Of a DNA stretch of 64,000 bases, positions 1 through 64,000 are shown in pieces (the first letter of the stretch is position 1; each line of letters starts with the position of its first letter). Below the pieces are notes generated by a model. It was not told the DNA's origin and made no database searches. It saw nothing but the letters and a program-made list of their open reading frames with translations. The position numbers were made by a program, and so were the translations under genes. Origin of the DNA: Aureivirga marina (lineage in GTDB: Bacteria; Bacteroidota; Bacteroidia; Flavobacteriales; Flavobacteriaceae); NCBI RefSeq assembly GCF_015767265.1, contig NZ_JADPIB010000001.1:806001-870000 (forward strand), read 5' to 3'.

Positions 1-258
1 ATCATCGCTCAAATAAGCATCAATATCGATGTCATCTGCTTCGATTTTTTCATTTCCAGAATCATCATATTCATCTTGAAAACTATCAAATTCATCTTCT
101 TCATGTTCCTTCCCAACTTCTAATGCAGGATTCTCCTCCAACTCTTGTTTCAATTTTTGTTCAAATGCTATTGTAGGCAATTGAATCAACTTCATCAACT
201 GAATTTGTTGAGGAGATAATTTTTGTAATAATTTTTGATGTAATCCTTGTTTTAACAT
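1..258 (-). CDS. rpoN: RNA polymerase sigma-54 factor RpoN, N-terminal part
   Basis: The first 86 codons are present; the rest lies off the left edge. The protein opens MLKQGLHQKLLQKLSPQQIQ and continues through a Leu/Gln-rich stretch to QELEENPALE. This is the hallmark of sigma-54 region I, which contacts the AAA+ activator and holds the polymerase closed. An acidic Glu/Asp-rich stretch follows, as in region II. Sigma-54 directs transcription from -24/-12 promoters and needs an ATP-hydrolysing enhancer-binding protein; none is visible here. Three candidate -24/-12 promoters occur in this same window. The start is the ATG at 258-256, with a TATCTTTG box just upstream. Confidence 0.9.
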   Translation of the reverse strand, partial: MLKQGLHQKLLQKLSPQQIQLMKLIQLPTIAFEQKLKQELEENPALEVGKEHEEDEFDSFQDEYDDSGNEKIEADDIDIDAYLSDD

Positions 259-262
259 ACCC

Positions 263-270
263 CAAAGATA
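263..270 (-). promoter_or_regulatory. -7 promoter box of rpoN
   Basis: The minus strand reads TATCTTTG, a full match to the Bacteroidota -7 consensus TAnnTTTG. It lies only 4 bases from the rpoN ATG, so the leader would be extremely short or absent. I see no clear TTTG -33 box. Confidence 0.4.
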
Positions 271-353
271 AGAAAAGATAAATATTTAGTGTTTTAAAAA
301 ACGCAGAAGATTCATGATTATTACCAATTTTAAGGTAAATTTCTCTACGATTT

Positions 354-2846
354 TTATAAGATTTTTATATGTAAGGTTGCTTTAACAGCTAAATTATCGC
401 TCCAAATTGGATTCGAATATGGACCATACCTATAAAACGCACTTAATCCTAATCCTTTTATAATATTATTTAACTCAAATCCACTCTCATAATATCCTCT
501 GTTCATGGATTTGAAACTGATTCCTTTTTGTACTAATGGATATTCTATATCACCAATTGCTGCTCTTGTAATAAGTGAAATTTGTGGTTGAAATTTTCCA
601 ACAATTTCCAACGGCTTGAACTTATGAAAAATTTGTACCATAGCATATTTATCTGAAATAAATTCATTGTAACGCATCGTTTCAAAAGCATTTTTTCCTG
701 CAAATGTTATTCTGCGAAACCATGGATTTTTTAAAGTATAGTTCGGCGTAGCATTATATAAATGTGATATTGGTGCTTCTCCAAAAACTATACCTCCTTG
801 AACTAAAATAGTTGTTTTTCCTTTGCGAAGTTGTTTTAATTCTTGTACAACCCTGAAATTGAACTGTGTAAAATCAAAATCACTTCCTGCAACATCTTGA
901 AAACTTTTTGTCACTTGGAATGTCATTTTTGGATAACCATTTTTAATTCTTAATTTTCCAATTGGTGTATACATATATTCATCCAATGGATTATAATTTA
1001 TTGCAATCGATCCAAGCGATAAATCATATTCATGAAACAATCGATCAATAGAAATGAAATGATAATTAAACAACGGATCATAACTTCCTCCGCTTACTTT
1101 AATCTTCGCTTCTAAATTTGGCTGAATATCATGTGTAATATACGCTTCAATTGTTTTATAATTATAAAACTTGCTAATATTTAAATTTCTCGGATTTACA
1201 GGTGAAAACGATTTGTTTTCAAGAATAAAATCCAAAGCAGCAGCTTCTTTCAAATCATTTGTATATCCAACGCCAATCCATGTGTTTGTTAATCGTTTGA
1301 TTGGAAATTCAATTCCATAATGATATTTAAACTTATTATCTTTTGTTCCATAAGCAAAATAAGCATTCAATCGAAAACTCTTACTTACTTCTTCTGTTGT
1401 CTTTCCTCCTAAACCAATTCGAAAACCTTCATAATTATTTAAATTGATAATTTTCCCAAGATTTAAATTCAAATATTTTGTTGGAAAAACTCCATTTAAA
1501 ATATTTCTTCCATAATATAATTTCTTCTCAACTTTTTTATCCTTAAAAATAGAATCTATTAATTTATACGTATTCTTATCTTTTTGGGTAAGTTTTAAAG
1601 TTCGAAATTTTTCTAAAACTTCTTGATTTTCTTCTTGATTTTTATCCTCATAAATAACCGTTGCAGAATTATTATGAAGTGAAATTGGAATATCTGTTTT
1701 TATGTCTGAAATATAGGTATTCGAATAAATATAAACGACATCTTCAGGTTTTACTTTTGCAGTAGAATAACTGCGTAGCATTTTGTTATTACTCTCAATA
1801 ATTTTAATGGATTGACCAAAAACTTCAACACTTCCAGAATTTGCTCCTTTTTTTACAAAAGTTGTTTTATGTTTCGGAAACCACAAATCGTAATTTTTTA
1901 AATAGGTATAATCCTGAACAATTTTTAAATCAATTAAACCTGTAATTTCTGCATGAATTTTCGTAATTGCAAAACTCATTGCATCAATAATCAAATATCC
2001 TTTTACTGTTATTCTCTTTTTATCTTTTTTAGGAATAAATTCGATGATATATTTTTCTCCTGTAGCATCTGAAGTTTTATCTAATAATTGATAATCATAA
2101 TATTTAAAAGCTTTATCAGCAATCGGATTTATATATTTTGTTTCAGCTATTAAATAATCTTTTGCATATGGCTCGAAGCTTTGTAATTTATGCGCTAAAA
2201 TTTCATAAACTGGCGTTTTTAATCCAGCCATCATCGATGCTTCAATATATTCTTTTTCTTTTTTTCCTTTTTCATATTTAATTTCTGAAGCTTTTTCAAT
2301 TAAATAAATATGACTTTTTTCTAATTCTTTACGAAATTTATAATTGGTAGAATCTAATTTTTTAAAAACCTTTTTTCCTTTTTTTATTCGATAAATTGTA
2401 TCAATTTGATTTTTTAAAGAATCTACATTTGCAGAAACAATTGTTCTTGAATAACTGTCGTATTGAAATGAATTTAGCTGAAGTTTATAGTTATTTCCTT
2501 CTTTATTTTTGATTGCATTCTGAATAAGCTGAATTGCTAAAAGAGAATTATGTTGTTCTTTTTCATCATTTGGCTCTAAAAAAACTAATTGTCTATTTTT
2601 TGCTGAAAAAGAAATGGTTTTAGATTTATAGCCAATTTTAGAAAAAGTATATTCTTTTGATTCCAAAGTATCCGAAATCCAAAATTCACCATCAAAATCT
2701 GATACTGTCACAACCTTGTTTCCTTGTTTCACAACAACAAAAGAAAGAGGTTTTTTAGAGTTTTCAGACTTTACAATTCCCTCATTACGTTGCGAATACA
2801 CAAAACTATAGAAGAATAAAAAAAAGAAAAGTAAATGTTTTTGCAT
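354..2846 (-). CDS. DUF5686 outer membrane protein with carboxypeptidase-regulatory-like domain
   Basis: An 830-residue exported protein. Residues 1-18 are a signal peptide ending before QRNEG. Residues 20-95 resemble the CarboxypepD_reg-like beta-sandwich found at the N-terminus of many Bacteroidota outer membrane proteins (VSDFDGEF, IGYKSKTISF). The rest fits the DUF5686 family. Its last third is rich in alternating aromatic beta-strands, consistent with an outer membrane barrel ending ATLHIKIL. The substrate or partner of this family is not known to me. It is a single gene, separated from the upstream frr by a terminator. The family call is firm, the function open. Confidence 0.8.
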   Translation of the reverse strand: MQKHLLFFFLFFYSFVYSQRNEGIVKSENSKKPLSFVVVKQGNKVVTVSDFDGEFWISDTLESKEYTFSKIGYKSKTISFSAKNRQLVFLEPNDEKEQHNSLLAIQLIQNAIKNKEGNNYKLQLNSFQYDSYSRTIVSANVDSLKNQIDTIYRIKKGKKVFKKLDSTNYKFRKELEKSHIYLIEKASEIKYEKGKKEKEYIEASMMAGLKTPVYEILAHKLQSFEPYAKDYLIAETKYINPIADKAFKYYDYQLLDKTSDATGEKYIIEFIPKKDKKRITVKGYLIIDAMSFAITKIHAEITGLIDLKIVQDYTYLKNYDLWFPKHKTTFVKKGANSGSVEVFGQSIKIIESNNKMLRSYSTAKVKPEDVVYIYSNTYISDIKTDIPISLHNNSATVIYEDKNQEENQEVLEKFRTLKLTQKDKNTYKLIDSIFKDKKVEKKLYYGRNILNGVFPTKYLNLNLGKIINLNNYEGFRIGLGGKTTEEVSKSFRLNAYFAYGTKDNKFKYHYGIEFPIKRLTNTWIGVGYTNDLKEAAALDFILENKSFSPVNPRNLNISKFYNYKTIEAYITHDIQPNLEAKIKVSGGSYDPLFNYHFISIDRLFHEYDLSLGSIAINYNPLDEYMYTPIGKLRIKNGYPKMTFQVTKSFQDVAGSDFDFTQFNFRVVQELKQLRKGKTTILVQGGIVFGEAPISHLYNATPNYTLKNPWFRRITFAGKNAFETMRYNEFISDKYAMVQIFHKFKPLEIVGKFQPQISLITRAAIGDIEYPLVQKGISFKSMNRGYYESGFELNNIIKGLGLSAFYRYGPYSNPIWSDNLAVKATLHIKIL

Positions 2847-2877
2847 TTTATCTACCTTAAAAATCTAGGTAAATATA

Positions 2878-2906
2878 GTAAAAAAGCACCCTAAAAAGGG
2901 TGCTTT
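2878..2906 (-). terminator. Rho-independent terminator after frr
   Basis: A perfect 10-bp stem (AAAGCACCCT with AGGGTGCTTT, 2883-2892 and 2897-2906) is followed on the minus strand by a run of T. It lies just downstream of frr. Confidence 0.75.
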
Positions 2907-2934
2907 GATTTTTTATATAGGAAAAAATTAACAA

Positions 2935-3489
2935 TTATACTGTCATAATTTCTTTTTCCTTGTCTACTAAAAGTTCGTCAATTTTCTTAATAAATGAATT
3001 TGTTAAGTCTTGAACATCAACCTCAGCATTTTTCTTCTCATCATCAGAAGCATCTACTTTTTTGATTTCGTTGTTTGCTTCTTTTCTAGCATTACGAATA
3101 CTAACTTTATCATGCTCAGCAGCAGCTTTCGCTTGTTTTGCTAAATCACGTCTTCTTTCTTCAGTTAATGGTGGTACATTAATAATGATAACCTCACCAT
3201 TGTTCATAGGATTGAAACCTAAGTTTGCAATCATAATTGCTTTTTCAATCTCTTGCAACATGTTTTTCTCCCAAGGTTGAACAGAAATAGTTCTTGCATC
3301 TGGAGTATTTACATTTGCAACTTGACTTAAAGGTGTTTGCGAACCATAGTAATCAACCATTACACTACCTAGCATAGAAGGACTCGCTTTTCCAGCTCTA
3401 ATGTTTCTGAATTCTTTTTCTAAATGTGCAACTGCACTTTCCATTTGCTCTTTGGCAGTGTCTATAATGATACTAATCTCTTCGTTCAT
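2935..3489 (-). CDS. frr: Ribosome recycling factor
   Basis: A 184-residue protein, about the usual 185. It shows the family signature through EKEFRNIRAGKASPSML near the N-terminus, the middle PPLTEERRRDLAKQAK stretch, and a Lys/Glu-rich C-terminal helix. It splits post-termination 70S ribosomes together with EF-G. It follows pyrH after 29 bases on the same strand, the classic pyrH-frr pair, and the pair ends at the hairpin at 2878-2906. The rpsB-tsf genes that often precede pyrH are not here. Confidence 0.97.
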   Translation of the reverse strand: MNEEISIIIDTAKEQMESAVAHLEKEFRNIRAGKASPSMLGSVMVDYYGSQTPLSQVANVNTPDARTISVQPWEKNMLQEIEKAIMIANLGFNPMNNGEVIIINVPPLTEERRRDLAKQAKAAAEHDKVSIRNARKEANNEIKKVDASDDEKKNAEVDVQDLTNSFIKKIDELLVDKEKEIMTV

Positions 3490-3518
3490 GTTTAAATATT
3501 TTATCTGTTAGACGCATA

Positions 3519-4226
3519 TTAATTTTCAACTACTGTTCCAATATTTTCTCCTGAAAGAACACGCATTAAGTTTCCTTCTGAATTCATATCGAATACAACA
3601 ATTGGTAAATCATTTTCTTGACTTAAAGTAAATGCTGTAAGATCCATCACTTTTAGTCCTTTATTTAACACTTCTTTAAACGTAATTGTGTCAAATTTTG
3701 TTGCATTTGCATCTTTCTCTGGATCTGAAGAATAAATTCCATCTACTCTAGTTCCTTTAAAGATTGCTTCTGCTCCAATTTCAATAGCTCTTAATACAGC
3801 AGCTGTGTCTGTTGTAAAGTAAGGATTTCCTGTACCTGAACCAAAAATTACTACTCTTCCTTTTTCAAGGTGACGAACAGCTCTTCTTTTAATAAATGGT
3901 TCTGCAACTTGTTCCATTTTGATTGCTGTCAACAATCTAGTTTTTACACCAGTTTCTTCAATGGCACTTTGTAAAGCTAAACCGTTGATTACTGTTGCAA
4001 GCATTCCCATATAATCTCCTTGTACTCTATCAATACCATTACTCGCTCCAGCAACTCCTCTAAAGATGTTTCCACCACCAATTACAATTGCAATTTCTAC
4101 ACCTTTATCTACTGCTTTCTTAATTTCTGCAGCATATTCTGCAAGTCTTTTTGGATCAATTCCATATTGACGGTCTCCCATCAATGCTTCTCCACTTAGT
4201 TTTAAAAGAATTCTTTTGTATTGCAT
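3519..4226 (-). CDS. pyrH: UMP kinase (uridylate kinase)
   Basis: Phosphorylates UMP to UDP in pyrimidine synthesis; bacterial UMP kinase belongs to the amino-acid kinase fold. The protein starts [17 protein letters not shown] and has GGGNIFRG and [13 protein letters not shown] for nucleotide and phosphate binding. The length is 235 residues, normal for the family. An in-frame ATG lies further upstream at 4274, but I reject it: it adds 16 residues not seen in the family, and the promoter -7 box at 4246-4253 lies downstream of it, so that ATG would not be transcribed from this promoter. Co-transcribed with frr. Confidence 0.96.
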
Positions 4227-4245
4227 AATCTGAATGAAAGTTTTG

Positions 4246-4275
4246 CAAATATAATTATTTTCAAGGTCATACAAA
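4246..4275 (-). promoter_or_regulatory. Housekeeping promoter of pyrH-frr
   Basis: On the minus strand there is TTTG, 18 bases, then TATATTTG. Both boxes match the Bacteroidota -33 (TTTG) and -7 (TAnnTTTG) consensus at normal spacing. The -7 box ends 20 bases before the ATG at 4226 and rules against the longer reading of pyrH. Confidence 0.7.
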
Positions 4276-4479
4276 GTCTTCCTTTTAATTTTGTTTTTAT
4301 TTCAAAAAAGATTTTTAAAGAATTCTGAACTAATTTTTATTTAAATTTTAAGTCTTTCACAATTCTGTTTTCAATTCTATCATTTTTTTAATTAATCTTA
4401 TTTTTAAATCTTAAATTTTAATTCTTCCAAGAAATTTTTCGCTTTACATAAACGTATTTTAACATTTCCACCATGAATT

Positions 4480-4496
4480 TAGGCAAGTTTTTTGCT
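4480..4496 (+). promoter_or_regulatory. Candidate sigma-54 (-24/-12) promoter of the repeat lipoprotein
   Basis: The sequence AGGCAAGTTTTTTGCT carries the invariant GG (4482-4483), exactly 10 bases, then GC (4494-4495), within the TGGCAC-N5-TTGC scheme. It deviates at the T before GG and at one C of the -24 box. The predicted start lies about 12 bases downstream, giving a leader of roughly 25 bases to the ATG at 4532. Confidence 0.5.
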
Positions 4497-4531
4497 AAGA
4501 TTTTTCCTTGTTAAATTAAACTTAAACTTTT

Positions 4532-5266
4532 ATGAAATACCTTTCAGTTCTATTTATTACAGTTATCGCTACGTTAACTTCATGCAGCTCTACAAGATAC
4601 CAAGTTCCATTAAAACAAGATGCATTAGCACAAAATAATACACCAAAACAATCTTTAACTAAAGAAACACCAAAGAAAAAAACTACTACCAAAAAAGCGA
4701 CGAAAAAGAAAATAGAAAAGAAAAAAATTACACCAAAAAAGGAAGAAATTAAAGTGGTTGCTGATCAAGAACCAGTTTATGGAAAACAAAAAAAAGCAGA
4801 TCGAGTTTATGGAAAAGTGATTTCAGTGAAAACTGGAAAAGATGGTTATACAGCAATCGTTCAAACAAAAGACAATGTTTCTTATAAAGCAATTGTGAGT
4901 ATTTCAAATTTAGGAAGACATGGCGGATATGAAATTTTTGAAGTTGGAAATAATGTTGCTTTTTTAGGAACAATTTGGAAAATGGAAAACAAAAATAAAA
5001 TTACAGTTCGTAAAATTTTAAGTACAAATACAGAACACTTCAAGGTGAAAGGAATTGTGGAATCTATCGAAAATGGAAAAGATGGATATACGGCAAGAAT
5101 CAAAGCAAACGATTCTATTTATTATGCAACAATCAGTTTTGCAAATCTTGGAGAAAATCACACTAAATACAAACAGTTCATGAAAGGAGATGAAGTTTAT
5201 GTATATGGAGAACTTTGGTTTTTAGGTGATAAAAAACAAATTACTGTAAGAGATATTTTAAGCTAA
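4532..5266 (+). CDS. Lipoprotein with Lys-rich linker and two tandem beta-rich repeats
   Basis: A 244-residue lipoprotein: the signal peptide ends in LTSC, with Cys18 as the lipidated residue. Residues about 40-75 are a strongly basic Lys/Thr linker. Two copies of a 71-residue unit follow at about 94-164 and 174-244. An ungapped by-eye comparison gives about 28 identical positions, including GKDGYTA near the start and ITVRxILS at the end. The pattern of short strands, Gly turns and a conserved Trp suggests a small beta-barrel, OB- or SH3-like, but I do not recognise a named family. Function unknown; surface or peptidoglycan binding through the basic linker is only a guess. A sigma-54-like promoter lies upstream. 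Confidence 0.7.
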   Translation: MKYLSVLFITVIATLTSCSSTRYQVPLKQDALAQNNTPKQSLTKETPKKKTTTKKATKKKIEKKKITPKKEEIKVVADQEPVYGKQKKADRVYGKVISVKTGKDGYTAIVQTKDNVSYKAIVSISNLGRHGGYEIFEVGNNVAFLGTIWKMENKNKITVRKILSTNTEHFKVKGIVESIENGKDGYTARIKANDSIYYATISFANLGENHTKYKQFMKGDEVYVYGELWFLGDKKQITVRDILS

Positions 5267-5294
5267 AATTTTTTATTTTTCTTTATATTCAATG

Positions 5295-5333
5295 ACAACC
5301 TATATTTTATTAAAAAGTATAGGTTGTTTTTTT
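5295..5333 (+). terminator. Terminator of the repeat lipoprotein
   Basis: A perfect 10-bp stem (ACAACCTATA with TATAGGTTGT, 5295-5304 and 5318-5327) is followed by a T run. Confidence 0.8.
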
Positions 5334-5341
5334 ATATTTTT

Positions 5342-5845
5342 TTAAAGTGGTCTAAATATTAAAACTTTTTCATTATTTAAATTTTCTCCACTACTGAAAA
5401 TAATTCTGTCTTCTGTCAACTCTACTAAAGGCAAAGAAAAGAAAGTAACTTTCACAATATCTTCTTTTTCATACCCTCTTCCTGTGGAAAGATAAACTGT
5501 TCCTGATTCTTCATATAAACTGATAGAAGCTGTTGCTACTTCTGTAGGAAAATGTGGAGAGCAACTAATATCTCCAGCAATAACATTTACAATAAATTTA
5601 TTTTCATCTTCTTCATCTTCTATATTTGTAAATTCATATATATCATCCACATAACAATCTTCTTTTTTACTTATATTTGGATATGAACTATAATAATTTT
5701 CTAAAACCCATTTTTTTGTACTTCCTCCATGTAGAATTTCTAATTTTTCTTTTGTATAAATTTCTGTATTAAATCCCGTACTATCATCATCTTTCGAACA
5801 TGATAAAAGTGTTATTGCTGTAATTAAAAGTAAAAGTTTTTTCAT
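5342..5845 (-). CDS. Small lipoprotein of unknown function
   Basis: A 167-residue lipoprotein. The signal peptide ends LLSC, with Cys16 followed by SKDDD, a very common start for flavobacterial lipoproteins and likely favouring surface export. The mature part is acidic and beta-rich (KKWVLENYYSS, EDRIIFSSGE), reminiscent of small lipocalin-like lipoproteins of Bacteroidota, but I cannot name a family. Convergent with the 4532 lipoprotein and sharing the hairpin between them. A sigma-54-like promoter is upstream at 5878-5894. Confidence 0.65.
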   Translation of the reverse strand: MKKLLLLITAITLLSCSKDDDSTGFNTEIYTKEKLEILHGGSTKKWVLENYYSSYPNISKKEDCYVDDIYEFTNIEDEEDENKFIVNVIAGDISCSPHFPTEVATASISLYEESGTVYLSTGRGYEKEDIVKVTFFSLPLVELTEDRIIFSSGENLNNEKVLIFRPL

Positions 5846-5877
5846 GTAAAAATATTCTATTGTTTTTTTGAATTAAA

Positions 5878-5894
5878 ACCAAAATACATGCCAA
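5878..5894 (-). promoter_or_regulatory. Candidate sigma-54 (-24/-12) promoter of the 5342-5845 lipoprotein
   Basis: The minus strand reads TTGGCATG, four bases, then TTGG. The -24 box is near-perfect. The GG-to-G spacing of 10 is correct; the final C of the -12 TTGC is G here. The predicted start leaves a leader of about 23 bases to the ATG at 5845, similar to the promoter at 4480. Confidence 0.45.
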
Positions 5895-5945
5895 TTCATT
5901 ATTTTTACAATCATTAAATTATAAGTATTTTCAATTTAAAGTTAA

Positions 5946-6034
5946 TTATTCAACTTTTAGTTTTAAATAAATTTTCACTCAACAATCTCTTACTTTAATT
6001 TCAGAACCTCTTTTCAAACTACAATAAAAAGAAG
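5946..6034 (-). pseudogene. Decayed copies of the C-terminal end of the 6844-7437 membrane protein
   Basis: Read on the minus strand, 6034-5978 gives LLFIVV-stop-KEVLKLK-stop-EIVE. The intact gene at 6844-7437 ends ILFFVIRKG, then IQKEVQKLKDILKLKQEIVE. A second piece, 5975-5946, gives KIYLKLKVE-stop, matching KDILKLKQEIVE-stop with three residues missing. The base-level match is also good (CAACAATCTC and GAACCTCTTTT shared). These look like remnants of a duplicated gene end. The intact copy lies on the other side of the methyltransferase gene, in the same orientation. Confidence 0.5.
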
Positions 6035-6146
6035 TTTTGAAAACAAGTCGTTTTATTACTAAATAACTTTAAGAAAAAGATATAGAAAGATTAACAGTAA
6101 AAAAAATACTTATTTGTTAGATTGATACTTCTTAAAATATTGTATC

Positions 6147-6788
6147 ATGAAAGCAAAAAAATCTATCATCGAGCAAATTTATTCTAAATATGTGAAAAGA
6201 TATCCTAACGGATTTGGATGGCCAGATGAAGAATTTGCAAATATTGTTTATGAATGTTCTACTAGAGCTGAAATAATTCCATGGAAACAAATAAAATCAA
6301 TTATTGATGTCGGTGCAGGAACAGGTAACTTTCTATATTTTCTCAGAAAAAACCGAAACTATAATGGTTTTTATACAGGTGTAGAAATTTTTGATTATTT
6401 CTATAATTTATCTATTGAAAATTTTAAAAATGATACACAAGTTGAACTTTTCAATGGCGATTTTCTGGAAATAGATTTGAATCCGAATAAATTTGATTGG
6501 GGCTTTTGTCTTGGAACACTAGGTACTTTTCAAGAAGAAAAAGAAAAATTAGATGCGCATATCTTTAAAAAATTAAGTGATTTAACAAATCTTGGTTTTT
6601 CAATTTATGTAAATGATAGAAAATATTTTAATAAAGAAAGATTGAAAGAAGTAAAAGGTCTTTATGCGCATGATATTGATTTAGTTTTACAACAAGTTGA
6701 AGAAATTAATCCAAAGTTTAATTATGAAATTGTGAATTTTCCGAAAGATGATTTTCAACGTTGCTCTGTAAATATTAAATGGACTTAA
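6147..6788 (+). CDS. Class I SAM-dependent methyltransferase-like protein
   Basis: A 213-residue soluble protein. Residues about 49-62 read IKSIIDVGAGTGNF, the glycine-rich SAM-binding motif I. A following acidic strand end (GVEIF) fits motif II, and FNGDFLEIDL fits the adenine-contacting Asp. The substrate is unknown. The N-terminal 45 residues (IIEQIYSKYVKRYPNGFGWPDEEF) are not from a family I know. The gene stands alone. On its left is a remnant, and on its right the intact copy, of the same membrane-protein gene end, so it may have arrived or been trapped by a duplication event. Confidence 0.65.
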   Translation: MKAKKSIIEQIYSKYVKRYPNGFGWPDEEFANIVYECSTRAEIIPWKQIKSIIDVGAGTGNFLYFLRKNRNYNGFYTGVEIFDYFYNLSIENFKNDTQVELFNGDFLEIDLNPNKFDWGFCLGTLGTFQEEKEKLDAHIFKKLSDLTNLGFSIYVNDRKYFNKERLKEVKGLYAHDIDLVLQQVEEINPKFNYEIVNFPKDDFQRCSVNIKWT

Positions 6789-6843
6789 TTTGAACGTTTC
6801 AAATTAAATTTCAAATAAGAAAATACTTTTAAAAAGCATTTTC

Positions 6844-7437
6844 TTATTCAACAATCTCCTGTTTTAGTTTTAAAATATCTTTCAATTTCTGAACCTCTTT
6901 TTGAATTCCTTTTCGAATCACGAAAAAAAGAATAATTCCAATCACCACATAAAAAACATCAATAAAAACGACATTCCAAAAACCTAAATATTTACTAAAT
7001 TCTGGCGAAATCATAAAGAAACCAATTGTATAAAGAAAAACTACTATTGGAGCAATCACACGATGAATTAATTGTCGAAACTTATAGAAACTCAAAGAAT
7101 TTTCCGCTGCTTGCAAAGTACTTTCGATTGTATTTATTCTTTTTGCTTTATAAATACTGATGATTTCAATAACAATTCTGAAAAGCAAACCTCCAAGCAT
7201 CAAACCAACACCAATTCTACTAATTATTTCTTTTACCGGAGCAACAAAATAAAAGAACGAAGAGATAACAACCAAAGTGATAAACAAAATCATAATCGTA
7301 CTATAATAGAATAAGAAATTTTCCTTTTCTTTTTTCTTTATTTTCTCTTTCAACGCATCAAAATTTAAAACAGGAAATTCGATTTCTTCCTTATTTTGAT
7401 TCCAATTGTTTTGTATTTTTTCGAATTCACTAATCAT
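6844..7437 (-). CDS. Four-helix membrane protein, possible anti-sigma partner of the ECF factor
   Basis: A 197-residue protein with a charged N-terminal cytoplasmic stretch (residues 1-37) followed by four predicted membrane helices at about 40-62, 68-90, 119-140 and 150-173, and a basic C-terminal tail. Its start overlaps the end of the ECF sigma gene by 8 bases, so translation is probably coupled. ECF factors are commonly encoded with a membrane-bound regulator, so an anti-sigma role is a reasonable inference. No ZAS-type Cys/His motif is visible and the family is not one I can name. Last gene of a three-gene operon. Confidence 0.6.
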   Translation of the reverse strand: MISEFEKIQNNWNQNKEEIEFPVLNFDALKEKIKKKEKENFLFYYSTIMILFITLVVISSFFYFVAPVKEIISRIGVGLMLGGLLFRIVIEIISIYKAKRINTIESTLQAAENSLSFYKFRQLIHRVIAPIVVFLYTIGFFMISPEFSKYLGFWNVVFIDVFYVVIGIILFFVIRKGIQKEVQKLKDILKLKQEIVE

Positions 7438-7936
7438 TTTTGTCGTTTTTTAAAATGGTTTCCAATCTCTTTTTTATTCTATGAATTTTCACACGCACAT
7501 TAATAGCGTTTATCCCAATCACTTCAGAAATATTTTCATAATCTTGATTTTCTAAAACCATCATAATTATTAATCGATCTATTTCTTTCAATTGCCCAAT
7601 TGCTCTATAAAGTCTAGAATTATCTTGCTTTTCTTCTTTTCCAGAATCCACCAAAGCAGGCTGATTTTCTACACTCGAACTTAACAACTCTTTTTCCTTT
7701 TTATTTTTTTTCACAAATTGTAAACAAGTATTTACCGTAATTCTATAAATCCATGTTTTATAAGAAGATTCTCCTTTGAATTTTTCCAAATTGCTCCAAA
7801 TACTGATAAAAACCTCTTGTGACAAATCATTCGCAATATCTTTATCTCCTTTTACAAACCCTAAACACATTTGTAAAACCATCGGACTAAATTGCTTATG
7901 AATATTTTCAAACAATGTATTCTTATTATTTGGCAT
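7430..7936 (-). CDS. ECF-type RNA polymerase sigma factor
   Basis: A 168-residue sigma-70 family protein of ECF size. Region 2 spans about residues 15-75 (DLSQEVFISIWSNLEKF, then SYKTWIYRITVNTCL). Region 4 spans about 110-165 (LKEIDRLIIMMVLENQDYEN, then a helix-turn-helix ending VKIHRIKKRLETIL). It redirects RNA polymerase to a small regulon, typically for envelope stress. It overlaps the upstream hydrolase gene by 11 bases and the downstream membrane protein by 8, so the three are one coupled unit. No obvious autoregulated promoter could be identified. Confidence 0.9.
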   Translation of the reverse strand: MPNNKNTLFENIHKQFSPMVLQMCLGFVKGDKDIANDLSQEVFISIWSNLEKFKGESSYKTWIYRITVNTCLQFVKKNKKEKELLSSSVENQPALVDSGKEEKQDNSRLYRAIGQLKEIDRLIIMMVLENQDYENISEVIGINAINVRVKIHRIKKRLETILKNDKND

Positions 7937-8810
7937 CTTCGAAAAAAGTATTTAAAGTTTTATAAAACCATTCTGCCTGATCAAACATTAAAAAGTGTTT
8001 ACTATTCGAAGCCATTTTGATTGTTTTGTTAGAAAGATTCTTATACTGACTTTCATAATTTTTTTGCACAATTTCTACATTAGGAAAAGAAGCTCCAAGA
8101 ATTAAAGTCTTACTTTTTATTTTGTGTAAAATATCTCTCTGATCTAATTTTAAAATGTCTGTATAACCATAAACCCAAGTTTTTCTATCTGCCTTTAAAA
8201 TCCAATTTTTCAAAACTTCTTTTTTATCTTCTTTTAAAGTCATGTTAGAAGCCATCATCGTAGCAGTATATTGAAATTGTTGCGCACTCATATTCAACAT
8301 TTGTTTATTATATGGACTATCATAAACCAAATTTTCTGCTGGAATATTCGGCATCATTATCTCACGAATACATGGTAAAGATTCAGCTAAAACAATTGTA
8401 GAAATTTCGTTTGGTAATTCTGCTGCAATATCCATCGCTAAACTTCCTCCCATACTATGTCCGATGATAATCACATCTGACATTTTGTTGTTTTTTATAT
8501 ATTGTATTAATGCATTTTTAATAGTAACATACCAAGGCATTTCAATTGGCGCAGTTCCATTAAAGCCTGCATAAGTAAATAAGTACGATTTTCTTTTTAA
8601 GTTTAAATTCTCCACAGTTTCTTCCCAAACTTCTCCTGGTGTTGCAAATCCTGGTAGAAAAAAAACTGGTTTTCCTTCTCCTTTAATTTCTACTGTAAAA
8701 GGTTTTGACATATTTGAGTTTGATAAAGAATCTTTTTCATAAAATCCGAAGCTCGATAATGTATTTAAAAGAACAGAAAATAAAACGATAATTCTAATTG
8801 ACTTTGACAT
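7926..8810 (-). CDS. Alpha/beta hydrolase, exported or membrane-anchored
   Basis: A 294-residue alpha/beta-hydrolase. Residues 1-23 are a hydrophobic signal or anchor. PVFFLPGFATPGEVWEE (from about residue 48) forms the oxyanion-hole loop, and GHSMGGS is the nucleophile elbow with Ser119. A His in SKHFLMFDQ near the C-terminus is the likely catalytic base. The substrate is unknown; esters or lipids are usual for the fold. First gene of the operon with the ECF sigma factor, overlapping it by 11 bases, which suggests its activity is tied to the sigma response. Confidence 0.8.
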   Translation of the reverse strand: MSKSIRIIVLFSVLLNTLSSFGFYEKDSLSNSNMSKPFTVEIKGEGKPVFFLPGFATPGEVWEETVENLNLKRKSYLFTYAGFNGTAPIEMPWYVTIKNALIQYIKNNKMSDVIIIGHSMGGSLAMDIAAELPNEISTIVLAESLPCIREIMMPNIPAENLVYDSPYNKQMLNMSAQQFQYTATMMASNMTLKEDKKEVLKNWILKADRKTWVYGYTDILKLDQRDILHKIKSKTLILGASFPNVEIVQKNYESQYKNLSNKTIKMASNSKHFLMFDQAEWFYKTLNTFFEDAK

Positions 8811-8954
8811 AATGCTACTATTTATTTTTTTAATGTTTATACCCCTTTGATTAAAAAAAAATCTACTTGTTACACTTTCGAAAAAAAAATGTGATTTTTT
8901 TTATTTTTTTTCAAAATGGACTTTTAAATAGATATAGCATTAAGTAATTATCAT

Positions 8955-9026
8955 CTGGCGCGAGTTTGTAACTCGTGACCTCACAAATATCAAAAACAAT
9001 AGGCACACTTTACAAAAGTGCGCCAG
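8955..9026. repeat. REPIN-like element: two REP-type hairpins in inverted orientation
   Basis: The left half (8955-8980) is CTGGCGC, stem GAGTT, loop TGT, stem AACTC, then GTGACC. The reverse complement of the right half (9002-9026) is CTGGCGC, stem ACTTT, loop TGT, stem AAAGT, then GTGCC. The flanks and loop are the same but both stem arms differ in a way that keeps the pairing. The outer GGCGC can also pair with GTG(A)CC. Two such units facing each other about 20 bases apart is the arrangement of a REPIN mobilised by a RAYT transposase. No RAYT gene is in the window. Confidence 0.65.
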
Positions 9027-9098
9027 TATAAAGTTTACATGTTTAATATATATTTTCTTTAATATTCTAATTCAATAAAAAACTTTCAAACGCCAAAC

Positions 9099-9128
9099 TT
9101 TCTATTCTCAAAGGATTGCTTAAATTTG
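9099..9128 (+). promoter_or_regulatory. Promoter of leuS
   Basis: TAAATTTG at 9121-9128 matches TAnnTTTG; a near -33 box TTTC sits 18 bases upstream. The leader to the ATG at 9221 is about 85 bases. Confidence 0.45.
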
Positions 9129-9220
9129 CAAGCATTGAAGAAATTTGAGTTTTTAAATAGGAAATCAAATGACTTCAGAAATAAGAAAAACAATCTTTTA
9201 AGCAAAATATAAGATTAGAG

Positions 9221-12031
9221 ATGGAATATAATTTTAATGAAATCGAAGCCAAATGGCAAAAATATTGGGCGGAGAAGCAAACCTTCAAAGCAGACAACAA
9301 CTCTGAAAAACCAAAATATTACGTACTCGATATGTTTCCTTACCCTTCTGGAGCAGGATTACATGTTGGTCATCCATTAGGTTATATTGCATCAGATATT
9401 TATGCACGTTATAAACGTCATAAAGGTTTCAACGTATTGCACCCACAAGGATATGATTCTTTTGGTTTACCAGCAGAACAATATGCAATCCAAACAGGAC
9501 AACATCCTGCAATTACAACAGAAACAAATATTGCAACATATAGAAAACAATTAGATAAAATTGGTTTTTCTTTCGATTGGACTCGTGAAGTTCGTACATC
9601 AAATCCAGAATATTATAAATGGACACAATGGATTTTCACGCAATTATTCAATGCTTGGTACAACAAAGAATCTGATAAAGCAGAAACAATCGATACTTTA
9701 GTTGCAACATTTGAAAAAGATGGAAATGCAAATGTAAAAGCTGTTTGTGATGAAGATATTACAACTTTTACAGCAGAAGAATGGAATGCATTTTCTAACA
9801 AAGAGAAAGAAGCAATTTTAGCAAAATATAGATTAACTTACCTTTCAGAAACAGAAGTAAACTGGTGTCCTGCTTTAGGAACAGTTTTAGCAAATGATGA
9901 AATTGTAAACGGAGTTTCTGAGAGAGGTGGACATCCTGTAGTTCGTAAAAAAATGATGCAATGGAGCATGCGAATTACAGCTTATGCACAAAGACTTTTA
10001 GATGGATTAGGAACTATTGATTGGCCACAACCATTAAAAGATTCACAAACAAACTGGATTGGTCGTTCGCAAGGTGCTTCTGTAAAATTCCAAGTAGAAA
10101 ACTCGGAAGATATGATTGAAGTATTTACGACTCGTCCTGATACTATTTTCGGTGTTACTTTTATGACACTTGCTCCAGAGCACGAATTAGTTTCAAAAAT
10201 TGTAACGGAAGATAGGAAAGAAGCTGTAGAAGCTTATATCGAAGCAACTGCAAAACGTAGCGAACGTGAGCGTCAAGCAGATGTAAAAACAATTTCTGGA
10301 GAATTCACAGGAGCATATGCTATTCACCCATTTACAGGAGAGAAAATTCAAATCTGGATTGGTGATTATGTATTAGCTAGCTACGGAACAGGTGCTGTAA
10401 TGGCGGTTCCTTGTGGAGATCAACGTGATTGGGATTTCGCAAATCATTTTGGAATTGAAATCAAAAATATTTTTGATGGAATTGATATCTCAGAAGCTGC
10501 TTATGCAGAAAAAGATGCGAAAATTACAAACTCTGATTTCTTAGATGGATTAAATGTAAAGAAAGCTACAAAGCAAGTAATTTATCATTTAGAACAAAAA
10601 GGAATTGGAGAAGGAAAAATCAATTACCGTTTACGTGATGCTGTTTTCTCTCGTCAACGTTATTGGGGGGAACCATTCCCAGTTTATTACAAAGATGGAA
10701 TGCCACAAATGATTGCTTCGGAACATTTACCAGTTAGACTTCCAGAGGTAGAGAAATATTTACCAACCGAAGATGGAAAACCACCATTAGGAAATGCAAC
10801 TGTTTGGGCTTGGGATACTGTAAATAATGAAGTTGTTGAAAATTCAAAAATCGATGATGAAACTATTTTCCCATTAGAATTGAACACAATGCCAGGTTGG
10901 GCAGGTTCTTCTTGGTATTTCAACAGATATATGGATGCAAACAACGAAAATGAGTTTGTAAGCAAAGAAGCTGTAGATTACTGGAAAGAAGTTGATTTAT
11001 ATATTGGAGGTTCTGAGCATGCAACAGGACATTTATTATATGCTCGTTTTTGGCAAAAATTCCTTTTTGATTTAGGATTACTTCCTGTAGATGAATTTGC
11101 GAAGAAGTTGATTAATCAAGGGATGATTTTAGGAACTTCAGCAATTGTTTACAGATTATCTGGAACAAATACTTTTGTTTCTAAAAACTTAGTAAAAGAT
11201 CAAAAAGTAGAAGAATTAAGAGTTGATGTAAAATTAATCAACACTTCTGACGAATTAGATGTAGAGAAAATTAGAGAATGGCAACCACAATATAAGAATG
11301 CAGAATTCATTTTAGAAGATGGAAAATACATTGTTGGTCGTGAAGTAGAAAAAATGTCAAAAAGATGGTTTAATGTTGTAAACCCAGATGATATCTGTGA
11401 AGAATACGGAGCAGATAGTTTACGTTTATTCGAAATGTTCCTTGGACCATTAGAGCAATCGAAACCATGGAATACTGCTGGAATTTCTGGAGTTCATTCT
11501 TTCTTAAAGAAACTTTGGAGATTATTCCATAACAATAATGAATTTACAGTTTCAGATGCAGCGCCAACAAAAGAAGAATTAAAAGTTTTACACCAAACAA
11601 TTAAGAAAGTAGATGAAGATATCGAGAATTTCTCTTTCAATACTTCTGTAAGTACTTTTATGATTGCTGTAAACGAATTACAAAAATTAAAATGTAACAA
11701 AAGAGAAATCTTAGAAGGATTGGTAATTCTTATTTCTCCTTATGCGCCACATATCGCAGAAGAATTATGGAGTAAATTAGGACATAAAGAATCCGTTTCT
11801 ACGGCAGATTTCCCAATTTTTGAGCCAAGTCATTTAGTAGAAAGTTCAAAAGAATATCCTGTTTCTTTCAACGGAAAAATGCGTTTCAAATTAGAATTAC
11901 CATTAGATATGTCAAAAGACGAAATCGAAAAAGTGGTAATGGCACATGAAAAAACGCAAGCACAATTACAAGGAAGAGAACCTAAAAAGGTAATTATTGT
12001 ACCTGGAAAAATTATTAACATTGTTGGATAA
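9221..12031 (+). CDS. leuS: Leucyl-tRNA synthetase
   Basis: A 936-residue class I aminoacyl-tRNA synthetase that charges tRNA-Leu. The HIGH motif is HVGH at residues 48-51 within YPSGAGLHVGHPLGY. The CP1 editing domain shows TTRPDTIFGVTFM and the GTGAVMAVP(C)GDQRD segment. The second signature is KMSKR at 711-715, where the usual last Ser is Arg. The C-terminal anticodon-binding and tail regions are complete (ending PKKVIIVPGKIINIVG). Stand-alone gene between a housekeeping-type promoter and a hairpin terminator. Confidence 0.97.
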   Translation: MEYNFNEIEAKWQKYWAEKQTFKADNNSEKPKYYVLDMFPYPSGAGLHVGHPLGYIASDIYARYKRHKGFNVLHPQGYDSFGLPAEQYAIQTGQHPAITTETNIATYRKQLDKIGFSFDWTREVRTSNPEYYKWTQWIFTQLFNAWYNKESDKAETIDTLVATFEKDGNANVKAVCDEDITTFTAEEWNAFSNKEKEAILAKYRLTYLSETEVNWCPALGTVLANDEIVNGVSERGGHPVVRKKMMQWSMRITAYAQRLLDGLGTIDWPQPLKDSQTNWIGRSQGASVKFQVENSEDMIEVFTTRPDTIFGVTFMTLAPEHELVSKIVTEDRKEAVEAYIEATAKRSERERQADVKTISGEFTGAYAIHPFTGEKIQIWIGDYVLASYGTGAVMAVPCGDQRDWDFANHFGIEIKNIFDGIDISEAAYAEKDAKITNSDFLDGLNVKKATKQVIYHLEQKGIGEGKINYRLRDAVFSRQRYWGEPFPVYYKDGMPQMIASEHLPVRLPEVEKYLPTEDGKPPLGNATVWAWDTVNNEVVENSKIDDETIFPLELNTMPGWAGSSWYFNRYMDANNENEFVSKEAVDYWKEVDLYIGGSEHATGHLLYARFWQKFLFDLGLLPVDEFAKKLINQGMILGTSAIVYRLSGTNTFVSKNLVKDQKVEELRVDVKLINTSDELDVEKIREWQPQYKNAEFILEDGKYIVGREVEKMSKRWFNVVNPDDICEEYGADSLRLFEMFLGPLEQSKPWNTAGISGVHSFLKKLWRLFHNNNEFTVSDAAPTKEELKVLHQTIKKVDEDIENFSFNTSVSTFMIAVNELQKLKCNKREILEGLVILISPYAPHIAEELWSKLGHKESVSTADFPIFEPSHLVESSKEYPVSFNGKMRFKLELPLDMSKDEIEKVVMAHEKTQAQLQGREPKKVIIVPGKIINIVG

Positions 12032-12093
12032 TTTTTAACAATAATTCTAAATTGTAGTTGATCACAGAAAACAAAAGTTTTATATAAACCCTG

Positions 12094-12122
12094 AAGCCTC
12101 ATAGTAAATATGGGGCTTTTTA
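12094..12122 (+). terminator. Terminator of leuS
   Basis: The stem AAGCCTCATA pairs with TATGGGGCTT (one G-T pair), with a 5-base loop and a T run. Confidence 0.7.
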
Positions 12123-12215
12123 TGTAATGTTAATTTTTACAAATATTTAATAATTAAATTGTTAATATGGATAAAAATTGTATTTTACATACTTGTTAAT
12201 TCATACTTAAACATT

Positions 12216-14978
12216 ATGAGAAAAATAATACCTTTAATTATCTTTTTATTATTTGCAAATGTTACTATTGCTCAAATAATAGTTTCAGGTTCCGTTACAG
12301 ATGGAAGTGTCAATGAGCCTTTGCCAGGGGCGACCATTAAAGTCGTCGGAGAGCCAATTGGAACCACAACTGATTTTGATGGTAAATTTTCATTAGAAGT
12401 CGACTTACCTTTACCTTTTAGTTTAGAAGTTTCGAGTGTAGGATTCCAAACAAAAAAACTAGAAGTAACTCAAAATAATCAAACATTCAATGTAACTTTA
12501 AACGAATCAGCAACTGCTTTAGATGAAATTGTAGTTTCTGCTTCAAGAACTCCAGAAAGAGTATTCGAATCTCCTGTAACTGTAGAGAGATTTGATATCA
12601 AAAAAATTCAGAGTTCTTCTTCACCTACATTCTACGATGCATTAGAAAACTTAAAAGGAGTAGATATCAATACAAATAGTTTAACTTTTAAATCTGTAAA
12701 CACAAGAGGATTTGCAACTTTTGCAAATACACGTTTTGTACAGTTAGTAGACGGAATTGATAATTCTTCTCCAGCATTAAACTTTACTTTAGGGAACTTA
12801 TTAGGAATGTCAGAATTAGATGTTCATACAGTGGAATTATTACCTGGAGCATCATCTGCTTTATATGGAGCAAATGCTTTTAATGGTATTTTATTCATGA
12901 CAAGTAAAAATCCTTTTGATTTCCAAGGAATCAGTGCTTATGCAAAAACAGGATTAACTTCACAAAAAGCTGCAGGAAGTAATGCTTTCGTTGATGCAGG
13001 TTTCCGTATTGCACATGCTTTTAGTGATAAATTTGCTGTAAAATTCACTGCTTCTTTCTTAAGTGGAGAAGAATGGTGGGCAACAGATTATAGAGATTAT
13101 AATATGCCTGGAGCAACAAGACAAACAGATCCTGCTTATGATGGATTAAACGTTTATGGAGATGAGGTTTCAATCTTTTTAAATTTTGATGAAATCGCAG
13201 GAACTCCTGAAGGAACTTTAGGAGCTGCACAAGTTTCAAGAACTGGATATGATGAAGTTGATTTAGCTAATTATGATGCTAGAAGTTTTAAAGCTGATTT
13301 ATCTTTAAATTATCGTCCAAACGGAGATGATTTAGAAATTATATATAATGGTAAATTCGGAACAGGAAATACAATTTACCAAGGAGCAAATAGATATTTC
13401 TTACAAAATTTCTCTATGCAACAACATAAACTAGAAGTGCATAATAAGAACTTTTTTGTGAGAGCTTATTTAACAGCTGAAGATGCTGGAGATTCTTATG
13501 ATTCTCGTTTTGCTGGTATTAATGTAAATAGAGCTTGGAAAGCTGACCAAGTTTGGTTCCAAGAATATGCAGGAGCATATATTCAATCTATATTAGGTGG
13601 AGCTACTCAAGAGCAAGCACATCAATTAGCAAGAGGAATTGCACAACAAGGTGCTTATTTACCGGGAACAGCAGAATTTAACAGTGCTTTTGATGCGATT
13701 AAAAAAGATGGAAATTTACAAACTGGAGCTAGATTTATTGATAAATCAAAAATCTATCATTCAGATGTTAATTATAACTTTAGAGAGCTTATCAAATTTG
13801 CAGAATTCCAAGTTGGAGGATCTTTCAGACAATATTCTCTAAATTCAGATGGAACAATCTTTACAGATTATGACGGAGCAATTAATTATAATGAATATGG
13901 TGCTTATGCTCAAGTTCAAAAGAAATTTGCACAAGATAAATTCAAATTTACAGGTTCTGTTAGATATGATAAATCACAAAATTTTGATGGAAATTTCTCT
14001 CCAAGAGTATCTTTAGTTTATTCAATTGGAGAAGAAAAAAATCATAATATTAGAGGTTCTGTACAAACAGGATTTAGAAATCCAACAACACAAGATCAAT
14101 ATATTGGTTTAGATTTAGGAAACGCTATTTTAGTAGGTTCAGCTCAAGATAATTTAGATAGATATACTTCTTCACCTTTATTAGTAAGTCCGCAAGGACA
14201 ACCAATTGTTGGAGGAGAAACAGTTACTTTAGGAGGAAGAGAAGCTTATCAAAATTCTTTTACACTTTCTTCTGTTGCTGCTTTTTCACAAGGATTAATT
14301 CCAGCTCCACAAAAAGCAAATATTGGATTAGTAAAACCAGAACAAGTGACAGCATTTGAATTAGGGTATCGTGGAAAAGTTGATAGATTTATCATTGATG
14401 TTTCTGGATATTATAATGAATATAAAGATTTCATTTCTACAGAAACAGTAATTGTTCCTTATTATGGAACTGTGGGAGATAATACACTTTCTCTTTTAGC
14501 TTTACAAAATTCAGATTTTAAACCTTTCCAAGTATATACAAATTCTTCAGCAGATATTAGTTCTTATGGGGCTACACTTGGAGTAGATACAAGATTAAAT
14601 GGTGGATTTGAAGTAGGAATTAATTATACATTCTCAAAATTAGATTTCGATCAAGCATCAGATCCTGATTTTGAAGCTAGCTTCAACACACCAGAACATA
14701 AAGTTAAAGCTACTTTTGGAAACCCAGATGTTTTTGCACACATCGGATTTAACATTAATTATAGATGGAATGATAGCTATTATTGGGAATCAAGTTTTGC
14801 TGATGCTGAGTTAAGAGCTCGTTCAACAATTGACGCACAAGTAAGCTATACATTAGAGAAATGGAAATCAGTTTTCAAAATAGGTGGAGCGAATATTTTA
14901 AACCATGAATATTTCAGTGCTCCAGGTGCTGGAGCAGTTGGTGCTCAATACTTTATTTCGTGGACAGTAAACCCTTAA
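12216..14978 (+). CDS. TonB-dependent receptor with carboxypeptidase-regulatory-like domain
   Basis: A 920-residue outer membrane transporter. The signal peptide ends TIAQ. A CarboxypepD_reg-like domain covers about residues 20-105 (GATIKVVG, TDFDGKFSLEV), then a plug domain (LDEIVVSASRTPERVFESPV onward) and a 22-strand-type barrel. It imports a large or scarce substrate using TonB/ExbBD energy; the substrate cannot be told and no SusD partner follows. The open frame extends upstream to a TTG at 12159, but the ATG at 12216 gives a proper signal peptide and is preferred. Confidence 0.9.
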   Translation: MRKIIPLIIFLLFANVTIAQIIVSGSVTDGSVNEPLPGATIKVVGEPIGTTTDFDGKFSLEVDLPLPFSLEVSSVGFQTKKLEVTQNNQTFNVTLNESATALDEIVVSASRTPERVFESPVTVERFDIKKIQSSSSPTFYDALENLKGVDINTNSLTFKSVNTRGFATFANTRFVQLVDGIDNSSPALNFTLGNLLGMSELDVHTVELLPGASSALYGANAFNGILFMTSKNPFDFQGISAYAKTGLTSQKAAGSNAFVDAGFRIAHAFSDKFAVKFTASFLSGEEWWATDYRDYNMPGATRQTDPAYDGLNVYGDEVSIFLNFDEIAGTPEGTLGAAQVSRTGYDEVDLANYDARSFKADLSLNYRPNGDDLEIIYNGKFGTGNTIYQGANRYFLQNFSMQQHKLEVHNKNFFVRAYLTAEDAGDSYDSRFAGINVNRAWKADQVWFQEYAGAYIQSILGGATQEQAHQLARGIAQQGAYLPGTAEFNSAFDAIKKDGNLQTGARFIDKSKIYHSDVNYNFRELIKFAEFQVGGSFRQYSLNSDGTIFTDYDGAINYNEYGAYAQVQKKFAQDKFKFTGSVRYDKSQNFDGNFSPRVSLVYSIGEEKNHNIRGSVQTGFRNPTTQDQYIGLDLGNAILVGSAQDNLDRYTSSPLLVSPQGQPIVGGETVTLGGREAYQNSFTLSSVAAFSQGLIPAPQKANIGLVKPEQVTAFELGYRGKVDRFIIDVSGYYNEYKDFISTETVIVPYYGTVGDNTLSLLALQNSDFKPFQVYTNSSADISSYGATLGVDTRLNGGFEVGINYTFSKLDFDQASDPDFEASFNTPEHKVKATFGNPDVFAHIGFNINYRWNDSYYWESSFADAELRARSTIDAQVSYTLEKWKSVFKIGGANILNHEYFSAPGAGAVGAQYFISWTVNP

Positions 14979-15006
14979 TTTTATTAGATAAACTCTAACT
15001 TTAATC

Positions 15007-15043
15007 AAGGCTCACTTTAATCAATTAAAAGTGAGCCTTTTTA
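15007..15043 (+). terminator. Terminator of the TonB receptor gene
   Basis: A perfect 12-bp stem, AAGGCTCACTTT with AAAGTGAGCCTT, followed by T-rich sequence. Confidence 0.8.
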
Positions 15044-15092
15044 CTTAAAATAAAAATAAAAGAAGAATACTAGATTATTTCACTAAAAAAAC

Positions 15093-15100
15093 TATCTTTG
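15093..15100 (+). promoter_or_regulatory. -7 promoter box of atpDC
   Basis: TATCTTTG is a full match to TAnnTTTG, about 60 bases before the atpD ATG. No clear -33 TTTG is visible. Confidence 0.5.
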
Positions 15101-15149
15101 CACCCTGTTAAGCGAGACAATTCTCAGAAAATAAAAGAACTAATAATAA

Positions 15150-16670
<1,521 letters not shown>

Positions 16671-16691
16671 TAATTCAAAATAAAACTAATT

Positions 16692-16985
16692 ATGTTTTTA
16701 GAAATCGTATCACCAGAAGCTACATTATTTAAATCTGAAGTTGACAGCGTTACTGTTCCAGGTGTAAACGGTGAGTTTCAGATGTTAAATAATCACGCAC
16801 CGATTGTTTCTCTTTTAAGTGCTGGGACAATCAAAATATATGTACATTCTCAACAACATTTAGTTTTTGATGAATTACATGCAAAAGTAGTTCCTCACGC
16901 TGATGATGAGAAGATTCTTACTGTAAAAATCAACAGTGGAACTATCGAAATGAAAGACAATAAAGTAATCATCTTAGCAGATTAA
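16692..16985 (+). CDS. atpC: ATP synthase F1 subunit epsilon, short form
   Basis: A 97-residue protein matching only the N-terminal beta-sandwich of the epsilon subunit (FLEIVSPEATLFKSEVDSVT, then PGVNGEFQMLNNHAPIVSLL). The C-terminal two-helix regulatory domain found in about 135-residue epsilons is missing. That domain inhibits ATP hydrolysis in E. coli, so this enzyme likely lacks that form of epsilon control. Short epsilons are known in this phylum, so this is probably normal and not a truncation. Cotranscribed with atpD; a strong terminator follows. Confidence 0.93.
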   Translation: MFLEIVSPEATLFKSEVDSVTVPGVNGEFQMLNNHAPIVSLLSAGTIKIYVHSQQHLVFDELHAKVVPHADDEKILTVKINSGTIEMKDNKVIILAD

Positions 16986-17004
16986 TTACTTTTTAAATAA
17001 ACTT

Positions 17005-17038
17005 AAAAAACTCCAAGTCAAATACTTGGAGTTTTTTG
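17005..17038 (+). terminator. Terminator of atpDC
   Basis: The stem AAAAAACTCCAAGT pairs with ACTTGGAGTTTTTT around a 5-base loop, ending in a T run. Confidence 0.85.
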
Positions 17039-17115
17039 TTTTATAAACCTTCCTTTTAAGAAAAAAATATAAACGCTACACGGCTCTTAATTTAGTAAAA
17101 GCAAGTATATTTCGT

Positions 17116-17123
17116 TATATTTG
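17116..17123 (+). promoter_or_regulatory. -7 promoter box of the TerB-like gene
   Basis: TATATTTG matches TAnnTTTG, 20 bases before the ATG at 17144. Confidence 0.45.
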
Positions 17124-17143
17124 TTAAAACTAAAAAAATAACT

Positions 17144-17569
17144 ATGTCATTTTTAAACTTATATGAAAGCGGTTCTCATAAGAGAAAAATAGGACATTTT
17201 GCAAATATTGTAAAATTGGCAAAATTAAATCATCCTATGAATGATGGTGAAATTGAAATCTTAAAAGGAATTTCTAAGAAATTAGATTTAACTAATGATG
17301 AATATTTAGCAATTATGGAAGATCCTGAAAGTTTTCCAATTGAACCACCAATTAGCCAAGATGATCGACTAGAAAGACTATATAACTTAACACATATGAT
17401 TTTCCTTGATCGTATTGTAACAGAAGACGAGCGAGCATTTTTAAATAAAATTGCTGTTGGACTTGGATTCCCTGTTGAGAAATCAGAAGAAATTGCAAAA
17501 GCTGCAATCGACTTTTTCTTAAACATTGCAAACTTGGAAAATTTCAAAAAAGCATTAAAAGATATTTAA
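17144..17569 (+). CDS. TerB-like small helical protein
   Basis: A 141-residue all-helical soluble protein. The segments IVKLAKLNHPMNDGEIEILK and MIFLDRIVTEDERAFLNKIA look like the paired helical hairpins of the TerB/tellurite-resistance-like fold, each with an acidic D/E-x-E turn that can bind metal. Its cellular role is unknown. Single gene with its own promoter box, convergent with the thioesterase gene. Confidence 0.65.
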   Translation: MSFLNLYESGSHKRKIGHFANIVKLAKLNHPMNDGEIEILKGISKKLDLTNDEYLAIMEDPESFPIEPPISQDDRLERLYNLTHMIFLDRIVTEDERAFLNKIAVGLGFPVEKSEEIAKAAIDFFLNIANLENFKKALKDI

Positions 17570-17572
17570 AAC

Positions 17573-17602
17573 AAAAAAGCTGCAACAATGCAGCTTTTTT
17601 TT
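17573..17602. terminator. Bidirectional terminator between TerB-like and thioesterase genes
   Basis: AAAAAAGCTGCA pairs with TGCAGCTTTTTT, with A and T runs on either side, so it can serve both convergent genes. Confidence 0.8.
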
Positions 17603-18116
17603 ATTCTTTAATAAACAATGCCTTTAATTCCGTGGCATCTTCTGGTTTCATTTTTTTAGATAATACCAAACTCAATTGTTTTCTTCTTAAAGCACTATCA
17701 AATCTATCTTTTTCTAATTCTGTTTCTGGAATAATTGGTGGAATCTTCACTGGACTTCCTGTGATATCTACAGCAACAAAAGTATAAATTCCTTCATTTA
17801 CCTTTGTCTTTTCTCCACTCTCTCTATCCTCGCTCCAAACGTCTACATAAACTTCCATAGACGATTTAAACGCTCTAGATACTTTTGCTTCCACACTAAC
17901 AACACTTCCAACAGGAACTGCTTTATTAAACGCTACATGATTCACTGAAGCTGTGACAACAATTCTTCTCGAATGTCTTCTAGCTGCAATACTACATGCT
18001 CTATCCATCCTTGCTAGAATTTCACCTCCGAATAAATTATTCAAAGGATTTGTTTCGCTTGGTAAAACCAAATCTGTTAATACTGTTAGTGATTCTTTTG
18101 GTGTTTTAGCTTCCAT
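17601..18116 (-). CDS. Acyl-CoA thioesterase, hotdog fold
   Basis: A 171-residue single-hotdog thioesterase of the YciA/BFIT type. The segment NPLNNLFGGEILARMDRACS holds the Asn/Gly/Glu/Asp pattern of the family's active-site helix, and VVTASVNHVAFNKAVPVGSV is the next conserved block. It hydrolyses acyl-CoA to free acid and CoA; chain-length preference cannot be read. It sits alone with a TATCTTTG box upstream. Confidence 0.88.
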   Translation of the reverse strand: MEAKTPKESLTVLTDLVLPSETNPLNNLFGGEILARMDRACSIAARRHSRRIVVTASVNHVAFNKAVPVGSVVSVEAKVSRAFKSSMEVYVDVWSEDRESGEKTKVNEGIYTFVAVDITGSPVKIPPIIPETELEKDRFDSALRRKQLSLVLSKKMKPEDATELKALFIKE

Positions 18117-18135
18117 GTTCTTCGATTAATTTTTA

Positions 18136-18143
18136 CAAAGATA
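18136..18143 (-). promoter_or_regulatory. -7 promoter box of the thioesterase gene
   Basis: The minus strand reads TATCTTTG, a full match to TAnnTTTG, 19 bases before the ATG. Confidence 0.45.
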
Positions 18144-18186
18144 GAGAAGTCTTTGTAACTTTTTATTTTATTAAAACTTTATCTCT

Positions 18187-18227
18187 TTAAATAATAAAAG
18201 CTATTCCAAACAAATGAAATAGCTTTT
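18187..18227 (-). terminator. Probable terminator of purF
   Basis: AAAAGCTATT (18196-18205) pairs with AATAGCTTTT (18218-18227); a moderately T-rich stretch follows on the minus strand. Confidence 0.5.
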
Positions 18228-18251
18228 AAATTATAATTTATTTATGCTTAA

Positions 18252-20150
18252 TTAATAAGCTCTTTCATTATTTCCTTCATAATAATTGATAAATGCATCA
18301 TTTACCACTCGATGTCCTCCATGTGTTGGATAATCTCCTGTGAAATACCAATCTCCTGTATGTTCTGGACAAGCTCTATGTAAATTTTCAACTGTTTGGA
18401 AAACTACTGAAATATTAGCATTTATTCCATCTGTTTTTAACATTTGAGCGATTTTATCTGAAATCTGCTGATCTGTAAATGGTGCGTAAATTTCTTTTAC
18501 ATAATTTACAATTTCAGCATCTGGCTTTCCTTTTTGTGCTTTAGATTTCTTATAAACTTCCTCAATGATATTTTCTTGATTTGTTTCTTTTAAAAGTTCT
18601 ATTGCTGCTTTAAATGCAATAAATTCTCCTAATTTAGCCATATCAATTCCATAACAATCAGGATATCTAATTTGTGGTGCAGATGAAACAATAATAATTC
18701 GCTTTGGACTTAATCTATCTAATATTTTTACAATACTTTTCTTCAAAGTAGTTCCACGAACAATACTATCATCAATGATAACTAAATTATCATCTTTCTT
18801 TACTACTCCATAAGTAACATCATAAACATGCGCAACTAAATCATCTCGACTACTATCATCAGAAATAAAAGTTCTTAATTTCGCATCTTTAATTGCGATT
18901 TTCTCCACTCTTGGTCTTTCTGATAAAATTTCCGTTACTTTTTCAGCAGAAAGAGATCTTTTCCCATCTAAAAGAATTTGTAATTTTTGGTGATTTAAAA
19001 ACTCTTCCGCAGCTTCACGCATTCCATAAAAAGACGTTTCTGCTGTATTTGGAATGTAAGAAAAAACTGTATTTGTGATATTATGATTTATCTGTTCTAA
19101 AACTTGTGGAAAAACATATTTACCTAAATTCTTTCTTTCTTCATAAATTGAAGCATCACTTCCTCTTGAGAAATAAATTCGCTCAAACGAACAAGATTTT
19201 TTTGGTAACTGCTCTTTAATTGGTTTCATAGAACAATCTCCATCTTTCTTAATGATTAAAGCATGTCCTCTTTCAATTTCTTTTACAGATTCTAAAGGAA
19301 CATTAAAAACGGTTTGAATTACTGGTCTTTCAGAAGCAACTACAATTACCTCATCATCTTGATAATAAAAAGCTGGGCGAATTCCTGCTGGATCTCTTAA
19401 AACAAAAGCATCTCCATGACCTAAAAGTCCTGCCATTGCATAACCTCCATCCCAGTTTCTTGACGCTCTATGAAGAATTCTTTGAATGTCCATTTCTGCT
19501 TCAATTTTTGGTGAAGCATCTTTTTTTGACAATCCTTCTTCTTTACATTCTTGATATAATTGCGCAGCTTCATCATCTAAGAAATGACCGATTTTCTCCA
19601 TGATCGTAACTGTATCTGTACTTTCTTTTGGATGTTGTCCCAATTCCACTAATTCTTGCATTAATTGCTTCGAATTTGTCATATTGAAATTTCCTGCAAC
19701 GATTAAGTTCTTATGCTTCCAATTACTTTGACGTAAAAATGGATGAACACTCTCAATACTATTTCTTCCAAAAGTTCCATAACGAACATGTCCTAAAAAT
19801 AAATTTCCGATGTAAGGCATATTTTCTTCTTGCCATTTTACATCATTTACTTTATCTGGGTTTTCTTTAAAAATCGTATTAATTCTATCGTTTATTTGCG
19901 TAAAAATATCTTGAATAGGTTGTGATTTGTTCGAACGCTTTCTACTAATAAATCTAGTTCCAGGCTCTACATTAAACTTAATACTTGCTAATCCAGCTCC
20001 ATCTTGACCACGATTATGCTGTTTTTCCATTAACAAATACATTCTGTTTACCCCATAAAATGCAGTACCATATTTTTCTTTATAGTATTCTAATGGTTTT
20101 AATAAACGAACCATTGCAATTCCACATTCATGTTTTAAAGCATCACTCAT
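18252..20150 (-). CDS. purF: Amidophosphoribosyltransferase (PurF family), long form
   Basis: A 632-residue protein with an N-terminal class II glutamine amidotransferase domain and a C-terminal PRTase domain. The likely nucleophile is Cys9, in HECGIAM, implying removal of an 8-residue propeptide. The PRPP loop is LVIIDDSIVRGTTLKKS. PurF makes phosphoribosylamine, the first step of purine synthesis. At 632 residues it is clearly longer than the usual 450-510. The extra sequence is split between insertions in the glutaminase part and a C-terminal extension (from about residue 520). It is not in a pur operon, so it could be a second PurF-like protein of this phylum; purF is my best call. Confidence 0.82.
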   Translation of the reverse strand: MSDALKHECGIAMVRLLKPLEYYKEKYGTAFYGVNRMYLLMEKQHNRGQDGAGLASIKFNVEPGTRFISRKRSNKSQPIQDIFTQINDRINTIFKENPDKVNDVKWQEENMPYIGNLFLGHVRYGTFGRNSIESVHPFLRQSNWKHKNLIVAGNFNMTNSKQLMQELVELGQHPKESTDTVTIMEKIGHFLDDEAAQLYQECKEEGLSKKDASPKIEAEMDIQRILHRASRNWDGGYAMAGLLGHGDAFVLRDPAGIRPAFYYQDDEVIVVASERPVIQTVFNVPLESVKEIERGHALIIKKDGDCSMKPIKEQLPKKSCSFERIYFSRGSDASIYEERKNLGKYVFPQVLEQINHNITNTVFSYIPNTAETSFYGMREAAEEFLNHQKLQILLDGKRSLSAEKVTEILSERPRVEKIAIKDAKLRTFISDDSSRDDLVAHVYDVTYGVVKKDDNLVIIDDSIVRGTTLKKSIVKILDRLSPKRIIIVSSAPQIRYPDCYGIDMAKLGEFIAFKAAIELLKETNQENIIEEVYKKSKAQKGKPDAEIVNYVKEIYAPFTDQQISDKIAQMLKTDGINANISVVFQTVENLHRACPEHTGDWYFTGDYPTHGGHRVVNDAFINYYEGNNERAY

Positions 20151-20206
20151 TTTTCGAAATAGGTTTTAGTTGTGTGTGTTGTTGTGTTTTTATTTCGTTG
20201 TAAAAA

Positions 20207-20239
20207 TAAAAAAATCCGTATCAAAACGATACGGATTTT
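20207..20239 (-). terminator. Terminator of the PfkB kinase gene
   Basis: A perfect 12-bp stem, AAAATCCGTATC with GATACGGATTTT, is followed on the minus strand by a T run. It separates the kinase from purF. Confidence 0.85.
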
Positions 20240-20263
20240 CATATTATAAATTTATAGAACCAT

Positions 20264-21193
20264 TTATTTGTTTAATTCGATTTCAAATTGTGTTAGTTCT
20301 TTAAATTGAACTAATCTATTTTGAACTTCGTCAGCAGCTAAATTTTCCATTCTTTCTGTTCCAAATTTCTCAACACAGAAAGAAGCTAAATTAGAACCAG
20401 CAATTACAGCTCTCTTCATATTTTCAAAAGAAATATCTTCTGTTTTTGCTAAATATCCGATAAATCCTCCTGCAAAAGTATCTCCTGCTCCTGTTGGATC
20501 AAATACTTCTTCTAAAGGTAAAGCTGGTGCAAAGAAAACATCTTTTTCATGGAATAATAAAGCTCCGTGCTCTCCTTTTTTGATTACCACATATTTTGGT
20601 CCCATTTCGTAGATTTTCTGTGCAGCTTTCACTAAAGAATATTCTCCAGTTAATTGTCTTGCTTCTTCGTCATTAATTGTAATAACATCTACTCTTTTGA
20701 TTACATTTAATAAATCTTCTAATGTATTATCCATCCAGAAGTTCATCGTATCTAAAACCACTAATTTTGGTCTTTCTTCCATTTGATCTAAAACAGAAGA
20801 TTGTACTAATGGATGTAAGTTTCCTAACATTACAAATTCAGCATTTTTGAATTCGTCACTTACTTTTGGATTAAAATCTGCAAGAACATTTAATTCTGTT
20901 GCTAATGTAGTACGAGAATTTAAATCGTTGTGATATTCACCACTCCAAAAGAAAGTTTTTCCTTCTTTTACGATTTCAATTGCATCTGTATTTACATTTT
21001 TATCATTTAACATTTTCAAATATTCTTCAGGGAAATCACCTCCAACTACAGAAACAATTCCTGAATCAATTCCAAAATTTGAAGCAGATAATCCGATATA
21101 CGTACCTGCACCACCTAATATTTTATCTGTTTCACCGAAAGGAGTCTTGATTGCATCAAAAGCCACAGTCCCCACAATAAGTAATTTACTCAT
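20264..21193 (-). CDS. PfkB/ribokinase-family sugar or nucleoside kinase
   Basis: A 309-residue ribokinase-fold kinase. The N-terminal glycine motif is KILGGAGTYIGLSASNFG and the C-terminal signature is DPTGAGDTFAGGFIGYL, whose second Asp is the catalytic base. The substrate is not evident; adenosine, ribose or another sugar are all possible. An ATG five codons upstream (21208) is in frame; I chose 21193 because the conserved MSKLLIVGTVAFD begins there. Lies upstream of purF on the same strand but with a strong terminator between, so they are probably independent transcripts. Confidence 0.85.
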   Translation of the reverse strand: MSKLLIVGTVAFDAIKTPFGETDKILGGAGTYIGLSASNFGIDSGIVSVVGGDFPEEYLKMLNDKNVNTDAIEIVKEGKTFFWSGEYHNDLNSRTTLATELNVLADFNPKVSDEFKNAEFVMLGNLHPLVQSSVLDQMEERPKLVVLDTMNFWMDNTLEDLLNVIKRVDVITINDEEARQLTGEYSLVKAAQKIYEMGPKYVVIKKGEHGALLFHEKDVFFAPALPLEEVFDPTGAGDTFAGGFIGYLAKTEDISFENMKRAVIAGSNLASFCVEKFGTERMENLAADEVQNRLVQFKELTQFEIELNK

Positions 21194-21300
21194 AGTCTTA
21201 TTCTTCATTAAATTAATTACTTACAAGAAGTTAAAGATACTTTTTGAAAGTATGCTAAAAATTCCTGAACTTTAATTATGGTTAAATAGTTGAATGTATT

Positions 21301-21308
21301 TAACTTTG
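21301..21308 (+). promoter_or_regulatory. -7 promoter box of the sufE operon
   Basis: TAACTTTG matches TAnnTTTG, 18 bases before the sufE ATG; no clear -33 box. Confidence 0.4.
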
Positions 21309-21326
21309 CAAAAATAAGTTTAAAAA

Positions 21327-21746
21327 ATGACTATCAAAGAAATACAAGAAGAAATTATTGATGAGTTTTCAATGTTTGAAGATTGGATGGAACGTTATGA
21401 GTATCTTATCGACTTAGGAAAATCTCTACCAATAATTGATGAACAATATAAAGTAGACGAAAATTTAATCAAAGGTTGCCAATCGCAAGTTTGGTTATAT
21501 TCTGAATTAGAAGATGGAGTTGTGAAATATACTGCTGATAGTGATGCTATTCTTACTAAAGGAATTATTGCTTTATTATTACAAGTGTTTAGCAATCAAG
21601 AACCTAAAGCTATTTTAGAAGCAGATACTAAATTTATTGATGAAATTGGACTGAAAGAACATCTTTCTCCAACGAGAGCAAATGGATTGGTATCTATGAT
21701 TAAACAAATCAAGTTGTATGCAATTGCATTACAAACGAAAGCTTAA
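21327..21746 (+). CDS. sufE: Cysteine desulfuration protein SufE
   Basis: A 139-residue SufE. The motif LIKGCQSQVWL carries the sulfur-accepting Cys51. SufE takes persulfide sulfur from the desulfurase SufS and hands it to the SufBCD scaffold for Fe-S cluster building. First of three genes (18- and 3-base gaps) whose second member is the DUF59 protein, confirming an Fe-S role. The sufBCDS genes are not in this window. Confidence 0.94.
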   Translation: MTIKEIQEEIIDEFSMFEDWMERYEYLIDLGKSLPIIDEQYKVDENLIKGCQSQVWLYSELEDGVVKYTADSDAILTKGIIALLLQVFSNQEPKAILEADTKFIDEIGLKEHLSPTRANGLVSMIKQIKLYAIALQTKA

Positions 21747-21764
21747 TTTTTAAATTAAAGGAAA

Positions 21765-22085
21765 ATGAAAGAAGCAGAAATTCAAGAAATGGGAGATAAA
21801 ATCGTTGCTGTTTTAAAAACAATATACGATCCAGAAATTCCTGTAGATATCTATGAGTTAGGATTAATCTACGACGTAATGGTAAGCGAAGATAATGATG
21901 TAAAAATATTAATGACTTTAACTTCTCCAAACTGTCCTGTTGCAGAAACACTTCCTGTGGAAGTAGAAGAAAAAGTAAAAACAATTGCAGAAGTTCATAA
22001 TTGTGAAGTAGAAATTACTTTTGATCCAACTTGGACACAAGATATGATGAGTGAAGAAGCAAAGTTAGAATTAGGTTTTCTATAA
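21765..22085 (+). CDS. DUF59/MIP18-family Fe-S assembly protein
   Basis: A 106-residue protein of the MIP18/PaaD-like (DUF59) family. It shows the DPEIPVDIYELGLIYDV core and a Cys57 in LTSPNCPVAETLP, the residue conserved in SufT-type maturation factors. It helps insert Fe-S clusters into client proteins. It starts 18 bases after sufE and is followed 3 bases later by the DUF2480 gene, so the three are one operon. Confidence 0.9.
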   Translation: MKEAEIQEMGDKIVAVLKTIYDPEIPVDIYELGLIYDVMVSEDNDVKILMTLTSPNCPVAETLPVEVEEKVKTIAEVHNCEVEITFDPTWTQDMMSEEAKLELGFL

Positions 22086-22088
22086 AAA

Positions 22089-22598
22089 ATGGCAGAAGAA
22101 ATCGTAAATAGAGTTGCTAAAAGTCCTTTAGTTACTATTTATCTTGAAGATTATTTCCCTACAAATCCAAGAATGGAAATTGATATCAAAAATTGGCTTT
22201 TTGAAGGAATAATTTTAAAAGAAAAAGATTTTAGAGCATATTTAGAAGAACATAACTGGGAACAATATCAAGATGCTTTTGTTTCTATTTTTTGTTCTGA
22301 AGATGCTATTATTCCAACATGGGCTTATATGTTGGTTGCCACGAAAGTTACTCCTTTTGCTAAAAAAGTGATGAAAGGAAATAAACAAGATTTAGAAAAT
22401 GCTATTTTTCAGGAAATCATAAATAATCTGGATTATTCTACATTTGAAGGAAAACCTGTAATCATAAAAGGTTGTGCTTCTAAACCAATTCCAGAAAATG
22501 TTTATGTTCATTTAATTGAAAAACTTCAACCTGTTGCCAAGTCTATCATGTTCGGTGAAGCTTGTTCAACAGTACCATTATACAAAAAGAAAAAATAA
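22089..22598 (+). CDS. DUF2480 family protein
   Basis: A 169-residue soluble protein with the features of DUF2480, a Bacteroidota family usually found beside suf genes: ITLE-type start, FCSEDAIIPTWAYM in the middle and VIIKGCASKPIPENVYVHL near the end, with FGEACSTVPLYKK at the C-terminus. Cysteines in FCSED, KGCASK and GEACS could bind metal, but this is inference. Its role is unknown; the tight linkage to sufE and DUF59 points to Fe-S cluster metabolism. Confidence 0.82.
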   Translation: MAEEIVNRVAKSPLVTIYLEDYFPTNPRMEIDIKNWLFEGIILKEKDFRAYLEEHNWEQYQDAFVSIFCSEDAIIPTWAYMLVATKVTPFAKKVMKGNKQDLENAIFQEIINNLDYSTFEGKPVIIKGCASKPIPENVYVHLIEKLQPVAKSIMFGEACSTVPLYKKKK

Positions 22599-22600
22599 AT

Positions 22601-22644
22601 AAAAGCTTCATCAAATAAATGAACTTGATGAAGCTTTTGCTTTA
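22601..22644 (+). terminator. Terminator of the sufE operon
   Basis: A perfect 14-bp stem, AAAAGCTTCATCAA with TTGATGAAGCTTTT, followed by GCTTT. Confidence 0.7.
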
Positions 22645-22692
22645 ACTACTTTTAATCATAATCAAATAATAATTATAAAAATCAAACACACT

Positions 22693-23538
22693 ATGAGAAA
22701 AAAATTACTTTTAATTTTATTTCTGGTTACAGGTATGGTCTTAAATGCACAAACGGAAAAAGATTCTATTCCTTCTAACTGGAACAATTCAGGAAACTTT
22801 AGTTTTCTTTTAAATCAATCTTCTTATTCAAATTGGGTTGCTGGTGGAGATAATAACTTTGGTGGAAATGTAATGTTAAATTACAATTTCAATTACACGA
22901 AAGAAAAATGGACTTGGAGTACAAGAGTGAATGCTGCTTATGGAGTTTCTAAAAATGCAGATGAAGCAACAAAGAAAACAGATGATAAAATTGAAATTAA
23001 TTCGGTTTTAGGTTATAAAGCTGGTGGAAATTGGAGCTATTCTTTCTTTGCAAATGCAAAAACACAATTTACTGTTGGATATGAAGATTATAATGCAGAT
23101 CCAAGAGTTGAGATTTCAAATTTCCTTTCTCCTGGTTATTTTAGTTTTGGTCCTGGTATGCTTTGGAAGAAATCAGATAATTTATATTTAAACTTATCTC
23201 CTGCTACTTCTCGCTTAACTGTTGTAGATGACGAGCAATCTGGAAGTTTTGGCGTAGAAGAAGGTGAAAATATCTTCTATCAACTGGGTTTCAATGCAAA
23301 CTTTTATTACAAGTTTACAATTATGGAAAACATTACTGCTGAAAATAATTTAGTTCTTTATACAGATTATTTAGATGAGCCTAAAAATGTTATTTTAAAT
23401 TATGAATTAAATGTAGTAATGAAGATAAATAAATATCTTTCTACAAATGTAAACTTACAAATCATCGCTGATGACAATGCTTCTTCAAGAATTCAATCAA
23501 AAGAAGTTTTTGGTTTAGGAGTAAATGTTGCTTTATAA
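22693..23538 (+). CDS. DUF3078 outer membrane beta-barrel-like protein
   Basis: A 281-residue exported protein with a signal peptide ending VLNAQ. The mature start WNNSGNFSFLLNQSSYSNWV with AGGDNN is the DUF3078 hallmark, and the rest alternates aromatic strands and turns as an outer membrane barrel does (ending VFGLGVNVAL). Function unknown. Single gene, convergent with lepA and sharing its terminator. Confidence 0.82.
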   Translation: MRKKLLLILFLVTGMVLNAQTEKDSIPSNWNNSGNFSFLLNQSSYSNWVAGGDNNFGGNVMLNYNFNYTKEKWTWSTRVNAAYGVSKNADEATKKTDDKIEINSVLGYKAGGNWSYSFFANAKTQFTVGYEDYNADPRVEISNFLSPGYFSFGPGMLWKKSDNLYLNLSPATSRLTVVDDEQSGSFGVEEGENIFYQLGFNANFYYKFTIMENITAENNLVLYTDYLDEPKNVILNYELNVVMKINKYLSTNVNLQIIADDNASSRIQSKEVFGLGVNVAL

Positions 23539-23560
23539 AAAGTAAAACATATATAAAACA

Positions 23561-23592
23561 AAAAAGCTTCGAGAGTCTCGAAGCTTTTTTTA
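23561..23592. terminator. Bidirectional terminator between DUF3078 gene and lepA
   Basis: AAAAAGCTTCGAG pairs with CTCGAAGCTTTTT around a tiny loop, flanked by A and T runs, serving both convergent genes. Confidence 0.85.
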
Positions 23593-23599
23593 TATCTAA

Positions 23600-25396
23600 T
23601 TAATCGTTTAATTTCAATACTGCCATAAATGCTTGTTGTGGAATTTCTACGTTTCCAACCTGACGCATTCTTTTCTTTCCTTTCTTTTGCTTTTCTAAAA
23701 GCTTACGTTTACGAGAAATATCTCCTCCATAACATTTTGCTGTTACATCTTTACGTAATGCTTTTACAGTTTCACGAGAGATAATCTTCGCTCCAATTGC
23801 AGCCTGAATTGGAATATCAAATTGTTGACGAGGAATTAATTCTTTTAATTTCTCACACATTTTCTTTCCAATTGTATAAGCATTATCTGCGTGTAATAAA
23901 GCAGAAAGTGCATCTACAGAATCTCCATTTAATAAAATATCAACTTTTACAAGTTTCGAAGCTCTCATTCCAATTGGGTGATAATCGAAAGACGCATATC
24001 CTTTAGAAACTGTTTTTAATCGATCATAAAAATCAAATACAATCTCTGCAAGAGGCATATCAAAAGTCAACTCAACTCTTTGTGGAGTTAAATACGTTTG
24101 ATTTACGATAATTCCTCTTTTCTCAATACAAAGACTCATTACTTGTCCTACGAAATCCGCTTGTGTAATGATACTTGCTTTGATAAATGGTTCTTCTACT
24201 CTATCTAATTTTGAAGGTTCTGGTAAATCTGATGGATTGTTTACAATAATAACTTCATCTGGATTTTTCTTCGTAAATGCATGGTAAGATACGTTGGGAA
24301 CTGTAGTAATTACAGTCATATCAAACTCACGTTCTAAACGTTCTTGGATAATTTCCATATGAAGCATTCCTAAGAATCCACAACGGAAACCAAATCCTAA
24401 TGCAGCTGAACTTTCTGGTGCAAAAACTAAAGAAGCATCATTTAATTGTAATTTCTCCATCGAATTACGAAGTTCTTCATAATCTTCTGTATCTACAGGA
24501 TAAATTCCGGCAAATACCATCGGTTTTACGTCCTCAAATCCTTCAATTGCATTTGGTGTAGATTCTTTTGCATCTGTAATCGTATCTCCTACTTTTACTT
24601 CACTTGCAGCTTTAATTCCTGTAATAAGGTAACCTACATCTCCAGTTTTAATTGTTTTCTTTGGCTCTTGTTCTAATTTTAACGTTCCAATTTCATCAGC
24701 GAAATATTCATTTCCTGTTGCCATGAACTTGATACGTTGTCCTTTTTTGATTTCTCCATTGATAACTCTAAAGTAAGTTTCAACTCCTCTAAATTGGTTA
24801 TAAACAGAATCAAAAATCAATGCTTGAAGTGGAGCTTCCGGATCTCCTTCTGGAGCTGGAACTCTTTCAATAATTGCTTCTAATATTTTATCCACTCCAA
24901 AACCTGTTTTTCCACTTGCTGGAATTACATCTTCTGGGTCGCATCCTAATAAATCTACGATATCATCCGTAACTTCTTCAGGATTTGCACTTGGTAAATC
25001 TACTTTATTTAAAACCGGAATAATTTCTAAATCATTTTCTAAAGCAAGGTATAAATTAGAAATCGTCTGTGCTTGAATACTTTGAGCAGCATCTACAATA
25101 AGTAAAGCTCCTTCACAGGCAGCAATCGATCTAGAAACTTCATAAGAAAAATCTACGTGTCCTGGAGTGTCAATTAAGTTTAAGATATATTCTTCTCCTT
25201 TATAATTAAACTCCATCTGAATCGCATGACTTTTAATTGTGATTCCTCTCTCACGCTCTAAATCCATACTATCTAGTAACTGATCTTGCTTTTCACGCTC
25301 TGTTACAGCTCCAGTATAATCTAATAATCTATCTGCCAAAGTACTTTTACCATGGTCGATGTGTGCAATAATGCAAAAATTTCTTATATGCTTCAT
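23600..25396 (-). CDS. lepA: Elongation factor 4 (LepA)
   Basis: A 598-residue translational GTPase, the normal LepA length. G-motifs: AHIDHGKST (P-loop), RERGITIKS (switch I), DTPGH and NKVD. The LepA-specific C-terminal domain is present ([40 protein letters not shown]). It acts on stalled ribosomes and in ribosome assembly. Single gene with a TATCTTTG box 30 bases upstream. Confidence 0.97.
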
Positions 25397-25426
25397 TCGA
25401 TATTTGTCCTTACTTCTTTAATCTCA

Positions 25427-25434
25427 CAAAGATA
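25427..25434 (-). promoter_or_regulatory. -7 promoter box of lepA
   Basis: The minus strand reads TATCTTTG, a full match to TAnnTTTG, 30 bases before the lepA ATG. Confidence 0.4.
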
Positions 25435-25480
25435 TATATTTCGTAAATATCTTTTTAAAAAAGAATTTATAAATTAAATG

Positions 25481-26791
25481 TTATGCTTCCTGTTTAGTGT
25501 AAACATTTTCTTGTTTTTGTGCTTTTTGAATAAAATTCAAGCCTTTTTCAATTACGTCATACAATTTCTCTAATTGTTTATCAGTAATTACAAAAGGTGC
25601 TAAAATATAAATTGTATTTCCTAATGGACGTAAAAAAGCACCATTTTCCATAAAGAAATTAAATAATTCGTAACGTAATTTTCCGTATCTCGACATGTCA
25701 ACATCCATATCTAAAGCGACTATTACTCCTAGTTGACGTGTTTCTTTTACTAAAGGATGTTGTGAAATTTTATTTGCAAATTCTTGATGTTTTTTAGAAA
25801 CTCTCTGAATATTATTTTGCATTTCTTCCGATTTCAACAATGTTACACTTGCTGAAACTGCTGTACATGCCAAAGGATTTGCAGAATAAGTATGTCCATG
25901 GAAAAGTCCTTTTGAAATTTCTTTACTTAAAAAAGCATCATAAATTTCTTGTGAACAAGTAGTCAATCCCATTGGAACAATTCCTCCTGTAAGCGATTTT
26001 GACAAGCATAAAATATCTGGTTTATTTTCTAAATAATCACTTGCAAAATATTTTCCTGTCTTACCAAAACCTGTCATTACCTCATCTGCAATTGCTAAAA
26101 CATTATGTTCTTTTGCAATAAAAATCAATGCATCCAATAATTCTTTATCATACATTTTCATTGCTGCTGCACCTTGAACAAGTGGCTCAAAAATAAATCC
26201 TGCAACTTTTCCTGAAGAAATAATTTCTAAAAACTTCGCTTTTACTTCTTCAAAATTTTCATTTGTTGGAACAGGAATTCTATCTATTTGCAATAAAAAA
26301 TCTGAAAAAGGTCCGTTATAAACATCTAAACCAGAAACAGACATTGCTCCAAAAGTATCTCCATGAAATGCATCTTCTAATGCGATGAATCTATTTTTCT
26401 TTTCTCCTTGGTTAAAATGAAATTGTAATGCCATTTTAATTGCGATGTCCACTGTTGTTGAACCATTATCTGAAAAAAAGATTTTCGCTTGATTTTCTGG
26501 TAAAATTGACATTAAATCTTCAGACATTTTGATTGCTGGCTCATGTGTAAATCCTGCAAAAACAATCTGATCTAGATTTATCATTTGTTGTTGAACTTTT
26601 TCTATGATATACGAATTACAATGTCCATACATACATGTGTACCAAGAAGCAATTCCATCAATATATTCTTTTCCAGTTTCATCAAACAAAGAAGCATCTT
26701 TCGCTTTTACAATTGCCAAATGATTTGGATGCAATTCGTGTTGTGTCAACGGATGCCAAAGATATTTTTTATCTCTTTCTGTTAGATTCAT
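25481..26791 (-). CDS. bioA: Adenosylmethionine-8-amino-7-oxononanoate aminotransferase
   Basis: A 436-residue PLP-dependent class III aminotransferase of biotin synthesis that makes 7,8-diaminopelargonate. The N-terminal LWHPLTQHE is BioA-typical, IADEVMTGFGKTGKYFA is the class III signature, and Lys265 in LSKSLTGG binds PLP. Its ATG overlaps the bioD stop (ATGA, 4 bases). The next step, BioD, is thus encoded just upstream, while bioB, bioF and others are not in this window. Confidence 0.95.
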   Translation of the reverse strand: MNLTERDKKYLWHPLTQHELHPNHLAIVKAKDASLFDETGKEYIDGIASWYTCMYGHCNSYIIEKVQQQMINLDQIVFAGFTHEPAIKMSEDLMSILPENQAKIFFSDNGSTTVDIAIKMALQFHFNQGEKKNRFIALEDAFHGDTFGAMSVSGLDVYNGPFSDFLLQIDRIPVPTNENFEEVKAKFLEIISSGKVAGFIFEPLVQGAAAMKMYDKELLDALIFIAKEHNVLAIADEVMTGFGKTGKYFASDYLENKPDILCLSKSLTGGIVPMGLTTCSQEIYDAFLSKEISKGLFHGHTYSANPLACTAVSASVTLLKSEEMQNNIQRVSKKHQEFANKISQHPLVKETRQLGVIVALDMDVDMSRYGKLRYELFNFFMENGAFLRPLGNTIYILAPFVITDKQLEKLYDVIEKGLNFIQKAQKQENVYTKQEA

Positions 26792-27408
26792 AGTTTTAAT
26801 AAATTTTCTTCTAGTTGATTTGCATAGAAAGAAATTTTCTCATTTGTAAATTCCTTTTCTTCATTAATTCTTCCAATCACAGGAACGTTTGTCATTTTTT
26901 GAATAATGTTTTCCGTTGTTGGATGTTCATCTCCATTAAAAATTATTCCAGCAACTTCTAAACCTTTATTTCTAATCATTTCAATTGTCAACAAAGTGTG
27001 ATTAATACTTCCTAAATAATGACGAGAAACTACAATAATTTTATATTCAGGTTTTAATAAATCAGCAATTGTTTCTGTATTATTTAATGGAACTAAAAGT
27101 CCTCCAGCTCCTTCAATTACTAAATTATTTTCTGTTTTTGGGCAAACAATTTTCTCTAAATCTATTTCTATATTTTCAATTTCAGCCGCTGCATGTGGAC
27201 TCATCGGAGTTTTTAATCCATAAGCATTTGGGTGAAATTTTGTTTTTGTATTCGATATAAAATCTTTTACTTTATCTGTATCTGAATATTCTAATTCTCC
27301 TGCTTGAATAGGTTTCCAATAATCTGCTTGTAAACTTTCTGTTACAACTGCTGAAGCTATTGTTTTTCCTACTTCAGTTCCTATTCCTGTAATAAAATAT
27401 TTCTTCAT
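26788..27408 (-). CDS. bioD: Dethiobiotin synthetase
   Basis: A 206-residue P-loop enzyme that closes the ureido ring of dethiobiotin from CO2 and ATP. The start FITGIGTEVGKTIAS is the BioD P-loop, and VIEGAGGLLVPLN is the second family motif. First gene of the bioD-bioA pair; translation is coupled through the ATGA overlap. No BirA-type operator could be recognised in the 150 bases upstream. Confidence 0.95.
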   Translation of the reverse strand: MKKYFITGIGTEVGKTIASAVVTESLQADYWKPIQAGELEYSDTDKVKDFISNTKTKFHPNAYGLKTPMSPHAAAEIENIEIDLEKIVCPKTENNLVIEGAGGLLVPLNNTETIADLLKPEYKIIVVSRHYLGSINHTLLTIEMIRNKGLEVAGIIFNGDEHPTTENIIQKMTNVPVIGRINEEKEFTNEKISFYANQLEENLLKL

Positions 27409-27493
27409 TTTCTTCTATTTTATTTCTTTTTTAAACAATTATTTCATTTTAAAAAAGTGCATAAAAATAAGCTTTAAATAAGAGATTTTCAGA

Positions 27494-27536
27494 GAAAAAA
27501 TAAGGATTTATGAAAAATAAAATCATAAACCCTTAT
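27494..27536 (-). terminator. Terminator of the U32-ferredoxin operon
   Basis: TAAGGATTTATG (27501-27512) pairs with CATAAACCCTTA (one mismatch); a T run follows on the minus strand. Confidence 0.6.
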
Positions 27537-27561
27537 CCTATAAATCTTATTTATTTCAAAA

Positions 27562-27792
27562 CTATATCTGTTTAACATCAATGATGTTTACTGGACAAGC
27601 TTCTTTTGCATTTTCAGCATCATTGTAAATAGTATCGTCAGGTGATTTAATTGTAAAAAATCCTTTTTTCTCCTTTGAATGAAGTAAAACCGATTTTCCG
27701 TCTTTTTTTGACATTTGAAATTGTAATGGAGCTAATTCCACACAATAATTACAACCGATGCATTTATTTCTTTGTAAAGTGATAATTACCAT
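27562..27792 (-). CDS. Small [4Fe-4S] ferredoxin
   Basis: A 76-residue single-cluster ferredoxin. Cys11, Cys14 and Cys17 (CIGCNYC) plus Cys66 in EACPVNII supply the four ligands. It carries electrons at low potential in the cytoplasm. Its ATG shares one base with the stop of the U32 gene (TAATG), a tight translational coupling that suggests it is the electron donor for that Fe-S protein, though this is inference. Confidence 0.9.
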   Translation of the reverse strand: MVIITLQRNKCIGCNYCVELAPLQFQMSKKDGKSVLLHSKEKKGFFTIKSPDDTIYNDAENAKEACPVNIIDVKQI

Positions 27793-29033
27793 TATGCTTC
27801 TACAATTTTATAAAGTTTATCTGAAGGACGAATTCTGAAATCCATTTTCATTGTAAAAGATTGTCCTTTTGTAGCAACATCTCCTTCTTTATCCTCCACA
27901 TACATGCTTTCTACTTTCATCTCTTGCGCTCCAGTAGTTGGTCCAGTAATTAAGATTGTATCTCCAACTTTTACATCATAAGCCTCAATCTTAAATTCTC
28001 CAATATTTGCTTTCGGGAAATAGTGAACACCTTTTCCTAAATAAACTTTCTTTTGCGTTGCATGCGATCCAGAACCTTTACTCCATTCTCCAAGTTTTTG
28101 TCCTAAATAATATCCACTCCAGAAACCTCTGTTGTAAACTTTCTTCAACTCTTCCATCCAAGCTTCTACTTTTTCTTGGCTGTAAGTTCCATCATAAATA
28201 CTATCAATCGCTTCACGGTAACATTTAATCACTTTAGCAACATATTCTGGAGCTCTTCCTCTTCCTTCGATTTTTAAAACTTTAATTCCAGAATCCACAA
28301 TCTGATCTAAGAAATCCATCGTACATAAATCTTTTGGAGACATGATGTATTCATTGTCTAATTCCATTTCAGTACCAGTTTCCTGATCGATTACTGTATA
28401 TTTTTTACGACAATTTTGCTTACAAGCACCTCTGTTTGCTGATGAATTATGAGAATGTAAACTCATGTAACATTTTCCAGAAACTGCCATACATAAAGCT
28501 CCATGTCCGAAAATTTCAACTTCTAATAAATTTCCTGAAGGCCCTTTGATTTCTTCTTTTGCAATTTGTTCCGTGATTTTCTTTACCTGACGTAAACTCA
28601 ACTCACGACTCATAACCACAGTATCTGCAAACATTGCATAGAATTTTACTGTTTCAATGTTTGTAATATTAATTTGCGTAGAAATATGTACTTCCATTCC
28701 TTCTGCTCTTGCCATCGCAATTACTGCTTGATCCATCGCAATTACAGCTGTAATATCTGCTTCCTTCGCTCTTTTGATTAATGTTTTTACAATAGATAAA
28801 TCGTGATCGTAAATAATCGTATTTAATGTCAAATACGTACGAACTCCTTTTTCTTTACATCTTTGCGAAATTTCTGGTAAATCATCTAATGTAAAGTTAA
28901 TTGAAGCTCTTGCTCTCATATTTAATTGTTCTACACCAAAATAAATAGAGTCTGCACCATTATCTAAAGCCGCCTGTAAAGATTCAAAATTTCCCGCAGG
29001 AGCCATTAATTCTATTTTCCCAGATTGTGTCAT
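27792..29033 (-). CDS. Peptidase U32 family protein, TrhP-like tRNA hydroxylation enzyme
   Basis: A 413-residue U32 protein. The start IELMAPAGNFESLQAALDNG and the block IFGHGALCMAVSGKCYMS are family signatures. Four cysteines, Cys181, Cys188, Cys204 and Cys208 (the last two in NRGACKQNC), match the Fe-S ligands of this family. It resembles E. coli TrhP (YegQ), which with prephenate makes 5-hydroxyuridine at tRNA position 34 without oxygen; despite the name it is probably not a protease. The ferredoxin gene overlaps its stop by one base. The next gene upstream on the same strand is trhO, the oxygen-dependent enzyme for the same base. Confidence 0.82.
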   Translation of the reverse strand: MTQSGKIELMAPAGNFESLQAALDNGADSIYFGVEQLNMRARASINFTLDDLPEISQRCKEKGVRTYLTLNTIIYDHDLSIVKTLIKRAKEADITAVIAMDQAVIAMARAEGMEVHISTQINITNIETVKFYAMFADTVVMSRELSLRQVKKITEQIAKEEIKGPSGNLLEVEIFGHGALCMAVSGKCYMSLHSHNSSANRGACKQNCRKKYTVIDQETGTEMELDNEYIMSPKDLCTMDFLDQIVDSGIKVLKIEGRGRAPEYVAKVIKCYREAIDSIYDGTYSQEKVEAWMEELKKVYNRGFWSGYYLGQKLGEWSKGSGSHATQKKVYLGKGVHYFPKANIGEFKIEAYDVKVGDTILITGPTTGAQEMKVESMYVEDKEGDVATKGQSFTMKMDFRIRPSDKLYKIVEA

Positions 29034-29122
29034 GTTTTCCTAAACTTTTATCCGTTGTGGATTTTATTTTTAATTAAGCTTTTAAAAAAAAACCTAAATG
29101 TTATTTTTTGATTTGTTTGAGA

Positions 29123-29156
29123 GAAGTGTATTTCTTTTTAATTAAAAATACACTTC
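29123..29156. repeat. Inverted repeat downstream of trhO
   Basis: GAAGTGTATTT (29123-29133) pairs perfectly with AAATACACTTC (29146-29156). It could end trhO transcription, but the minus strand lacks a T run after it; a T run is present on the plus side. Confidence 0.4.
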
Positions 29157-29175
29157 AATTTTTTAAAAAAAGAAA

Positions 29176-30207
29176 TTACTTTTTGAATTTCAATGCTTCT
29201 GAGCGTCCTTTTTTAAAGATTTTATTGCTATTAGCCTTTCCTTTTCGAAGTTCTTTTTGTTTTTCTAAAGGAAGTTGAACAATTTCTTGACATTCTGAAG
29301 AACAACAATTATCCATTTTTTCAGCACAAGAAGGACATTGAATGAAAAGTAAATGACAAGCATCATTTGCACAGTTTGTGTGAACATCAAAAGGTTCTCC
29401 GCACTGATGACAAGATGCAATCACATCTTCTGAAACTTTTTCAGCTCTTCTTTCATCAAAAACAAAATTCTTTCCGATGAATTTATTCTCTAAGCTCTCC
29501 GTTTTAATCTGACGAACATATTCGATAATTCCACCTTCTAACTGAAAAACATTTTTAAAACCTTTATGTTTAAAATATGCACTTGCTTTTTCACAACGAA
29601 TTCCACCAGTACAATACATCACAAGATTTTTATCTTCTTTGTGTTCTTTTAAATCATCTTCGATAATTGGTAAAGATTCACGGAAAGTGTCCACATCTGG
29701 AGTAATTGCACCATCGAAATGACCAATTTCACTTTCGTAGTGATTTCTCATATCCACTAAAACCGTGTTTTCATCATCTAAAAGTTGGTTGAATTCTTTT
29801 GCAGAAACATGTGTTCCGATAGAAGTAACATCAAAGGATTCATCATCCAATCCGTCCGCAACAATTTTATCACGAACTTTAATCGTCAGTTTTAAAAACG
29901 ATTTGTTGTTTTGTTCAATAGCAACATTCAAGCGAATGTTGTTTAAAAAAGAAATACTATAAAGTTGATCTCTTAATTTTTCAAAATTTTCGGCTGGAAC
30001 AGAAATTTGTGCATTGATTCCTTCATAAGAAACATAAGTTCTTCCAAGAACATCAAGCTTTTCCCATGCTACAAATAATTCATTTCTGAAAATCGTTGGA
30101 TTTTCAATTTTATGATATTGGTAGAATGAAATCGTGATACGATCTTTTCCAGCTTTATCTATTAATAAAGCGCGTTCATCTGCGCTTAACTTATTGTACA
30201 GTTGCAT
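29176..30207 (-). CDS. trhO: tRNA uridine-34 hydroxylase TrhO (YceA family rhodanese)
   Basis: A 343-residue protein with an N-terminal acylphosphatase-like part, a central rhodanese domain and a Cys-rich C-terminus. The rhodanese loop is MYCTGGIRCEKASAYF with Cys199, the TrhO/YceA signature. The tail has CHQCGEPFD, then CxxxC and CxxC pairs that may bind zinc. In E. coli TrhO makes 5-hydroxyuridine at tRNA position 34 using oxygen. It lies beside the TrhP-like U32 gene. A well-formed promoter is upstream at 30242-30270. Confidence 0.9.
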   Translation of the reverse strand: MQLYNKLSADERALLIDKAGKDRITISFYQYHKIENPTIFRNELFVAWEKLDVLGRTYVSYEGINAQISVPAENFEKLRDQLYSISFLNNIRLNVAIEQNNKSFLKLTIKVRDKIVADGLDDESFDVTSIGTHVSAKEFNQLLDDENTVLVDMRNHYESEIGHFDGAITPDVDTFRESLPIIEDDLKEHKEDKNLVMYCTGGIRCEKASAYFKHKGFKNVFQLEGGIIEYVRQIKTESLENKFIGKNFVFDERRAEKVSEDVIASCHQCGEPFDVHTNCANDACHLLFIQCPSCAEKMDNCCSSECQEIVQLPLEKQKELRKGKANSNKIFKKGRSEALKFKK

Positions 30208-30241
30208 GCTATACTTTTTTCGTTAAACATCAAAATTTTTG

Positions 30242-30270
30242 CAAAAGTACGATTTTTAAATTAATTCAAA
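30242..30270 (-). promoter_or_regulatory. Housekeeping promoter of trhO
   Basis: The minus strand has TTTG, 17 bases, then TACTTTTG; both boxes match the Bacteroidota consensus. The -7 box is 34 bases before the trhO ATG. Confidence 0.6.
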
Positions 30271-30480
30271 ACTTAAAAATCTAATTTATCTGTTTTCAAA
30301 AACGATAAAAAAGACTGATTTTAAACAATTTATTAAAAGATTTGACGCTCATTCTGTTAAATTTCTTATAGTTCTTAAGAAACCATGAAAATCTGTTCAT
30401 AGAATTTGTTATGATAAGTTAATATTAAATCTCTGTTATTTTATATTTAAACTTAGCCAAGAATAAATGTGCGAATTTCA

Positions 30481-30488
30481 TACCTTTG
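30481..30488 (+). promoter_or_regulatory. -7 promoter box of the RND exporter gene
   Basis: TACCTTTG matches TAnnTTTG, ending 15 bases before the ATG at 30504, which favours that ATG over the TTG inside the box. Confidence 0.45.
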
Positions 30489-30503
30489 CGAAAATTTTTT
30501 AAA

Positions 30504-32876
30504 ATGGGTTTTTGGAATAAAGCAGCACGTATCATAATTAAAGACGGTAGATTCGTCATTCTTGGGATTATTGCAATCATCACTTATCTTCTAGCTTCAC
30601 AAATGCAGTATATGCGTTTTTCACACACAGAAGCAAATCTTTTACCAACAGATCATGAAGCAAATATTAAGTATGATAAATTTCTTGAAGTTTTTGGAGA
30701 AGAAGGAAATTTAATCATTTTAGCGACGAATGATTCGACAGTTTTTACACCAGAAAAATTTAAAGCTTGGAATGAATTATCTAGAAAATTAGCCAGCTAT
30801 AAAAAAGAAGTAGATTTTGCTATTTCGCTTGGTGATATTCAAAAATTAGTAAAAGATCCAGAAAGTAAAACGTTTAAACTAGAGCCTCTTTACAAATTAG
30901 AACCAAAAACCAAAGAAGAAATTTTAGAGGTTAAAAAAGCACTTTTTGATAGTTTACCTTTTTATGATAATATTCTTTTTAACAAGAAAACAGGAACAAT
31001 TCGAACTGCTTTATATTTAAATAAAGAAATTATAAACACACCAATTCGTAGAGATTTTGTCTTTGAAGATTTAAATCCATTGGTGGAAAAATTTGAGAAA
31101 GAAACAGGAATTGATGTTCGAGTTTCGGGAATGCCATTCATTCGTACGATGAATTCACAAAATATTATTGATGAAATCGGGATGTTTGTTGGATTGGCAT
31201 TATTTGTAACAGCATTTATCTTTTTCCTATTCTTTAAATCGTTTAGAGCAACTTTTATTACACTTTTAGTTGTAAGTATTGGAGTTGTTTGGGCATTTGG
31301 ATTTATTGGTTTATTCCGTTATGAAATTACGGTTCTTACAGCTTTAATTCCACCATTAATCATTGTAATTGGAGTTCCGAATGCGATTTTCTTGATTAAT
31401 AAATACCAACAAGAAATTAAAAAACACCGTAACCAAGCGAAGTCTTTACAACGTGTAATTTCTAAAATTGGAAATGCAACGTTGATGACAAACGTTACGA
31501 CAGCTTCAGGTTTTGCAACATTTATTTTTACAAAAAGTCAACTTTTAAAGGAATTTGGTATCATTGCTTCGATTAATATTTTATCAATATTCATTTTAGC
31601 ATTATTAATTATTCCTATTATTTATAGTTTCCTTCCACTTCCAAAAGAGAAACATTTAAAACATTTAGATCGAACTTGGATTGAGAAAATTGTGGATTGG
31701 ATGGAAAACATGGTTAGACATCACAAATTCACAATTTATGCGAGTTCTGTTGGATTAATCATTTTCAGTATCATTGGAATGTATATGATTCGTGTTTCTG
31801 GTAGTTTGATTGAAGATATGCCAAAAGGAAAGCAATTCTACAAAGATATTGTGTTTTTTGAGCAGGAATTTGGAGGAATTATGCCTTTGGAAATTGTAAT
31901 TGATACAAAGAAACCAAATGGTGTAATGAAACTTTCAACACTAAAAAGGATTGAAAAATTAAATGAAACAATTCATGATATTCCAGAATTATCAGAGCCA
32001 ATTTCTGTAAATAAATTAGTGAAATTTTCAAAACAAGCTTTCTATAATGGAAATCCAAAATACTATCAATTACCAAATTCACAAGAGAAAAACTTCATTT
32101 TGAGTTATGCTAAAAATTCGGGTGGAGAAACAAATATGTTAGAGAATTTTGTGGATTCTACTGGACGTTATGCGCGTATCACTACATTTATGAAAGACAT
32201 TGGTACGGAGAAAATGGAACGAATTGAAGAAGTATTATATGCAAAAATCAAGAAAGAATTTCCAGAGTCAAAATACAATGTAAGTATGACCGGGAAAGCT
32301 TTAGTTTTCTTGAAAGGAACAAATTATTTAATTAACAATTTGGTCTTATCACTTTCATTAGCAATTGTTTTAATTGCTTTATTTATGGCATTTATGTTCC
32401 GTTCATTTAAAATGATTATTATTTCTATTTTACCAAATGTTTTCCCATTATTAATCACAGCAGGATTGATGGGATATTTAGGAGTTCCAATCAAACCTTC
32501 AACAATTTTGGTATTTAGTATTGCATTTGGAATTTCAGTGGATGATACAATTCATTTCTTGGCAAAATATCGTCAAGAATTACAAGCAAACAATTGGAAA
32601 GTAAAGAAATCTGTATATGCAGCTTTACGAGAAACTGGAGTAAGTATGTTTTATACTTCTGTTGTATTATTCTTCGGATTCTTAGTATTTGTAGTTTCAA
32701 GTTTTGGAGGAACGATTGCTTTAGGAGGATTGGTTTCTGTGACACTTTTATTTGCAATGGTTTCTAACTTACTTTTATTACCATCTTTATTACTTTCATT
32801 AGAATCAAAGATTGCAAATAAAAGAACTTTCAAAAAACCAGCAATTCCAATTATTCCAAAAGAAGAAGACAAGTAA
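30504..32876 (+). CDS. RND-superfamily (MMPL-type) membrane transporter
   Basis: A 790-residue inner membrane protein with the two-fold RND plan. One helix near residue 20 is followed by a periplasmic loop (about 40-210), five helices (about 215-375) with GVPNAIFLINKYQQE, a further helix near 405, a second periplasmic loop, and a second helix bundle (about 610-770) with GISVDDTIHFLAKYRQE. The Asp pair in the last motif fits the proton relay of this superfamily. It may export lipids, hopanoids or drugs; the cargo is unknown. No membrane-fusion or TolC-type partner is encoded next to it. The start at 30504 is chosen over a TTG at 30486 that overlaps the promoter. Confidence 0.87.
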   Translation: MGFWNKAARIIIKDGRFVILGIIAIITYLLASQMQYMRFSHTEANLLPTDHEANIKYDKFLEVFGEEGNLIILATNDSTVFTPEKFKAWNELSRKLASYKKEVDFAISLGDIQKLVKDPESKTFKLEPLYKLEPKTKEEILEVKKALFDSLPFYDNILFNKKTGTIRTALYLNKEIINTPIRRDFVFEDLNPLVEKFEKETGIDVRVSGMPFIRTMNSQNIIDEIGMFVGLALFVTAFIFFLFFKSFRATFITLLVVSIGVVWAFGFIGLFRYEITVLTALIPPLIIVIGVPNAIFLINKYQQEIKKHRNQAKSLQRVISKIGNATLMTNVTTASGFATFIFTKSQLLKEFGIIASINILSIFILALLIIPIIYSFLPLPKEKHLKHLDRTWIEKIVDWMENMVRHHKFTIYASSVGLIIFSIIGMYMIRVSGSLIEDMPKGKQFYKDIVFFEQEFGGIMPLEIVIDTKKPNGVMKLSTLKRIEKLNETIHDIPELSEPISVNKLVKFSKQAFYNGNPKYYQLPNSQEKNFILSYAKNSGGETNMLENFVDSTGRYARITTFMKDIGTEKMERIEEVLYAKIKKEFPESKYNVSMTGKALVFLKGTNYLINNLVLSLSLAIVLIALFMAFMFRSFKMIIISILPNVFPLLITAGLMGYLGVPIKPSTILVFSIAFGISVDDTIHFLAKYRQELQANNWKVKKSVYAALRETGVSMFYTSVVLFFGFLVFVVSSFGGTIALGGLVSVTLLFAMVSNLLLLPSLLLSLESKIANKRTFKKPAIPIIPKEEDK

Positions 32877-32898
32877 ATTACTAGTTTTTATATTATAG

Positions 32899-32936
32899 AA
32901 AATCCCGACACATATCATTTTTGTCGGGATTTTTCG
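32899..32936 (+). terminator. Terminator of the RND exporter gene
   Basis: The stem AAAATCCCGACA pairs perfectly with TGTCGGGATTTT, then a T run. Confidence 0.85.
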
Positions 32937-32977
32937 TTTCATTACAAATAGAATCTTTGTATTTTAGATAAATTTCA

Positions 32978-33760
32978 ATGCACATTATGTTTCAAAAAAC
33001 ACTTATTTTTTTTGTTTTAATTTTTAGCCAAATTGGTTTTGCACAAATTGCTGTTACCTTAGAAAAAGAAATTCCTTTAGAAGCTTCTGATTTTATTGGA
33101 ATTGATGCTTTTGATAATATTTATTATACACAGAATAATGTTTTATATAAGAAAACGTCCACACAAACTCTTTCTTACACAAACATTAATTTAGGAGAAT
33201 TATCTTCTGTAGATATTACAGATCCGACGAAAATTGTACTTTTTTACAAAGATTTTTCAAGTGCAGAAATCTTGAATAGAAATTTAATTAGAATAGAAAC
33301 CATTGAGTTTTTAGATTTAAATGTTTCTTTTTTGCGAAAATCTGTGGATTCATATTTTTGGATATTTTCAGATGTAACACAGAAAGTTTATCTGTATGAT
33401 TATCGATTAAAAAGAATTGTTCAAGAGACAGAAATTATTCGAAATTCCAATATTGAAAAAATGTATTCTACTTTTAATTTTTGTTGGTTAATAACGGAAG
33501 AAAAAACCATGTTAAAAGTCGATTCTCAATTGAATATTTTACCTGTGTTTGATAAAGTTCCTGTTTCAAAAATTTCAGGTAATAATAACCAGCTAGCAAT
33601 CAAATCTGAAAATACATTTTACCAATTAACTTCGGATAAAAACCTAAAAAAAATCGACGTTTCTGCAAAAGGAATTTATGATTTTTATCTAAATGAAAAT
33701 TATCTATATATTTTTGAAAGAAAGCGAATTAAAATCTATAAAATTTCAAAAAATGATTAA
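32978..33760 (+). CDS. Secreted beta-propeller-like protein of unknown function
   Basis: A 260-residue exported protein; the signal peptide ends GFAQ. The mature part is a series of short strand pairs with periodic D and W/Y residues (IGIDAFDNIYYTQNNVLYK, YLYDYRLKRIV, YLYIFERKRIKIYKI), which looks like WD/NHL-type propeller blades. I do not recognise the family by name. A second in-frame ATG (32987) could be the start. The deoxynucleoside kinase gene begins 35 bases downstream and is probably cotranscribed. Confidence 0.65.
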   Translation: MHIMFQKTLIFFVLIFSQIGFAQIAVTLEKEIPLEASDFIGIDAFDNIYYTQNNVLYKKTSTQTLSYTNINLGELSSVDITDPTKIVLFYKDFSSAEILNRNLIRIETIEFLDLNVSFLRKSVDSYFWIFSDVTQKVYLYDYRLKRIVQETEIIRNSNIEKMYSTFNFCWLITEEKTMLKVDSQLNILPVFDKVPVSKISGNNNQLAIKSENTFYQLTSDKNLKKIDVSAKGIYDFYLNENYLYIFERKRIKIYKISKND

Positions 33761-33795
33761 CTTTATCGCTCAAATTTTATTCGAAAAAATAGATT

Positions 33796-34410
33796 ATGCA
33801 CGTAGCAATTGCTGGAAATATTGGAGCAGGTAAAACTACGCTAACCAGAATGTTAGCGAAACATTATAATTGGGAACCACATTTTGAATCAGTTGAAGAA
33901 AATCCATATTTAGATGACTTTTATGGAGAGATGGAGCGTTGGTCTTTTAATTTACAAGTTTTTTTCTTGAATAGCCGTTTTCGTCAAGTTTTAGATATTC
34001 GTGAAAGTGGAAAACAAATTATTCAGGATAGAACTATTTATGAGGATGCACATATTTTTGCGCCAAATTTACATGCGATGGGATTGATGACAAATAGAGA
34101 TTTCAGCAATTATGAATCATTATTTGAATTGATGGAAAGATTAGTTTCTCCACCAGATTTACTGATTTATTTAAGAGCTTCTATTCCTACTTTAGTTGGT
34201 CATATTCACAAAAGAGGACGTGATTATGAAAACTCGATTAGTATTGATTATTTAAGTAGATTAAATGAAAGATATGAAGCGTGGATTTCTAAATATGATA
34301 AAGGAAACTTATTAATTATTGATGTTGATAATTTAAATTTCATCGATAAAGAAGAAGATTTAGGATTTATCATTGACAAAATTGATGGGCAAATTAATGG
34401 TTTATTTTAA
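33796..34410 (+). CDS. Deoxynucleoside kinase
   Basis: A 204-residue enzyme of the dNK/dGK family. The P-loop is AGNIGAGKTTL near residue 6. ERWSFNLQVFFLNSRFRQ and IQDRTIYEDAHIFA carry the ERS/DRS-like substrate-binding residues, and RGRDYENSI is the lid arginine cluster. It salvages deoxynucleosides to dNMPs in the cytoplasm; base specificity cannot be read. Ends at a strong terminator. Confidence 0.92.
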   Translation: MHVAIAGNIGAGKTTLTRMLAKHYNWEPHFESVEENPYLDDFYGEMERWSFNLQVFFLNSRFRQVLDIRESGKQIIQDRTIYEDAHIFAPNLHAMGLMTNRDFSNYESLFELMERLVSPPDLLIYLRASIPTLVGHIHKRGRDYENSISIDYLSRLNERYEAWISKYDKGNLLIIDVDNLNFIDKEEDLGFIIDKIDGQINGLF

Positions 34411-34435
34411 ACAAAAAACCATTTAAAAATAAAGG

Positions 34436-34467
34436 AATCCAGAAACGAAACTTTCTGGATTTTTTTA
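34436..34467 (+). terminator. Terminator of the deoxynucleoside kinase gene
   Basis: A perfect 10-bp stem, AATCCAGAAA with TTTCTGGATT, then seven T. It may also act on the convergent lipoprotein gene. Confidence 0.85.
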
Positions 34468-34477
34468 TGCTTAAATT

Positions 34478-34921
34478 TTACTCTTTAATAATAGATTCGA
34501 TTTTCGAAATATGTGTTTCTCTATAGCCATCATATCCCCAAACTAGTTGATTTCCTTTGTAAAGATTAAAGATTGGAAAGAATTTATTAGAAAAAATAGA
34601 AGCATCTTTCGGATTGATAAACAAATAAGAATCCATATATCTTGCATGATATCTTTTAATTGTATGTTCATTTCCGAATTCTGCAACTACAATTTTTAGA
34701 TTATCCGAATGTTTGAACTTTTGTAATGCTTTCATCGCTGCATTACAATAACCACAACCCAAACCAGAAGTCATAATTAAAGTATATTTTTTCTCTTTAA
34801 GTAAATATTCTTTTTTCGGATTTAAAACTTTTACTTCACTATAATTTGGAATATATTCTATTGTTTTACAAGAAGCAAAGAATAGAATTAATAAAAAATA
34901 AAGAATGGTATTTTTCAACAT
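34478..34921 (-). CDS. Thioredoxin-like lipoprotein
   Basis: A 147-residue lipoprotein. The signal peptide ends FFASC (Cys18). The mature domain has a thioredoxin-like CxxC, CGYC at residues 56-59, in a strand-turn-helix context (TLIMTSGLGCGYCNAAMKAL). It probably reduces or isomerises disulfides, or handles metal, at the periplasmic face of a membrane. At about 110 residues in the mature form the domain is compact; the usual cis-Pro loop may be FFPIFNLYKG, where Pro precedes Ile. Single gene. Confidence 0.72.
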   Translation of the reverse strand: MLKNTILYFLLILFFASCKTIEYIPNYSEVKVLNPKKEYLLKEKKYTLIMTSGLGCGYCNAAMKALQKFKHSDNLKIVVAEFGNEHTIKRYHARYMDSYLFINPKDASIFSNKFFPIFNLYKGNQLVWGYDGYRETHISKIESIIKE

Positions 34922-34931
34922 AAAAACTTAT

Positions 34932-34971
34932 TTAAAAAAGAAAACCTATTAGACGTAAAATCTAATAGGTT
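34932..34971 (-). terminator. Terminator of the nuclease-like gene
   Basis: AACCTATTAGA pairs perfectly with TCTAATAGGTT; a T-rich run follows on the minus strand. Confidence 0.8.
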
Positions 34972-34995
34972 CTTATATTTTATATGAATATTTAA

Positions 34996-36063
34996 TTAAT
35001 CTTCAATTTCTTTAATTAAGTAAACATAAACAGGATAGTGATCACTATATCCTCCAGTATAATTATTGAATGAATAACTTCTGAAAGGATATCCTTTATA
35101 TCTACCTTTAGAATTTGTTAAATAACTTGGATTAAAGATTCCTGCTTTGTAGAAAGAATAATCATCGAAATCTTTTCCTTCAGGAATTAAGCTTCCAGAA
35201 ATAATAATTTGATCAAATAAATTGATATTATCTCTATATCCTAAAGTACTCATTCCTTGTTCGTACATTTTATAGAAAGGATTGTATAAATCTTCTTCAT
35301 CATCTACTTTTTTAGATTTTTGAGCACCTAAAACATTTTTGATACTTTTATTATTAGGATCATCATTGAAATCACCCATAATCATAATTTTTGCATCTTC
35401 TTCATCTTCGTAGATTTCATCGATAATTTTCTTCGTTAATGCAGCAGCTTTTTCTCTTAATGGACTACTTCTTTTTTCACCACCTCTTCTCGATGGCCAG
35501 TGATTAACGATCACGTATACTAGTTCGTCATCTAAATACCCTTTTACTAGCAATTGATCTCTCGTATAAATTCTTCTCCCATCATCTCCCCATAATTTTA
35601 ATTCATAATTTTTATAATCTACAGGAGAAAAATATTTCTTTTGATATAAAAGAGCAACATCTACACCTCTTCTATCAGGAGAATCAAAGTGAATTACTCC
35701 ATAATTTTTTCTTTTAAGTCTTTTAGAATTTGCTAAGTCTTCAAGTACTTCTTTATTCTCAATTTCAGCAACTCCAAGTAATACAGGGCTATTTTTTGCT
35801 TTCTCTCTTCCTATTTCAGAGATCACTTTCGACAATTTGTCAATTTTGTCCCAATAAACTTTAGATGTATAATGATCCTTTCCTGTAGGAGTTCTGTCAT
35901 CATCATAAGTTGTAGGATTATTAATAGTATCGAAAAGATTTTCAAGATTATAAAAAGCTACAGTCCTAATAGTATACTTTTTTCCATTTTTTTGCCCAAA
36001 ACCTTGCAAAGAAATTAAGCATGTAATCACATAAATAAATAAGAATTTATTTCTCATCGTCAT
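34996..36063 (-). CDS. Secreted endonuclease/exonuclease/phosphatase-family protein
   Basis: A 355-residue exported protein; the signal peptide ends LQGFGQ. It has the EEP (DNase I-like) motifs in order: FYNLENLFD, GVAEIENKEVL (metal-binding Glu), VNHWPSRRGGE (catalytic His), IMGDFNDDPN (Asp/Asn) and GYSDHYPVYVY (terminal Asp-His). It could cleave extracellular DNA or phosphoesters. It is transcribed divergently from a TonB receptor and a DUF5689 lipoprotein, which suggests a joint uptake role. A second ATG two codons in is possible. Confidence 0.88.
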   Translation of the reverse strand: MTMRNKFLFIYVITCLISLQGFGQKNGKKYTIRTVAFYNLENLFDTINNPTTYDDDRTPTGKDHYTSKVYWDKIDKLSKVISEIGREKAKNSPVLLGVAEIENKEVLEDLANSKRLKRKNYGVIHFDSPDRRGVDVALLYQKKYFSPVDYKNYELKLWGDDGRRIYTRDQLLVKGYLDDELVYVIVNHWPSRRGGEKRSSPLREKAAALTKKIIDEIYEDEEDAKIMIMGDFNDDPNNKSIKNVLGAQKSKKVDDEEDLYNPFYKMYEQGMSTLGYRDNINLFDQIIISGSLIPEGKDFDDYSFYKAGIFNPSYLTNSKGRYKGYPFRSYSFNNYTGGYSDHYPVYVYLIKEIED

Positions 36064-36152
36064 CTAATTTTTATAATGTGATAAAATTATATATATTTTT
36101 TCAAATAGAATTTAAAAAATCATTAAAAAACACGATTCTTAAAATTTAGGAA

Positions 36153-36187
36153 TTTGTTGTCCAATAAATTAATAAAATGTACCTTCG
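36153..36187 (+). promoter_or_regulatory. Promoter of the TonB receptor-DUF5689 operon
   Basis: TTTGTTG (36153-36159), then a 20-base spacer, then TACCTTCG, one base off the TAnnTTTG consensus. The leader is about 55 bases. Confidence 0.45.
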
Positions 36188-36243
36188 CCACTAGGTTTGA
36201 CAAACTACGATTTGAAAATTTAATTCATGTAACGTAAAAAAAG

Positions 36244-39000
36244 ATGAAAATCAAATTTATTACATTCAGTATCTTTTTTTGTTTCATGGTTTCTTTTATT
36301 CACGCCCAATCCATAAAGGGTACAATAATAGATAATGAAACAGACTTACCTTTAAAAGATGTACAACTTTCCATTAAAGGATTAACAAAACTTCACAGAA
36401 CGAATGATGAAGGAGAATTTGAAATCAAAGAAGTTCCTGTAGGGAATCATGTATTGATTATTAATTATGATGACTATCTAAATCAAAACATTCCGTTTGC
36501 AATCAAAGCTGATAATGAGTCACTTGATTTCGGAATTATTGTTTTAGAGAGAAATGTTGAAGATGATAATGACCTTAGTGTTATTACTTTGACCGAGGAT
36601 GATTTGGATGAAAATGGAAGTGGAGGAACTGAAAATATTTCAGGATTACTTCAATCATCTAGAGATGCCTTCTTACAAGCTGCCGCTTTCAATGTTGGAC
36701 AAGCAAGATTTAGAGTAAGAGGTTATGATTCTAATCAAGGAACAGTTCTTATCAACGGTATCGAAATGAACAAACTTTATGATGGTAGACCACAGTGGAA
36801 CAACTGGGGAGGTTTAAATGATGTTTTTAGAAACCAAACTTATATTAACGGTTTACAACCATCAAGCCAAATTTTTGGAGGAGTTTTAGGAGTTTCTAGT
36901 TTTGATACAAGAGCTTCTTCTTACAGAAAGCAAGTTAGATTATCAGCATCTTCATCAAACAGTAATTATGTAGGAAGAGCGATGGCTACTTATTCTACAG
37001 GAATGCAAAGTAACGGATGGGCTTTAGCTGTTTTAGGTTCTAGAAGATTTGCTGAAGAAGGTTATTTTGAAGGTTCTTATTATGATGCTTGGAGTGCTTT
37101 TATCGCAATTGAAAAAAGAATTTCAGACAATCATAGCTTAAACTTAACTGCTTTTATGGCGAAGAATAAAAGAGGAAAATCTTCACCAAATACGCAAGAA
37201 GTTTATGATTTAAAAGGATATCAATACAATTCTTATTGGGGAGAACAAGATGGTGAAAATAGAAACTCAAGATATAGAGATATTAATGAGCCAACGTTTA
37301 TTTTAAGTCACTATTGGGATTTATCAGAAACTTCTTCTTTAAACACAAATGTTGCTTACCAATTTGGATATATTGCTAACAGTAGATTAGGAAATTTCAA
37401 CGCTGATAATCCAGATCCAACGTATTATAAAAAACTTCCAAGTTATTATTTAAGAGATGAAAATAATCCTGATTATGCAAATGCATATTTGGCTTATGAA
37501 AACTTCACAAACGACGGTCAAGTTGACTGGAATGAATTATACGAAGTGAACTTAAATAGATACGATTTAAATGGAAATCCATTAGAAAATTCTCTTTACT
37601 ATTTATATGAAGATAGAACAGAAGATAACTTATTCTCTGCTTCATCAATCTTCAACTCTTCAATCACAGAAGATATCATTTTAGATGCTGGTGTTCGTTA
37701 TAAAAACTTAACATCAAATAACTTTGCTGAAATGGTAGATCTATTAGGAGGATCTTATTTCTTAGATTATGATCAATTTGCAGAAGGAAATAAGAAACAG
37801 TCAGACCTTAATAATCCTGATAGAAAAATTTATATAGGAGATAAATTTAACTATAACTACGAATTAACGGCTTCAACGTTAAATACATTTGCACAATTCC
37901 AATTCCAATATAACAAAGTAGACTTCAATATTTCTGGTAGCTATACAAACACTTCATACCAAAGAGATGGTTTATACAAAAACGGAACATTTGAAAATAT
38001 TTCTTTTGGAAAAGGTGAAAAGCAAACTTTCAATGACTTTGGTGTAAAAGCTGGAGCAACATTAAAACTTACAGGAAGACATTTAGTATTAGTGAACGCT
38101 GGATATTTGACACAAGCTCCTTATATCCGTAACACTTTTGCAAACGTAAGAGTAAACAACACAATCATTCCTAATGTTGATAGTGAGAAAATCATGACAG
38201 GGGATTTAAGTTATATCTTTAGAGCACCTAAATTTAAAGGACGTTTAACAGGATATTATACTAAATACCAAGATGCAATTGAAACTTCTTTCTTCTTTGC
38301 ACAAGGATTAAGAGGAGATGATTCTGATTTCGTATCTGAAATGTTAACAGGAGTTGATAAAAAACACATGGGACTTGAGTTATCATTAGAATATGATGTT
38401 ACTTCAACTATCAAAATTAAAGGAGCTGCTGCTGTTGGACAATACACTTATGACAACAATCCAAACTTATACTTACAATCTTCAAGTGCTGAACCATTAG
38501 TTGACTATGGTAAAAGTTATTTAAAAGATTATAGATTAAGTAATGGACCACAAAATGCATTCTCTTTAGGATTTGAATATAGAGACCCAGATTATTGGTG
38601 GGTTGGAGCAAATGCAAACATCATTTCAAATAATTATTTAGATGTAGCTCCTATCTTAAGAACTGAGAACTTCTTCTTAGATTCAGAAGGATTACCATTC
38701 AATGATATCGATTTAGATGAAGCAAAAGAATTATTAAGACAAGAGAAGTTTGATACTGCTTTCTTAGTAAATCTTCAAGGAGGAAAATCTTGGAAAATAA
38801 ACCAATATTATGTTGGTGTATTTGCAAGTATCAACAACGTATTAGGAGAATTATATAAGTCTGGTGGTTTCGAACAATCAAGAAACGCAAATTATCAAAG
38901 ATTAAAAGAAGATAAAAGTAGACAAACTCCATTATTCGGACCTAAATATTGGTACGGATATGATACAACGTATTTTTTAAATGTTTATGTAAGATTTTAA
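36244..39000 (+). CDS. TonB-dependent receptor with carboxypeptidase-regulatory-like domain
   Basis: A 918-residue outer membrane receptor. The signal peptide ends FIHAQ, followed by a CarboxypepD_reg-like domain (about residues 22-100), then a plug (VGQARFRVRGYDSNQGTVLI with NGIEMN) and a barrel ending TTYFLNVYVRF, with the terminal Phe typical of outer membrane barrels. A DUF5689 lipoprotein starts 10 bases downstream, and the divergent gene is a secreted nuclease-like protein. The combination suggests import of nucleic-acid fragments or phosphate compounds, but the substrate is inferred only from neighbours. Confidence 0.9.
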   Translation: MKIKFITFSIFFCFMVSFIHAQSIKGTIIDNETDLPLKDVQLSIKGLTKLHRTNDEGEFEIKEVPVGNHVLIINYDDYLNQNIPFAIKADNESLDFGIIVLERNVEDDNDLSVITLTEDDLDENGSGGTENISGLLQSSRDAFLQAAAFNVGQARFRVRGYDSNQGTVLINGIEMNKLYDGRPQWNNWGGLNDVFRNQTYINGLQPSSQIFGGVLGVSSFDTRASSYRKQVRLSASSSNSNYVGRAMATYSTGMQSNGWALAVLGSRRFAEEGYFEGSYYDAWSAFIAIEKRISDNHSLNLTAFMAKNKRGKSSPNTQEVYDLKGYQYNSYWGEQDGENRNSRYRDINEPTFILSHYWDLSETSSLNTNVAYQFGYIANSRLGNFNADNPDPTYYKKLPSYYLRDENNPDYANAYLAYENFTNDGQVDWNELYEVNLNRYDLNGNPLENSLYYLYEDRTEDNLFSASSIFNSSITEDIILDAGVRYKNLTSNNFAEMVDLLGGSYFLDYDQFAEGNKKQSDLNNPDRKIYIGDKFNYNYELTASTLNTFAQFQFQYNKVDFNISGSYTNTSYQRDGLYKNGTFENISFGKGEKQTFNDFGVKAGATLKLTGRHLVLVNAGYLTQAPYIRNTFANVRVNNTIIPNVDSEKIMTGDLSYIFRAPKFKGRLTGYYTKYQDAIETSFFFAQGLRGDDSDFVSEMLTGVDKKHMGLELSLEYDVTSTIKIKGAAAVGQYTYDNNPNLYLQSSSAEPLVDYGKSYLKDYRLSNGPQNAFSLGFEYRDPDYWWVGANANIISNNYLDVAPILRTENFFLDSEGLPFNDIDLDEAKELLRQEKFDTAFLVNLQGGKSWKINQYYVGVFASINNVLGELYKSGGFEQSRNANYQRLKEDKSRQTPLFGPKYWYGYDTTYFLNVYVRF

Positions 39001-39010
39001 ATAAAATAAA

Positions 39011-40333
39011 ATGAAAAAATTATTTTTATTATTAAGTTTAGGATGTTTATTTGCTATTTTTCAAACATCTTGTGTGAACGACGATGATTATTCAGTTCCG
39101 ACGATAGTAGACCCAAGTATTGATATAGAACCAAATATTACTTTAGCAGGTGTAAAACAAATGTACACTGGTTCATTAATTGAATTCGGTGCAGATTCAG
39201 AATTAATCTTTGAAGCTTATGTAGTTTCTAGTGATGAATCTGGAAATATTTATAAAACAATATACTTACAAGATGATCCAACAGATCCAACTGAAGGAAT
39301 CACAATTAGTGTAGATGCAACAGATACTTACGTAAAATATAATGTAGGTAGAAAAGTATATGTAAAATTAGCTGGATTATACATGAACTCTTTAAATGGA
39401 GTTTTAACAATTGGAGGATTAAATGGAAGTGACGTTGGAAGAATTTCTGAATTCACTTATGAAGATCACTTAGTAAGATCTCCAGAAACGATGACTGTTA
39501 CTCCTAAAGAAGTTACTTCTGCTGACTTCTCTCCTGCTTTACATGGAATTTTAATTAAATTAAATGACAGACAATTAATCGAAAGTGAATTAGGATCTGC
39601 TTATGCAAACTATGATAATACTTTCTCTGTAAACAGAACGATCGTTAGTTGTTCTGGTGGAGAAAATATCGTAATGAGAAATAGTGGATTTGCTTCTTTC
39701 AAATCTGAAACTTTCCCAGAAGGTAGAGGATCTGTAGTTGCTATCTTTAGTGCTTTCAACAGTACTAACCAATTATTCATTAGAGGAACACAAGACGTTC
39801 AGTTTACTGAAAACAGATGTGATCCTTTATTTAGCGAAGACTTTAGTGATGTTGTTAACAATGAAGCTATTAATTTACCAGGATGGCTTAACTTTACACA
39901 AGCTGGTTCTAGAAACTGGAATGGTGGTGAATTTAACGATGTAAAATATGCTAAATTCTCTCCATTTAACTCAGGAGAAGCTGAAAACATCGGATGGTTA
40001 ATTACTCCAGCAATCGATTTAAGTTCTACAACTTCACCTATTTTAACTTTTGAAACTGCAACTGCTTTTGCTGTGGATGGATTCCAACCATTAGAAGTAT
40101 TAGTTTCAACTGATTTTGATGGAACTGAAGCTGGTGTTGAAACTGCAACTTGGACTGCTTTAAGTGCTGACTTAGCTGGACCTGGAAACGCTAACTATGA
40201 AATCGTTCCTTCAGGAGAAGTAAACTTAAGTGGACATATTTCAAACACTGTTTATATTGCTTATAGATATACAGGAAGTACTTCTCAAGCTCCATTAGTA
40301 CAAGTTTATAATATCAAAATCTTAGAACAATAA
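39011..40333 (+). CDS. DUF5689 surface lipoprotein with C-terminal choice-of-anchor-J-like domain
   Basis: A 440-residue lipoprotein. The signal peptide ends in FQTSC (Cys21), followed by VNDDDY. Residues about 40-270 fit DUF5689 (FEAYVVSSDESGNIYKTIYL, then an OB-like strand set). From about residue 275 (FSEDFSDVVNNEAINLPGW, LITPAIDLSS) it has the jelly-roll pattern of choice-of-anchor J domains, which often bind glycans or ligands. It probably works at the cell surface with the TonB receptor encoded 10 bases upstream, as SusD-type lipoproteins do. Confidence 0.82.
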   Translation: MKKLFLLLSLGCLFAIFQTSCVNDDDYSVPTIVDPSIDIEPNITLAGVKQMYTGSLIEFGADSELIFEAYVVSSDESGNIYKTIYLQDDPTDPTEGITISVDATDTYVKYNVGRKVYVKLAGLYMNSLNGVLTIGGLNGSDVGRISEFTYEDHLVRSPETMTVTPKEVTSADFSPALHGILIKLNDRQLIESELGSAYANYDNTFSVNRTIVSCSGGENIVMRNSGFASFKSETFPEGRGSVVAIFSAFNSTNQLFIRGTQDVQFTENRCDPLFSEDFSDVVNNEAINLPGWLNFTQAGSRNWNGGEFNDVKYAKFSPFNSGEAENIGWLITPAIDLSSTTSPILTFETATAFAVDGFQPLEVLVSTDFDGTEAGVETATWTALSADLAGPGNANYEIVPSGEVNLSGHISNTVYIAYRYTGSTSQAPLVQVYNIKILEQ

Positions 40334-40354
40334 GATTCTGAAAAGATATAAATC

Positions 40355-40387
40355 AAAAAAGCCTGTCAAATTCGACAGGCTTTTTCT
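40355..40387. terminator. Bidirectional terminator between DUF5689 gene and pyk
   Basis: AAAAAGCCTGTC pairs with GACAGGCTTTTT, with A and T runs on both sides, serving both convergent transcripts. Confidence 0.85.
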
Positions 40388-40415
40388 TTTTAAAATATTT
40401 AATAAAGATTAAGTA

Positions 40416-41840
40416 CTATTCAATCTCAGAAATTCGAAGTGTGTTCACCATTCCTTTCGCTTTTACAGGCATTGAAGTTAATGTAACTACAAAATCACCA
40501 TCTTTTACAATACCTTTTTCTTTTGCAAAATTATTGATATCCTCAACTGTTTCATCTGTGCTTACTTTTCTGTCATAGAAATAAGCATTCACTCCCCAAA
40601 GTAAATTTAACATCGTTAAAATTCGCTTATTTGAAGTAAAAGTGATAATATCTGCTTTAGGTCGCCAAGCAGATATTTGGAATGCTGTATAACCAGAATT
40701 TGTCAAAGTAGCAATTGCTTTTGCATCAATTTCATCCGAAACAGAAGCTGCATGATAACAAACTGCTTTCGTTACAAAACGATTTGTTTTAATAAAAGGT
40801 GGATCTTTTGGAACTTGAATTAATGGTGAATGTTCAACTCCACGAATAATTTTAGCCATTTGCTCAATAACGGTTACAGGATATTCTCCAACAGAAGTTT
40901 CTCCAGAAAGCATTACTGCATCTGCTCCATCCATAATTGAATTTGCAACATCATTCACTTCGGCTCTTGTTGGAACTTGACTTTGAATCATACTTTCCAT
41001 CATTTGCGTTGCGATGATAACAGGAATTCTAGCTTGTTTTGCTCTTTGTACTAATTTCTTTTGAAGTAAAGGAACTTTTTGCATCGGCAATTCTACTCCT
41101 AAGTCACCACGAGCAACCATTAATCCATCACAATAAGGAATTAATGCATCTAAATTTTCAATTGCTTCTGGTTTTTCAATTTTAGCTACAACAGGAATTT
41201 TAAATTGTGATTTTTCCGCAATTAATTTATGTAAAGATTGTAAATCTTCTGCCGTTCTTACGAATGATAAAGCAATCCAATCTACACCTTGCTCAATCGC
41301 AAAGTTTGCATCTTTTATATCCTTTTCTGTTAAAGCTGGTAAAGAAATATTTGTATTTGGTAAGTTTACACCTTTTTTAGATTTTAAACTTCCTCCTCTT
41401 AAAACTTTTGTTTGGACTTCATCTTCTCCATTTGTATCTATTACTTCAAAAAGAAGCTTTCCATCATCTACCAGAATATGTTCTCCTTTTTTGACATCTC
41501 TTGGGAAGTTTTGATATGTCATAAATGCTTTTTTCCCATCTCCGATACATTCATTTGTTGTGAATGTAAAAGTATCTCCTACATTTAAAACATTTTCTTT
41601 CATTGTCCCAACTCTAAGTTTAGGACCTTGTAAATCTGCAAGAATCGCAGTATTAATATTATGTTCGTCGTTTAATTCACGAATTATTTCAATATTTTTC
41701 TTTACAATATCGTAGTTTGCATGTGAAAAGTTTATTCTAAAAACATTCACACCTGCTTTGATCATCTTGAACATTGTCTTCTTATCGGAACAAGCAGGGC
41801 CTAATGTTGCTACAATTTTAGTTTTTTTTGTTGTCGGCAT
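40416..41840 (-). CDS. pyk: Pyruvate kinase
   Basis: A 474-residue glycolytic enzyme converting PEP and ADP to pyruvate and ATP. It starts KTKIVATLGPACSDKKTM, has the active-site signature VVAKIEKPEAIENLD with its catalytic Lys, then MVARGDLGVELP and DGADAVMLSGETSVGEYP. The C-terminal domain is complete. It follows the IPExxxVDY gene after only 2 bases, a pairing common in flavobacteria. Confidence 0.97.
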   Translation of the reverse strand: MPTTKKTKIVATLGPACSDKKTMFKMIKAGVNVFRINFSHANYDIVKKNIEIIRELNDEHNINTAILADLQGPKLRVGTMKENVLNVGDTFTFTTNECIGDGKKAFMTYQNFPRDVKKGEHILVDDGKLLFEVIDTNGEDEVQTKVLRGGSLKSKKGVNLPNTNISLPALTEKDIKDANFAIEQGVDWIALSFVRTAEDLQSLHKLIAEKSQFKIPVVAKIEKPEAIENLDALIPYCDGLMVARGDLGVELPMQKVPLLQKKLVQRAKQARIPVIIATQMMESMIQSQVPTRAEVNDVANSIMDGADAVMLSGETSVGEYPVTVIEQMAKIIRGVEHSPLIQVPKDPPFIKTNRFVTKAVCYHAASVSDEIDAKAIATLTNSGYTAFQISAWRPKADIITFTSNKRILTMLNLLWGVNAYFYDRKVSTDETVEDINNFAKEKGIVKDGDFVVTLTSMPVKAKGMVNTLRISEIE

Positions 41841-41842
41841 AG

Positions 41843-42310
41843 TTAAAAAATTAAAAAGTCTTTTGATTTTAAAGATTGAGGATTTATCGAGTAAGAGGTC
41901 ATTACTTGTTCTATCTCATTAATTTTATTGACAAGAACATTTACATCTTGCTCTTTCAAATCTCGATCTATTTTCAAAAAAAAATCTACCTTCTTTTTTT
42001 CAGGTATTAAATAAACAGCTGTATTTATACTTTCACTTATCTCTTCAAATAAAGTTTCTGAATTCTTAGAAACCTCTTCATTTTCAGATTTATTTGCAAT
42101 TAAAAAGTAATCCGTAAAATTGTGTTCATCTCGGAATTCAAAAATACAAAAACTAGATTTCTTATTCGTGAATTCTAAGTTATTTTTAGATTTTTCAAGA
42201 CTTGTATTGATTTTTTGATTAATTAAATATGCCAATCGATAATCTTCTTCGATAGTATGGATTCCTATAAGTGTGTAATCATAATTTATATCAATAGAAA
42301 GTGTTTGCAT
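41843..42310 (-). CDS. IPExxxVDY family protein
   Basis: A 155-residue soluble protein. It carries LIPEKKKVDFFLKI, matching the IPExxxVDY pattern that names this Bacteroidota family (Tyr replaced by Phe here). Function unknown. Its stop is 2 bases before the pyk start, so the two are cotranscribed and likely coupled, suggesting a link to glycolysis or its regulation, but this is inference. Confidence 0.82.
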   Translation of the reverse strand: MQTLSIDINYDYTLIGIHTIEEDYRLAYLINQKINTSLEKSKNNLEFTNKKSSFCIFEFRDEHNFTDYFLIANKSENEEVSKNSETLFEEISESINTAVYLIPEKKKVDFFLKIDRDLKEQDVNVLVNKINEIEQVMTSYSINPQSLKSKDFLIF

Positions 42311-42436
42311 ACTTTGTTCTTATATATCTTTTCTTAAATGTAAAAATATTACTTTTAAAAGAGATATTATTTAATATTCTTTAAATATATTAAATCGAAG
42401 CATTAAAAAACTTATAGAAACTCTTTTTTTTAAGAA

Positions 42437-42472
42437 ATAAAAAAGCCCGTGTCTAAAACACAGGCTTTTTTA
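42437..42472 (-). terminator. Terminator of the 42491-45384 operon
   Basis: AAAAAGCCCGTGT pairs with ACACAGGCTTTTT (one mismatch), flanked by A and T runs; lies after the 513-residue secreted protein gene. Confidence 0.75.
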
Positions 42473-42490
42473 TAAAATATGGATTAAAAT

Positions 42491-44032
42491 TTATTCCACT
42501 TCCACTTTTTCTAAGTGAAGCGTTGATTTTTTTGTTTTCTTATCATATTCATAAATCATCACATGACCAAGTTTTGCTGGATATGCTTTGATTGATTTAT
42601 TCTTATTTGACAAATAAAATTTAGATTCTTTAAATTCTCCATCTTGATAAATAATAGTTTTATAAGAATATTTATTTTTTTCTCCTTTTAATCTTTCATA
42701 ATCAATAAAAGTAGAATATAATCTGTTATTCTTACTATCTTTTTGTGTATTTACATAGTCAAAATCTCCTCTTGCTTTTGCTACTAAAGCTCCAATTTGT
42801 GGAGAACTTAATCCTGCAATATTAGGAACTTTTGATTTTCCTTTATCGAATTTTACAATATCAACTAATTCAAAGTTTTCAGAAAATTTAAAAAAGAAAG
42901 CATCTGTAATTACCAAATTACTAATATCTGCTGAACTTCCACCACCTAAGGCAAATGCGGCAATTCCTCCTGCACTCGCTCTTTTTCTATATTGTTCTCC
43001 AATTCCAATATATCCTTCATCAACTTTTATAATGTTATGGAAAAAGATAAAGTTTTTTCCCTTTTCATTATTTAATTCTTGAAATTTACTAAATATTTCA
43101 TCTTTCCAACTTATTCTTTCATCACTAATTTTTTCTCCTGCATATGTATATTTTTGTAAAAATAATCCATCACTTTTAAGTTTCTTCGTACTCTTATAAT
43201 CAGGATAATATTCCCCCATCAAAATAATATGTTCATCTGTAAATGATGCATTTGTCATCATTATTAAATCTTCTACGTTTTTGGAATCTTTATTAAATTC
43301 TTTTTCAAAAATTACTTTACCATTGTCTATGTTTACAACTTTTAAATGATGTGAAGTTTTTTTAGACATTAAAGATTTTCTATTAATTTCAGCAAATACG
43401 ATTACTTTATCATTATAACCATAAACTTGCATACTTCTATGTAATTTATCTTTTTTATATTCTCCAAACATCCAATTCTTTCCTCCACTTGTTGAAATAT
43501 AATGCATTCTATATTTCATTTTTTTAATAAGTGTCATATAACTTATAATATATCCTTTATTATCAATAGGATAAATTTGAATAATTTGATTTAATCCAAA
43601 TCTCTTTCCCATTCCACTTATAAATTTCAAATCTTTCTCAGAAACTTCAAATTCATAAGGTTCTAATAATTCTCCTTTTCTATTATATCCTACAGTTTTA
43701 ATAACTTTTTGTTTATAATTTATAAAGATTAAGGAAATTTGATCTCCATTATAAGCTGCATCAACTAAAGAAATTTTCTTATCATCTATATATTTTTTCC
43801 TTGCAACTTCATTTAAATTTTTATCTAAAAGAACAATAACATATTCTGCTTTTCCTTTTTTTAAATTGTCAACTTTATAAAAGAAGTAAAATCCATCAAC
43901 TTCATTATTTTTATCATCTAAAGTTCCAGATTTTATAAGTTTATATTCGGAAACACCTTCGATTGTTTTAGTTTGTCCAAAACTAGTTAGTACTGAAAAC
44001 ATCAATACAATTAAAAGCAATAATTTTTTCAT
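42491..44032 (-). CDS. Secreted protein of unknown function, propeller-like
   Basis: A 513-residue exported protein; the signal peptide ends LTSFGQ. The mature part alternates short strands with stretches such as YVIVLLDKNLNEVARKKYI and VVNIDNGKVIFEKEF, resembling a large beta-propeller. It may belong to the DUF6770-type proteins of Bacteroidota, but I am not certain. A Gly/Ala-rich patch (AGGIAAFALGGGSSADI) sits near residue 355. It follows the M48 protease gene after 8 bases and is the last gene of that operon. Confidence 0.6.
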   Translation of the reverse strand: MKKLLLLIVLMFSVLTSFGQTKTIEGVSEYKLIKSGTLDDKNNEVDGFYFFYKVDNLKKGKAEYVIVLLDKNLNEVARKKYIDDKKISLVDAAYNGDQISLIFINYKQKVIKTVGYNRKGELLEPYEFEVSEKDLKFISGMGKRFGLNQIIQIYPIDNKGYIISYMTLIKKMKYRMHYISTSGGKNWMFGEYKKDKLHRSMQVYGYNDKVIVFAEINRKSLMSKKTSHHLKVVNIDNGKVIFEKEFNKDSKNVEDLIMMTNASFTDEHIILMGEYYPDYKSTKKLKSDGLFLQKYTYAGEKISDERISWKDEIFSKFQELNNEKGKNFIFFHNIIKVDEGYIGIGEQYRKRASAGGIAAFALGGGSSADISNLVITDAFFFKFSENFELVDIVKFDKGKSKVPNIAGLSSPQIGALVAKARGDFDYVNTQKDSKNNRLYSTFIDYERLKGEKNKYSYKTIIYQDGEFKESKFYLSNKNKSIKAYPAKLGHVMIYEYDKKTKKSTLHLEKVEVE

Positions 44033-44040
44033 TTTGTAAA

Positions 44041-45384
44041 TTATAATTGTTTATAAAAAGTGTAATAAGATTCTAATTCTTTTCTATTTTTTTCTTCAAT
44101 ATGGTAAGTTAAAAAGGCTTTAGAAAGTTTCTTTAATTGATAAAGACTAATGTTGTGCATAAACTTTCTAATTGAATTCAAGTTTTCTTCATTCCATCTA
44201 TCATTCGGATGTGGAATTTCTTTTCCTATCAATCGATTTTTTTTAATAAAATAAAGCTTCTTTAGTAAGCTACCTAAATCTTCGTAATATTCTTCATTTC
44301 CTTTTGCAATTTCAGATGAAATCAAATAAAATGCGATATCAAGTTTTGCATGATCTATTGACGTTTTTACACAAAGTTTTTTAGCAATTCTACTTAATTC
44401 TTTATATTCATTATTTGTTTCTTCACTTGCAATTGTTATCTCTTTTTCTTTTATTTTTTCAACTCTTTCCTTTATATGAGGATGTGACCGAATCGAATCT
44501 TTATTTATTTCATAATCATTAGTTTTCGCATCCAAATCAAACATCATTTCCTCTTCCTCTAATAATGTAAAATCAAATTTATATCCATTTACATTAAACA
44601 ACGATTTCCAATTTACTTCTTCTTTAAAAACTAATTCTTCTAATTTTCCTAATTTTTCAAGAGCTGAAACCGATGCATTTACATCAAACCCTGTCTTTTT
44701 ATAAAATTGAAATCCTAAAGAATCTGCTTCTAATTCATTTTTCCTTGAATTTTTCTTAAACGCGAAATTCATTTTTTTTAAGAAAGCTCTCGCAGCAGTT
44801 CCTTTTCCATATTTCATTTTTTTAATTCGTTTCGTATTATTCTTTAAATCTTCTGAATTAAAAGCAGACATCATAGAATCTATTTTAGCTTTACTATGTT
44901 TCAATTCTTGATGTGCATATTCATGTGATAACACAAAAGCTAATTCTGCATCACTTTCTAAAAGGAAAAACAACCCCAAATTTACTGTAAATAGTCCGTT
45001 TCCATAAGACGATGCATTTGGTATAATATTTTTATCTATTAAAGTATAATGACTTTGCTGAATAATTTGTGGATTGGAAGCAACAATTTTCTCAAAAATA
45101 GATGTCAATTTATCATTTAAAATTTTATTGAAAACATAAACACTATCATTAAAATTTCCTTTTAATGACACGAGCATATTGTCATAAATTTCTACTTTAT
45201 CTTTCTTATATTTATCAGAATAAACTTCATCTTTTTTTTGTTTAATTACTTTTTCTATTTGTTGAATAACCTGTTCTCTTTTTCCAAAATTTGAGTAAGA
45301 ATATTCATTTTTATTAGTTTGACTATATGACAAAAAACACCATGTCATAAAGAAACATAGAGCAACTATATTTTTTCTATTCAT
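44041..45384 (-). CDS. M48 family zinc metalloprotease
   Basis: A 447-residue exported protease; residues 1-21 form a signal peptide ending SYSQ. The zinc motif is HEYAH at residues 154-158 in FVLSHEYAHQELKHSKA, and the third ligand is the Glu of NELEADSLGF. The large C-terminal part is Lys/Glu-rich and helical, with no clear TPR pattern. It likely degrades damaged envelope proteins in the periplasm, as BepA/YfgC-type enzymes do. First gene of an operon with the 513-residue secreted protein, 8 bases apart. Confidence 0.85.
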   Translation of the reverse strand: MNRKNIVALCFFMTWCFLSYSQTNKNEYSYSNFGKREQVIQQIEKVIKQKKDEVYSDKYKKDKVEIYDNMLVSLKGNFNDSVYVFNKILNDKLTSIFEKIVASNPQIIQQSHYTLIDKNIIPNASSYGNGLFTVNLGLFFLLESDAELAFVLSHEYAHQELKHSKAKIDSMMSAFNSEDLKNNTKRIKKMKYGKGTAARAFLKKMNFAFKKNSRKNELEADSLGFQFYKKTGFDVNASVSALEKLGKLEELVFKEEVNWKSLFNVNGYKFDFTLLEEEEMMFDLDAKTNDYEINKDSIRSHPHIKERVEKIKEKEITIASEETNNEYKELSRIAKKLCVKTSIDHAKLDIAFYLISSEIAKGNEEYYEDLGSLLKKLYFIKKNRLIGKEIPHPNDRWNEENLNSIRKFMHNISLYQLKKLSKAFLTYHIEEKNRKELESYYTFYKQL

Positions 45385-45446
45385 AACAAATACAAAATTA
45401 CATTTTTTATATTTATAACAAAAAAAATGTTATTTTTTTTAATTAA

Positions 45447-45478
45447 TAAAAAAGTCTATGTTAATAAACACAGACTTT
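45447..45478 (-). terminator. Terminator of the 45513-45821 gene
   Basis: AAAGTCTATGTT pairs with AACACAGACTTT (one mismatch), with a T run on the minus strand. Confidence 0.65.
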
Positions 45479-45512
45479 ATCATATATATTTAAAATAAGA
45501 AGTTTTTATTTT

Positions 45513-45821
45513 TTATTCCATATACTTTAATCTTCGTAAAATTTCCGAAATTTCCGAAACATTTGAAAAACCATATCCGTTTACTAAAATTCCTTTTTTT
45601 GTTCCATTTCGTTCTTGAATCGCAAAAACAGCAACTTCATCTGACGGATCTGTATTTCCTTCATAACGATATATTCCAGCAATTTCATAATCTTCCAAAT
45701 CATATTTAGAATGCTCACAAATCAAGCAATTTTCTTTTAAATTAAAATCAATTGTAAATCCTTCTTTTTGTAATTCAGCAATTGCTTCTGAAACGGTATT
45801 ATAATGCATAAACTCTTTCAT
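45513..45821 (-). CDS. Small conserved soluble protein
   Basis: A 102-residue acidic cytoplasmic protein (two more codons if the ATG at 45827 is used). The pattern FTIDFNLKENCLICEHSKYD then YRYEGNTDPSDEVAVFAIQE is shared by a small family in Bacteroidota that is often labelled phosphoribosylpyrophosphate synthetase in databases. It has no PRPP-synthase motifs and is far too short, so I do not accept that name. Function unknown. Single gene. Confidence 0.65.
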   Translation of the reverse strand: MKEFMHYNTVSEAIAELQKEGFTIDFNLKENCLICEHSKYDLEDYEIAGIYRYEGNTDPSDEVAVFAIQERNGTKKGILVNGYGFSNVSEISEILRRLKYME

Positions 45822-45954
45822 AATCACTTGACCTTAAAATTAAAACATTAAATTAACCATTCATCTTTTTATATTAAAATATTGAATCATAATTTTTTAC
45901 AAACTTTCCAATTTTAATTCTAAAAATCCTTTCCATAATTCTTCTTTTTCTAAG

Positions 45955-45962
45955 TATATTTG
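45955..45962 (+). promoter_or_regulatory. -7 promoter box of the asparaginase gene
   Basis: TATATTTG matches TAnnTTTG, 34 bases before the ATG at 45997. Confidence 0.45.
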
Positions 45963-45996
45963 AGACAAATAATTACAATCTATATTTCAATTTAAA

Positions 45997-47031
45997 ATGG
46001 CAAATAATCCAAAAATTTTATTACTGTACACAGGAGGTACAATTGGTATGATTAAAGATTATCAAACTGGAGCTTTGAGACCTTTCAACTTTGAAAAAAT
46101 TCTGGAAAGAATCCCCGAACTTCATCAATTAGGTTGTGATATAGAAACCATTTCTTTCGAAAAACCAATTGATTCTTCTAATATGAATATTCCATATTGG
46201 AATCAAATCACGGAAATTATCGAACAGAATTATCAAAAATATGATGGTTTTGTTGTGCTTACTGGTTCTGATACAATGGCATATACTTCTTCTGCAATTA
46301 GTTTTATGTTTGAAAATCTTCAAAAACCAGTAATTTTTACAGGTTCGCAACTTCCAATTGGAGATTTAAGAACGGATGCAAAAGAAAATTTAATTACTTC
46401 TATTCATATTGCTGCTTCTCAAAATGAAGATGGAAATCCAATAATTCAAGAAGTTTGTCTTTATTTTGAATACAAACTTTATCGTGCAAATAGAACAACA
46501 AAAATAAATGCGGATCAATTTGAAGCATTTACTTCTATGAATTTTCCTCCGCTTGCCGAAAGTGGTGTTAAATTAAAATTCAATGAACATTTACTTCTTG
46601 GAAAAGGAAATTTAGAAGAGAATTTAGTTGTTAGAAAAAACATGATTAATGATGTTGTAATTCTAAAAATTTTCCCAGGAATTACGGAAACAACTGTGAA
46701 AGCAATTTTAAATATTCCAAACCTGAAAGGTGTCGTTTTAGAAACTTATGGTTCTGGAAATGCTCCAACAAAATCTTGGTTCGTAAATCTTTTAAAAGAA
46801 GCAATTGATAAAAATATTCGCATTGTAGATGTTACACAATGTGCTGGTGGGAGTGTCATTCTTGGACATTATGAAACAAGTCAAGAATTACAAAAAATTG
46901 GCGTTATTAACGGAAAAGATATCACAACAGAATCTGCAATTGTAAAACTGATGTATCTTCTTGGAGAAAATCTTTCTTTTGAAGAATTTAGAAAATATTT
47001 TGAATTATCACTTCGTGGTGAATTAACATAA
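45997..47031 (+). CDS. ansA: Type I L-asparaginase
   Basis: A 344-residue cytoplasmic-type asparaginase that makes aspartate and ammonia. The first catalytic Thr is in LLYTGGTIGMIKD (near residue 14), and the second in VVLTGSDTMAYTSSAISFM, the family's two signatures. No signal peptide is present, which fits the type I, lower-affinity enzyme. Single gene, convergent with the helicase operon; no terminator hairpin was found in the 19-base gap. Confidence 0.92.
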   Translation: MANNPKILLLYTGGTIGMIKDYQTGALRPFNFEKILERIPELHQLGCDIETISFEKPIDSSNMNIPYWNQITEIIEQNYQKYDGFVVLTGSDTMAYTSSAISFMFENLQKPVIFTGSQLPIGDLRTDAKENLITSIHIAASQNEDGNPIIQEVCLYFEYKLYRANRTTKINADQFEAFTSMNFPPLAESGVKLKFNEHLLLGKGNLEENLVVRKNMINDVVILKIFPGITETTVKAILNIPNLKGVVLETYGSGNAPTKSWFVNLLKEAIDKNIRIVDVTQCAGGSVILGHYETSQELQKIGVINGKDITTESAIVKLMYLLGENLSFEEFRKYFELSLRGELT

Positions 47032-47050
47032 AAACACTTTAAATCTGATA

Positions 47051-48370
47051 TTATTTTCGTTGTAAAAAAGCTTGTACTTTTTCATCAACAATAATATCAG
47101 ATCTTTGTATTTCTTGTTTTAAAACCAAACCTCCAAAACTTCTACATCGACTCAAAGCAACATAAGTTTGTCCGTGTGCAAAACTTCCATTTCCCAAATC
47201 AATTATAGCATTTTGAAAACTTTTTCCTTGACTTTTATGAATCGTAACTGCCCAAGCCAATTTCAAAGGAATTTGTGTATAATATCCTAAATTAATTCGC
47301 TGAAATCTTCCATTTTCAAAAGCATATTTTGAAATTTCCCAAGTAAAAGGTCGAACTTCAACTTCTTTCCCATTCTCTAATTTCACAAAAATTACATCTA
47401 AATATTCTTCGGATTCTTTATCAAAAACAATCTCATGTTTTGTTATAATTCCAATCGTTCCATTTACCCAACGTTTTTTTACATCATTTTGAATAAACAT
47501 CACTTGCGCGCCAATTTTCACATGAATTATTGGATTGTTCGGTTGTAAACTTCCTATTTCTCCATGTTTTATCGCTTTAAATTGAATTAATTTTTCTGGA
47601 AGCGCATTTAATTTTTTATTGTTAATTGTCGTTGCAATCTGATTGGTAGAAACTAAATGAATATACGGTTGATTTTGGTTTGGCTGAAAATCTTTTTCAA
47701 CTCTTTGATTCATAAAATTTAAATCAGAATCAGAAATTTCACCCAATCGAATTTTATTTAAAACTTCAATAAAATCAATATCTGATTGACGAAAAACTTT
47801 ATTTAGTTCTTTAATTTTTAAATCAAATGCAGGTGTAAACAAATCCTTTTGTTGAAAAACATGTGCAGAAAAGAAATAAGGCGTTTTATATTTTTGAAAA
47901 TAATCACTTTCCGTATCTTCATTCACAACAGGTGGAAGCTGAAATAAATCACCAAAAAACAACATTCGAACACCTCCAAAATCCACTTGTGTCTTTTTAG
48001 CTTTTCGCAATAAAATATCAATTGCATCTAAAATATCTGCACGAACCATTGAAATTTCATCAATCAAAATTGTTTCAACAGCTCTTAATTTTTCAATCAA
48101 AAATCGATTTATTCGAACATTTTTTGCTTCATCTAATTCATATCCTGGTTTTAATCGAAAAAACGAATGAATCGTATCTCCATTTACATTGATCGCAGCA
48201 ATTCCTGTCGGAGCAAGCACAACAATATCTTTATTTCTTTCACAAATATGTTTTAATAAAGTTGATTTTCCAGTTCCTGCTTTTCCTGTAATAAATAAGT
48301 TTTTATCTGTATTTTCAATCAAATCGATAATCTCCTTTTTATCTTCTGAAAATGTAAATGTTTCCTGCAT
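47051..48370 (-). CDS. PIF1/RecD-like superfamily 1 helicase
   Basis: A 439-residue helicase. Walker A is TGKAGTGKSTLL (near residue 28), Walker B is ILIDEISMVRADI, and motif III is FFGDLFQLPPV. The C-terminal motifs V and VI are AVTIHKSQGKSF and TYVALSRCRSF. It unwinds DNA 5' to 3' and may clear G-quadruplexes or replication blocks. Last gene of a three-gene unit with a BtrH-like protein (7 bases upstream) and an AraC/GyrI regulator, an unusual setting for a helicase. Confidence 0.88.
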   Translation of the reverse strand: MQETFTFSEDKKEIIDLIENTDKNLFITGKAGTGKSTLLKHICERNKDIVVLAPTGIAAINVNGDTIHSFFRLKPGYELDEAKNVRINRFLIEKLRAVETILIDEISMVRADILDAIDILLRKAKKTQVDFGGVRMLFFGDLFQLPPVVNEDTESDYFQKYKTPYFFSAHVFQQKDLFTPAFDLKIKELNKVFRQSDIDFIEVLNKIRLGEISDSDLNFMNQRVEKDFQPNQNQPYIHLVSTNQIATTINNKKLNALPEKLIQFKAIKHGEIGSLQPNNPIIHVKIGAQVMFIQNDVKKRWVNGTIGIITKHEIVFDKESEEYLDVIFVKLENGKEVEVRPFTWEISKYAFENGRFQRINLGYYTQIPLKLAWAVTIHKSQGKSFQNAIIDLGNGSFAHGQTYVALSRCRSFGGLVLKQEIQRSDIIVDEKVQAFLQRK

Positions 48371-48377
48371 TTGTCAA

Positions 48378-49370
48378 TTATTTCTTCGACAAATCTAGGA
48401 ATAATTTTTCCATTGTTTGTTGCTCTTTCTCTCCAATTTCTAGAAATAATTCTGAAGCTTTTTCTACATATTTTTTCTCTTTTGTTTTAGCTATTTTTAA
48501 AAATAATTCTGAAATTTCTTTCCATAAAATTGCAATTTCCACAAAAGATTTAGAAGCTTCTAAATATGCTTTATTTCCTGTAATTTCATAAGCTTCTTTT
48601 AAAAAATCACGATAAATATTTCGAAATAATGAACCTCCTGTTCCTCCATTTTCCATGATAGATGCAGAAGTTTCAAAATCAGATTCTATTGTTTTTGTTC
48701 TTTCAAACCATTTTTTTACTTCTTCACTAGTTTTAAAAATTCCTTTATATCCAAAATTGCGAATTGGCGGATTTAAATATTCTTTTATATTTCTTAAAAC
48801 TGCCTCATTAATGATAGTTTTTACCTCTGGAATTTTTCCTTTTTTTTCAATTGTATAACTTAAATTTCTCGATGATAAAGGTCCTCTTTCATTTCTTGCC
48901 AATTCCAAGTTTTTTAAAGAAGTTTTCACAGAACTTCCTCCTTGCCTTTTCGTATCTACTAAAAAAGCATCTTTTTCGTCAAATCCATAAATCGCTGCAT
49001 AATGCGCTGCAAAATGAATCTTTCTCGTAAAATAATCTAAATGATAACAATCCAATTTTAAACCAACTACTTTTCCTTCATTTAAAGCTGTTTCTACATT
49101 TTTCCACGCTTTTTTTATTGAAGTTGTTTCTTTAATTTCTAAATGTAAATCTAAGTTTTTACATAAATTTTTTGTGATAAAATCACTTCGAATTCTCCCT
49201 CCAATAAATGGAAAATTCATTCCTTTAAAACTCATAAAACCATAAGCAAATCCTTCTCCAAGTCCAAATAACATTGGTTCGGAAAGTTCAATTCCTAATT
49301 GATTTAATAAAGTTCCTGTTGCTGTTGTTTCACAATGTTGACCTTCAAAAGCTTTAATTTTTAATTTCAT
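48378..49370 (-). CDS. BtrH N-terminal domain / DUF4872 protein
   Basis: A 330-residue soluble protein. The N-terminal EGQHCETTATGTLLNQLG has the conserved Cys-Glu-Thr-Thr of BtrH-type domains, a cysteine-protease-like fold that in butirosin biosynthesis transfers an acyl chain. HFAAHYAAIYGFDEKDAFLVD supplies the likely catalytic His and Asp. The C-terminal half fits DUF4872 with helical Glu/Lys-rich segments. A role in acyl transfer or small-molecule modification is inferred only. It lies 2 bases after the AraC/GyrI gene and 7 before the helicase gene. Confidence 0.78.
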   Translation of the reverse strand: MKLKIKAFEGQHCETTATGTLLNQLGIELSEPMLFGLGEGFAYGFMSFKGMNFPFIGGRIRSDFITKNLCKNLDLHLEIKETTSIKKAWKNVETALNEGKVVGLKLDCYHLDYFTRKIHFAAHYAAIYGFDEKDAFLVDTKRQGGSSVKTSLKNLELARNERGPLSSRNLSYTIEKKGKIPEVKTIINEAVLRNIKEYLNPPIRNFGYKGIFKTSEEVKKWFERTKTIESDFETSASIMENGGTGGSLFRNIYRDFLKEAYEITGNKAYLEASKSFVEIAILWKEISELFLKIAKTKEKKYVEKASELFLEIGEKEQQTMEKLFLDLSKK

Positions 49371-49372
49371 TT

Positions 49373-50218
49373 TTATGCGATTGGAATATAAATTTCGGTT
49401 ACTAATTCTTCTTCTCTAACAAATCTTGGATCTTTTAAATAAACTTCAAAAGTTGGCGTATTTCGAAGTTCATAATCCGTTTCTAAAAGCCAATGTTCAT
49501 AAAGATAATCATGAAAATTTTCTAATTCTTGCAAAGGACCATAATGTAAAAAAACAGCATATTTTCCTCCTTTTATTGTTTCAATTTCAAAATCATCAGA
49601 CTTTTTAATCTCATTTTGTAATGTAAAAGCAACATCGTATCTACAATTTTTTGCTTCTGTAACATTCGGATCATCATAGTAAATTCCTATTCTTTCTTCT
49701 GTTGATAAATCAACATTATTTTTTTCCAAAATAGCTCTCAATTTCGCTCTTGTTCCACTAAAATCCATTTCATTTAAAGAACTTTGTAAACGAATAAAAG
49801 CTACTTTTTTTGGTTTAATTTCAATAATATTTACAGAAGCTTCATATGTTTTTTTCGTTTTAATAGACTTTTTCTGAATAGTCAAATTTTTATTTTCACG
49901 AAATTCTTTTGGATTAAAACCATAGAATTTTTTAAATCTTTTTGTCAAACTTGAAGGAGTTTCAAATCCAACTTCATAAGCAATTTCCGAAATCGGTTTT
50001 GAAGAATAACGAAGTAAATTTGCTGCTTTTTCAACACGTAATCTTGTGATAAATTCACCCAAGTTTTCATCTAACACAGCTTTTAAAATTCGATGAAAAT
50101 GATATTTAGAAAGATTTGATTTTTCCGCAAGTGTTTCAAGACTCAAATGTTCACCCAAATGATCTTCAATATAATTTACAACTACATTGACTTTTTTGAC
50201 ATAATCAAATTTGTTCAT
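49373..50218 (-). CDS. AraC-family regulator with GyrI-like effector domain
   Basis: A 281-residue transcription factor. Residues 1-110 hold two helix-turn-helix motifs of the AraC type (LSLETLAEKSNLSKYHFHRI and PISEIAYEVGFETPSSLTKR with FKKFYGFNPKEFR). Residues about 130-280 are a GyrI-like domain that binds small hydrophobic ligands in the BmrR/Rob class (YDVAFTLQNEIK, GGKYAVFLHYGPLQEL). It probably senses a toxic compound and controls the operon it heads, which also includes a BtrH-like protein and a helicase. Confidence 0.9.
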   Translation of the reverse strand: MNKFDYVKKVNVVVNYIEDHLGEHLSLETLAEKSNLSKYHFHRILKAVLDENLGEFITRLRVEKAANLLRYSSKPISEIAYEVGFETPSSLTKRFKKFYGFNPKEFRENKNLTIQKKSIKTKKTYEASVNIIEIKPKKVAFIRLQSSLNEMDFSGTRAKLRAILEKNNVDLSTEERIGIYYDDPNVTEAKNCRYDVAFTLQNEIKKSDDFEIETIKGGKYAVFLHYGPLQELENFHDYLYEHWLLETDYELRNTPTFEVYLKDPRFVREEELVTEIYIPIA

Positions 50219-50306
50219 TTGTATTCTTTTTTGGATTAAAATAATTACAATACAAAATTATGTCAGACTTCTCTCTGAAACTTGTCCTATCTTGCTTTTA
50301 ATAAAT

Positions 50307-50347
50307 AAAAAAATCGTTATTTAAATTTTACTTCAAATAACGATTTT
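50307..50347 (-). terminator. Terminator of dxs
   Basis: A perfect 13-bp stem, AAAATCGTTATTT with AAATAACGATTTT, then a T run on the minus strand. Confidence 0.85.
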
Positions 50348-50351
50348 CGAC

Positions 50352-52121
50352 CTATAAAACTTCCAAAATTCTTTGTAGAATAGAATCATCATCAATTCCA
50401 CAAACCTTTTGCAAATCATTTATTTTTCCATGCGTTACAAATTCATCTGGAATTCCTAATCGCAAACATTTTTTATTTTGATATGAATTTTCATTCATGA
50501 ATTCTAGGATTGCACTTCCAAAACCTCCTACAATTGTTCCATCTTCTATAGTAATAATTGTACCAAACTTTTGAAAAATTTCATGAAGTAATTTTTTATC
50601 TAATGGTTTAACAAATTGCATGTCATAATGCGCTACTTTTCCTTTTGGAAGCTTCTTTGAAATTCGTTTGATAGAATTTCCCATATTTCCGATAGTTAAA
50701 ACAGCTATTTCAGAACCTTCTTGTAAACACCTTCCCTTTCCAATTTCAATTTTCTCAAATGGTTTTTCCCAATGAATATGTTCTCCTAATCCTCTAGGGT
50801 AACGAATGGCTAAAGGGCTTTCAATTCCTAATTGCGAAGTAAATAACATATTTCGCAAAGCAATTTCATCCATAGGAGCGAAAATTGTCATGTTTGGAAT
50901 TAAACGTAAATAAGCTATATCGAAAACTCCATGATGGGTTGGGCCATCTTCACCCACCAAACCAGCTCTATCTATACAAAAAATAACTGGTAAATTTTGT
51001 AAAGCAACATCATGAATAATTTGATCATAACTTCTTTGTAAAAAAGTGGAATAAATTACACAATAAGGAATCATTCCTTGTGTTGCAAAACCAGCAGCTA
51101 AAGTAACTGCATGTTCTTCTGAAATTCCTACATCAATTGCTCTTTCAGGAAACTCTTCCATCATATACGTCAATGAAGAACCTGTTGGCATTGCTGGGGT
51201 TATTGCAACAATTTTTGCATTTTTCTTTGCTAATTCTAAAATTGTCTTTCCAAAAACTTCTTGATATTTTATTGGTGAAGCTTCTATTTTTTTAGGAAAC
51301 AAATCACCTGTTTTACTATCAAATTTTCCTGGCGCATGATATTTTACTTGATTCGCTTCTGCTTGTCTTAAACCTTTTCCTTTTACTGTTTTTACATGTA
51401 AAATTTTTGGTCCTTTAATCTTTTTAATTTCTTCTAACTCTTCTAGTAAAGTAGAAATATCATGTCCATCCACAACTCCGAAATATGGAATATTAAAACT
51501 TTCAAAAACGGAATTTGCGGAATTTTCGATGGAAGAAATATTTTCAAAATGATGTTTTAAAGCTCCAACACTTGGATCAATTCCAATGGAATTATCATTT
51601 AAAACTACAAGAACATTCGCATTTGTTTCTCCTAAATGATTTAAAGCTTCCAAAGACATTCCAGAAACAATTGATGCATCTCCAATAACAGCAATATGAT
51701 GTTTTTCAGTTTCTCCTTTTAATTTTGAAGCTAAAGCCATTCCGAGAATTGCAGAAATGGAAGTTGAAGAATGTCCAACACCAAAAGCATCATAAATACT
51801 TTCTGCAATTTTTGGAAAACCAGCAATTCCTCCAAATTGTCGATTTGTATGAAATTGTTCTTTTCTTCCAGTTAAAATTTTATGACCATAAGCTTGATGA
51901 CCAACATCCCAAACAAGTAAATCTTCTGGAGTTTTAAAACAATAATGCAAAGCAATTGTCAATTCTACAACTCCCAAACTTGCTCCAAGATGTCCTTCTT
52001 TTGAAGCTACTATTTCGATGATAAATTCACGTAATTCTGTTGCTAATTGAGTTAATTCTTCAACAGAAAAATTTCGAATATCTTTTGGTTCCTTTATATG
52101 TTCTAATATCCTTCTTTCCAC
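50352..52121 (-). CDS. dxs: 1-deoxy-D-xylulose-5-phosphate synthase
   Basis: A 589-residue thiamine-diphosphate enzyme, first step of the MEP isoprenoid pathway (pyruvate plus glyceraldehyde phosphate to DXP). It shows GHLGASLGVVELTIALHY, the DVGHQAYGHKILTGR block, the ThDP motif starting GDASIVSGMSLEALNH and ending NDNSIG, and ISEEHAVTLAAGFA with the catalytic Glu. The start codon is GTG at 52121-52119; no ATG upstream fits, and the N-terminus aligns with the family. The -7 promoter box is only 4 bases upstream, so the mRNA may be leaderless. Confidence 0.95.
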   Translation of the reverse strand: MERRILEHIKEPKDIRNFSVEELTQLATELREFIIEIVASKEGHLGASLGVVELTIALHYCFKTPEDLLVWDVGHQAYGHKILTGRKEQFHTNRQFGGIAGFPKIAESIYDAFGVGHSSTSISAILGMALASKLKGETEKHHIAVIGDASIVSGMSLEALNHLGETNANVLVVLNDNSIGIDPSVGALKHHFENISSIENSANSVFESFNIPYFGVVDGHDISTLLEELEEIKKIKGPKILHVKTVKGKGLRQAEANQVKYHAPGKFDSKTGDLFPKKIEASPIKYQEVFGKTILELAKKNAKIVAITPAMPTGSSLTYMMEEFPERAIDVGISEEHAVTLAAGFATQGMIPYCVIYSTFLQRSYDQIIHDVALQNLPVIFCIDRAGLVGEDGPTHHGVFDIAYLRLIPNMTIFAPMDEIALRNMLFTSQLGIESPLAIRYPRGLGEHIHWEKPFEKIEIGKGRCLQEGSEIAVLTIGNMGNSIKRISKKLPKGKVAHYDMQFVKPLDKKLLHEIFQKFGTIITIEDGTIVGGFGSAILEFMNENSYQNKKCLRLGIPDEFVTHGKINDLQKVCGIDDDSILQRILEVL

Positions 52122-52125
52122 TTTG

Positions 52126-52154
52126 CAAAATTACGTATTTTAGTTTTGTTCAAA
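52126..52154 (-). promoter_or_regulatory. Promoter of dxs
   Basis: The minus strand has TTTG (52154-52151), 17 bases, then TAATTTTG (52133-52126); both match the Bacteroidota consensus. It is back-to-back with the tadA promoter: the two -33 boxes are 2 bases apart. Confidence 0.6.
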
Positions 52155-52178
52155 TAAAAATTATCCTGCGTAATTTTG
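52145..52178 (+). promoter_or_regulatory. Promoter of tadA
   Basis: TTTG (52145-52148), 22 bases, then TAATTTTG (52171-52178), 21 bases before the tadA ATG. Confidence 0.5.
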
Positions 52179-52199
52179 TAAAACATAAAAATCAACTTC

Positions 52200-52643
52200 A
52201 TGATACAACCATTTGACGATATCTATTTTATGAAAAAGGCTTTAAATGAAGCCGAAATTGCTTTTGATAAAGGGGAAGTTCCAGTTGGAGCTGTGATAGT
52301 TATGCAAAATCAAATTATTGCAAAAGCTCATAATTTAACGGAAACTTTAGGAGATGTAACTGCACATGCAGAAATGCAAGTTTTTACGGCTGCTGCAAAT
52401 TATTTGGGTGGAAAATTTTTAAAAGAATGCACGCTTTATGTGACTTTAGAGCCTTGTCAGATGTGTGCTGGAGCAAGTTATTGGACACAAATTGGAAAAA
52501 TTGTCTATGGAGCAAGTGAACCAAAGCGTGGTTTTAAAGCTTTAAATACAACTTTACATCCGAAAACGGAAGTTGTTAATGGAATTTTAGAAGAAGAATG
52601 CGCAGATTTATTAAAACGTTTTTTCAGAAATCGTAGAGGATAA
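52200..52643 (+). CDS. tadA: tRNA adenosine-34 deaminase TadA-type nucleoside deaminase
   Basis: A 147-residue zinc deaminase. HAEMQVF supplies the zinc His and catalytic Glu, and PCQMCAGA the two Cys ligands. GEVPVGAVIV is the TadA N-terminal motif. It converts A34 of tRNA-Arg to inosine; a guanine or cytosine deaminase of the same fold is less likely. Divergent from dxs. A spermidine-synthase-like gene starts one base after its stop. Confidence 0.86.
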   Translation: MIQPFDDIYFMKKALNEAEIAFDKGEVPVGAVIVMQNQIIAKAHNLTETLGDVTAHAEMQVFTAAANYLGGKFLKECTLYVTLEPCQMCAGASYWTQIGKIVYGASEPKRGFKALNTTLHPKTEVVNGILEEECADLLKRFFRNRRG

Positions 52644-52644
52644 A

Positions 52645-53301
52645 ATGAATGAAAATTTGAAAAAATATTTTAGTTATGTGTTTCCTTTAACTAAAAAAAT
52701 TCCTTCTGAATTTAGTGGAAATCTTGAAATTACTTGGTATAACGGTAAGAAGTATTTAAATACGAAAAATGCAAATTATTCTTATGGTTCTCTTCAGAAA
52801 ATTTTACATTTTGGATTGGAAAAAATTTCTTTAAAAAATTATAATTCTATATTAATTCTGGGAATGGGTGGAGGAAGTGTAATTCAAACTTTAAGAAATG
52901 ATTTTCATTTTAAAAAAAAGATTACAACTTTAGATATTGATCCGAAAATTATTGAAATTGCAAAATCCGAATTTGGAATTCATGAAAATGAAAATCTTGA
53001 AATTCTTTGTGAAGATGCTTTTCATTTTGTAGAAAAAAAGCTAATTTTTGACGGAATTATCATCGATTTATTTATTGATTCAAATGTTCCAGAAAAATTT
53101 TACAAAAAAGATTTTTGGAAAAATGTGATGAAAAATATTTCAAAAAATGGATTTATTATTTTCAATGCTTCTTTAGAAAATACTATTCAAAATGAATTAG
53201 AAAATATTCAAAAACTTTTGGAAGAAAATGGATTTCAAATTTCTATTTTTGAAAAAGTAGAAAACACAAATACTTTAGTTTTAGCATTAAAAAATGAATA
53301 A
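52645..53301 (+). CDS. Spermidine-synthase-like methyltransferase-fold protein
   Basis: A 218-residue Rossmann-fold protein. ILGMGGGSVIQTLR is motif I, TTLDIDPKIIEIAK motif II with the acidic residue, and LCEDAFHFVE motif III, as in the spermidine synthase family. The usual polyamine-binding residues cannot be confirmed and the protein is shorter than SpeE (about 280), so it may be a related enzyme. It starts one base after tadA and overlaps the next gene by 8 bases. Confidence 0.72.
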   Translation: MNENLKKYFSYVFPLTKKIPSEFSGNLEITWYNGKKYLNTKNANYSYGSLQKILHFGLEKISLKNYNSILILGMGGGSVIQTLRNDFHFKKKITTLDIDPKIIEIAKSEFGIHENENLEILCEDAFHFVEKKLIFDGIIIDLFIDSNVPEKFYKKDFWKNVMKNISKNGFIIFNASLENTIQNELENIQKLLEENGFQISIFEKVENTNTLVLALKNE

Positions 53302-53791
53302 GAACTTACTTAACTTTCCTTTATATGTAGGAATAATAATCGCTGTTTTTGGAGGGATTTTGTCTTTATTTTTAAACAATTCAATGTTTTTAAAAGTTAT
53401 GCATGGCGGTTTATGGCTTTTTGAAATTTATGGTATTTTACTTTTACTTTGGAAAGGAACTTTACGAAAAACGCGCTATTTTTTATTTATCATTTTCTCT
53501 TTTTTACTTCTTGGAATTGGTGTTTTTTTTAAAATTAAATTTCAAAATTCCTACATAATTCCTATTGGAGTTTTAGGAATCATCTCTTCTTATTTTTTAC
53601 ATTTTACTAAGAAAAAACAAAAAAAATTATTGGATTTTGTAAAACTTCTTTGGGTAATTATTTCCTATCTCACTATTGGAAGTGTTTTTCTTTTTCAACT
53701 TCCGAAAGATTTAATGTTTTATGCAAATATGATTCTTTGGATTGCAATCTTAATCTATTTGAAAAATGACTATAAAAATAATAACACATAA
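53294..53791 (+). CDS. Small multi-helix membrane protein
   Basis: A 165-residue membrane protein with about five hydrophobic helices (around residues 6-26, 33-50, 56-74, 82-100 and 112-153) and little else; charged Lys-rich turns suggest cytoplasmic loops. I do not recognise the family. Its first 8 bases overlap the end of the spermidine-synthase-like gene, so it is the third gene of the tadA unit. Confidence 0.6.
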   Translation: MNKNLLNFPLYVGIIIAVFGGILSLFLNNSMFLKVMHGGLWLFEIYGILLLLWKGTLRKTRYFLFIIFSFLLLGIGVFFKIKFQNSYIIPIGVLGIISSYFLHFTKKKQKKLLDFVKLLWVIISYLTIGSVFLFQLPKDLMFYANMILWIAILIYLKNDYKNNNT

Positions 53792-53956
53792 AAATTGCTA
53801 TAAAACCATAACAAATATTTAAGTTTTGCGATAAATTTCTGTTAAATAAAATTCACAAATTACCTTATTTCACAAAGTATCAATAACTTGTAGTAATTTT
53901 CTTTTTCATAAAGAATTTTAAAAGGAAGTTAATAATTTCTATAAATCATCTTTTCT

Positions 53957-54367
53957 ATGGTTTGCAAAAAACAAGAAGTTATCAAAACTTTAGTGAGAGA
54001 ATTATTTAATGGTTACAATTTTGAAGTTTTCGATACACTTTTCACTAAAAATATGAAAAGTATGGGAACAATTGCTGGACATTTTGAAGAAAATGGGATA
54101 GATGAATTAAAATCTATTAACAATTTGTTTCAAAGTTGTTTTTCCAATTTTCATGCAGAAATCAAAGAAATTTTCTCTGAAAAAAATAAAGTTTGTGTTG
54201 TTTTAGAAGTGACAGGAATCCATGATAAAGATATTTTTATGGGAATGGAACCGAAAGGAAATAGCTTTCGATTTGAATCTTTTAATGTTTTTTATTTTGA
54301 AGGAAATTTGATTTCAGGACATTGGGGAATTTCAAATATGATTCGTCATTTAGATTTACTGAAGTAA
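53957..54367 (+). CDS. SnoaL/NTF2-like protein, array copy 1
   Basis: A 136-residue soluble protein of the NTF2-like superfamily, close to the SnoaL-like ester cyclase type: helical start, then GIDELKSINNLFQSCFSNFH, ATGIHDKDIFMGMEPKG-type core and SFNVFYFEGNLISGHWGISN. It is the first and most divergent of four tandem paralogues; it alone keeps a Trp after the His in the last strand (GHWGIS) and has MGTIAGHFEENG where the others have a LDELDI-like segment. No polyketide genes are nearby, so the enzymatic role is unknown. Confidence 0.7.
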   Translation: MVCKKQEVIKTLVRELFNGYNFEVFDTLFTKNMKSMGTIAGHFEENGIDELKSINNLFQSCFSNFHAEIKEIFSEKNKVCVVLEVTGIHDKDIFMGMEPKGNSFRFESFNVFYFEGNLISGHWGISNMIRHLDLLK

Positions 54368-54393
54368 AATGTTTTTCTAAATTCAATTTAATT

Positions 54394-54801
54394 ATGACTT
54401 CTAAAAAAAAGCAAATTGTTGAGACACTTGTTTATGAAGTTTTCATGAAAAATAGAGTAGAATATTATGATACTTTATTCAGAAAAGACATGAAAAGTCA
54501 TCAAACCTTGGAAGAATTAGATATAAATGATGTTGATGGTTTAAGGCAATTAAACATGTTGTTTCATGAGTGTTTTTCACATGTAGAATTTGAAATAGAA
54601 GAATTAATTGAAAGTGGAAATAATGTATTTGCATTATTAAAAATATCCGCAATTCATGATGGAGAAAAATTTATGGGAATGGAACCAAAAGGAAAGAAAT
54701 TTACATTTGATTCTTATGATATTTTTTATTTTGAAAGAGGTTTAATCACTTTTCATAAAAGTATTACAAATATTGTCCAACAATTAGAAATGCTAAAATA
54801 G
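54394..54801 (+). CDS. SnoaL/NTF2-like protein, array copy 2
   Basis: A 135-residue paralogue of the flanking genes. It has ETLVYEVFMKN at the start, KDMKSHQTLEELDINDVDGL, ECFSHVEFEIEELI, then FMGMEPKGKKFTFDSYDIFY. The open frame extends upstream to 54322, but the ATG at 54394 is preferred because it aligns with the other copies (MTSKKKQIV beside MSSKK) and leaves a 26-base gap. The gap to copy 3 is only 2 bases. Confidence 0.72.
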   Translation: MTSKKKQIVETLVYEVFMKNRVEYYDTLFRKDMKSHQTLEELDINDVDGLRQLNMLFHECFSHVEFEIEELIESGNNVFALLKISAIHDGEKFMGMEPKGKKFTFDSYDIFYFERGLITFHKSITNIVQQLEMLK

Positions 54802-54803
54802 TC

Positions 54804-55208
54804 ATGTCTTCTAAGAAAGAAATAATCGAAATAATGGTAAAGGAAATTTTCAATAATAACAATTTAGATTATTATGATATTTTATTTACAAAAGACATGG
54901 AAAGTCATATGGTTTTGGATGAATTGGATATAAATAATGTAGAAAACATGAAATCAATGATGGATGTTCTGCAAAATTGTTTTTCAAATTTAATGGTAAA
55001 ATCAGAAGAAATCATTTCAGAAAGAGATAAAGCTTTTGCACTTTTTAAGTTTTCTGGAATTCATGATAAAGATAAATTTATGGGAATGGAACCAAAAGGA
55101 AAGAAAATTGAATTTGAATCTTATAATATTTTTTATTTTAAAAAGAATCAAATTTCTTTTCACAGAGGAATCACCAATGTTATTCACCAACTTAAAATGA
55201 TTGAATAA
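54804..55208 (+). CDS. SnoaL/NTF2-like protein, array copy 3
   Basis: A 134-residue paralogue. It shares MSSKK, TKDMESHMVLDELDINNVEN, NCFSNL, SGIHDKDKFMGMEPKGKK, and SYNIFYFKKNQISFHRGITN with the neighbours. The strand motif has Asn (YNIFYF) as in copy 1, where copies 2 and 4 have Asp (YDIFYF). It starts 2 bases after copy 2, so the two are probably translationally coupled. Confidence 0.72.
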   Translation: MSSKKEIIEIMVKEIFNNNNLDYYDILFTKDMESHMVLDELDINNVENMKSMMDVLQNCFSNLMVKSEEIISERDKAFALFKFSGIHDKDKFMGMEPKGKKIEFESYNIFYFKKNQISFHRGITNVIHQLKMIE

Positions 55209-55228
55209 TTTATACTAAAACAATAAAT

Positions 55229-55636
55229 ATGTCATCTAAAAAATTAGAAATCGTAAAATCTTTAGTCGATGAAGTCTTTATAAAAGATAATCCTGATTAT
55301 ATGAATGAAATCTGTACAGAGGACATGGAAAGTCATTTTATTATAGACGAATTAGATATTCATGATGTTGAAGGTATAAAAACATTAAATGCAATTTTAA
55401 ATCAGTGTTTTTCTGATTTAAAAGTGGAAATCGAAGATCTTTTTGCAGAAAAAAATAAAGTTTTGTTGGTTTTAAAATTTACAGGAAAACACGATAAAGA
55501 ATGTTTTCTTGGAATGGAACCAAAAGGAAAAAATATAGAATTTCTGACGTATGATATTTTTTATTTCAAAGGAAATTTAATTTATTACAATCGAGGAATT
55601 ACAGACGTAATTCACAAACTAGATATGTTAGAATAA
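55229..55636 (+). CDS. SnoaL/NTF2-like protein, array copy 4
   Basis: A 135-residue paralogue, last of the array. MSSKKLEIVKSLVDEVF, TEDMESHFIIDELDIHDVEG, QCFSDLKVEIEDLFAEKNKV and FLGMEPKGKNIEFLTYDIFY are closest to the general SnoaL-like pattern. All four copies share an invariant Cys-Phe-Ser in the second helix. The array ends at a hairpin terminator 2 bases downstream, so the four genes likely form one transcript. Confidence 0.72.
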   Translation: MSSKKLEIVKSLVDEVFIKDNPDYMNEICTEDMESHFIIDELDIHDVEGIKTLNAILNQCFSDLKVEIEDLFAEKNKVLLVLKFTGKHDKECFLGMEPKGKNIEFLTYDIFYFKGNLIYYNRGITDVIHKLDMLE

Positions 55637-55637
55637 A

Positions 55638-55673
55638 AAAAGCTGAATTTAAAAAATCCAGCTTTTATTTTTT
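55638..55673. terminator. Bidirectional terminator between SnoaL array and aldehyde dehydrogenase gene
   Basis: AAAAGCTGAATTT pairs with AAATCCAGCTTTT (one mismatch), with A and T runs outside, serving both convergent transcripts. Confidence 0.75.
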
Positions 55674-55686
55674 TATGTAAAATCTA

Positions 55687-57231
55687 TTATAAATCGAATT
55701 TGATTCCTTGTGCTAAAGGTAATTCCGTTGTATAATTGATTGTATTTGTTTGTCTTCTCATGTAGATTTTCCAAGCATCAGATCCAGACTCACGTCCACC
55801 ACCTGTTTCTTTTTCACCTCCAAAAGCTCCACCGATTTCAGCTCCAGAAGTTCCAATGTTTACGTTTGCAATACCACAATCAGATCCAGCAGCAGATAAG
55901 AATCTTTCCGCTTCTCTTAAATTGTTAGTCATGATTGCAGAAGAAAGACCTTGAGCAACTCCATTTTGTAATTCGATTGCATTTTCAACATCTCCAGAAT
56001 ATTTCATTAAATATAAGATTGGAGCAAAAGTTTCGTGTTGAACGATTTCGAAATGGTTTTCAGCTTCAGCGATTGCTGGCTTCACATAACATCCACTTTC
56101 GTAACCTTCACCTTCTAAAACTCCACCTTCAACTAAGATATTTCCACCTTCTTCCACAACTTTAGTTAAAGCATCTTGATACATTTTAACAGCATCTTTA
56201 TCGATAAGTGGACCAACATGGTTATTTTCATCTAATGGGTTTCCGATACGTAATTGTTTGTAAGCATCAACAATTGCATCTTTTACTTTATCATACATTG
56301 AATCGTGAATGATTAATCTACGAGTAGAAGTACAACGTTGTCCTGCTGTTCCAACAGCTCCAAATACAGCTCCGATTACAGTCATCTTCACATCAGCATC
56401 TGGAGTAACGATAATAGCGTTGTTTCCTCCTAATTCTAATAAAGATTTACCTAATCTTCCTGCAACAGCTTGTGCAACGATTTTACCCATTCTTGTAGAA
56501 CCAGTAGCAGAAACTAAAGGAACTCTTTTATCAGCTGTCATGTATTCACCAACTTTATAATCTCCGTTTACTAAACAAGAAATTCCTTCAGGTAAATTAT
56601 TTTCTTTTAATACTTCAGCGATAATATTTTGGCAAGCAACTCCACATAATGGTGCTTTTTCAGATGGTTTCCATACACAAACATCTCCACAAATCCATGC
56701 TAAAGCAGTATTCCAAGCCCAAACAGCAACTGGGAAGTTAAATGCAGAAATAATTCCTACAACTCCTAGTGGATGATATTGCTCATACATTCTGTGTCCT
56801 GGACGCTCAGAATGCATTGTTAATCCGTGTAATTGACGAGAAAGACCAACTGCGAAATCACAGATATCGATCATTTCTTGAACTTCTCCTAAACCTTCTT
56901 GTAAAGATTTTCCCATTTCGTAAGAAACTAGCTCTCCAAGTGGTTGTTTTAATTCACGTAATTTCTCTCCAAATTGGCGAACGATTTCACCTCTTTGTGG
57001 TGCTGGCATTGTACGGAAAGTTTTGAAAGCAGAAGTCGCTGATTCCATCACTCTTTCGTAATCTTCTTTTGTCGCAGAAGTTACTTTTCCGATTAATTGT
57101 CCATCTACTGGCGAATAAGAAGTGATTTCTTCACCACCTCCAAAGTTCTCAGAACCTGTAGACACACCGTGATTTAATTCTTTAAGACCTAGTTTATGTA
57201 ATGTTTCTTTAATATTGTCTGTAGTCTTCAT
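55687..57231 (-). CDS. Aldehyde dehydrogenase, ALDH7 (aminoadipate-semialdehyde dehydrogenase) type
   Basis: A 514-residue NAD-dependent dehydrogenase. The Rossmann motif SATGSTRMGKIVA, the Glu in LLELGGNNAIIV and the catalytic Cys in GTAGQRCTSTRRLIIH are all present. The ALDH7 signature region (NFPVAVWAWNTALAWICGDV) and length fit the alpha-aminoadipic-semialdehyde dehydrogenase (AmaB/antiquitin) class, which acts in lysine catabolism or osmoprotection. The LysE-type exporter gene upstream may be related in context but is separated by 123 bases. The substrate is not proven. Confidence 0.88.
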   Translation of the reverse strand: MKTTDNIKETLHKLGLKELNHGVSTGSENFGGGEEITSYSPVDGQLIGKVTSATKEDYERVMESATSAFKTFRTMPAPQRGEIVRQFGEKLRELKQPLGELVSYEMGKSLQEGLGEVQEMIDICDFAVGLSRQLHGLTMHSERPGHRMYEQYHPLGVVGIISAFNFPVAVWAWNTALAWICGDVCVWKPSEKAPLCGVACQNIIAEVLKENNLPEGISCLVNGDYKVGEYMTADKRVPLVSATGSTRMGKIVAQAVAGRLGKSLLELGGNNAIIVTPDADVKMTVIGAVFGAVGTAGQRCTSTRRLIIHDSMYDKVKDAIVDAYKQLRIGNPLDENNHVGPLIDKDAVKMYQDALTKVVEEGGNILVEGGVLEGEGYESGCYVKPAIAEAENHFEIVQHETFAPILYLMKYSGDVENAIELQNGVAQGLSSAIMTNNLREAERFLSAAGSDCGIANVNIGTSGAEIGGAFGGEKETGGGRESGSDAWKIYMRRQTNTINYTTELPLAQGIKFDL

Positions 57232-57354
57232 TATGAATTGTGTTATTAATAATTGACGCTAAATTACAAATAATTTAAATGTAAAAATTCAATATTTTTC
57301 AGTGTTTTACTAGAATCGATTGTTAGTTTTTAAAACTTTGGAAAGAATTCATTT

Positions 57355-58014
57355 TTATTCAATTCCAAGGTCTTTATTTGGTATAAATCCTTTAATCAAT
57401 AAAAGAATTCCGCAAATCATTATGATTATAGCAACAGCATGTTTTATTTTTAAGATAACTTTAGGTGTTAATTTTTTCTGAAGTTGTTTTGCTAAAAATA
57501 TTTTTCCTAAATCTGTAATAAAATAACTTAAGATTATCACTGCAAAAAAGTTGAAAATTCTTTTAGAATCAAAATCTAATTGCGGACCAATTCCGATTAA
57601 AATTAAAAGCCAAAAACCTAAAACACCAATATTGATAAAGTTTAGAAAAAAGCCTTTAATAAATAATTTTCCGTAAGTACTTTTTTTAGAAATTGCTTTT
57701 TTATCAACACTTTCTATATTATTTTCTTTTTCTTTCTTTTTTTGAATGTAAGAAATCAAACCATAAGAGAATAAAACTGCTCCACCAAAAAAATACAATC
57801 GTGGATCATCTTTAATTTCTTCTAAAAGTTGTTGACTTCCAAAATAAGCAACCAAAATGAAAAAAATATCTCCGAAAATCACTCCTAAATCAAAGGCAAT
57901 TGCAGCTCTTGCACCTTTGATAATACTTGTTTGAAGTAACATAAAAAATACTGGTCCAATCATAAACGAAAGACCAAATCCAATTGGTATTGCTTTTAAA
58001 ATGTCATTTAGCAT
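57355..58014 (-). CDS. LysE-family amino-acid exporter-like protein
   Basis: A 219-residue inner membrane protein with about six helices. The N-terminal AIPIGFGLSFMIGPVFFMLLQ, with its Gly-Pro, is the LysE/RhtB family start. A Lys/Glu-rich cytoplasmic loop lies near residues 90-115. It probably exports amino acids or related metabolites. It sits between the aldehyde dehydrogenase gene and an oxidoreductase gene, all on the minus strand but with gaps over 100 bases, so an operon is unlikely. Confidence 0.82.
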   Translation of the reverse strand: MLNDILKAIPIGFGLSFMIGPVFFMLLQTSIIKGARAAIAFDLGVIFGDIFFILVAYFGSQQLLEEIKDDPRLYFFGGAVLFSYGLISYIQKKKEKENNIESVDKKAISKKSTYGKLFIKGFFLNFINIGVLGFWLLILIGIGPQLDFDSKRIFNFFAVIILSYFITDLGKIFLAKQLQKKLTPKVILKIKHAVAIIIMICGILLLIKGFIPNKDLGIE

Positions 58015-58047
58015 AAAATAGTTGAAATATAATTATTGGTAAAATAC

Positions 58048-58094
58048 AAATTCCATGTGAAACCTTAGCTTTTTTGGGGTTAAACATGGAATTT
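58048..58094. repeat. Inverted repeat between oxidoreductase and LysE genes
   Basis: AAATTCCATGT (58048-58058) pairs perfectly with ACATGGAATTT (58084-58094) around a 25-base loop; it could end the upstream oxidoreductase transcript but has no T run. Confidence 0.4.
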
Positions 58095-58127
58095 ATAAAA
58101 TAATATTTTATTTTGATTTACTGTATT

Positions 58128-59183
58128 TTATACATCATCAAAATCGATTTTTAACTTATCTGTTGTTGCATGCGCTTGGCAAGTTAAGATGTATCCATCT
58201 GCAATTTCAGAATCCGTTAGAATTGCATTATTATCCATCACAGCTTTTCCTTCTGTAACTTTTCCGATACAAGAACTACAAATTCCACCTTGACAAGAAT
58301 AAGGAGCATCTAAATCTTTGTCTAACATTGCATTTAATAAAATTTCCTTTTTAGAAACTTCAATAGTTGTTTCTTCATCATCTAAAACAACGGTTACTAA
58401 AGAATTTCCATCTAAGTTTTTTGTAGCATCACTTCCTGTAGCTTCGGCAACAGAAAATAATTCAAAATGAATTTTTCCAGCTTCTACATTATTTTCTTTT
58501 AATGTTTCTGTTACTGTATTAATCATTGCTTCTGGTCCACATAAGAAATAGCCATCGAATGAAATATTTTTATGTTTATTTTTCACTAATAAATTTGTAA
58601 CAGACTTATCAATTCTTCCAAACAATGCACCATCGTGTAATTTCTTACTAAACACATATTGGATTTCTAATTGCTTCGGATATGTAGCAACTAAAGCGTC
58701 AAGTTCTGCCTTAAAAATAGCATCTTCTTCAGATTTATTTCCGTAAACAAGAACGAATTTACTACTCATTTCTTGTGTTAATACAGATTTAATCATCGAC
58801 ATAATTGGTGTAATTCCACTTCCTGCGGCAAATGCAATATAATTTTTAGTATTTGCAGCATTTGTTTCTAATACAAACTTTCCTTCTGGTGGCGCAACAT
58901 CTAAAGAATCTCCTTCTTTTAAAATAGAAACTGCATGGTTTGAGAATAATCCTTTTTCTACAGCCTTAACTGCAACTCTTAATTCTGTACTTGAAGAAGA
59001 AGAACAAATAGAATAAGCTCTTCTTACTTCTTCTCCTTTAATTTCTGTTTTTAGAGTTATATACTGTCCAGGAATAAAACTGAAAGTAGAAGCCAAATCC
59101 GTTGGCACAGTAAACGCAATGGAAACAGCCTTTTCTGTTTCTTGCTTTATTTCTTTTATTTTAAGTGTATGAAATTTTGACAT
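58128..59183 (-). CDS. FAD/[2Fe-2S] oxidoreductase, PaaE-like
   Basis: A 351-residue electron-transfer flavoprotein. The N-terminal FAD domain has RRAYSICSSS, the NAD(P) domain has AAGSGITPIMSMIKSV, and the C-terminal plant-type ferredoxin domain has CQGGICSSC plus a distal Cys in ILTCQAHA, giving four [2Fe-2S] ligands. Domain order matches PaaE and related reductases that feed oxygenases. No paa or oxygenase genes adjoin, so the partner is unknown. A TAATTTTG promoter box is just upstream. Confidence 0.88.
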   Translation of the reverse strand: MSKFHTLKIKEIKQETEKAVSIAFTVPTDLASTFSFIPGQYITLKTEIKGEEVRRAYSICSSSSSTELRVAVKAVEKGLFSNHAVSILKEGDSLDVAPPEGKFVLETNAANTKNYIAFAAGSGITPIMSMIKSVLTQEMSSKFVLVYGNKSEEDAIFKAELDALVATYPKQLEIQYVFSKKLHDGALFGRIDKSVTNLLVKNKHKNISFDGYFLCGPEAMINTVTETLKENNVEAGKIHFELFSVAEATGSDATKNLDGNSLVTVVLDDEETTIEVSKKEILLNAMLDKDLDAPYSCQGGICSSCIGKVTEGKAVMDNNAILTDSEIADGYILTCQAHATTDKLKIDFDDV

Positions 59184-59204
59184 GCTAAATTTTTAAGGTA
59201 ACCA

Positions 59205-59212
59205 CAAAATTA
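59205..59212 (-). promoter_or_regulatory. -7 promoter box of the PaaE-like oxidoreductase gene
   Basis: The minus strand reads TAATTTTG, matching TAnnTTTG, 21 bases before the ATG at 59183. Confidence 0.4.
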
Positions 59213-59330
59213 CGAAACTGTTAAAAAACCTGCACTAAGAATTCAACTAAAAAAATGATAAAGCATTGAATTCTTATTTCTTTTCTTCCTCTATTTAAAA
59301 ATTGTTTTTTAAAACGCTATTTTTTTATAT

Positions 59331-59361
59331 AAAAAAACCCATGAAATAAGTATTCATGGGT
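59331..59361 (-). terminator. Terminator of the outer membrane protein gene
   Basis: ACCCATGAA pairs with TTCATGGGT around a 7-base loop, followed on the minus strand by a T run. Confidence 0.75.
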
Positions 59362-59394
59362 AGTATATTTCTTTAAAAAAGATTATTGAATTTC

Positions 59395-60174
59395 TTATAA
59401 ATGGAAGATATAACCGATTTGTACAGCAAAAGCCCAATCGTTATATTTATTTTCAACAGCTCTTGCATTTAATCCATCAATCCAATCAGACCAGAATAAT
59501 CTCCAGTTTGCTTCTAAAAGAATATTTGAATTCTCACTAACTTTAAAACGTGTTCCAGCACTAAAAGTTGTTGAAAAATCAATTCCTGGATCCATATCAA
59601 CAGTTCCTACTTTACTCCATTTATCGTAAAGTATACTTCTATCAACTTCCCAATCACCTAAAGAAGATTCCATTTCAGGATTATAATAACTTAATCCAGC
59701 ACCAATTCCAACATAAGGTGACCAATTGAATCCTCTATAAATTCCTCCTTCAAAATCTGAAATTTCTTTTAAATGAAATTCAAATCCAGTAGATAAGTTT
59801 ATGATCATAGTACTTCCAGTCATTGCTCTTAACTTTTCAGCATTGTACGAAGTTCTATCATCTTCAACGTATTTTCCTGTGTGTTCTAATGAAGAATACA
59901 TTAATGATAATTCATTTTTAATTCTGAAATGCTCATTAAAGAAGCTATATCTTCTAGAATATCCATCTATTTTTGTAAAATTGATATAGTTTACTACTCC
60001 AGCAGTAAAACCAACATATCCTTCGAAATGATGTCTTTCACCGTAATCTGTTTTTATGGAAGCAGGCCCTACAAAACCTCCTAATTCAAAACTAGCTCCA
60101 AATTGGGAGTAAGATTTTGAAAAATAAACTGAACTTAAAAACAGAATAATAATTGTGGGGATTGTGTATTTCAT
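59395..60174 (-). CDS. Outer membrane beta-barrel protein (THC0290_0291-like)
   Basis: A 259-residue exported protein; the signal peptide ends SKSYSQ. FGASFELGGFVGPASIKTDYG at its start, aromatic-alternating strands throughout, and the ending WAFAVQIGYIFHL are those of an 8-to-12-strand outer membrane barrel. It resembles a flavobacterial family labelled THC0290_0291; the name is from memory and not certain. Function unknown. It lies 36 bases after the Ig-like lipoprotein gene on the same strand and may be cotranscribed. Confidence 0.68.
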   Translation of the reverse strand: MKYTIPTIIILFLSSVYFSKSYSQFGASFELGGFVGPASIKTDYGERHHFEGYVGFTAGVVNYINFTKIDGYSRRYSFFNEHFRIKNELSLMYSSLEHTGKYVEDDRTSYNAEKLRAMTGSTMIINLSTGFEFHLKEISDFEGGIYRGFNWSPYVGIGAGLSYYNPEMESSLGDWEVDRSILYDKWSKVGTVDMDPGIDFSTTFSAGTRFKVSENSNILLEANWRLFWSDWIDGLNARAVENKYNDWAFAVQIGYIFHL

Positions 60175-60210
60175 TTTATTCTCGTGTATATATTAATTTA
60201 TAAGCAATTA

Positions 60211-61815
60211 TTATTTTAAAATAACTTTTTCAAAAATATCAGCGTTTGGTCTAATTTTAATTTTAGAATTATAATAAAAAACTTCTTCAGGTTGCTCTTT
60301 ATTTAAGAAGCTTCCTGTATCCCACTTTCCATTTTTATTTTCATCTATTATAATTCTAAGAGCATATGAATTTTGCTCTAACTGATCAAATTTAATCGTT
60401 TCCATTTTATCAGATAAAATAGTTTGTAAAACATTATCATTTTCATCTAATAGTTGAACAATTATCGGATATTTTTCTACACCTTCAATATCTAAAAATA
60501 AATTTCCATAATCTGCAATTGATTTCGTTTGGAATCTATATTGAAGCGTATCATTTGTTTCTTCAAAAAAGTCTTTTAAAGCGCCAGGAAGAAAATCGAT
60601 TTTATAATTTTCATTCTGTTTTTTCTTAAAATCTATGTATAAATTGATTTTATCTTTTGATAAATATATATTTTTCTGAGTAACTTCAACAGAATCTTTC
60701 TCAAAAAGTTGAATTTTTGTAGTATCCACAGAAATTAATGGAATATTCGCTGAAATATTAAACGTATCTTTTAAGTGTAAATCTCTTGTCACATTATTTG
60801 TAACATTTAAAGAATCTATTTTTTTCGTTCTAAGTTTCACTGTAAAATCTTCAGCATATTCTTTTTTATGTACATTAAAACTTAGCGAATCAATTCCCTC
60901 ATAAGGTTTAAACCAATAATTTAAAGTATCCTTTTCTTTCTCTTTTGTGATAAAATAAGTAAAATCAGATGGAACTTCAGAAATCACATCAATTTGTAAA
61001 CTATCAGCATTTCCTTCATAACCAAAATCTAATTTTCCTTGATATTCTTCTTTTGGTTTATACACTTGTAATGGTAACTCTTCTTTAAACAATTTTATTG
61101 TATACATCGTATCTGTTGGAATTGTAACTGGCTCAGAAACAAATCCAATCTTCATTGTTTTCGGATTAAATTTATAAGAATTCTGCGATCCACCTTTTAA
61201 AGCAACCATTACATATTTTCCAGCTTTTAAGTTTGTAAACTGAAAATATGTAGAGTCTAAAGTGTTTGAAATATATTTTGGATTTTCTTTATAAATAATC
61301 GAATCTGTAAATTTATTATTTACTTCATAAAGCAAAACAGAAACATTTTTTTCTGTTTCTCTATCAAATGCATCCACAACATTTCCAGAAACTGTCAACG
61401 AGTCAATATAATTTCCCGTTGAGAAAACATATTTAAAATCGTGCAAAATATTTCCTTCATTATTTCCTACAACACTATTTCCAAAATTGAAAATATAGGT
61501 TGTATTCTTCGCAAGTGTATCATTAATTTTAATATTAATAAATTTCGTTGCACTACCAACAGGTGTAATTTCAGGCATATTTTCCATTGGAGGAGAAATA
61601 ATCAACTGATTAAATAAATCCTGAAGTTTTACATATTTATTAAAATTGATTCGAACTTTTTTGCTGTCGAAATTAACTGTTTCATTATTAGGTGAAGCGG
61701 AAACTAAATAAGGCGCTGTTTCATCTTTTGGTCCACCACTTGGCATTCCTCTTTTCGCACAACTAACGGCTAATAAAGTAACGGCAAAAATGATATAAAA
61801 TAACCTTTGTTTCAT
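60211..61815 (-). CDS. Ig-like domain surface lipoprotein
   Basis: A 534-residue lipoprotein. The signal peptide ends LAVSC (Cys19), followed by AKRGMPSGGPKDETAPYLVS, the start of a bacterial Ig-like (Big_5/SbsA-like) domain; PxGGPKDExxP is a hallmark of this Bacteroidota lipoprotein class. Further beta-sandwich repeats cover the rest and the protein ends with a calcium-like ENKNGKWDTG loop. Probably a surface structural or assembly protein. Precedes the outer membrane barrel gene. Confidence 0.78.
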   Translation of the reverse strand: MKQRLFYIIFAVTLLAVSCAKRGMPSGGPKDETAPYLVSASPNNETVNFDSKKVRINFNKYVKLQDLFNQLIISPPMENMPEITPVGSATKFINIKINDTLAKNTTYIFNFGNSVVGNNEGNILHDFKYVFSTGNYIDSLTVSGNVVDAFDRETEKNVSVLLYEVNNKFTDSIIYKENPKYISNTLDSTYFQFTNLKAGKYVMVALKGGSQNSYKFNPKTMKIGFVSEPVTIPTDTMYTIKLFKEELPLQVYKPKEEYQGKLDFGYEGNADSLQIDVISEVPSDFTYFITKEKEKDTLNYWFKPYEGIDSLSFNVHKKEYAEDFTVKLRTKKIDSLNVTNNVTRDLHLKDTFNISANIPLISVDTTKIQLFEKDSVEVTQKNIYLSKDKINLYIDFKKKQNENYKIDFLPGALKDFFEETNDTLQYRFQTKSIADYGNLFLDIEGVEKYPIIVQLLDENDNVLQTILSDKMETIKFDQLEQNSYALRIIIDENKNGKWDTGSFLNKEQPEEVFYYNSKIKIRPNADIFEKVILK

Positions 61816-61879
61816 TCTTATTTATTTTGTTGCAAATAAACAATTTATTTTGCCAAATTACATAAAAAAAACAATAATT

Positions 61880-62566
61880 TTAGTGTGCAAAAGCGATGCT
61901 GGCAATACTTATTTTAATGTTTTTCACTTTCAATAATTCTTTAGAGCAAGATTCAATCGTCGCTCCTGTTGTGATTATATCATCAATAAGAAGTATATGT
62001 TTATTTTCATATTTTTCTGGATTTTGAATCTCGAATATATTTTGCGTGTTTTTAAATCGTTCTTCCGTATTTTTTTTCGTTTGAGATTCGGTATTTTTAA
62101 TTCTTTTTACATTTTTCTCACAATAATGTGCGTCAATTTTTTTAGATAATGTTTTTCCAAATAACGTATTCTGATTATAACCTCTAATTTTAAATTTTTG
62201 TTGGTGAAGTGGAATCGGAATTACATAATCAATTGTAGAAAAATATTTACTATTTAAAATTTCTTCACCTAATAATTCACCAAAAAACTCGCCTATTTTT
62301 TGCTTGTTTTTATATTTTAAAACATGAATTAAATTTTGAATTTTTCCTTTCTTTGAAAAAAAATAAAGGGAAGTCGCATGTGTTAAAGGAATTTTACCCT
62401 TAAATAACTTTTTTAAATCATTTTCTTCAACATTACTATAATTTGTAACTGGTAAATTCGTTCTACAATTCAAACAGATGTTAAAATTATCATCCGAGAT
62501 CTCTTCAAAACATCCGAGACAGTATTGAGGGTAAAATAAATCAATGATTGGTGATACGATACTCAT
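61880..62566 (-). CDS. ComF family phosphoribosyltransferase-like protein
   Basis: A 228-residue protein. The N-terminal CLGC (Cys16, Cys19) and CLNC (Cys31, Cys34) pairs form the zinc finger of ComF. The C-terminal PRTase fold carries HILLIDDIITTGATIESCSK, the PRPP-binding loop. ComF proteins work in DNA uptake for natural transformation in Gram-positive bacteria and in Haemophilus; the role in Bacteroidota is likely similar but not shown. 64 bases upstream of the Ig-like lipoprotein gene. Confidence 0.88.
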   Translation of the reverse strand: MSIVSPIIDLFYPQYCLGCFEEISDDNFNICLNCRTNLPVTNYSNVEENDLKKLFKGKIPLTHATSLYFFSKKGKIQNLIHVLKYKNKQKIGEFFGELLGEEILNSKYFSTIDYVIPIPLHQQKFKIRGYNQNTLFGKTLSKKIDAHYCEKNVKRIKNTESQTKKNTEERFKNTQNIFEIQNPEKYENKHILLIDDIITTGATIESCSKELLKVKNIKISIASIAFAH

Positions 62567-62664
62567 CTTTGTAACTAATTATGACTTTACTCCGTTAAGT
62601 TAAGAAAATATTAAAGAAGAATTTTTAGTTAATATTTTTTTAACACATGTTTTACAATGAATTA

Positions 62665-62680
62665 TGGCACGGGTTTTGTC
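62665..62680 (+). promoter_or_regulatory. Candidate sigma-54 (-24/-12) promoter of the coiled-coil protein gene
   Basis: TGGCACGGGTTTTGTC has a perfect -24 box TGGCACG, exactly 10 bases from GG to the -12 G, and TTGT in place of TTGC. Of the three such sites in this window this is the closest to consensus. The predicted start is about 90 bases before the ATG at 62782. Confidence 0.55.
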
Positions 62681-62781
62681 AAAGGAGATTGAAAATATTT
62701 TTAATTTAAAATATGGGAAATAAATTAATAAATATTAGTTTTGTTAAAAATTAAGTAATTAAAATCAAAATAGTCTTATAA

Positions 62782-63669
62782 ATGGAAGAAAATAATAATA
62801 AATCATCAAACAAAATTGTAATAATTATTCTTGCAGTTTTATTATTAGGTGCTGTTGGATACATGTTTTGGTCAAGAACAGAACACCAAAAAGTAGTCGC
62901 TCATATTAAAGATGAAAAAACACAATTAATTGAGAACTTAAAAAGCGAAAAAGCTCGCTACGAAACTTTAGAAATTGCAAATGATAGCTTACAAACAGAA
63001 TACCAAGCAACAATTGCAAGTTACGATGAGCAAATCGCTGAATTAAGCAAAAAGAACGATATTACTCTTGCTGATTTAAAAAAGTATAAGAATCGTTACT
63101 GGGCTGCTAAAAAGAAAGCAGAAAAATTGGAAAAAGAGAATGAAAGAATCAAAAAAGAAAACGAATTATTAAAAACTGATTTAGAAACTACGAAAGCTGA
63201 CTTAGAAAGTCAAAGTAAATTAGCTTCTGATTTAGGTCAAGAGAAATCTTTACTTGAAGGAAAAATCGCAATCGGTGCTAGATTAAGTATTGATAATGTT
63301 CAAATCGTTGCAATGAAAGAACGTAGCAATGGTAAATTAAAACTTACAACAAAATCTAGAACTACAGACGTTTTCAGAATTAGCTGTTTAATTAGAGAAA
63401 ATTTAATCGCTACTTCTAAAGAATTAGATGTTTATATTGAAATCTTAGGACCAAATGGTGCGCCAGTTGAAACTACTGGAAACATCACTATCGAAGATGG
63501 AACTGTTGTAGAATATATCGATCATACTTCTGTACTTTATGAAAAAGAAGATTTAGAAGTTGTTTCTGCTATCAATGTTGATAGAAAGAAAATTACAAAA
63601 GGTGTATACACTGCAAACATTTACTTAGAAGGAAGATTAGTAGGTTCTCAAATCTTACAATTAAAGTAA
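62782..63669 (+). CDS. Membrane-anchored coiled-coil protein with C-terminal beta domain
   Basis: A 295-residue protein. Residues about 12-30 are a single membrane helix (IVIIILAVLLLGAVGYMFW), so the N-terminus is cytoplasmic and the rest probably periplasmic. Residues 35-165 form a long coiled coil rich in Lys/Glu/Leu heptads. The final 130 residues are a beta-rich domain (GARLSIDNVQIVAMKERSNG, ending GSQILQLK). I do not recognise the family by name. A sigma-54-like promoter lies upstream and a terminator follows. Confidence 0.68.
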   Translation: MEENNNKSSNKIVIIILAVLLLGAVGYMFWSRTEHQKVVAHIKDEKTQLIENLKSEKARYETLEIANDSLQTEYQATIASYDEQIAELSKKNDITLADLKKYKNRYWAAKKKAEKLEKENERIKKENELLKTDLETTKADLESQSKLASDLGQEKSLLEGKIAIGARLSIDNVQIVAMKERSNGKLKLTTKSRTTDVFRISCLIRENLIATSKELDVYIEILGPNGAPVETTGNITIEDGTVVEYIDHTSVLYEKEDLEVVSAINVDRKKITKGVYTANIYLEGRLVGSQILQLK

Positions 63670-63695
63670 TTTAGACAACAAACTCATTAACAATA

Positions 63696-63732
63696 AAAAA
63701 CTCCTAAGAAATTCATCTTAGGAGTTTTTATT
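63696..63732. terminator. Bidirectional terminator at the end of the coiled-coil gene
   Basis: A perfect 14-bp stem, AAAAACTCCTAAGA with TCTTAGGAGTTTTT, flanked by A and T runs, between convergent genes. Confidence 0.85.
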
Positions 63733-63762
63733 TACCCGATAGTTATTTAAAAATTGGATATT

Positions 63763-64000
63763 TTAATTAAACATCCAAGCTTTTCTTAATTTTACTTTTG
63801 CATCTGACTCTGGTAAATCTAAAGCTTTTAATTCCGATTTTTCAACTGTTGGCTGAATTGCTTTTCCAGTTAAAGTTACTTCCGTTCCATCTCTCATAAC
63901 TTTCATTTGGATTGCATCTCCTTCTTTTATTGCCATAGAAGCGAAAATTAATTGCTGTACATTATCTAAATTATATGCTTCACCATTTAATTCTTTTAAT
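63763..64000 (-). CDS. C-terminal end of an M61-like metallopeptidase with PDZ domain
   Basis: Only the last 79 codons are in the window; the start lies off the right edge. Reading from the edge, LNGEAYNLDNVQQLIF looks like the end of a PDZ domain, followed by MKVMRDGTEVTLTGKAIQPT and the tail DAKVKLRKAWMFN. The spacing and final Lys-Leu-Arg-x-Ala-Trp tail are those of the M61 glycyl-aminopeptidase family of Bacteroidota, but the catalytic HExxH domain is outside the window, so the call is tentative. Confidence 0.6.
   Translation of the reverse strand, partial: LKELNGEAYNLDNVQQLIFASMAIKEGDAIQMKVMRDGTEVTLTGKAIQPTVEKSELKALDLPESDAKVKLRKAWMFN

Follow-up and report, generated by a model that had tools for sequence, protein, structure and literature searches.

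The locus examined here raises the question of what four adjacent copies of one small protein family do for Aureivirga marina, and whether they do it separately, jointly or redundantly. The genes lie head to tail at 53957-55636 on the forward strand of the window, the 64,000-nucleotide stretch of DNA that was analyzed. Copy 1 (53957..54367, 136 residues), copy 2 (54394..54801, 135 residues from the ATG), copy 3 (54804..55208, 134 residues) and copy 4 (55229..55636, 135 residues) are separated by intergenic gaps of 26, 2 and 20 bases. Open reading frame coordinates agree with the initial annotation on this layout of genes of 134-136 residues, and a Pfam search bears out its assignment of all four to the SnoaL/NTF2-like proteins, with scores for SnoaL (PF07366) of 59 bits (E=5.3e-16), 50.9 bits (E=1.7e-13), 56.3 bits (E=3.7e-15) and 58.8 bits (E=6.4e-16) for copies 1 to 4, all above the curated cut-off of 28.4 bits. 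The reading that we favor, at a probability of about 60%, is that of a genus-restricted operon of four specialized SnoaL/ester-cyclase-like paralogs (PF07366, NTF2-like fold) that arose by tandem duplication.

The copies share 41-51% amino acid identity in pairwise comparison, with BLAST E-values of 1e-35 to 1e-50, and with their orthologs in a sister species they form one supported group in the tree discussed below. These similarities argue for common descent far beyond chance and sustain the earlier proposal of repeated duplication. Every reading frame is open and the motifs are intact: CFS, GMEPKG and FYF, previously noted as shared, are indeed invariant across the four copies, and HD columns are also common. 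The residue preceding the (V/I)FYF strand is Asn, Asp, Asn and Asp in copies 1, 2, 3 and 4, respectively. From their close spacing, the four genes are presumed to be co-transcribed as one operon.

The nearest relative of the window genome is Aureivirga sp. CE67, a member of the same genus. Its corresponding locus encodes a DXP synthase, a TadA-like deaminase and a small membrane protein, followed by three SnoaL-like genes that lie 27 and 9 bases apart. These three are orthologs of copies 1, 2 and 4, with amino acid identities of 81, 81 and 85%, and copy 3 is absent. At the CE67 junction, the spacer before the ATG ends in CAATAATT, similar to CAATAAAT before copy 4 in the window. The GMEPKG motif is looser in the CE67 orthologs (GIEPKG, GMKPKG), and the Asn or Asp state before (V/I)FYF is retained in all three. 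Downstream, the array is followed by a convergent aldehyde dehydrogenase gene in the window and, in CE67, by a gene of the same direction as the array that looks like a cysteine desulfurase; because this gene differs, the conserved unit is the array and not its right-hand neighbor. The two loci also differ on the other side, where a spermine-synthase-like methyltransferase gene (52645-53301) lies between the TadA-like deaminase and small membrane protein genes in the window and is missing from that position in CE67.

The intergenic leader upstream of copy 1 (53792..53956, forward strand) contains two blocks, TTTAAGTTTTGnGATAAAnTTCTGTTAAAT and AAAGTATCnATAACTTGTAGTnATTTTC, that are strongly conserved in the alignment with CE67; the leader is likely a promoter or regulatory region. 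It showed no sigma-70-type site above chance and no exact TTG-N16..22-TAnnTTTG site, and an RNA element was ruled out by the lack of a meaningful match to Rfam. At the other end, a pattern scan detected a terminator-like hairpin (55638..55666) where copy 4 and the aldehyde dehydrogenase gene converge (one found against 0.3 expected). As to the shared terminator proposed for the array, the scan scored this hairpin on the reverse strand, with a run of T after it on the forward strand as well; it is not conserved in CE67, whose next gene is co-directional.

Genes around the array are mostly housekeeping. From 48.4 to 58.0 kb we found DXP synthase, deaminase, spermine-synthase-like, membrane protein, aldehyde dehydrogenase, LysE, AraC-type regulator and BtrH_N/DUF4872 genes, and no polyketide pathway genes, as the initial annotation had stated. 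The nearest gene resembling those of natural product pathways encodes the BtrH_N/DUF4872 protein (48378-50218), about 4.6 kb upstream of the array on the opposite strand. It adjoins an AraC/GyrI-type regulator gene on its own strand, and the two may be a small pair for tailoring or resistance that has nothing to do with the array.

How old the copies are was addressed with a tree of 11 proteins that included the array copies, their CE67 orthologs and a dispersed pair of paralogs, one from each Aureivirga genome. Array copies and CE67 orthologs formed one supported group with the dispersed pair adjacent to it, and within that group copy 1 branches first. Copy 1, its CE67 ortholog counted, also has the highest identity to the dispersed pair (38-46%, vs. 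29-33% for the others). The members of this pair (L005:1489-1899 in the window genome and L015:1501-1911 in CE67) are themselves orthologs, 83% identical, in different gene neighborhoods in the two genomes. Another SnoaL-like paralog (L006:1489-1896 and L017:1492-1899) adjoins a TrkH-like potassium transporter gene, named by eye, in both Aureivirga.

In approximately unbiased (AU) tests, trees that pair copy 3 with copy 2 alone (p=0.002) or with copy 4 alone (p=4e-5) of the window genome are rejected, and with them a recent duplication within that genome. Copy 3 thus goes back beyond the divergence of the two species, and most likely CE67 has lost it, as the simplest account of its absence there. 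Its nearest relative may be copy 4 (support of 67/74) or copy 2 (p-AU of 0.25). Copy 3 sits on a long branch, has Ser at position 69 where 10 of 10 other aligned relatives have Ile, and is dispensable at the genus level. A single clade of the four window copies is rejected as well (AU test, p=6e-4), a result that speaks against concerted evolution of the array as a whole. Gene conversion homogenizing the copies was likewise discarded, since the longest tracts in common, the GMEPKGKK region in copies 2 and 3 (P=0.0095 for that pair) and that of copies 1 and 4 (P=0.0045 for that pair), lose significance once all 18 tested pairs are taken into account. Between the window and CE67, the NG86 dN/dS is 0.11 for copy 1, 0.10 for copy 2 and 0.07 for copy 4, rough values because dS is near 1 and close to saturation, and these ratios indicate purifying selection on the three copies.

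AlphaFold2 models of copy 1 (pLDDT 86.4) and copy 4 (pLDDT 91.3) match IdmH, AclR, KstA15, SnoaL2 and 4lgq in the PDB at Z about 15.5-18 over about 130 residues, and SnoaL itself at Z 15-16. Their best matches (Z 16-18) are SnoaL-like, as for an NTF2-like alpha+beta barrel, and AclR and SnoaL2 are also among the best PDB profile matches of the array proteins. Each copy is thus most likely such a barrel with one ligand pocket, and by analogy with solved relatives the copies most likely dimerize via the sheet.

In SnoaL, Asp121 is the acid/base, and Asn33, Gln105, His107 and His119 are essential; in IdmH, Thr131 replaces Asp121, Asn117 replaces His107, and His129 is kept for His119 (PMC6830212). 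Mapped by alignment end-point offsets (+3 to 1sjw, -7 to 6hnn) and residue spacing rather than by coordinates, N110, H122 and G124 of copy 1 correspond to SnoaL His107, His119 and Asp121 and to IdmH Asn117, His129 and Thr131. By the same offsets, the Asn/Asp site before (V/I)FYF is the SnoaL His107 and IdmH Asn117 position, and the equivalent of Asp121 (position 124) is Gly, Ser, Gly and Gly in copies 1 to 4. Positions 108/110/122/123/124 give each copy its own signature: SNHWG in copy 1, SDHKS in copy 2, SNHRG in copy 3 and TDNRG in copy 4. Those of copies 1, 2 and 4 are identical in CE67, in a comparison of single ortholog pairs from two species. Since the dispersed paralogs carry SNHWG like copy 1, the ancestral residue at position 110 of this set was probably Asn, and copies 2 and 4 would have gained or regained Asp; outside the genus, relatives have Asp at this site. 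The Asn/Asp alternation pointed out in the initial annotation is real, but the split of copies 1 and 3 from copies 2 and 4 that it suggested disagrees with the tree, where copy 1 branches first.

These residues bear on the chemistry. The aldol cyclases SnoaL and AknH (PDB 1sjw and 2f98) share PF07366 membership and the fold (Z 15-17) with the array proteins, but the hallmarks of the SnoaL/AknH/DnrD enzymes are missing: all four copies lack the catalytic Asp121, no polyketide pathway lies nearby, and the best score in the array for the NCBIfam SnoaL_meth_ester model (NF033407) is 19.3 bits against a cut-off of 200. SnoaL-type aldol cyclization appears unlikely, because Asp121 is replaced by Gly or Ser in every copy. 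IdmH, the indanomycin cyclase (PDB 6hnn), has the same barrel (Z 18.1, 2.0 A over 131 residues) and, like copies 1 and 3, Asn at the SnoaL His107 position and His at His119; it also lacks Asp121. In contrast to the array proteins, with which it shares 19% identity, it belongs to a polyketide/non-ribosomal peptide cluster and has Thr131 where they have Gly or Ser. SnoaL2, AclR and KstA15 (PDB 8r2b, 2gey and 8r20) are equally close in fold (Z 17-18). SnoaL2 and KstA15 act with a partner reductase in anthracycline hydroxylation (PMC12281474), whereas no partner reductase adjoins the array.

Among 397 Flavobacteriaceae, this subfamily occurs as an array in the two Aureivirga genomes only, and three others have one weak match each. 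Among 120 genomes of the family, we found no other tight run of at least three PF07366 genes, and the window genome has the most PF07366 matches (nine at E<=1e-6; the next highest has five). On whether other flavobacteria keep the same number and order of copies, a check proposed at the outset, CE67 retains copies 1, 2 and 4, and no other of the 397 genomes has the array. The objection that related genomes might carry single copies with no array does not apply, as CE67 has three genes in tandem, and flavobacteria further removed have no array of this subfamily. A phage origin was discarded, as phage records gave no match, and plasmids gave no closer relatives than 'ester cyclase' genes of Agrobacterium, Sinorhizobium and a haloarchaeon, only 27-30% identical. 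Searching the literature for SnoaL-like tandem arrays in flavobacteria brought up nothing relevant.

In 247 Bacteroidota genomes, one other (G612) has a long SnoaL-like run. This run of about eight SnoaL-like/NTF2-like genes, two of them double-domain, lies on the reverse strand (L036:2853-8059, contig C31) with GMC oxidoreductase, TPP enzyme and DJ-1 neighbors, and looks like an uncharacterized metabolic cluster rich in NTF2-like proteins. It resembles the Aureivirga array in its head-to-tail SnoaL-like genes of independent origin, but differs in its neighbors, its paired-domain genes and its greater divergence (members mostly 20-40% identical to each other and at most 28% identical to the four Aureivirga copies). 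SnoaL-like runs therefore arise independently in Bacteroidota, and the Aureivirga arrangement is not new in kind. Elsewhere (L037:4049-6763, G571:C67), three SnoaL-like genes with signal-peptide-like N-termini, two of them close duplicates, are spaced at about 1.1 kb and separated by other small genes.

Why several copies are kept can be explained in other ways. Same-job copies might be retained to raise the protein level, the dosage-type function that had been suggested earlier and that would suit the tight head-to-tail packing and single apparent transcript. Copies kept for dosage are expected to stay similar. Those of the array have no more than 41-51% identity and carry different residues at active-site positions, whereas orthologs are 81-85% identical with the same signatures, and we consider this explanation very improbable. 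The copies could instead be partly redundant duplication leftovers drifting by birth and death in a loosely constrained family. The absence of copy 3 from CE67, its long branch and its Ser69 fit such drift, as does the unmatched number of PF07366 genes in the window genome. Against it stand dN/dS values near 0.1 in copies 1, 2 and 4 and the open frames and intact motifs, and drift as the general explanation seems unlikely to us.

An obligate heteromer deserves somewhat more weight, doubtful as it also is. Here the products would form mixed dimers in which one subunit aids the folding or activity of the other, as MonBI does for MonBII. These NTF2-like epoxide hydrolases are active only together and have been solved as a heterodimer (PMC13311259), and their synergy has been described (PMC8827043). 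Like the array proteins, they are paralogs of one fold from one gene cluster, and their complex (9kw8) matches the array models at Z 13-14; gaps of only 2-26 bases and several copies at the locus in both species would also suit co-assembly. However, MonBI and MonBII belong to another subfamily, and pairing between array members is hypothetical. Three copies in CE67 vs. four in the window argue against a fixed pairing, and solved relatives such as IdmH are homodimers (PMC6830212).

Specialized paralogs are favored over simple dosage because copies 1, 2 and 4 retain their own active-site signatures across species. The suggestion that the copies may have split roles accordingly gains ground: they are old, under purifying selection where an ortholog exists, and their copy-specific signatures are conserved between species. 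Under this reading of specialized paralogs, the genes would have been duplicated in tandem step by step before the Aureivirga species diverged, giving four copies, and copy 3 would later have been lost in CE67. Each would fold into its barrel with one ligand pocket, dimerize through the sheet, and be specialized to bind or convert different related small molecules, or to perform different steps on one molecule. The chemistry would more likely be IdmH-like substrate-shaping catalysis, another reaction at Asn/Asp110 and His122, or ligand binding. Mixed dimers between sister subunits may form, since the array gives their balanced co-production for free. A more elaborate version, distinctly unlikely in our opinion, is that the four products make up defined heteromers of pocket proteins whose active sites differ, copy by copy, in Asn/Asp and His/Asn, and which together process one Aureivirga small molecule or pass it on, as an enzyme module outside known polyketide-type pathways.

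The array represents the expansion of a known family in one lineage and not a new kind of system. As a clean, small example, it shows genes of the SnoaL/NTF2-like fold that were duplicated in tandem and then diverged at the active site, in a setting other than an antibiotic cluster. With natural three-gene and four-gene variants available for comparison, it makes directly testable whether tandem NTF2-like paralogs specialize or co-assemble.
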